Source: Anaerolineaceae bacterium
GTDB lineage: Bacteria; Chloroflexota; Anaerolineae; Anaerolineales; Anaerolineaceae
Assembly (NCBI GenBank): GCA_014860845.1
Contig: JACZIY010000247.1
Location: forward strand, 1 to 17,411
Length of the DNA stretch: 17,411 nt
Direction of reading: 5' to 3'
Shown here: positions 1 to 17,411 of the stretch, one piece after another
Numbering within the stretch: position 1 is the stretch's first letter
Layout of the letters: each line of letters starts with the position of its first letter
Notes under the pieces: generated by a model
Told to the model about the DNA's origin: nothing
Database searches by the model: none
The model's input: only the letters and a program-made list of their open reading frames with translations
Position numbers and translations under genes: made by a program

Positions 1-2
1 GG

Positions 3-134
3 ACAGATTTTGCTACAATTACTGAAGATGAAATCAAAGAAGTCCAGCGAAGCCTGAATGATCGTCCCAGAGCAGTGTTAGATTACCTAAAACCGGATGA
101 GGTTTTCAATAAACTTGTTGCACTAAAAATCTGA
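3..134 (+). CDS. IS30-family transposase, C-terminal fragment (runs off left edge)
   Basis: The reading frame is open from the first base and ends at a TGA, giving 43 visible residues. The end resembles the C-terminus of IS30-type DDE transposases: a TDF start, an EI-x-x-V-x-x-x-LN-x-RPR motif, then the TP-x-EVF-like segment (here KPDEVFNKL). In that family this segment follows the last catalytic Glu and closes the RNase H-like core. The fragment may belong to a complete element outside the window or to a remnant; the inverted repeat expected just past the stop cannot be recognised without its partner. It is transcribed toward the leftward lipoprotein genes, whose last stop is only 27 bases away. 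Confidence 0.75.
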   Translation, partial: TDFATITEDEIKEVQRSLNDRPRAVLDYLKPDEVFNKLVALKI

Positions 135-161
135 ATCCACAGATTAAATAAACGACATTTA

Positions 162-497
162 TTAACGAGCCCAATCACAATTTTCCACGTATGGTTGTAA
201 CTCCGTCCGAACCCAATGATTTTCCTGTTTTTCCCATCGGGAGGAAAAGAAAAAATCCAGACCAATCTCATAAGCTAGGCACCATCGTTCTTCCGCCATC
301 TGGTGTTGGTCGACCAGGACTGGTTCCAGAAAAACATCATGTGGCGTCATCCCAACTGCTAGAAATTTCATCGAGCGATCAGCTGTGGTCTTCAAACGCA
401 TCGGAACACCAGTGCAACCAACAAGGATTATTATTGAAAAGATTGTAATGAACCTGATTATTTTGCGGGTCAGAGCTTTTTCCTTTAGAGAGATCAT
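162..497 (-). CDS. small lipoprotein, paralogue 4 of a tandem family
   Basis: This 111-residue protein is predicted to be exported and lipidated. It has a basic n-region (KALTRKIIR), a hydrophobic stretch and a lipobox ending LVGC. After the lipid-Cys it shares the family pattern: PMRLK, a WCL-x-Y-E-I-G block, an SS-x-WEK block and the ending PYVENCDWAR. The ATG chosen overlaps the stop of the upstream paralogue by one base (TGATG), so translational coupling is likely. A longer frame exists upstream but lies entirely inside the neighbour. An alternative non-ATG start near 473 (CTG after AAAGGA) would give a signal peptide the same length as in the other copies. Function is unknown, and I do not recognise the family. 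Confidence 0.75.
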   Translation of the reverse strand: MISLKEKALTRKIIRFITIFSIIILVGCTGVPMRLKTTADRSMKFLAVGMTPHDVFLEPVLVDQHQMAEERWCLAYEIGLDFFFSSRWEKQENHWVRTELQPYVENCDWAR

Positions 498-811
498 CAG
501 CGTGCCCAATTGCAATCGTCTACATAAGGTCGAATTTCTGTTTGGATCCAGGTCTGTTCTAGTTTTTCCCACATACTGGAGAAACTGAATTCGGGACCAA
601 GCTCATAGGTCAGACACCATTTATTTTCATGCACTTGATGAGCATCGGTCATGATGGGTCTGAAGTGATTCATGCTTTCAATGGCAGTGGACATTTCTGC
701 ATTAAGGAAATGCATTGCCTGGTCGGCTGTACTTTTTAACCTCATTGGCATCCCGGTGCAGCCACTCAAGAAGGTCAAACCAGTGATGATTATTACCAAA
801 ACCTTCTTCAA
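497..811 (-). CDS. small lipoprotein, paralogue 3 of a tandem family
   Basis: This is a 104-residue predicted lipoprotein. A KK n-region is followed by a hydrophobic helix and the lipobox LSGC (Cys at residue 18). The mature part carries the shared family elements: MPMRLKSTAD, the WCLTYELG block, SS-x-WEKLE, and the end PYVDDCNWAR. Translation starts at a TTG with a clear ribosome-binding site (AAGGAG at 817-822, read on the minus strand, five bases before the start). It lies 22 bases after the preceding paralogue and overlaps the next one by one base, so the four genes look like one transcript. Two conserved Cys in the mature domain (in WCL and near the C-terminus) could form a disulfide. 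Function is unknown. Confidence 0.8.
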   Translation of the reverse strand: MKKVLVIIITGLTFLSGCTGMPMRLKSTADQAMHFLNAEMSTAIESMNHFRPIMTDAHQVHENKWCLTYELGPEFSFSSMWEKLEQTWIQTEIRPYVDDCNWAR

Positions 812-833
812 AAAAACTCCTTATTTATATTGT

Positions 834-1148
834 TCAGCGTGCCCAGTTACAATTTTCTACAAATGGGCGAATTTCTGTTCGCACCCAATTTCGTTCTTGT
901 TTTTCCCACATGGTAGAGAAACATAACAGGTGACCAATCTCATAAGTCAGGCACCATTTATCCTCTGTTACCTGAAATTGATCAATTAATAAGGGCTCCA
1001 GATATAAATTATCTTCTGTGATATTGGAATTTTGGGCTATAAAGATTAACATTTCATGACTGGCGGTCTTTTTTAATTTGAGAGGCATATCCGAACAACC
1101 ACTTAAAATCACCACACTGAGTAGCGCAATGATCAATAATTTTTTCAA
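834..1148 (-). CDS. small lipoprotein, paralogue 2 of a tandem family
   Basis: This 104-residue predicted lipoprotein has the n-region MKK, a hydrophobic helix and the lipobox LSGC at residues 15-18. The mature domain keeps MPLKLKKTA, WCLTYEIG, a S-x-MWEKQE block with SS reduced to FSTMW, and the terminal PFVENCNWAR. Translation begins at TTG, preceded by GGAGG four bases upstream. It is 26 bases downstream of paralogue 1 and 22 upstream of paralogue 3. The central part (about residues 35-55) differs strongly between the copies while the C-terminal half is well kept. This suggests a variable surface on a fixed fold. Function is unknown. Confidence 0.8.
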   Translation of the reverse strand: MKKLLIIALLSVVILSGCSDMPLKLKKTASHEMLIFIAQNSNITEDNLYLEPLLIDQFQVTEDKWCLTYEIGHLLCFSTMWEKQERNWVRTEIRPFVENCNWAR

Positions 1149-1174
1149 TATACCTCCCTCTTTTTAGATTGGGA

Positions 1175-1492
1175 TTATTTTACCCAATTGCAATTGTCTA
1201 TGTAAGGTTGAATTTCAACCTGTTTCCAATCTGATTCCTCTTTTTGCCAGCGGCTTGCGAAAAAAACCTCATCCGTAAGCTGGTATACCAGGCACCATTC
1301 TGTTTCTGAAATCTGAAGCATATCAGTCAAAGTCGGATTTTTCATTTGCGAGAATTCATTTACATTCGATAATTCGGAACTCAATATTCGAATTGCGTTT
1401 TCTGATGTACGCTTTAACTTAAGTGGTATAGGTGAACAACCAGTCAGGAACAATAATAGACAAATGATAAAAATGCGTTGCTTTTTATTCAT
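1175..1492 (-). CDS. small lipoprotein, paralogue 1 (first gene of the tandem set)
   Basis: This 105-residue predicted lipoprotein starts at an ATG with AAAGGA six bases upstream. It has a KKQR n-region, a hydrophobic helix and the lipobox LTGC (Cys at residue 19). It shares IPLKLKRTSE after the lipid-Cys, then a WCLVYQL block, an S-x-W-x-KEE block and the ending PYIDNCNWVK. It is the most divergent of the four copies, and no stem-loop separates it from the next. It is the promoter-proximal gene of the leftward set. A TATAAT-like box lies on the minus strand at 1562-1557. No homologue with known function comes to mind. Confidence 0.8.
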   Translation of the reverse strand: MNKKQRIFIICLLLFLTGCSPIPLKLKRTSENAIRILSSELSNVNEFSQMKNPTLTDMLQISETEWCLVYQLTDEVFFASRWQKEESDWKQVEIQPYIDNCNWVK

Positions 1493-1556
1493 GCTGTATC
1501 CTTTATAGTCATCTACTAAATTTCCGATTATTCATTATTGAGGATATTCACAAATA

Positions 1557-1638
1557 ATTATAAAGTATATTTCACGCGTTAATGGTTAATGAGGTACACA
1601 ATCGAATTTACCCATTAAGGTTTATTCTGAAATATAAT
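1557..1638. promoter_or_regulatory. divergent promoter region between lipoprotein genes and CAP-LysM gene (weak)
   Basis: The 208-bp gap between the divergent genes is AT-rich. A perfect TATAAT lies on the plus strand at 1633-1638, about 60 bases before the CAP-LysM ATG. Another lies on the minus strand at 1562-1557, about 65 bases before the first lipoprotein gene. Neither has a convincing -35 box at 16-18 bp, so only the -10 boxes are supported. No RBS is visible before the CAP gene. Confidence 0.3.
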
Positions 1639-1700
1639 GGATCAAAAGTTCAGATTTTAAATTTCAGACCCTGATTGAGGACTAATCAAAGACACAAAAC

Positions 1701-2708
1701 ATGTCCAAACCTTTTTCTTTGTTCCTGATTCTATTCTTCTTGTCCTTGCTGGTTTCACCCCTTCAATCATCACAGGTCGTTGAAGCACAGACTGAAAACG
1801 CCTATGATTTGATCAGTGTAGTCAATGGACTGCGCGCATCGAAGGGTCTGGAAGCGTACCAAATCGATGCCTACCTGATGAGTTACGCCCAGCAACATGC
1901 CGATTATATGGCATCCATCCAATACTCCACGCACACCCATAGTGATGGTTCGGTTGCCTGGGAGAGCGGAATCCAGGAGAATGTTGCTGAAGGAACAGAA
2001 GGGATCATTACGACTTCATTCGTTGTTTATCAAATCTGGTCGGACTGGATCCACTGGCACATCATGGTCGATTACGCCAGCGGGGATGTTGGTGCCGGGG
2101 TGGCACTGGGAACAGATGGAATGGTTTATTATGTGCTGAATGTTCGGGCGGGTGACACCGTTCAGCCGGCTGTCCCTACCTCGAGTTCTGGAAGTGTAGC
2201 ACCGACTTCAAGTGGTACCCGCACGGCTACACCGGACTTGATTTCTTTGATGATTAAGAGCACTCCAGCTGCGGATGGTTCCATCATCCATGTGGTTGAC
2301 TATGGTCAATCGTTGTGGAGTATTGCAGAAGCCTACAAAATCAAGATTGATCAATTACGCAGTTTGAATAGTATTCCGCAGGATTATTCGACCATTTACA
2401 CCGGTCAGGAATTACTGATACAGCCAGCATTTACCCCAACCGCGACCTTATCAGCAGAAGAAGCAGCCACCCTTACCAAAACTTTTGAACCGACAGCCAT
2501 TCCTCCCACCGCAACCCTCAAACCTTCCCGGACAGCTTTACCTTCTGCTTCACCATCCCCAACTGTGACTTCATTACCAGTTACAACGCCGGAAAACGAA
2601 CCAAATTCAGTGGCCATGGTGGTGATGGGTGTCAGTTTGCTGGGATTGGTCGTAGTGGTAATTTTTGGATTTGTAAAGACAAGAAATACCAAAAAGATAG
2701 TGGATTAA
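1701..2708 (+). CDS. secreted CAP/SCP-domain protein with LysM domain and C-terminal membrane anchor
   Basis: This 335-residue protein has a signal peptide at residues 1-30, with likely cleavage after VEAQ. A CAP (SCP/PR1-like) domain follows at about 35-150. It shows the N-terminal helix LISVVNGLRASKGL, a QQHADYM segment carrying the family His (H66), QENVAEG (the ENxAEG box, E93), and a degenerate W-x-x-x-x-x-H-x-x-x-x segment near 113-125. A Ser/Thr/Pro linker leads to a LysM domain at about 196-243 (HVVDYGQSLWSIAEAY ... YTGQELLIQP), which in this family binds peptidoglycan or chitin-like glycans. A second Pro/Thr-rich stalk (244-300) ends in one transmembrane helix (303-325) and a basic tail. 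It is probably displayed on the outer face of the membrane and held in the wall. The role of bacterial CAP domains is poorly known, so no substrate is proposed. Confidence 0.9.
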   Translation: MSKPFSLFLILFFLSLLVSPLQSSQVVEAQTENAYDLISVVNGLRASKGLEAYQIDAYLMSYAQQHADYMASIQYSTHTHSDGSVAWESGIQENVAEGTEGIITTSFVVYQIWSDWIHWHIMVDYASGDVGAGVALGTDGMVYYVLNVRAGDTVQPAVPTSSSGSVAPTSSGTRTATPDLISLMIKSTPAADGSIIHVVDYGQSLWSIAEAYKIKIDQLRSLNSIPQDYSTIYTGQELLIQPAFTPTATLSAEEAATLTKTFEPTAIPPTATLKPSRTALPSASPSPTVTSLPVTTPENEPNSVAMVVMGVSLLGLVVVVIFGFVKTRNTKKIVD

Positions 2709-2735
2709 GAACAATATTCACCAGTCATTGCTGTC

Positions 2736-2782
2736 CACGAATGGGGATCACGAATACCCTAAGGGCATGATACTCACGAATA
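2736..2782 (+). repeat. three CACGAAT(A) direct repeats in the 2709-3018 gap
   Basis: CACGAAT occurs at 2736-2742, and CACGAATA at 2749-2756 and 2775-2782. The starts are 13 and 26 bases apart, that is, multiples of 13. The rest of this roughly 310-base gap holds no gene that I can support, only a short promoter-like element near its right end. Confidence 0.4.
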
Positions 2783-2942
2783 AAACAAGTAGACTCGACC
2801 GTGCATAGTAGAAATTTTCCAAATCTTCCCGCAATTTATTGAATTCCAGGAGAGAGCAGGTCCTGTAAAGGATTTTCTTTCTTGCCCCGTGAACCGGATA
2901 AGATTATTCGACTCGTTCAGAATTTAATTCGGTCGCTGAGAA

Positions 2943-2971
2943 TTGACTGAATGGCAACGTCTGATTATTAA
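2943..2971 (+). promoter_or_regulatory. putative promoter for the Nudix gene run
   Basis: TTGACT (2943-2948) is followed after 17 bp by TATTAA (2966-2971). Transcription would begin around 2978, which favours the ATG at 3019 as the start of the first Nudix gene over a TTG at 2983. Confidence 0.4.
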
Positions 2972-3018
2972 GAACCCATTTATTGAAGGTCTCCCTGGAT
3001 GGTAAAATCAAAAGAGAC

Positions 3019-3483
3019 ATGAAAAAACTCCTGTTGAAAATATGGAAAGCATTACCCAATTCGGAAATCTTACGCGGAAGTCTGATCTGGTTGATCACGC
3101 AGAAATTTCTGGTTGGTGTTGTTGGCGTCGTACTGAATGATGCGGGGCAAATCCTGCTATTGAAACACACCTATCGGGGTAAATATCCATGGGGATTACC
3201 AAGCGGGTGGCTAAAGCGGGGTGAACAACCAATGGAAGCATTGCAGCGTGAAATTAAAGAAGAGACCGGGATGGATGTAAAGGTGATCAAACCTCTCCTG
3301 GTGAGTGGAGATGACCAGTGGCCTCGTGTGGATCTGATTTTTCTGTGTAGTGTGGTCAATGGTACATTTTCAGCGAGTGAAGAGGTTTCTTCAGCACGTT
3401 TTTTTAACATGCATGAAATTCCAGAGGTAATGCCATCCCAAAGAAAAGTAATTCAACAGGCTCATTCACAATGGCAGAAATAG
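3019..3483 (+). CDS. Nudix hydrolase (MutT-like)
   Basis: This 154-residue protein is predicted to hydrolyse a nucleoside diphosphate linked to another moiety, using Mg2+. The full Nudix box is present at residues 63-85 (G-x5-E-x7-REI-x-EE-x-G-M), including the metal-binding glutamates E78, E81 and E82. The preceding strand reads VGVVGVVLNDAGQILLLKH, followed by YPWGLPSGWL. The N-terminal 30 residues (MKKLLLKIWKALP...) form an amphipathic or hydrophobic extension seen in some Nudix proteins. The start is ambiguous: an in-frame TTG at 2983 would add 12 residues, but it has no RBS and would lie almost at the predicted transcription start. The gene overlaps the next Nudix gene. The substrate cannot be told from the sequence. 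Confidence 0.88.
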   Translation: MKKLLLKIWKALPNSEILRGSLIWLITQKFLVGVVGVVLNDAGQILLLKHTYRGKYPWGLPSGWLKRGEQPMEALQREIKEETGMDVKVIKPLLVSGDDQWPRVDLIFLCSVVNGTFSASEEVSSARFFNMHEIPEVMPSQRKVIQQAHSQWQK

Positions 3484-3947
3484 AAAATGCAATGAGATAC
3501 GGCATCAGCGCTGGGGCTGTTCTCCTGAACGATCAGGATCAGGTTTTACTGGTTCATCACCAGGAGAAGGAAACATTTGACTTCTGGGTGCCACCGGGTG
3601 GTCGACTGGAAGGGAATGAGTCTATCTTTGATTGTGCCAGACGTGAAGTCTTGGAAGAGACGGGCTTGCAGGTAGAATTGGGTCAGGTCCTTTACATTCA
3701 GGAATTCTGGGAGCCGGATTATCATTTTGTAAAATTTTTCATCAAAGGAAATGTCGTTGGTGGATCCCTGACTACACAAAATAAAGAAACTGATGAATAT
3801 TTTTTGGTGGATGCGAGGTTCTTCTCCCAACATGAGTTACAGAATCTTACGGTATTTCCAGAAATCCTGAAGAGCCAATTCTGGCAGGATAGGAAAAATG
3901 GAAACCTTTCCACGCGCTATCTGGGCTTGGAGCGATTAGCGTTTTAA
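3471..3947 (+). CDS. Nudix hydrolase
   Basis: This 158-residue protein has a complete Nudix box at residues 44-66 (G-x5-E-x7-REV-x-EE-x-G-L). The core opens with SAGAVLLNDQDQVLLVHHQE and a FWVPPGGRLEGNE approach to the box, and the C-terminal half contains a YHFVKFFIKGNV strand. The substrate is not identifiable, although the PPGGRLEGNE form is common among (d)NTP- and NDP-sugar-type hydrolases. It overlaps the previous gene by 13 bases if the first ATG is used. A second ATG at 3492 would leave an 8-base gap, and neither has a strong RBS. Both Nudix genes are probably co-transcribed. Confidence 0.88.
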   Translation: MAEIENAMRYGISAGAVLLNDQDQVLLVHHQEKETFDFWVPPGGRLEGNESIFDCARREVLEETGLQVELGQVLYIQEFWEPDYHFVKFFIKGNVVGGSLTTQNKETDEYFLVDARFFSQHELQNLTVFPEILKSQFWQDRKNGNLSTRYLGLERLAF

Positions 3948-4022
3948 CAAAAATCAGCACTCACTTTAAAGTTTTTTTGGCGGGAAAATTTTTAAATTAT
4001 GCGTCAACAGACAGGAAACCTT

Positions 4023-4589
4023 ATGGCTAATAAACTTTTACGACCCTGGAAAACACTTTCCAAAGAGACCATTCTCAACCACAATAAATTTCTTTCCGTG
4101 GAAAATCACGTGGTGGAGCTCCCGGATGGACAAATAATCCCCGATTGGGCGTGGGTTAAGATTCCAGATGCAGCGATTGTGTTGGCGGTATCAGAAGACG
4201 ATCAGTTTATTTGTTTCAGGCAGATCAGATATGCTGTAGACGGCATCACACTGGCAACGGTTGGCGGGATGATCGAGAGGGATGAGGAGCCGCTTGAGGC
4301 TGCGAAAAGGGAGTTGTTGGAAGAAACCGGGTATGCTGCAGAGAAGTGGGTCAGTATAGGCAAATACACTTTGGATCCGAATCGTGGGGTGGCAAATATG
4401 CACCTGTTTCTGGCTTTGGGTGCAAGACCGGTGTCAGAACCCATTGTCGATGATCTGGAAGATCAGGAATTGATTTTCCTGAGCAGGGAGGAAATTGAAA
4501 AAGCGTTATTGGCGGGTGAATTCAAAATTCTGACCTCGTCCGTGGTTGTTTCGATGTCTTTGAATTACATCCATTCTCTCGAAAAATAA
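4023..4589 (+). CDS. Nudix hydrolase, ADP-ribose pyrophosphatase type
   Basis: This 188-residue protein resembles the ADP-ribose pyrophosphatase (NudF-like) group. That group typically hydrolyses ADP-ribose to AMP and ribose 5-phosphate. The N-terminal domain reads RPWKTLSKETILNHNKFLSV with VELPDGQIIPDWAWV, as usual for the dimerising N-terminal sheet of this group. A full Nudix box lies at residues 82-104 (GMIERDE ... REL-L-EE-T-G-Y). The start at 4023 was chosen because AGGA lies at 4013-4016, six bases before it. An in-frame ATG at 3999 would add eight residues but has no RBS. It lies 75 bases after the second Nudix gene and 35 before a GNAT gene. ADP-ribose is the likely but unproven substrate. 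Confidence 0.85.
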   Translation: MANKLLRPWKTLSKETILNHNKFLSVENHVVELPDGQIIPDWAWVKIPDAAIVLAVSEDDQFICFRQIRYAVDGITLATVGGMIERDEEPLEAAKRELLEETGYAAEKWVSIGKYTLDPNRGVANMHLFLALGARPVSEPIVDDLEDQELIFLSREEIEKALLAGEFKILTSSVVVSMSLNYIHSLEK

Positions 4590-4624
4590 AAATTAAATAA
4601 ATATAAACGAATGATGGTTTTTGG

Positions 4625-5137
4625 ATGATGAATACACGTAAAGCAATTTTGAATGATGCGGATTGCCTTTCTGAATTTGCATGTAGAACGTATGTAGACG
4701 CATTTGGTCATTCATTTCAGACTGAGGATCTGCAAACTCATCTGGATACCCATTTATCTCCAGAAAGCTTCAAAAGAATATTAGAAAGAGATACTGTACT
4801 GATCGTAGAAATGAATCATCATTTGGTTGGCTTTTGCCAGTTTGGTCAGGCTACCGGTCATTTTGAAGACGGTCAGGATTCAGAAGGTTATATTGAGCGT
4901 TTGTATGTTGGGAAAGAATATCAGAACCAGGGTGTTGGTAGTTTATTAATGAAGGCAGTGTTGGATCAAATGCAGCAGGATAAAGTAACCAGGGTTTATC
5001 TGGATGTATGGGAACGTAATCCAGGGGCAATCCGCTTTTACCAACGCTTTGGCTTTGAGGTAATTGGCAGGCAAAAATTTGAGGTTTCCTCCGGTGCGGA
5101 GACCAGTGACGATCTGGTGATGGTTTTTTCGATGTAA
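4625..5137 (+). CDS. GNAT-family N-acetyltransferase
   Basis: This 170-residue protein has the GNAT fold, which transfers an acetyl group from acetyl-CoA to an amine. Motif A with the pyrophosphate-binding loop is clear: IERLYVGKEYQNQGVGSLLM, with Q100-N-Q-G-V-G105. The following strand, VYLDVWERNPGAIRFYQRFGFEVIG, is motif B with the usual N-x-x-A-x-x-x-Y element. The N-terminal helices (residues 10-55) that usually shape the acceptor site do not point to a known substrate. The start could be either of two adjacent ATGs, and no good RBS is visible. Its spacing suggests it is the last gene of the Nudix transcript. It may act on a small amine or on a protein N-terminus. Confidence 0.85.
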   Translation: MMNTRKAILNDADCLSEFACRTYVDAFGHSFQTEDLQTHLDTHLSPESFKRILERDTVLIVEMNHHLVGFCQFGQATGHFEDGQDSEGYIERLYVGKEYQNQGVGSLLMKAVLDQMQQDKVTRVYLDVWERNPGAIRFYQRFGFEVIGRQKFEVSSGAETSDDLVMVFSM

Positions 5138-5157
5138 TATTTTTTGAACCAATTGAA

Positions 5158-5186
5158 TTTAGAATTCTTTTCTATGGTGCTATACT
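5158..5186 (+). promoter_or_regulatory. putative extended -10 promoter for the four-helix membrane protein
   Basis: TTTAGA (5158-5163) lies 17 bp before TATACT (5181-5186), which is preceded by TGC in the extended -10 position. Transcription would start near 5193, leaving a leader of almost 90 bases. Confidence 0.4.
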
Positions 5187-5280
5187 GAATTTATAAATAA
5201 AGCGATAAAAAGTGTCTCCAATTGTCTGGTTTCAAGATTGATGAATCCTTTTACATATGCGTCAACTGAGAGGAGTGAAA

Positions 5281-5718
5281 ATGCAGGAAAACGTTTTACT
5301 CACAAAAATCCTGGCTATTACTGGTACCGTGTTCATCTGGATTCCGATATTATTGCCTATTGTCTTTGCTGTTACCAGACTGATATCTGGTCGTCGCTTT
5401 GTTTTTGATTTTCTAATGCCAGCAGAATTATTCCCGGCGATCCTGGTCGGTGCGGGATTGTTGGTGTGGGCTGCAATTCGTTCCCAATCACATCGCAAAT
5501 TGGTGTTTTGGAGTCTGGGAGTTGCTGTTGTCAGTCTGGTTGCCGGACAATTACTGGCGGTTGTTACAGGACTGGCGTCCGGTGAAAGAGAAGCAACTGG
5601 CATCTGGTGGTTTCTGGTGATAGCTACCATTGCGATCTACAATCTGTCGGTAATTTCCCTCGGAATCGCGGGGACCGCATTGTTTCTGAAACAATTTCTT
5701 CCAGACAAATCCACCTGA
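5281..5718 (+). CDS. hypothetical membrane protein with four transmembrane helices
   Basis: This 145-residue protein has four predicted membrane helices, at about residues 10-33, 48-67, 74-98 and 108-136. They are joined by short loops, one of them basic (RSQSHRK) and one charged (GEREATG). I do not recognise a family and see no catalytic motif. The start at 5281 is supported by AGGAG at 5271-5275, five bases upstream; an ATG at 5257 is in frame but has no RBS. The leader shares an 11-base string (TATGCGTCAAC) with the leader of the ADP-ribose-type Nudix gene. It could be a small permease-like or stress-related membrane protein, but the sequence does not decide. Confidence 0.7.
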   Translation: MQENVLLTKILAITGTVFIWIPILLPIVFAVTRLISGRRFVFDFLMPAELFPAILVGAGLLVWAAIRSQSHRKLVFWSLGVAVVSLVAGQLLAVVTGLASGEREATGIWWFLVIATIAIYNLSVISLGIAGTALFLKQFLPDKST

Positions 5719-5723
5719 TCAAT

Positions 5724-5737
5724 TTTTACATGTAAAA
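5724..5737. promoter_or_regulatory. 14-bp perfect palindrome upstream of the GyrI-like gene
   Basis: TTTTACATGTAAAA reads the same on both strands and lies 47 bases before the GyrI-like ATG. It could be an operator for a dimeric repressor. It is too AT-rich and lacks a proper loop, so it makes a poor terminator. Confidence 0.35.
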
Positions 5738-5784
5738 TTCAATAGGGAATCCTTTCAAGGACCATTCTGTAGCAGGAGCAGGAC

Positions 5785-6393
5785 ATGGAAACAATTGATT
5801 TTAAGAAACAACTGAAACATTTGTATCAACCATCCACCAAAGAAGTCGTGGCGGTCGATGTGCCAGAGATGAACTTCTTGATGGTGGACGGCAGGGGGGA
5901 CCCCAATACCAGCCAGGAATATGCCGGGGCCGTTGAAGTGCTATTTCAGGTGTCCTATGCCTTGAAATTTATGGTCAAGAAGGGTTCACTGGCGATCGAT
6001 TATGGGGTGATGCCGTTGGAAGGTCTGTGGTGGGCGGAGGATATGTCTGCTTTCACCGCTGGAGATAAATCAAACTGGTTGTGGACGATGATGATTATGC
6101 AGCCAGCTTTTGTGACCGGCGAGATGGTCGAGAAAACCATCCAGGATGTCAAAAAGAAGAAGAATCCGGCAGCGATTTCAAAGCTGAGACTTGAGTCTTA
6201 TGCAGAGGGGAAAGCGGCCCAGATTATGCACATCGGTCCGTTTTCGGAAGAAGGACCCACGGTGGATAAAGTACATCAGTTTATCGATGCCAGGGGAGAA
6301 GGTCGGGGGAAGCATCATGAGATCTATCTGACGGATATTCGCAAAGCAGATCCAGCCAGGTGGAAGACGGTCATCCGGCAGCCGTTTGAATAG
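5785..6393 (+). CDS. GyrI-like small-molecule-binding domain protein
   Basis: This 202-residue protein matches the stand-alone GyrI-like domain family (COG4832-type). Visible marks are the start IDFKKQLKHLYQPSTKEVVAVDVPEMNFLMVDGRGDPN, the VLFQVSYALKFMVKK helix, the strand YGVMPLEGLWW, and the C-terminal half IMHIGPFSEEGPTVDKVHQFI. In this fold a central cleft binds hydrophobic or cationic ligands. Relatives serve as drug-sensing domains, and some hydrolyse small reactive compounds such as cyclopropanone-type toxins. There is no DNA-binding domain, so it is not itself a regulator. The start is supported by AGGAG about eight bases upstream. Its stop codon is the first unit of a heptanucleotide repeat. 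The ligand is unknown. Confidence 0.85.
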   Translation: METIDFKKQLKHLYQPSTKEVVAVDVPEMNFLMVDGRGDPNTSQEYAGAVEVLFQVSYALKFMVKKGSLAIDYGVMPLEGLWWAEDMSAFTAGDKSNWLWTMMIMQPAFVTGEMVEKTIQDVKKKKNPAAISKLRLESYAEGKAAQIMHIGPFSEEGPTVDKVHQFIDARGEGRGKHHEIYLTDIRKADPARWKTVIRQPFE

Positions 6394-6418
6394 CTGATTG
6401 CTGATGGCTCATGGCTGG
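6391..6418 (+). repeat. heptanucleotide tandem array at the 3' end of the GyrI-like gene
   Basis: Four consecutive 7-bp units read TAGCTGA, TTGCTGA, TGGCTCA and TGGCTGG. The first unit includes the TAG stop codon. The spacing matches the arrays at 15924-15958 and 16659-16686. Confidence 0.55.
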
Positions 6419-6455
6419 CGAAAAAATGGCTTCTACAGACTTCTTTCATCAGGAT

Positions 6456-6683
6456 CTATCCTCCACTGATCGGTGTAACAAACACCACTACATCACCATC
6501 TTTCAGACGGCAGCTCTTTTTTACGATATCACTATTCACCGAGACAGGAAATGCATAGGCATGGATAGGTGCTTTGGACAACCGTAATAATTCAAAAACA
6601 CTGATATCGTTGGGGATTTGTAGACTGTCATGGTCTTGCAATCCTTGCACCTGAAAAGGGGCTATCATTGTGATGGTGATCAA
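6456..6683 (-). CDS. MoaD/ThiS-like ubiquitin-fold sulfur carrier, partner of the AOR
   Basis: This 75-residue protein ends in VTPISGG, with the C-terminal Gly-Gly used by MoaD/ThiS carriers for thiocarboxylation. Its body fits the beta-grasp fold, with VFELLRLSKAP and the LKDGDVVVFVTP strand just before the tail. MoaD supplies sulfur for the dithiolene of molybdopterin, the cofactor that holds tungsten in AOR enzymes, so the adjacent AOR gene fits. The start is taken as TTG at 6683-6681, overlapping the AOR stop by four bases (TTGA) and placed just after GGAGG, which gives a normal MITITM-like start. An internal ATG would lose the first strand, and a longer frame would run inside the AOR gene. 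Relatives in some AOR operons may have a dedicated carrier role. Confidence 0.8.
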   Translation of the reverse strand: MITITMIAPFQVQGLQDHDSLQIPNDISVFELLRLSKAPIHAYAFPVSVNSDIVKKSCRLKDGDVVVFVTPISGG

Positions 6684-8608
6684 AGATCCTCCGCAGGACG
6701 CAATGGATAACCGGTTTTTGCATCCCATCCCATTGCCTGCCAGAAGCTGCACCGCATGGCAAAAATATCGAAATGCAATCCTTTTTGTGGACCTTTCGTT
6801 ACCGGTGGATCACCAAAAACCAATGGGTTTATTTGAACCTCTGCGGGTTGGATGCCATGTTTGATATTAAACCATTGACGCAGATCCTGGATGCGTTTGC
6901 CAATTTCCATGTACTCATCCGGGCTGAACTTAAACCCCGTCACGGCATTTAACAAATCAAAAATTCCCAGCCGGGATGAACCGAGGTGGGCACCAAATAA
7001 ACACACCCCAGCACAGTCCATGATGGCCTTATAGACGGTGCCAGCCGCATTCATCATCGCATTTTCTTCACTATCCTGGTATTTTTTCTTTTTGGGGTAA
7101 GAGCGCGGAGGTTCTGGTGCCCAATTGACGCGAGTCCACAACTGGAACATTTCATACTCTGCTGTGTTGGTGATGGTATGGCGCCCCGGGGTGGGATCGC
7201 TGACATAACTGACACCCCAGGCGGGATCAAGCCGGGGATCATGCATGGGTAGCTCTGACCCACCAGCATGAAATGCAAAAGGCAGGCAGGCTGGTCCCAA
7301 TTTTTGTGCAGCCAGGCGAACCCCTTCAGCCAGGAGGTCACCAACCCCTTCTCGATAGGCAATTTGCTTCACGAGCTTCATGATCACTTCGGGGTCTCCC
7401 CATTTCAATTGAATCCCACCGGTGTCATCATTGGAAATAATCCCCTGTTCATAACAATCAAAGGCAAAACCAATTACGGAACCGGTGGAGATGGTGTCCA
7501 ACCCCAAGCGGTTGCAGGTGTCACCCAGATGATAAATACTATCAATATCCTCATTTAATAGATTCGCGCCAAGGGCTGTGACAGTTTCATATTCTGGCCG
7601 ATGAGTCTTTCCCGGTTCTGCTTTCATTTCCGTAATACTGCCACAACCTAATGGGCAGGCGGTGCAATGATATTTTTTCCGTTGCGTTACCTCGATTTTT
7701 GGAATACCAACATTGGATGCCTTAAACATCGAAGGATGTCCCCGCCAGTTTCTTACCGGAGAATCACCCGTCAGAATGCTCAATTCGTTGGCTGTGGCGG
7801 TTCCCCATTCACTGAAAGGGGGTAAGGACATCAAGCCATCAATGCGGAAATTCGTCTTCATGCCTGCCATTAATCTACCCAGTGGGGTGACAGACCAGGC
7901 TGGCATTTTGCTTTTGCCTTTGGGCATCAGTCCACTGACTGATTTAGCATATTTTTTTACTTCCTCTGAATTGGCTTTGGTCGTTCGTGTTTTTCCTTCC
8001 AACACCAGTGCTTTGAGATTTTTTGAACCCATCACTGCACCCAATCCTGAACGGGCAGCCATGCGACCATCGTCATTAGAAATCCCGGCAAAGCGGACAA
8101 GATTTTCTCCCGCTGGTCCAATTGCGGCTACACCTGCTCTACTACCGTGTCGTTGCTGTAATATATCTTCGGTTTCGATGGCATCCATTCCCCATAAGCC
8201 TTCTGCAGAATGGAGAGACACTACGCCATGATTGATATGGGCATACATAGGTGTTTTAGCCCGACCTGAAAAAAAGATGCCGTCATAACCGCTTAATTTT
8301 ATGGCTGGTGCGAAATTGCCACCGCAATTGGCATCTCCCCAGCCAAATGTTAGTGGAGATTTGCCGACTACCAGAAAACGTCCTCCAAACATACTGCCAG
8401 TACCTGCCAGCACCCCTGAAACGAACCCCAGAATATTTTCTGGGCTGAATGGATCGATCCCAGCGGGGATGCGCTCATAGAGGATTTTAGCTGCTAATCC
8501 CAGACCGGAAAGATACCGCTCATAAAACGAATCCGGTAATTCCTCTACAGAACTTTGGCCCGTTGAGAGATCAATAAATAGTACTTTTCCCATCACGCCA
8601 TGTACCAT
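6680..8608 (-). CDS. tungsten-dependent aldehyde:ferredoxin oxidoreductase
   Basis: This 642-residue protein belongs to the AOR family, which oxidises aldehydes to carboxylates (and can run in reverse), with ferredoxin as partner and a W-bis-pterin plus 4Fe-4S cluster. The N-terminal domain reads MGKVLFIDLSTG, with GGRFLVVGKSPLT and GDANCGGNFAPAIKLSGYDG. The central ISNDDGRMAARSGLGAVMGSKNLKA is a signature of the family. Cluster ligands are C315, C318 and C322 (C-x2-C-x3-C), with C536 as the fourth in D531-CAGVC. The segment ELPMHDPRLDPAWGVSYVSDPTPGRH matches the second pterin-binding region, but with DPAWG where DPRG is usual. The start has AGAGG six bases upstream. It is coupled to the MoaD-like gene and divergent from the SorC operon. 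The preferred aldehyde is unknown. Confidence 0.93.
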   Translation of the reverse strand: MVHGVMGKVLFIDLSTGQSSVEELPDSFYERYLSGLGLAAKILYERIPAGIDPFSPENILGFVSGVLAGTGSMFGGRFLVVGKSPLTFGWGDANCGGNFAPAIKLSGYDGIFFSGRAKTPMYAHINHGVVSLHSAEGLWGMDAIETEDILQQRHGSRAGVAAIGPAGENLVRFAGISNDDGRMAARSGLGAVMGSKNLKALVLEGKTRTTKANSEEVKKYAKSVSGLMPKGKSKMPAWSVTPLGRLMAGMKTNFRIDGLMSLPPFSEWGTATANELSILTGDSPVRNWRGHPSMFKASNVGIPKIEVTQRKKYHCTACPLGCGSITEMKAEPGKTHRPEYETVTALGANLLNEDIDSIYHLGDTCNRLGLDTISTGSVIGFAFDCYEQGIISNDDTGGIQLKWGDPEVIMKLVKQIAYREGVGDLLAEGVRLAAQKLGPACLPFAFHAGGSELPMHDPRLDPAWGVSYVSDPTPGRHTITNTAEYEMFQLWTRVNWAPEPPRSYPKKKKYQDSEENAMMNAAGTVYKAIMDCAGVCLFGAHLGSSRLGIFDLLNAVTGFKFSPDEYMEIGKRIQDLRQWFNIKHGIQPAEVQINPLVFGDPPVTKGPQKGLHFDIFAMRCSFWQAMGWDAKTGYPLRPAEDL

Positions 8609-8659
8609 TGCTGCACCTCTTATTAGATTTTACAATGAAATTTCGGTAAGGAAATGGGG

Positions 8660-8687
8660 TTGACTTTCACTTAAGGATTGTTACAAT
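8660..8687 (+). promoter_or_regulatory. promoter for the SorC regulator operon
   Basis: TTGACT (8660-8665), a 16-bp spacer and TACAAT (8682-8687) form a good sigma70-type promoter. Transcription would start around 8694, about 40 bases before the regulator ATG. The -10 box lies inside the palindrome at 8679-8694. Confidence 0.6.
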
Positions 8688-8694
8688 AATAACA
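8679..8694. promoter_or_regulatory. candidate operator overlapping both divergent -10 boxes
   Basis: TGTTA and TAACA are 5-bp inverted arms separated by six bases (16 bp in all). The site covers the rightward -10 (8682-8687) and the leftward -10 (8691-8686), so a bound regulator would affect both transcripts at once. Confidence 0.45.
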
Positions 8695-8713
8695 TACCGT
8701 GAAATTTTGTAAA
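8686..8713 (-). promoter_or_regulatory. promoter for the AOR-MoaD operon
   Basis: Read on the minus strand, TTTACA (8713-8708) is followed by a 16-bp spacer and TATTAT (8691-8686). Both boxes match the consensus at five of six bases. The predicted start is near 8680, leaving a leader of about 70 bases. Confidence 0.55.
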
Positions 8714-8732
8714 CCCCTTATTTTAATAATCA

Positions 8733-9698
8733 ATGGATGATAATACGATCTCTCGTCATCAATTGCTTGCGAGGATTGCCTGGATGTATTACCAGGACGA
8801 TCAAACACAGGCTGAAATTGCGGAAAAACTGGGCTTTTCACGCGTTACCATCAATCGCATGATCAAGGAAGCCCGGGAACTGGGTCTGGTTGAAATTAAG
8901 ATCAAAACGGATTTCGCCAATATATATGAGCTATCCAGTCGCTTATGTAAACAATATGGATTATTGGATGTCATTTGTGTGCGATCTGCGCATCATTCAG
9001 AGGATCAGCAGTCGATTATTGCCCAAGGGGCAGCAGCAGTATTATCCCATCACCTCCAGGAAGGAATAACAGTTGGGATTGGAGTTGGTCGAACGATCTC
9101 CTTTATTCCTGATTATTTTGGACCAGAAAATCCGATTCCTTGCCGGTTTATCAGCCTGACTGGTGGATTGGATTTAAAGGAACATGGTGTACCACATAGT
9201 TTTGATACCATTACCCGCTTAGCGATTAAAACCGGGGGGGAAGTCATTTACATTCCTGCTCCTTCCTACCTTGCAGATCCATCTGCCTATGAGATTTTTA
9301 TGCAACAACCAGCTGTTATCAATGCCCTACAGATGGCTTCATCCAGCCAGATGGCATTTTTTAGTGTAGGTGCAACCGATTATAGCGCTATCTTATTCCA
9401 GATGCGATACCTGAATGATCAGGATATGAACGAACTTAAGAAAAAAAAGGCGGTCGGCGATGTGTTGGGACGCTTTTACGATGTCAATGGAGAACAAATT
9501 CAATTAACGCTCAATAAACGGACGATTGGATTGGAAATCAATGAATTGAAAAAAATCCCCTTAAAAATTCTCGTAGCAGGTGGTGTCAACAAAGTACAAG
9601 CGATCAAAGTTGCCATGATCCACAAGTTTTGCGATATTTTGGTCACGGATGAGGAAACAGCGCTGCGGTTACTAAATCATCCAAGCGATGAATCATAA
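8733..9698 (+). CDS. SorC-family sugar-responsive transcriptional regulator
   Basis: This 321-residue protein has a short N-terminal helix-turn-helix at about residues 13-55 (YYQDDQTQAEIAEKLGFSRVTINRMIKEARELGLVEIKI). It is followed by a SorC-type sugar-phosphate-binding domain at about 60-318. Family marks are GITVGIGVGRT, the FISLTGGL segment, a GVGATD-like FFSVGATD, and the ending KILVAGGVNKVQAIKVAMIHKFCDILVTDEETA. In this family a phosphorylated sugar made by the regulated pathway is usually the effector. The downstream kinase domain could therefore make the inducer. The gene sits between two divergent operons and shares a 21-base gap with the giant enzyme gene, so it is co-transcribed with it. 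No strong RBS is seen before its ATG. Confidence 0.9.
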   Translation: MDDNTISRHQLLARIAWMYYQDDQTQAEIAEKLGFSRVTINRMIKEARELGLVEIKIKTDFANIYELSSRLCKQYGLLDVICVRSAHHSEDQQSIIAQGAAAVLSHHLQEGITVGIGVGRTISFIPDYFGPENPIPCRFISLTGGLDLKEHGVPHSFDTITRLAIKTGGEVIYIPAPSYLADPSAYEIFMQQPAVINALQMASSSQMAFFSVGATDYSAILFQMRYLNDQDMNELKKKKAVGDVLGRFYDVNGEQIQLTLNKRTIGLEINELKKIPLKILVAGGVNKVQAIKVAMIHKFCDILVTDEETALRLLNHPSDES

Positions 9699-9719
9699 TT
9701 TATTAATCAGGAGGTTTAA

Positions 9720-12700
9720 ATGTCATCACGGTTTTTAATAAGTTTGGATCTGGGGGGTAGTGGCGGAAAAGCATTGGTTTATGATATTCAGAAGAACCAA
9801 TACACTCTTTCAACCTGTTCCTGGCAATTACCACCTGCTCCTGAAGCAGGTTCCTATGCTTATAATCTTGGTTGGTCTGAACGCTGGCAGGAATTATGTG
9901 TGATCACACGTGAGGCATTGCAGCGCGCCGGGGCAAAACCCGGGGAAGTGGCTGGGATATCTGTCAGCAGTATGCGTCATGGGTTGGTACTTATCAATAA
10001 AGAAGGGGTTCCTTTATTAGCTGTACCGAACAAGGATGCCAGGGCAATCAGTGAGAGCATGGATTTGCAAGGTGAACGCGGAGATGAAGTGTATCGTATC
10101 AGCGGTCATGTACCAAGCCCAGTACTGATGGCACCGCGATTGATCTATATCAAGAATAACCATCCGGATTTATTGGCACAAACGTATAAAGTTTTGACCA
10201 TTAGCGATTGGATGGCATATATGCTTTGTCAGGTGGCAGTCAGTGAGCCAACTCAGGCAGGTGAAACCTGTTTATTTGATCTTGCCAAAAACGATTGGGC
10301 ATGGGGTCTTATTGATGAATTGGGCTTACCTAAATCCATTTTTCCCCGCATTGTAAAAACTGGAGAAAAAATAGGGACGCTGAGTCCAAAAGCGGCCGAA
10401 GAGCTGGGCTTGCAGGCAGGGATTCCAATCGCAGCGGGTGGCGCAGACACGCAATTGGGATTGCTGGGTCTAGGAATTGTTGGACCGGGTGAAATCGGCA
10501 TCATTGCTGGAAGTACGACCCCGGTGATGGTAACCACAAGTTCACCAGTACTTGATCCCAACAAAAGAACCTGGACGGGCATGCATGCGATTCCCAATGC
10601 CTATGTGGTGGAAAGTAATGCAGGTGCCATGGGCACCACGCTGGAATGGATGGCTGGCATTCTTTATGCAGATTCTCCCGCACCGGTGGCTGCGTTGGCT
10701 GGAGATGCTCAACACAGTGTACCGGGAGCAAGTGGGGTGATTTCCACCCTGGGTTCACAGATCTTTAATGCTTCCTCTCTTGGGTTGCCGGTGGATGGGC
10801 TTACATTTTCGAGTATGACCGTTCCCAGTGGACCGAACGGACGATCCCATCTGGCAAGAGCAGTCTTGGAGGGAATGGCTTTCGGTACAAGAGCGAATGC
10901 TGATCAGGCACAGGCTGTCTCTGGTGTTAAACTACAAAGCGTTCATGCGGGTGGTGGCATGACGCGTAGCAAATTACTGCAACAAATTATCGCTGATGTG
11001 TATAATTTACCGTTACATTGCGATGGTGGACAGCAAACATCTGCTTTTGGTGCAGTAATTTGTGCTGCTTTTGGTGCAGGGTTGTATCCATCGCTGACCA
11101 AAGCCGCGGAAGAAATGACAAAGGGTTTAATGGATATTAAACCCGATCGTTATGCAGATCAATATCTAGAACTTTATAAAACCTGGCGTGGACATCTAGA
11201 CCAGCGCGCTGGAGCGGATGCTGTGGCGACGGATAGCATTATGCAGGCCATGCAATTGGCATCAGAAAGTGAGGAATCGGATCGAGATGTAACTTTCCGC
11301 CCACGGATTTATGTCAGTGCGAATGCAGGCCAGGAAGCGATTCAAATGTTGGAAAAATTGGGGGAGGTCAAGTACGAATCATATTCAGAATCCGGCACAT
11401 TGCTAGAAGGTGATGAGATGGTGGACGCAATTGCTGGATACCAGGTTCTGGTAACAGAGGTGGATATGGTCAGTGCTGGCGTCTTGCAAAGAGCCAAGGA
11501 TTTAAGAGTGGTGGTTGCTTGTCGTGGAAATCCAGTTAATGTGGATATTCCAGCCTGTACGGCTGCTGGTGTACCCGTTATCAATACCCCGGGACGTAAC
11601 GCCGATGCAGTGGCTGACCTGGCTGTTTCCTTTATGTTGATGTTGGTTCGAAAACTGGATAAAGCTACGGACTTCTTACGCCAGCCGGGGGGAGAAGCCG
11701 GCGATATGGGACGTATGGGGCAGGCGTATTTTACTTTGAAGGCTAATGAGCTCTGGCATAAGACAGTTGGAGTCATTGGTGGGGGTGCGATCGGGCGTAA
11801 GGTTGTGCGGAGATTACTGCCTTTTGACGTTAACTGTCTGATATATGATCCCTATTTGAGTGCTGAAGAAGCTGCCTTATTTGGGGCGATCAAAGTTGAT
11901 CTGGATGAGTTGTTATCCAAAAGTGATATTGTCAGTTTACATGCACCGGTGACGGATGAAACCACAGGATTGATAAATGCATCTGCTTTCGATCGCATGA
12001 AACCTGGCGCATATCTGGTTAACACAGCCCGGGCAGCCCTGGTTGATCACGATGCTTTACTGGATTGCTTGAAGAGTGGAAAACTGGGTGGTGTGGCTTT
12101 GGATGTCTTTCCGGTTGAACCTCCCGGATCCGATGATCCCATATTTGCGTTTGAGAATGTCATCGCAACTCCTCATATCGGTGGCAATACGAGCGAAGTT
12201 GGTATTCACCAGGGAGAAATTATTGTTGATGAATTAAAACGTTTGCTGCGAGGGGAGCCGCCAAAGTACATCTTAAACCCGGTGACATTTGCTGGATTCC
12301 GCTGGAGTGGGGAGCGGAAACTGGATCAGGCAGCTCTCGCTGAACGGGCAAAAGGACCCGGTCCGGGTATGACAGATCTGGATTTGAAAGCCAGACAGGA
12401 AGAAGCGTCTACATCCAACATGGAGGAGAAACCAAAAGGTGGTGGATTGCTGGGTAGTCTAAAGAAATTGATTGGCGGAAAAGAGAAAGAAGCTGCCAGC
12501 CAAGAAGTAATTTCATCAGAGATGAGTGTTCCTGGAGGAATAAGCACAGCTGAAAAACATTATGCAGCTATTCTGGAAAAATTTCTATCTGATTTGTCCA
12601 TTGATGAGAAAGCACAAACTTTTGCGAAAACAAATAAGGTGTCTTTTCAATTTGTGTTGAAAAATACATCCATTTTATTCTTTATGGGTTTTGCTGGCGG

Positions 12701-14156
12701 AAAAGTCGATGCAGGTATGGGTGAAGCACCTTTTAAACCGGATGTGACTGTTAAATTGGACGCTGACACCTTCGATGGAATGTTCACTGGTCGCGTAGAT
12801 GGGCGAAAAGCTTTCTCTGAAGGTCGGCTTTCCGTGGGTGGAAATATGCTCAAGGCAATGGCCATGCAAAAACTTGATTTTGGTCCGGTCTATGTGGCTG
12901 CCAGAGATAAAATGGGTGGCGCTGGAGATTTATCCACGTTGGGTGCTCAACAACCCGCAGCCGTGCAAGTAACTTCTGCTCAAGTAGTGGCCTCAATACC
13001 GCCTGTGCCACCAACCAGTGCGCCGAATTTTGACACTTTCAACCGCGTGATTGAACGGTATGTCCAACTTATGAATAAGGATGCTGAGACTCAATCTTTT
13101 GCGAAAGGTAAAAATGTTACATTCCTTTACCAAATTAAGGACGCCGGCACCCAATTCTATACCAGTTTTGTGGACGGAAATGTAACCTGTGGAATGGGGG
13201 AAGCACCCATGAAAGTGGATGTGACCATCAAAACAGATGCAGCCACATTGGATGGAATGTTCAGTGGTCGGTTGGATGGAACCGCAGCCTTTAAGTCCGG
13301 AAAGCTTTCTGTTGGTGGCAATATGATGAAGGCTATGGTGATGCAGAAACTTAACTTTGGCGGTTTATATAAACAAGCTGTCTCTGAAGTGGGAGATCCT
13401 GGATTGAGTGGCGCAGTTGCTCCTTCCCTGCCAACAACCCCTCAGGCGAGTACTTCTGCACAACCATCGGTGAGTGGTACCACACCCGTTGCGAGTGTGC
13501 CAGCTGTTATTCACAAAACAGGAGACATCCGCGATACGATTCTGGAAATTAATAACGAACTTTATGCGAAAGGTATGATCACCTTTACCGGTGGAAACAT
13601 CAGCGCTCGCACCGATGATAACCCCAATGAATTATGGATTACCCCTAGCGGATTGAATAAAGCTAGCCTGCGCGCTGATATGATGGTGCGGATAGATCTG
13701 GATGGAAATATCATTGGTGGTGCTCAATTTAACGCTTCCAGTGAAAGGCGTGTCCATTGTGCGATCTATCAAGATCGTCCGGATGTAAAAGCAGTTGTAC
13801 ATGCACATGCAATGTATTCCACCTTGATGGCATTGACCAAAACTCCCTGGCAACCGATTTCAGCTGATGCCTGCTTCTTTGGTCAAATACCAGTAGTGCC
13901 ATTTATTATGCCCGGTACCCCTGAATTGGGTGATGAAGTAGGAAAGGCTATGGGTAAAAAAGGATTTGCTGCCATCATGAACAATCATGGTCTGGTGGTA
14001 GCGGGTTCCGATCTGCGTCGTGCAGCTGACATGACGGAAATGATTGAGTTGGTAGCACACAAATTAATCATTTGTCGTCAATTAGGGGTTGACCCTGAAA
14101 CCATTCCGGATGAAATCGCCAGCATGCTTGGTGAAATGGGATCAATGGTGGTTTAA
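9720..14156 (+). CDS. giant fusion: FGGY kinase + D-2-hydroxyacid dehydrogenase + two SCP2 domains + class II aldolase
   Basis: This is a 1478-residue single frame with AGGAGG (9709-9714) five bases before the ATG. Residues 1-495 are an FGGY sugar kinase: phosphate loop D9-LGGSGG, probable catalytic base D243 in GGADTQLG, and the C-terminal ATP-site signature HAGGGMTRSKLLQQIIADVYNLPL. Residues 528-855 are a D-2-hydroxyacid dehydrogenase: G687-x-G-x-x-G692, D710 for NAD, and the catalytic trio R771, E800 and H819. Residues 946-1058 and 1105-1217 are two SCP2 (sterol/lipid carrier) domains. Residues 1265-1478 are a class II aldolase with E1342 in the SSE-x-x-x-H motif and Zn ligands H1361, H1363 and H1423. 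All catalytic residues I could check are kept. Linkers are charged or Pro/Ala/Thr-rich. The likely role is sequential catabolism of a sugar or sugar acid; the substrate is unknown. Confidence 0.92.
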   Translation: MSSRFLISLDLGGSGGKALVYDIQKNQYTLSTCSWQLPPAPEAGSYAYNLGWSERWQELCVITREALQRAGAKPGEVAGISVSSMRHGLVLINKEGVPLLAVPNKDARAISESMDLQGERGDEVYRISGHVPSPVLMAPRLIYIKNNHPDLLAQTYKVLTISDWMAYMLCQVAVSEPTQAGETCLFDLAKNDWAWGLIDELGLPKSIFPRIVKTGEKIGTLSPKAAEELGLQAGIPIAAGGADTQLGLLGLGIVGPGEIGIIAGSTTPVMVTTSSPVLDPNKRTWTGMHAIPNAYVVESNAGAMGTTLEWMAGILYADSPAPVAALAGDAQHSVPGASGVISTLGSQIFNASSLGLPVDGLTFSSMTVPSGPNGRSHLARAVLEGMAFGTRANADQAQAVSGVKLQSVHAGGGMTRSKLLQQIIADVYNLPLHCDGGQQTSAFGAVICAAFGAGLYPSLTKAAEEMTKGLMDIKPDRYADQYLELYKTWRGHLDQRAGADAVATDSIMQAMQLASESEESDRDVTFRPRIYVSANAGQEAIQMLEKLGEVKYESYSESGTLLEGDEMVDAIAGYQVLVTEVDMVSAGVLQRAKDLRVVVACRGNPVNVDIPACTAAGVPVINTPGRNADAVADLAVSFMLMLVRKLDKATDFLRQPGGEAGDMGRMGQAYFTLKANELWHKTVGVIGGGAIGRKVVRRLLPFDVNCLIYDPYLSAEEAALFGAIKVDLDELLSKSDIVSLHAPVTDETTGLINASAFDRMKPGAYLVNTARAALVDHDALLDCLKSGKLGGVALDVFPVEPPGSDDPIFAFENVIATPHIGGNTSEVGIHQGEIIVDELKRLLRGEPPKYILNPVTFAGFRWSGERKLDQAALAERAKGPGPGMTDLDLKARQEEASTSNMEEKPKGGGLLGSLKKLIGGKEKEAASQEVISSEMSVPGGISTAEKHYAAILEKFLSDLSIDEKAQTFAKTNKVSFQFVLKNTSILFFMGFAGGKVDAGMGEAPFKPDVTVKLDADTFDGMFTGRVDGRKAFSEGRLSVGGNMLKAMAMQKLDFGPVYVAARDKMGGAGDLSTLGAQQPAAVQVTSAQVVASIPPVPPTSAPNFDTFNRVIERYVQLMNKDAETQSFAKGKNVTFLYQIKDAGTQFYTSFVDGNVTCGMGEAPMKVDVTIKTDAATLDGMFSGRLDGTAAFKSGKLSVGGNMMKAMVMQKLNFGGLYKQAVSEVGDPGLSGAVAPSLPTTPQASTSAQPSVSGTTPVASVPAVIHKTGDIRDTILEINNELYAKGMITFTGGNISARTDDNPNELWITPSGLNKASLRADMMVRIDLDGNIIGGAQFNASSERRVHCAIYQDRPDVKAVVHAHAMYSTLMALTKTPWQPISADACFFGQIPVVPFIMPGTPELGDEVGKAMGKKGFAAIMNNHGLVVAGSDLRRAADMTEMIELVAHKLIICRQLGVDPETIPDEIASMLGEMGSMVV
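12555..13370 (+). repeat. tandem SCP2-domain coding repeat inside the fusion gene
   Basis: The two copies encode about 113 residues each, offset by 159 residues (residues 946-1058 and 1105-1217). Over the 64-position segment starting at GMGEAP I count 43 identical residues, with shared blocks GMGEAP, DGMF-x-GR, LSVGGNM and MQKL. A recent internal duplication is the simplest reading. Confidence 0.75.
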
Positions 14157-14181
14157 ATTTTTGGAATTTAGGAGAGCCAAT

Positions 14182-15387
14182 ATGAAAAAGAGTATGTGGT
14201 TGATTTATCTGGTCGCTTTTATGGGTGTGGCTGGTTTTACCGCAGCTATGCCAATCATGCCTTTCTTTGTAAAGGACATGGGTGGCAGTGAAATTGAAAT
14301 TGGACTGGTTCTGGGTTTAACCGCCCTCATTGCCGTCATTTCTGGTCCTATCGTTGGTTATTATGGGGATCGCAGGGGGCGCCGTCCTGTGCTGATCATC
14401 AGCATGCTCGGTTTTGCGGCCTGGTACGCCTGCTTCTATTTCGCCAGAAGTATGCCTTTGGTTTATGTTGGGGCTTTCATTGGCGGATTATTCGCCAGTG
14501 GTGCACTGGCTGTAGCCACAGCTTACGCAACCGATGTAGGTGGACCGGAAAAAACCAGCAAAGTAATCGCCTATATGCAGGCAGCCCAAATGTTTGGTGC
14601 TCTCCTTCCACCATTGGCTTCAGGTTTTCTGGCAGAGATCAATACAAATTTACCCTTTGGAGTATTGGCGTTGATTGCCCTGGCAATCGGAGTATTGATG
14701 TTCCCATTTTTAAAGGAGTCATTACCGGTTGAAGTAAGGCAATCCGCTCAAAACCAATCCTTAAATCCGTTGAGCGCCACAAGAACTTCCTTTGGACAGA
14801 TATTCCAATATCTGCGAACACCGGTAGGGCCATTATTGTTAATTGCATTTTTAATAGCATTTCCAACCGGATTTTTCCAAACGATTTTGCCTTTGCTCAC
14901 CGGCAAATCAGGGTTGGGTACCAGTCAAACCGGAATTATTCTTTCCACGGGAACTTTATCCATTGTGTTGGTCAACGTCTTTCTGGTGGAATGGTCGGTG
15001 AAGAAGATTGGTTTGTGGGGAAACATTCTTTTTGGCATGGTATCAGCTGCCATCTTCTATGTCGTCTTGCCATTTTGTGCTGGTTTTTGGGCCTTTATGG
15101 TTGTGAATCTATTGCTATCTATGACGACAGCATCCATGCGACCAGCGCATATCACCTTGATTGCCATTCAGGTACAGGCGTCAGAACAATCTGTAGCGCA
15201 GGCTGCCTATAATCAATGGACAGCTATCGGTAATATTTTTGGTCCACCCTTAGGAGGATTTTTATACCAGAGTTTCAACGGATTTGTTTCCATGACGGTG
15301 GCTGGATTTTTGTTCCTGGCAGGAAGTGGATATACTCTCATTGCCAGCAAACGCAAAGGTCCTATCCCAGCTGTCGTCTCAAAATAA
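14182..15387 (+). CDS. major facilitator superfamily transporter
   Basis: This 401-residue integral membrane protein has about 12 helices. MFS motif A lies between helices 2 and 3 (G59-YYGDRRGRRP), and the N-terminal helix contains TAAMPIMPFFV, as in drug/proton antiporter-like MFS members. The start was set at the ATG at 14182 because AGGAGAG sits just upstream; a longer frame beginning inside the aldolase domain is not credible. It lies 25 bases after the giant enzyme gene and is probably the last gene of the operon. It could import the pathway substrate or export a product. MFS sequence alone does not give direction or substrate. No terminator with a T-run is visible after it. Confidence 0.9.
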   Translation: MKKSMWLIYLVAFMGVAGFTAAMPIMPFFVKDMGGSEIEIGLVLGLTALIAVISGPIVGYYGDRRGRRPVLIISMLGFAAWYACFYFARSMPLVYVGAFIGGLFASGALAVATAYATDVGGPEKTSKVIAYMQAAQMFGALLPPLASGFLAEINTNLPFGVLALIALAIGVLMFPFLKESLPVEVRQSAQNQSLNPLSATRTSFGQIFQYLRTPVGPLLLIAFLIAFPTGFFQTILPLLTGKSGLGTSQTGIILSTGTLSIVLVNVFLVEWSVKKIGLWGNILFGMVSAAIFYVVLPFCAGFWAFMVVNLLLSMTTASMRPAHITLIAIQVQASEQSVAQAAYNQWTAIGNIFGPPLGGFLYQSFNGFVSMTVAGFLFLAGSGYTLIASKRKGPIPAVVSK

Positions 15388-15485
15388 GGAAATATTAAGA
15401 GGTTCTGTTTCTGAGATTTGAAAAAATCTATTACCTTCCTTCAAACAATGACTTTTATAAAGTTCATCAAACCATCTTTTAAGTG

Positions 15486-15513
15486 TTGAATTAATTCCTT
15501 TTTTGCTTAGAAT
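15486..15513 (+). promoter_or_regulatory. putative promoter for the VOC gene
   Basis: TTGAAT (15486-15491), a 16-bp spacer and TAGAAT (15508-15513) lie about 20 bases before the VOC ATG and end just upstream of its AAAGGA ribosome-binding site. The rest of the 146-base gap after the transporter holds no gene that I can see. Confidence 0.45.
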
Positions 15514-15533
15514 TTTTTAATAAAGGATAATTC

Positions 15534-15926
15534 ATGAGTGATGGGATGTCGGATAATTTTCGCGTAAATCAAATTGGGCAGATTGCCATTCCGGTTGCTG
15601 ATCTGGAGCGGGCGGTGACATTCTACCGGGATGTGTTGGGAATGCGGTTTTTGTTTCAGGCTCCTCCCGGATTGGCGTTTTTTGATTGTGACGGTGTGCG
15701 ATTGTTGCTGGATGTACCGGCTAAAGGACAGCCCAATCAGTATGCTTCGATCATTTATTACAAGGTGGAGGATTTGCCATCTGCTGTTGAGACTTTGAAA
15801 ACCCGTGGCGTGGTCTTTGAACAAGAACCGGAATTGGTGGCAAAGATGCCGGACCATGAATTGTGGATGGCCTTCTTGAAGGATCCGGATGGGAATATGC
15901 TGGGATTGATGTGGGAGAAGAGATAG
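15534..15926 (+). CDS. VOC-superfamily (glyoxalase/bleomycin resistance fold) protein
   Basis: This 130-residue protein has the paired beta-alpha-beta-beta-beta fold of the vicinal oxygen chelate superfamily. Visible marks are QIAIPVADLERAVTFYRDVLGM at the start and the C-terminal FLKDPDGNMLGLMWEKR with the usual terminal Glu (E128). The first metal-ligand position, often His, is Gln (Q16), so metal binding may differ from classical glyoxalase I. The family includes isomerases, dioxygenases and antibiotic-binding proteins, and I cannot assign a reaction. The RBS AAAGGA is well placed. Its stop codon is the first unit of a 7-bp tandem repeat. Confidence 0.85.
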   Translation: MSDGMSDNFRVNQIGQIAIPVADLERAVTFYRDVLGMRFLFQAPPGLAFFDCDGVRLLLDVPAKGQPNQYASIIYYKVEDLPSAVETLKTRGVVFEQEPELVAKMPDHELWMAFLKDPDGNMLGLMWEKR

Positions 15927-15989
15927 CGTATAGCTCGTAGCCTGTAGCTGGTAGCTTGTAAAGGTAATAGGCTGAAGGCTCGAGGCAAA
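15924..15989 (+). repeat. heptanucleotide tandem arrays at the 3' end of the VOC gene
   Basis: Five in-phase units (TAGCGTA, TAGCTCG, TAGCCTG, TAGCTGG, TAGCTTG) fill 15924-15958 and begin with the stop codon. A second run (AGGCTGA, AGGCTCG, AGGCAAA) fills 15969-15989. The remaining gap to about 16107 is A-rich and shows no gene. Confidence 0.65.
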
Positions 15990-16113
15990 AGAAAAAAGTT
16001 GAGAGTCTCCAGTGGACAGTTAGCAGAGGGTTTGATTAACAGTAAAGAAACTTTGTGAATTTGAAGATTAACAATGAAAGGAATTTAGGGTTGGGTGGAG
16101 GTGTGTGTTGAGG

Positions 16114-16656
16114 ATGGATGGGGAGAAGGAGCTGACATTTCGGGTGGTGCCGGGGAAGGATTAGACACCTGAGGAGCGCGAAGAGGTGGTTGCGCTGTGT
16201 GACCTGGCTTACGATGAAGATATGGGGGTGATCATTAGTGAGTTTGTGGATCCGGTGCATGTATTGGGTGAATATGAAGGGGAACTGGTAAGCCATGCAT
16301 TATGGGTTATGCGTTACCTTCAACCAGAAGGATTACCACTTCTACGAACTGCTTATGTAGAAGCTGTGGCTACTCATCCTGATTTTCAGCACAGGGGATT
16401 TGCAAGCGCCATCATGAAAAAGGTGGTGGAGGAAATACAGGATTTTGATATCGCCGGGCTCGCACCATTCAGTGTTGATTATTATGCCCGTTTGGGTTGG
16501 GAGTTGTGGCGAGGACCGATGTATGAACGAACCTGGACAGGTCTGGTCCTTTCTCCTCCTGATGAAAACGTGATGATTTACCGTTTGCCCAAGACGCCAG
16601 AATTAGATCTGGACTCAGCAGTGTCGGTTGAGTGGCGAGTGGGGGAAGTGTGGTGA
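16114..16656 (+). pseudogene. GNAT acetyltransferase, AAC(2')-like, interrupted by an in-frame TAG
   Basis: The conceptual protein begins MDGEKELTFRVVPGKD, meets a TAG at 16162-16164, and continues in the same frame through TPEEREEVVALCDLAYDEDMG to the end. The body resembles aminoglycoside 2'-N-acetyltransferase relatives: LLRTAYVEAVATHPDFQHRGFASAIM with the Q-x-x-G-x-A acetyl-CoA loop, YYARLGWELWRGP, and the terminal LDLDSAVSVEWRVGEVW. A shortened product could start at GTG 16186, since GAGGAG lies nine bases before it. That product would lack the first strand and turn of the fold. A TTG at 16108 with GGAGG six bases upstream is an equally good original start. It is either a young pseudogene or a gene restarted downstream of the stop. 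Confidence 0.7.
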
Positions 16657-16658
16657 GT

Positions 16659-16686
16659 TAGCAGGTAGCTCGTAGCAAGTAGCTGG
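16659..16686 (+). repeat. heptanucleotide tandem array after the GNAT gene
   Basis: Four units TAGCAGG, TAGCTCG, TAGCAAG and TAGCTGG (consensus TAGCNNG) start two bases after the TGA stop. The rest of the 146-base gap before the leftward VOC gene is A/T-rich, with no gene or clear terminator. Confidence 0.65.
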
Positions 16687-16802
16687 TAGGAAAATAAAGA
16701 AAATAAGTTGATGAGATAATTAGATCATAAGCTGATAAGAAAAAACAACGAAGTTTGAGAAAACTACATTATTAATCATTGTCCATCATATAATCATACA
16801 AA

Positions 16803-17198
16803 TCATAGTTCAGTGTACTGAATGAAATCCCAGCGGTTGCCGTAGAGATCTTCGAAGATGGCGACGATCCCGTAGGGTTCCTGGCGTGGTTCTTCGATGA
16901 AGTGGAGTCCACGGTCTTTGAGGGTGGGATAGTCACGCCAGAAATCATCGGTTTGCAGGAAGAGGAAGACTCGTCCTCCAGTCTGGTTGCCAATCCGGCT
17001 GGCTTGTTCGGGATTGGTAGCTTGTGCCAGGAGGAGACTGGTTCCATTGCTTCCAGGTGGGGAGACACGTATCCAGCGTTTTCCGCCACCCATGTCGGTA
17101 TCCTCCAGCAGGTTGAATCCCAAAACCTGAGTGTAAAAAGCGATGGCTTCGTCATAATCTGGTACCACAATGGTTACATTAATAATCGATTGTTGCAT
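16803..17198 (-). CDS. VOC-superfamily (glyoxalase fold) protein
   Basis: This 131-residue protein starts MQQSIINVTIVVPDYDEAIAFYTQVLGFNLLED, the first beta-alpha unit of the VOC fold. It ends with IVAIFEDLYGNRWDFIQYTE, the usual last strand with its C-terminal acidic residue. The middle contains a GGGKRWIRVSPPG strand, which is common in PhnB-like and uncharacterised VOC members. No enzyme activity can be assigned. It is convergent with the interrupted GNAT gene. A TATAAT box lies upstream on the minus strand, and the RBS is weak. Confidence 0.85.
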   Translation of the reverse strand: MQQSIINVTIVVPDYDEAIAFYTQVLGFNLLEDTDMGGGKRWIRVSPPGSNGTSLLLAQATNPEQASRIGNQTGGRVFLFLQTDDFWRDYPTLKDRGLHFIEEPRQEPYGIVAIFEDLYGNRWDFIQYTEL

Positions 17199-17233
17199 AA
17201 TTCTCTGACCTTCTGGTTTTGCGAGTTTACAAA

Positions 17234-17260
17234 ATTATAACGGAATTATGTAATTCTCAA
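17234..17260 (-). promoter_or_regulatory. putative promoter for the leftward VOC gene
   Basis: On the minus strand, TTGAGA (17260-17255) is followed by a rather short 15-bp spacer and a perfect TATAAT (17239-17234). The start would lie about 30 bases before the ATG. Confidence 0.45.
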
Positions 17261-17275
17261 TAAATCGGGGCGAGC

Positions 17276-17313
17276 GGGTGTTTTTGGTGTGCACCTGCAC
17301 ACCAAAAACACCC
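17276..17313. repeat. perfect 18-bp-arm inverted repeat (long hairpin)
   Basis: GGGTGTTTTTGGTGTGCA (17276-17293) and its exact reverse complement (17296-17313) are separated by only CC. It sits upstream of the promoter of the leftward VOC gene. No T-run follows on either strand, so a simple intrinsic terminator is unlikely, though a bidirectional stop is possible. The last 98 bases of the window show no gene. Confidence 0.8.
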
Positions 17314-17411
17314 TGACCGTTAATTATTGAAAAGACACTGAGTGATTGATAGAAAATGTTAGTTTTTCAAATCTGTTTATCATGGATCATCATGATGAAT
17401 ATAACTGATAC

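Follow-up and report, generated by a model that had tools for sequence, protein, structure and literature searches.

Can a single bacterial reading frame that strings together a carbohydrate kinase, a dehydrogenase, two SCP2 domains and an aldolase encode a real enzyme, and on what would such an enzyme act? This question is raised by the window analysed here, a stretch of 17,411 nt from an Anaerolineaceae bacterium, in which an earlier note, made from the sequence alone, had read a continuous frame of 1478 codons with five modules and intact active sites in all three enzyme modules. Both readings were borne out, the first by the ORF and Pfam, the second by catalytic residues that are present here and conserved in the best 120 of 639 homologues (Table 1).

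The fused protein and its homologues

The gene is one ORF that starts with ATG and runs without an internal stop. Pfam placed FGGY_N at residues 6-250 and FGGY_C at residues 261-452 of its product, 2-Hacid_dh and 2-Hacid_dh_C within residues 533-853, SCP2 in two stretches (the best at residues 1117-1211) and Aldolase_II at residues 1274-1447, all above the curated cut-offs; an overlapping Alkyl_sulf_C match is slightly under its own (26.7 bits, cut-off 27). More specifically, the dehydrogenase module has both Pfam domains and the Arg/Glu/His trio of a D-2-hydroxyacid dehydrogenase (2HADH), and its GxGxxG motif and Asp710 presumably indicate NAD. The kinase module has the autoinducer-2 kinase LsrK as its nearest solved relative (5ya0, 247 bits), followed by glycerol kinase (117 bits). 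The aldolase module, nearest to L-fuculose-1-phosphate aldolase FucA among solved structures (4c25, E 2.7e-23), carries the metal-binding His residues and the acid/base Glu of a FucA-type class II aldolase and stays under the cut-off of the NCBIfam model for L-fuculose-phosphate aldolase, PRK06833 (96.5 bits vs 264). The SCP2 assignment combines a Pfam score above gathering with an SCP2 fold, which in structure comparison resembles the liganded MFE-2 domain (1ikt is a top match), alkylsulfatases and UbiJ. In a predicted model of 958 residues, confident domains are joined by linkers of pLDDT <50; the pTM of this model is 0.41, and the relative placement of the modules was disregarded.

Of 7995 candidates scored in the homology search, 639 proteins reached E<=1e-3, and the best 120 of the 639 were analysed. 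Precomputed Pfam lists FGGY, 2HADH, SCP2 and aldolase domains in 119 of these 120; the remaining protein, P0024 (1072 aa), has no FGGY entry, and blastp with the window kinase still finds a piece of it. By blastp of the window modules, the order is kinase-dehydrogenase-SCP2-aldolase in 80 of the 120 and kinase-dehydrogenase-SCP2-SCP2-aldolase, the exact order for which the earlier note had proposed a search, in 40. The kinase Asp243 is kept in 118 of the 120 (the exceptions are one gap and one Gly), the dehydrogenase residues Arg771, Glu800 and His819 in all, the aldolase residues Glu1342, His1361 and His1363 in all and His1423 in 119. The chain is unbroken in Bellilinea caldifistulae (1319 codons) and in the complete chromosome of Candidatus Uabimicrobium amorphum (1322 codons), and a motif look-up at locus L017 gave no comparable unbroken stretch. 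An assembly artefact was rejected, since the chain is unbroken elsewhere and residues and order are kept in the best 120 of the 639 homologues. The fused protein is a member of a real and widespread enzyme family. This family is apparently undescribed: the earlier note knew of no described protein that joins these modules, and we too found no description of the fusion among the matches listed from open-licence PMC papers. In one homologous locus (L009:3773-6499) the dehydrogenase module is short by about 40 residues in frame, including a conserved EAGDMGRM-like motif.

Table 1. Features of the window, with positions counted from its first nucleotide.
Feature	Position	Strand	Basis
ThiS/MoaD-like protein overlapping 3' end of AOR gene	6456..6752	-	ORF, Pfam
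Aldehyde:ferredoxin oxidoreductase (AOR), divergent from regulator	6680..8608	-	Pfam AFOR_N, AFOR_C; 1aor 332 bits; tree
Intergenic region, 124 bp, between divergent AOR and regulator genes	8609..8732	.	13-nt direct repeat
SorC/DeoR-type sugar-binding regulator, 21 bp upstream of fused gene	8733..9698	+	ORF, Pfam, NCBIfam
Fused five-module enzyme, 1478 aa	9720..14156	+	ORF, Pfam, homologues, domain order, residues
FGGY carbohydrate kinase module, residues 6-452	9735..11075	+	Pfam; structure-database match
D-2-hydroxyacid dehydrogenase (2HADH) module, residues 533-853	11316..12278	+	Pfam; Arg771/Glu800/His819
SCP2 domain a, about residues 943-1065	12546..12914	+	Pfam; predicted model (residues 423-545 of modelled 958-aa piece)
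SCP2 domain b, about residues 1104-1224	13029..13391	+	
Class II aldolase module, residues 1262-1478	13503..14153	+	Pfam, solved-structure match, conserved residues
MFS transporter, 25 bp downstream of fused gene	14182..15387	+	ORF, Pfam

Distribution, split operons and origin of the fusion

The family extends over at least four phyla. A scan of species genomes gave 64 loci, part of them not fused; the fused copies in our trees belong to Chloroflexota, Myxococcota (often labelled Deltaproteobacteria), Bacillota and Planctomycetota. Carriers are mostly known here as metagenome assemblies, and two of those with fused copies, Bellilinea caldifistulae GOMI-1 (L005, class Anaerolineae) and Candidatus Uabimicrobium amorphum (L022), are named strains. 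In a Spirochaetales contig (L019) the copy is interrupted by the contig end. Within the class Anaerolineae, 28 of 396 genomes have a match at E<=1e-90 and are called carriers below: 17 have the fused gene (several truncated by contig ends, and one, G142, in two frames), 9 have split genes, and 2 have kinase and dehydrogenase only. The G142 gene (L113:7787-11714, minus strand) lies in two overlapping frames of 745 and 582 aa and is broken or misassembled.

At the nine split loci (L103-L110 and L112) the modules are adjacent separate genes, and a stand-alone SCP2 gene is present at seven of them (L103, L104, L105, L107, L108, L109 and L110; the L104 gene scores 48.8 bits vs a Pfam cut-off of 21.3), none being seen at L106 and L112. 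The occurrence of SCP2 as a gene of its own in seven of nine operons indicates that it is a part of the pathway, and suggests that the substrate or an intermediate is hydrophobic. Plasmids of Sinorhizobium and Paracoccus also carry adjacent FGGY kinase, 2HADH and aldolase genes, beside sugar-type ABC transporter genes, and no SCP2 gene was seen at these triads. Given that SCP2 is missing there and at L106 and L112, the core chemistry need not involve a lipid; indeed, the SCP2-free triads, together with the GPH/MFS_2 sugar symporters that accompany the fused gene at L045 and L040 in Bacillota, speak against a hydrophobic substrate as a general rule. The expectation in the earlier note that kinase, dehydrogenase and aldolase occur as separate neighbouring genes holds for both the plasmids and the Anaerolineae operons. 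In these operons the same parts are available as smaller separate proteins, so that each step could be assayed alone.

Gene order links the two forms. L104 reads, on one strand, GntR, SCP2, dehydrogenase, FGGY kinase, aldolase, AOR, class III aminotransferase, M28 peptidase family, a small ORF and an HpnA-like SDR (Pfam confirms SCP2, aldolase, AOR, aminotransferase, M28, SDR and GntR), and L114 and L139 read GntR, AOR, aminotransferase, M28, HpnA and the fused gene. From these orders we conclude that fused and split forms share a neighbourhood. At five of the nine split loci (L104, L105, L107, L109 and L110) AOR directly adjoins the SCP2-2HADH-FGGY-aldolase set.

Quick trees, with SH-aLRT as the only support value, were computed for the dehydrogenase (49 sequences), aldolase (45) and kinase (48) domains. 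Sequences with a stop or with less than 60% of the domain were excluded; the kinase domain of L108 and the dehydrogenase domain of L065 were left out for stops, and the kinase domain of L119 and the aldolase domains of L144, L145, L111, L067 and L068 were not found. All 32 fused sequences fell on one side of a single branch (SH-aLRT 99 for the dehydrogenase, 96 for the aldolase and 100 for the kinase), with the split sequences as their nearest neighbours in all three trees and the Sinorhizobium and Paracoccus plasmid sequences outside the fused-plus-split set, where branches are long. As the fused sequences group together in all three enzyme-domain trees, the data are consistent with one origin of the fusion. 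Six genomes in which no fused copy was found at E<=1e-30 have a stand-alone aldolase with 52-70% identity to that of the window (L036, L037, L038, L042, L043 and L044). At L037 an SCP2-like stretch apparently precedes the aldolase by eye; Pfam detects the aldolase alone.

Aldehyde-oxidizing partners and other neighbours

AOR genes stand near the fused gene in the window, where the regulator lies between the divergent genes, and at L007, L009, L011, L021, L039, L114 and L139 (L021 is the same contig as L118). At E<=1e-20 there are 190 AOR matches in the roughly 95 Mb of the 28 carriers; an AOR within about 6 kb is expected in 0.92 carriers vs at least 8 found (G012, G013, G021, G086, G102, G110, G149 and G179, among the matches listed); 20 of the 28 have none at this distance among the AOR matches listed. 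An AOR of the L104 type was detected at E<=1e-140 in 17 of the 396 class genomes, 12 carriers and 5 non-carriers, and at E<=1e-220, a cut chosen post hoc, 11 of 15 genomes were carriers (hypergeometric P 3e-11, assuming the same 396 genomes in both searches). In G081, G271 and G373 it is on another contig. The window AOR groups with the cluster AORs (SH-aLRT 93) at 38-43% identity to them; of the 20 comparison AORs in this tree, hand-picked from carrier genomes, L170 and L171 fall inside the cluster group and L158 and L159 beside it.

At other loci the gene immediately upstream of the fused one encodes an aldehyde dehydrogenase (ALDH; L012, L026 (= L117), L113, L116 and L142, and also L006, cut by a contig end); the L113 protein is Pfam Aldedh and 72% identical to that of L012. 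AOR matches are absent from three of the genomes with such loci (G142, G045 and G326) and number 13 in G063 (L026). A Fisher test of ALDH against AOR absence was disregarded, since the upstream flank is missing in several other genomes. The fused and split forms of Chloroflexota are accompanied by one AOR subfamily, or by ALDH instead. This company, together with the FucA-like aldolase, suggests that in Chloroflexota an aldehyde is made and then oxidized. The earlier note had read from the fusion the channelling of an intermediate, possibly a reactive aldehyde or an unstable phosphorylated keto acid; of these suggestions the aldehyde gains support in this phylum but not beyond it, as none of the 17 loci outside Chloroflexota (Myxococcota and other phyla, some with short flanks) has an AOR or ALDH of the cluster types. 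At L175 (positions 104-3641, plus strand) the gene for a cluster-type AOR, with 57% identity to the L104 protein, overlaps the beginning of a 494-aa ORF encoding a ketol-acid reductoisomerase (KARI_N, KARI_C) with a C-terminal SCP2 domain; the genome, G022, has no match to the kinase fusion at E<=1e-90.

A SorC-type regulator is directly upstream of the fused gene in Bellilinea (L005) as well as in the window. The ThiS/MoaD-like protein is possibly a sulfur carrier for the AOR cofactor, and the 13-nt direct repeat (85%; 8631-8643 and 8695-8707) is possibly an operator, or chance. Elsewhere, TetR genes lie upstream in L016 and L025, and AMP-binding enzyme genes downstream in L016 and L020, that of L016 being of acyl-CoA type and directly adjoining (Pfam was run on the L016 pair); an SDR gene stands beside L045, L040 and L004. 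Neither a tRNA nor an RNA family at gathering score was detected in the window. It also contains four tandem ORFs of 104-136 aa (162-1492, minus strand) that, judged by eye, resemble one another and have N-termini like those of lipoproteins, three consecutive NUDIX-domain proteins (2983-4589, plus strand) and, downstream of the MFS gene, a Glyoxalase-family protein (15534-15926, plus strand).

Candidate substrate and alternatives

We tentatively propose, with somewhat less than even confidence, that the fused protein combines several catabolic functions and acts on an amphipathic, polyhydroxylated substrate with a ketose-like or polyol head and a hydrophobic part. From its family, the FGGY module would transfer phosphate to a terminal hydroxyl on this head; the FucA-like aldolase, judging by family and intact residues, would cleave the resulting ketose-1-phosphate into dihydroxyacetone phosphate (DHAP) and an aldehyde carrying the rest, which in Chloroflexota the neighbouring AOR, or ALDH instead, may oxidize to an acid. 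The 2HADH module would act on a hydroxy or keto intermediate. One consistent place for it, a guess by analogy with fucose and rhamnose catabolism, where lactaldehyde is converted to lactate and pyruvate, would be an alpha-hydroxy acid derived from an alpha-hydroxyaldehyde. SCP2, as its fold and the low confidence of the linkers suggest, may hold the hydrophobic part on flexible linkers and present it to the active sites. If so, lipid handling and sugar-phosphate chemistry would be joined in one chain; we know of no described bacterial sugar-type catabolic enzyme with lipid-transfer domains.

This proposal is favoured by the AOR that adjoins the SCP2-containing split operons at five loci, by the neighbourhood and tree position that fused and split forms share, by AOR near at least 8 of 28 carriers and the concentration of its L104 type in carriers, and by ALDH directly upstream, including in three genomes without an AOR match. 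The FucA-like aldolase, the likeness of SCP2 to liganded domains with linkers of pLDDT <50 and the acyl-CoA-type enzyme downstream in L016 also argue for it. It is disfavoured by the absence of these AOR and ALDH types from the 17 loci outside Chloroflexota, by the 20 of 28 carriers without a listed AOR within about 6 kb, by the 5 non-carriers among 17 genomes with the L104-type AOR, by the low identity of the window AOR to the cluster AORs, by SCP2-free L106, L112 and plasmid triads, by the symporters paired with the fused gene in L045 and L040, and by the guessed role of 2HADH. A stronger version, in which fused enzyme and split operon form a dedicated anaerobic route that would strip off and consume the polyol head of amphipathic lipids, is quite doubtful. 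On chemical grounds its substrates could be, for example, phytosphingosine-type bases or the side chains of bacteriohopanepolyols; the class III aminotransferase would remove the amine where present, the FGGY module would make a lipid ketose-1-phosphate held by SCP2, the aldolase would release DHAP and a long-chain or hopanoid aldehyde, and the tungsten-type AOR would convert this to an acid. In such a catabolic assembly line SCP2 would act as a swinging carrier of lipid, for which we know of no precedent among described enzymes. If a lipid polyol were the substrate, the anaerobic dismantling of complex membrane lipids would become directly testable.

With an ordinary soluble sugar or polyol as substrate, the enzymes would act as the separate triads do, and SCP2 would be a scaffold or stabilizing module. 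The SCP2-free triads beside sugar transporter genes, the split loci L106 and L112 and the symporters adjoining the Bacillota copies fit this reading, and the lack of AOR and ALDH at the loci outside Chloroflexota makes it slightly more probable; we nevertheless regard it as rather unlikely: a module serving only as a linker would not have to be a separate gene, as found in seven of nine split loci, at L175 a cluster-type AOR adjoins a fusion of SCP2 with an enzyme resembling ketol-acid reductoisomerase, and the SCP2 fold matches liganded lipid-binding domains. Another route starts from an acid sugar, an aldonate being phosphorylated, its hydroxyl oxidized by 2HADH and the keto acid phosphate decarboxylated or split by the aldolase-fold module. 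That 2HADH enzymes usually act on hydroxy acids counts for it, as do matches to 3-oxo-tetronate-4-phosphate decarboxylase (105.1 bits) and 4-phosphoerythronate dehydrogenase PdxB (104.7 bits), but these lie far under the respective cut-offs (250 and 434), the aldolase module is nearest to FucA among solved structures, and plain decarboxylation would yield no aldehyde for the Chloroflexota AOR or ALDH; we consider this route improbable.

We give very little credence to the handling of an autoinducer-2-like signal by an LsrK-like kinase and an LsrR-like regulator. LsrK is the best match of the kinase and the regulator matches DeoR and LsrR models, yet in NCBIfam LsrK reaches 268.9 bits vs an equivalog cut-off of 528 and LsrR 160 vs 486, and none of the six window proteins scanned belongs to an LsrB-, LsrF- or LsrG-type family. 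A role in the biosynthesis of hopanoids or another isoprenoid lipid would likewise come as a surprise: the kinase, aldolase and AOR read as breakdown, and the search for squalene-hopene cyclase gave 388 bits in Uabimicrobium but nothing above 35 bits in the 28 Anaerolineae-class genomes, where partial matches of up to about 34 bits, which we take for other repeat proteins, exceed the low family cut-off (26.1 bits) in 14. In favour of such a role, 8 of 29 genomes have HpnA-family genes above cut-off, several loci have such a gene next to the cluster, and a prenyl synthase gene adjoins L002, L003 and L009. Degradation of hopanoids produced by other organisms is a separate possibility.

The modules belong to known families; what is new, as far as seen, is the way they are combined, a split operon that includes an SCP2 gene, and the link to AOR. 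The published precedent for the pairing of a kinase with a class II aldolase is the DHAP shunt or 5-deoxyribose salvage, in which a kinase, an isomerase and a class II aldolase (DrdA or Ald2) yield DHAP and an aldehyde; in E. coli one operon carries the genes alongside those for a DeoR-type repressor and a putative permease (PMC12632272, PMC6079011). DrdA shares 53% identity with FucA of S. pneumoniae (4C24; PMC6079011); 4C24 and 4c25 head the solved-structure matches of the window aldolase. In contrast to the fused protein, the shunt as described there uses separate proteins with an isomerase and without SCP2 or 2HADH, and its kinase is not stated there to be FGGY; Pfam found no MtnA/DrdI-type isomerase among the six window proteins scanned. 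The ketose-1-phosphate pathways of L-fucose (FucK-FucA) and L-rhamnose (RhaB-RhaD) also use an FGGY kinase and then a class II aldolase, with later oxidation or reduction of the aldehyde; however, they act on hydrophilic sugars through separate genes without SCP2, and their aldolases are distant relatives of the window aldolase (86 bits). Peroxisomal multifunctional enzyme type 2 (MFE-2), like the fused protein, combines an SCP2 domain with several catabolic enzymes in a single chain, but these are eukaryotic beta-oxidation enzymes with no kinase and no aldolase, and the MFE-2 short-chain dehydrogenase and hydratase domains are absent from the seven Pfam families matched by the fused protein. 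LsrK is the nearest characterized kinase to the FGGY module, which is nevertheless far under that family's cut-off. YoaC-YoaD of B. subtilis is an unfused kinase-2HADH gene set. The Sinorhizobium and Paracoccus sets have FGGY kinase, 2HADH and class II aldolase adjacent, as in the fused chain, but as separate SCP2-free genes placed outside the fused-plus-split set.
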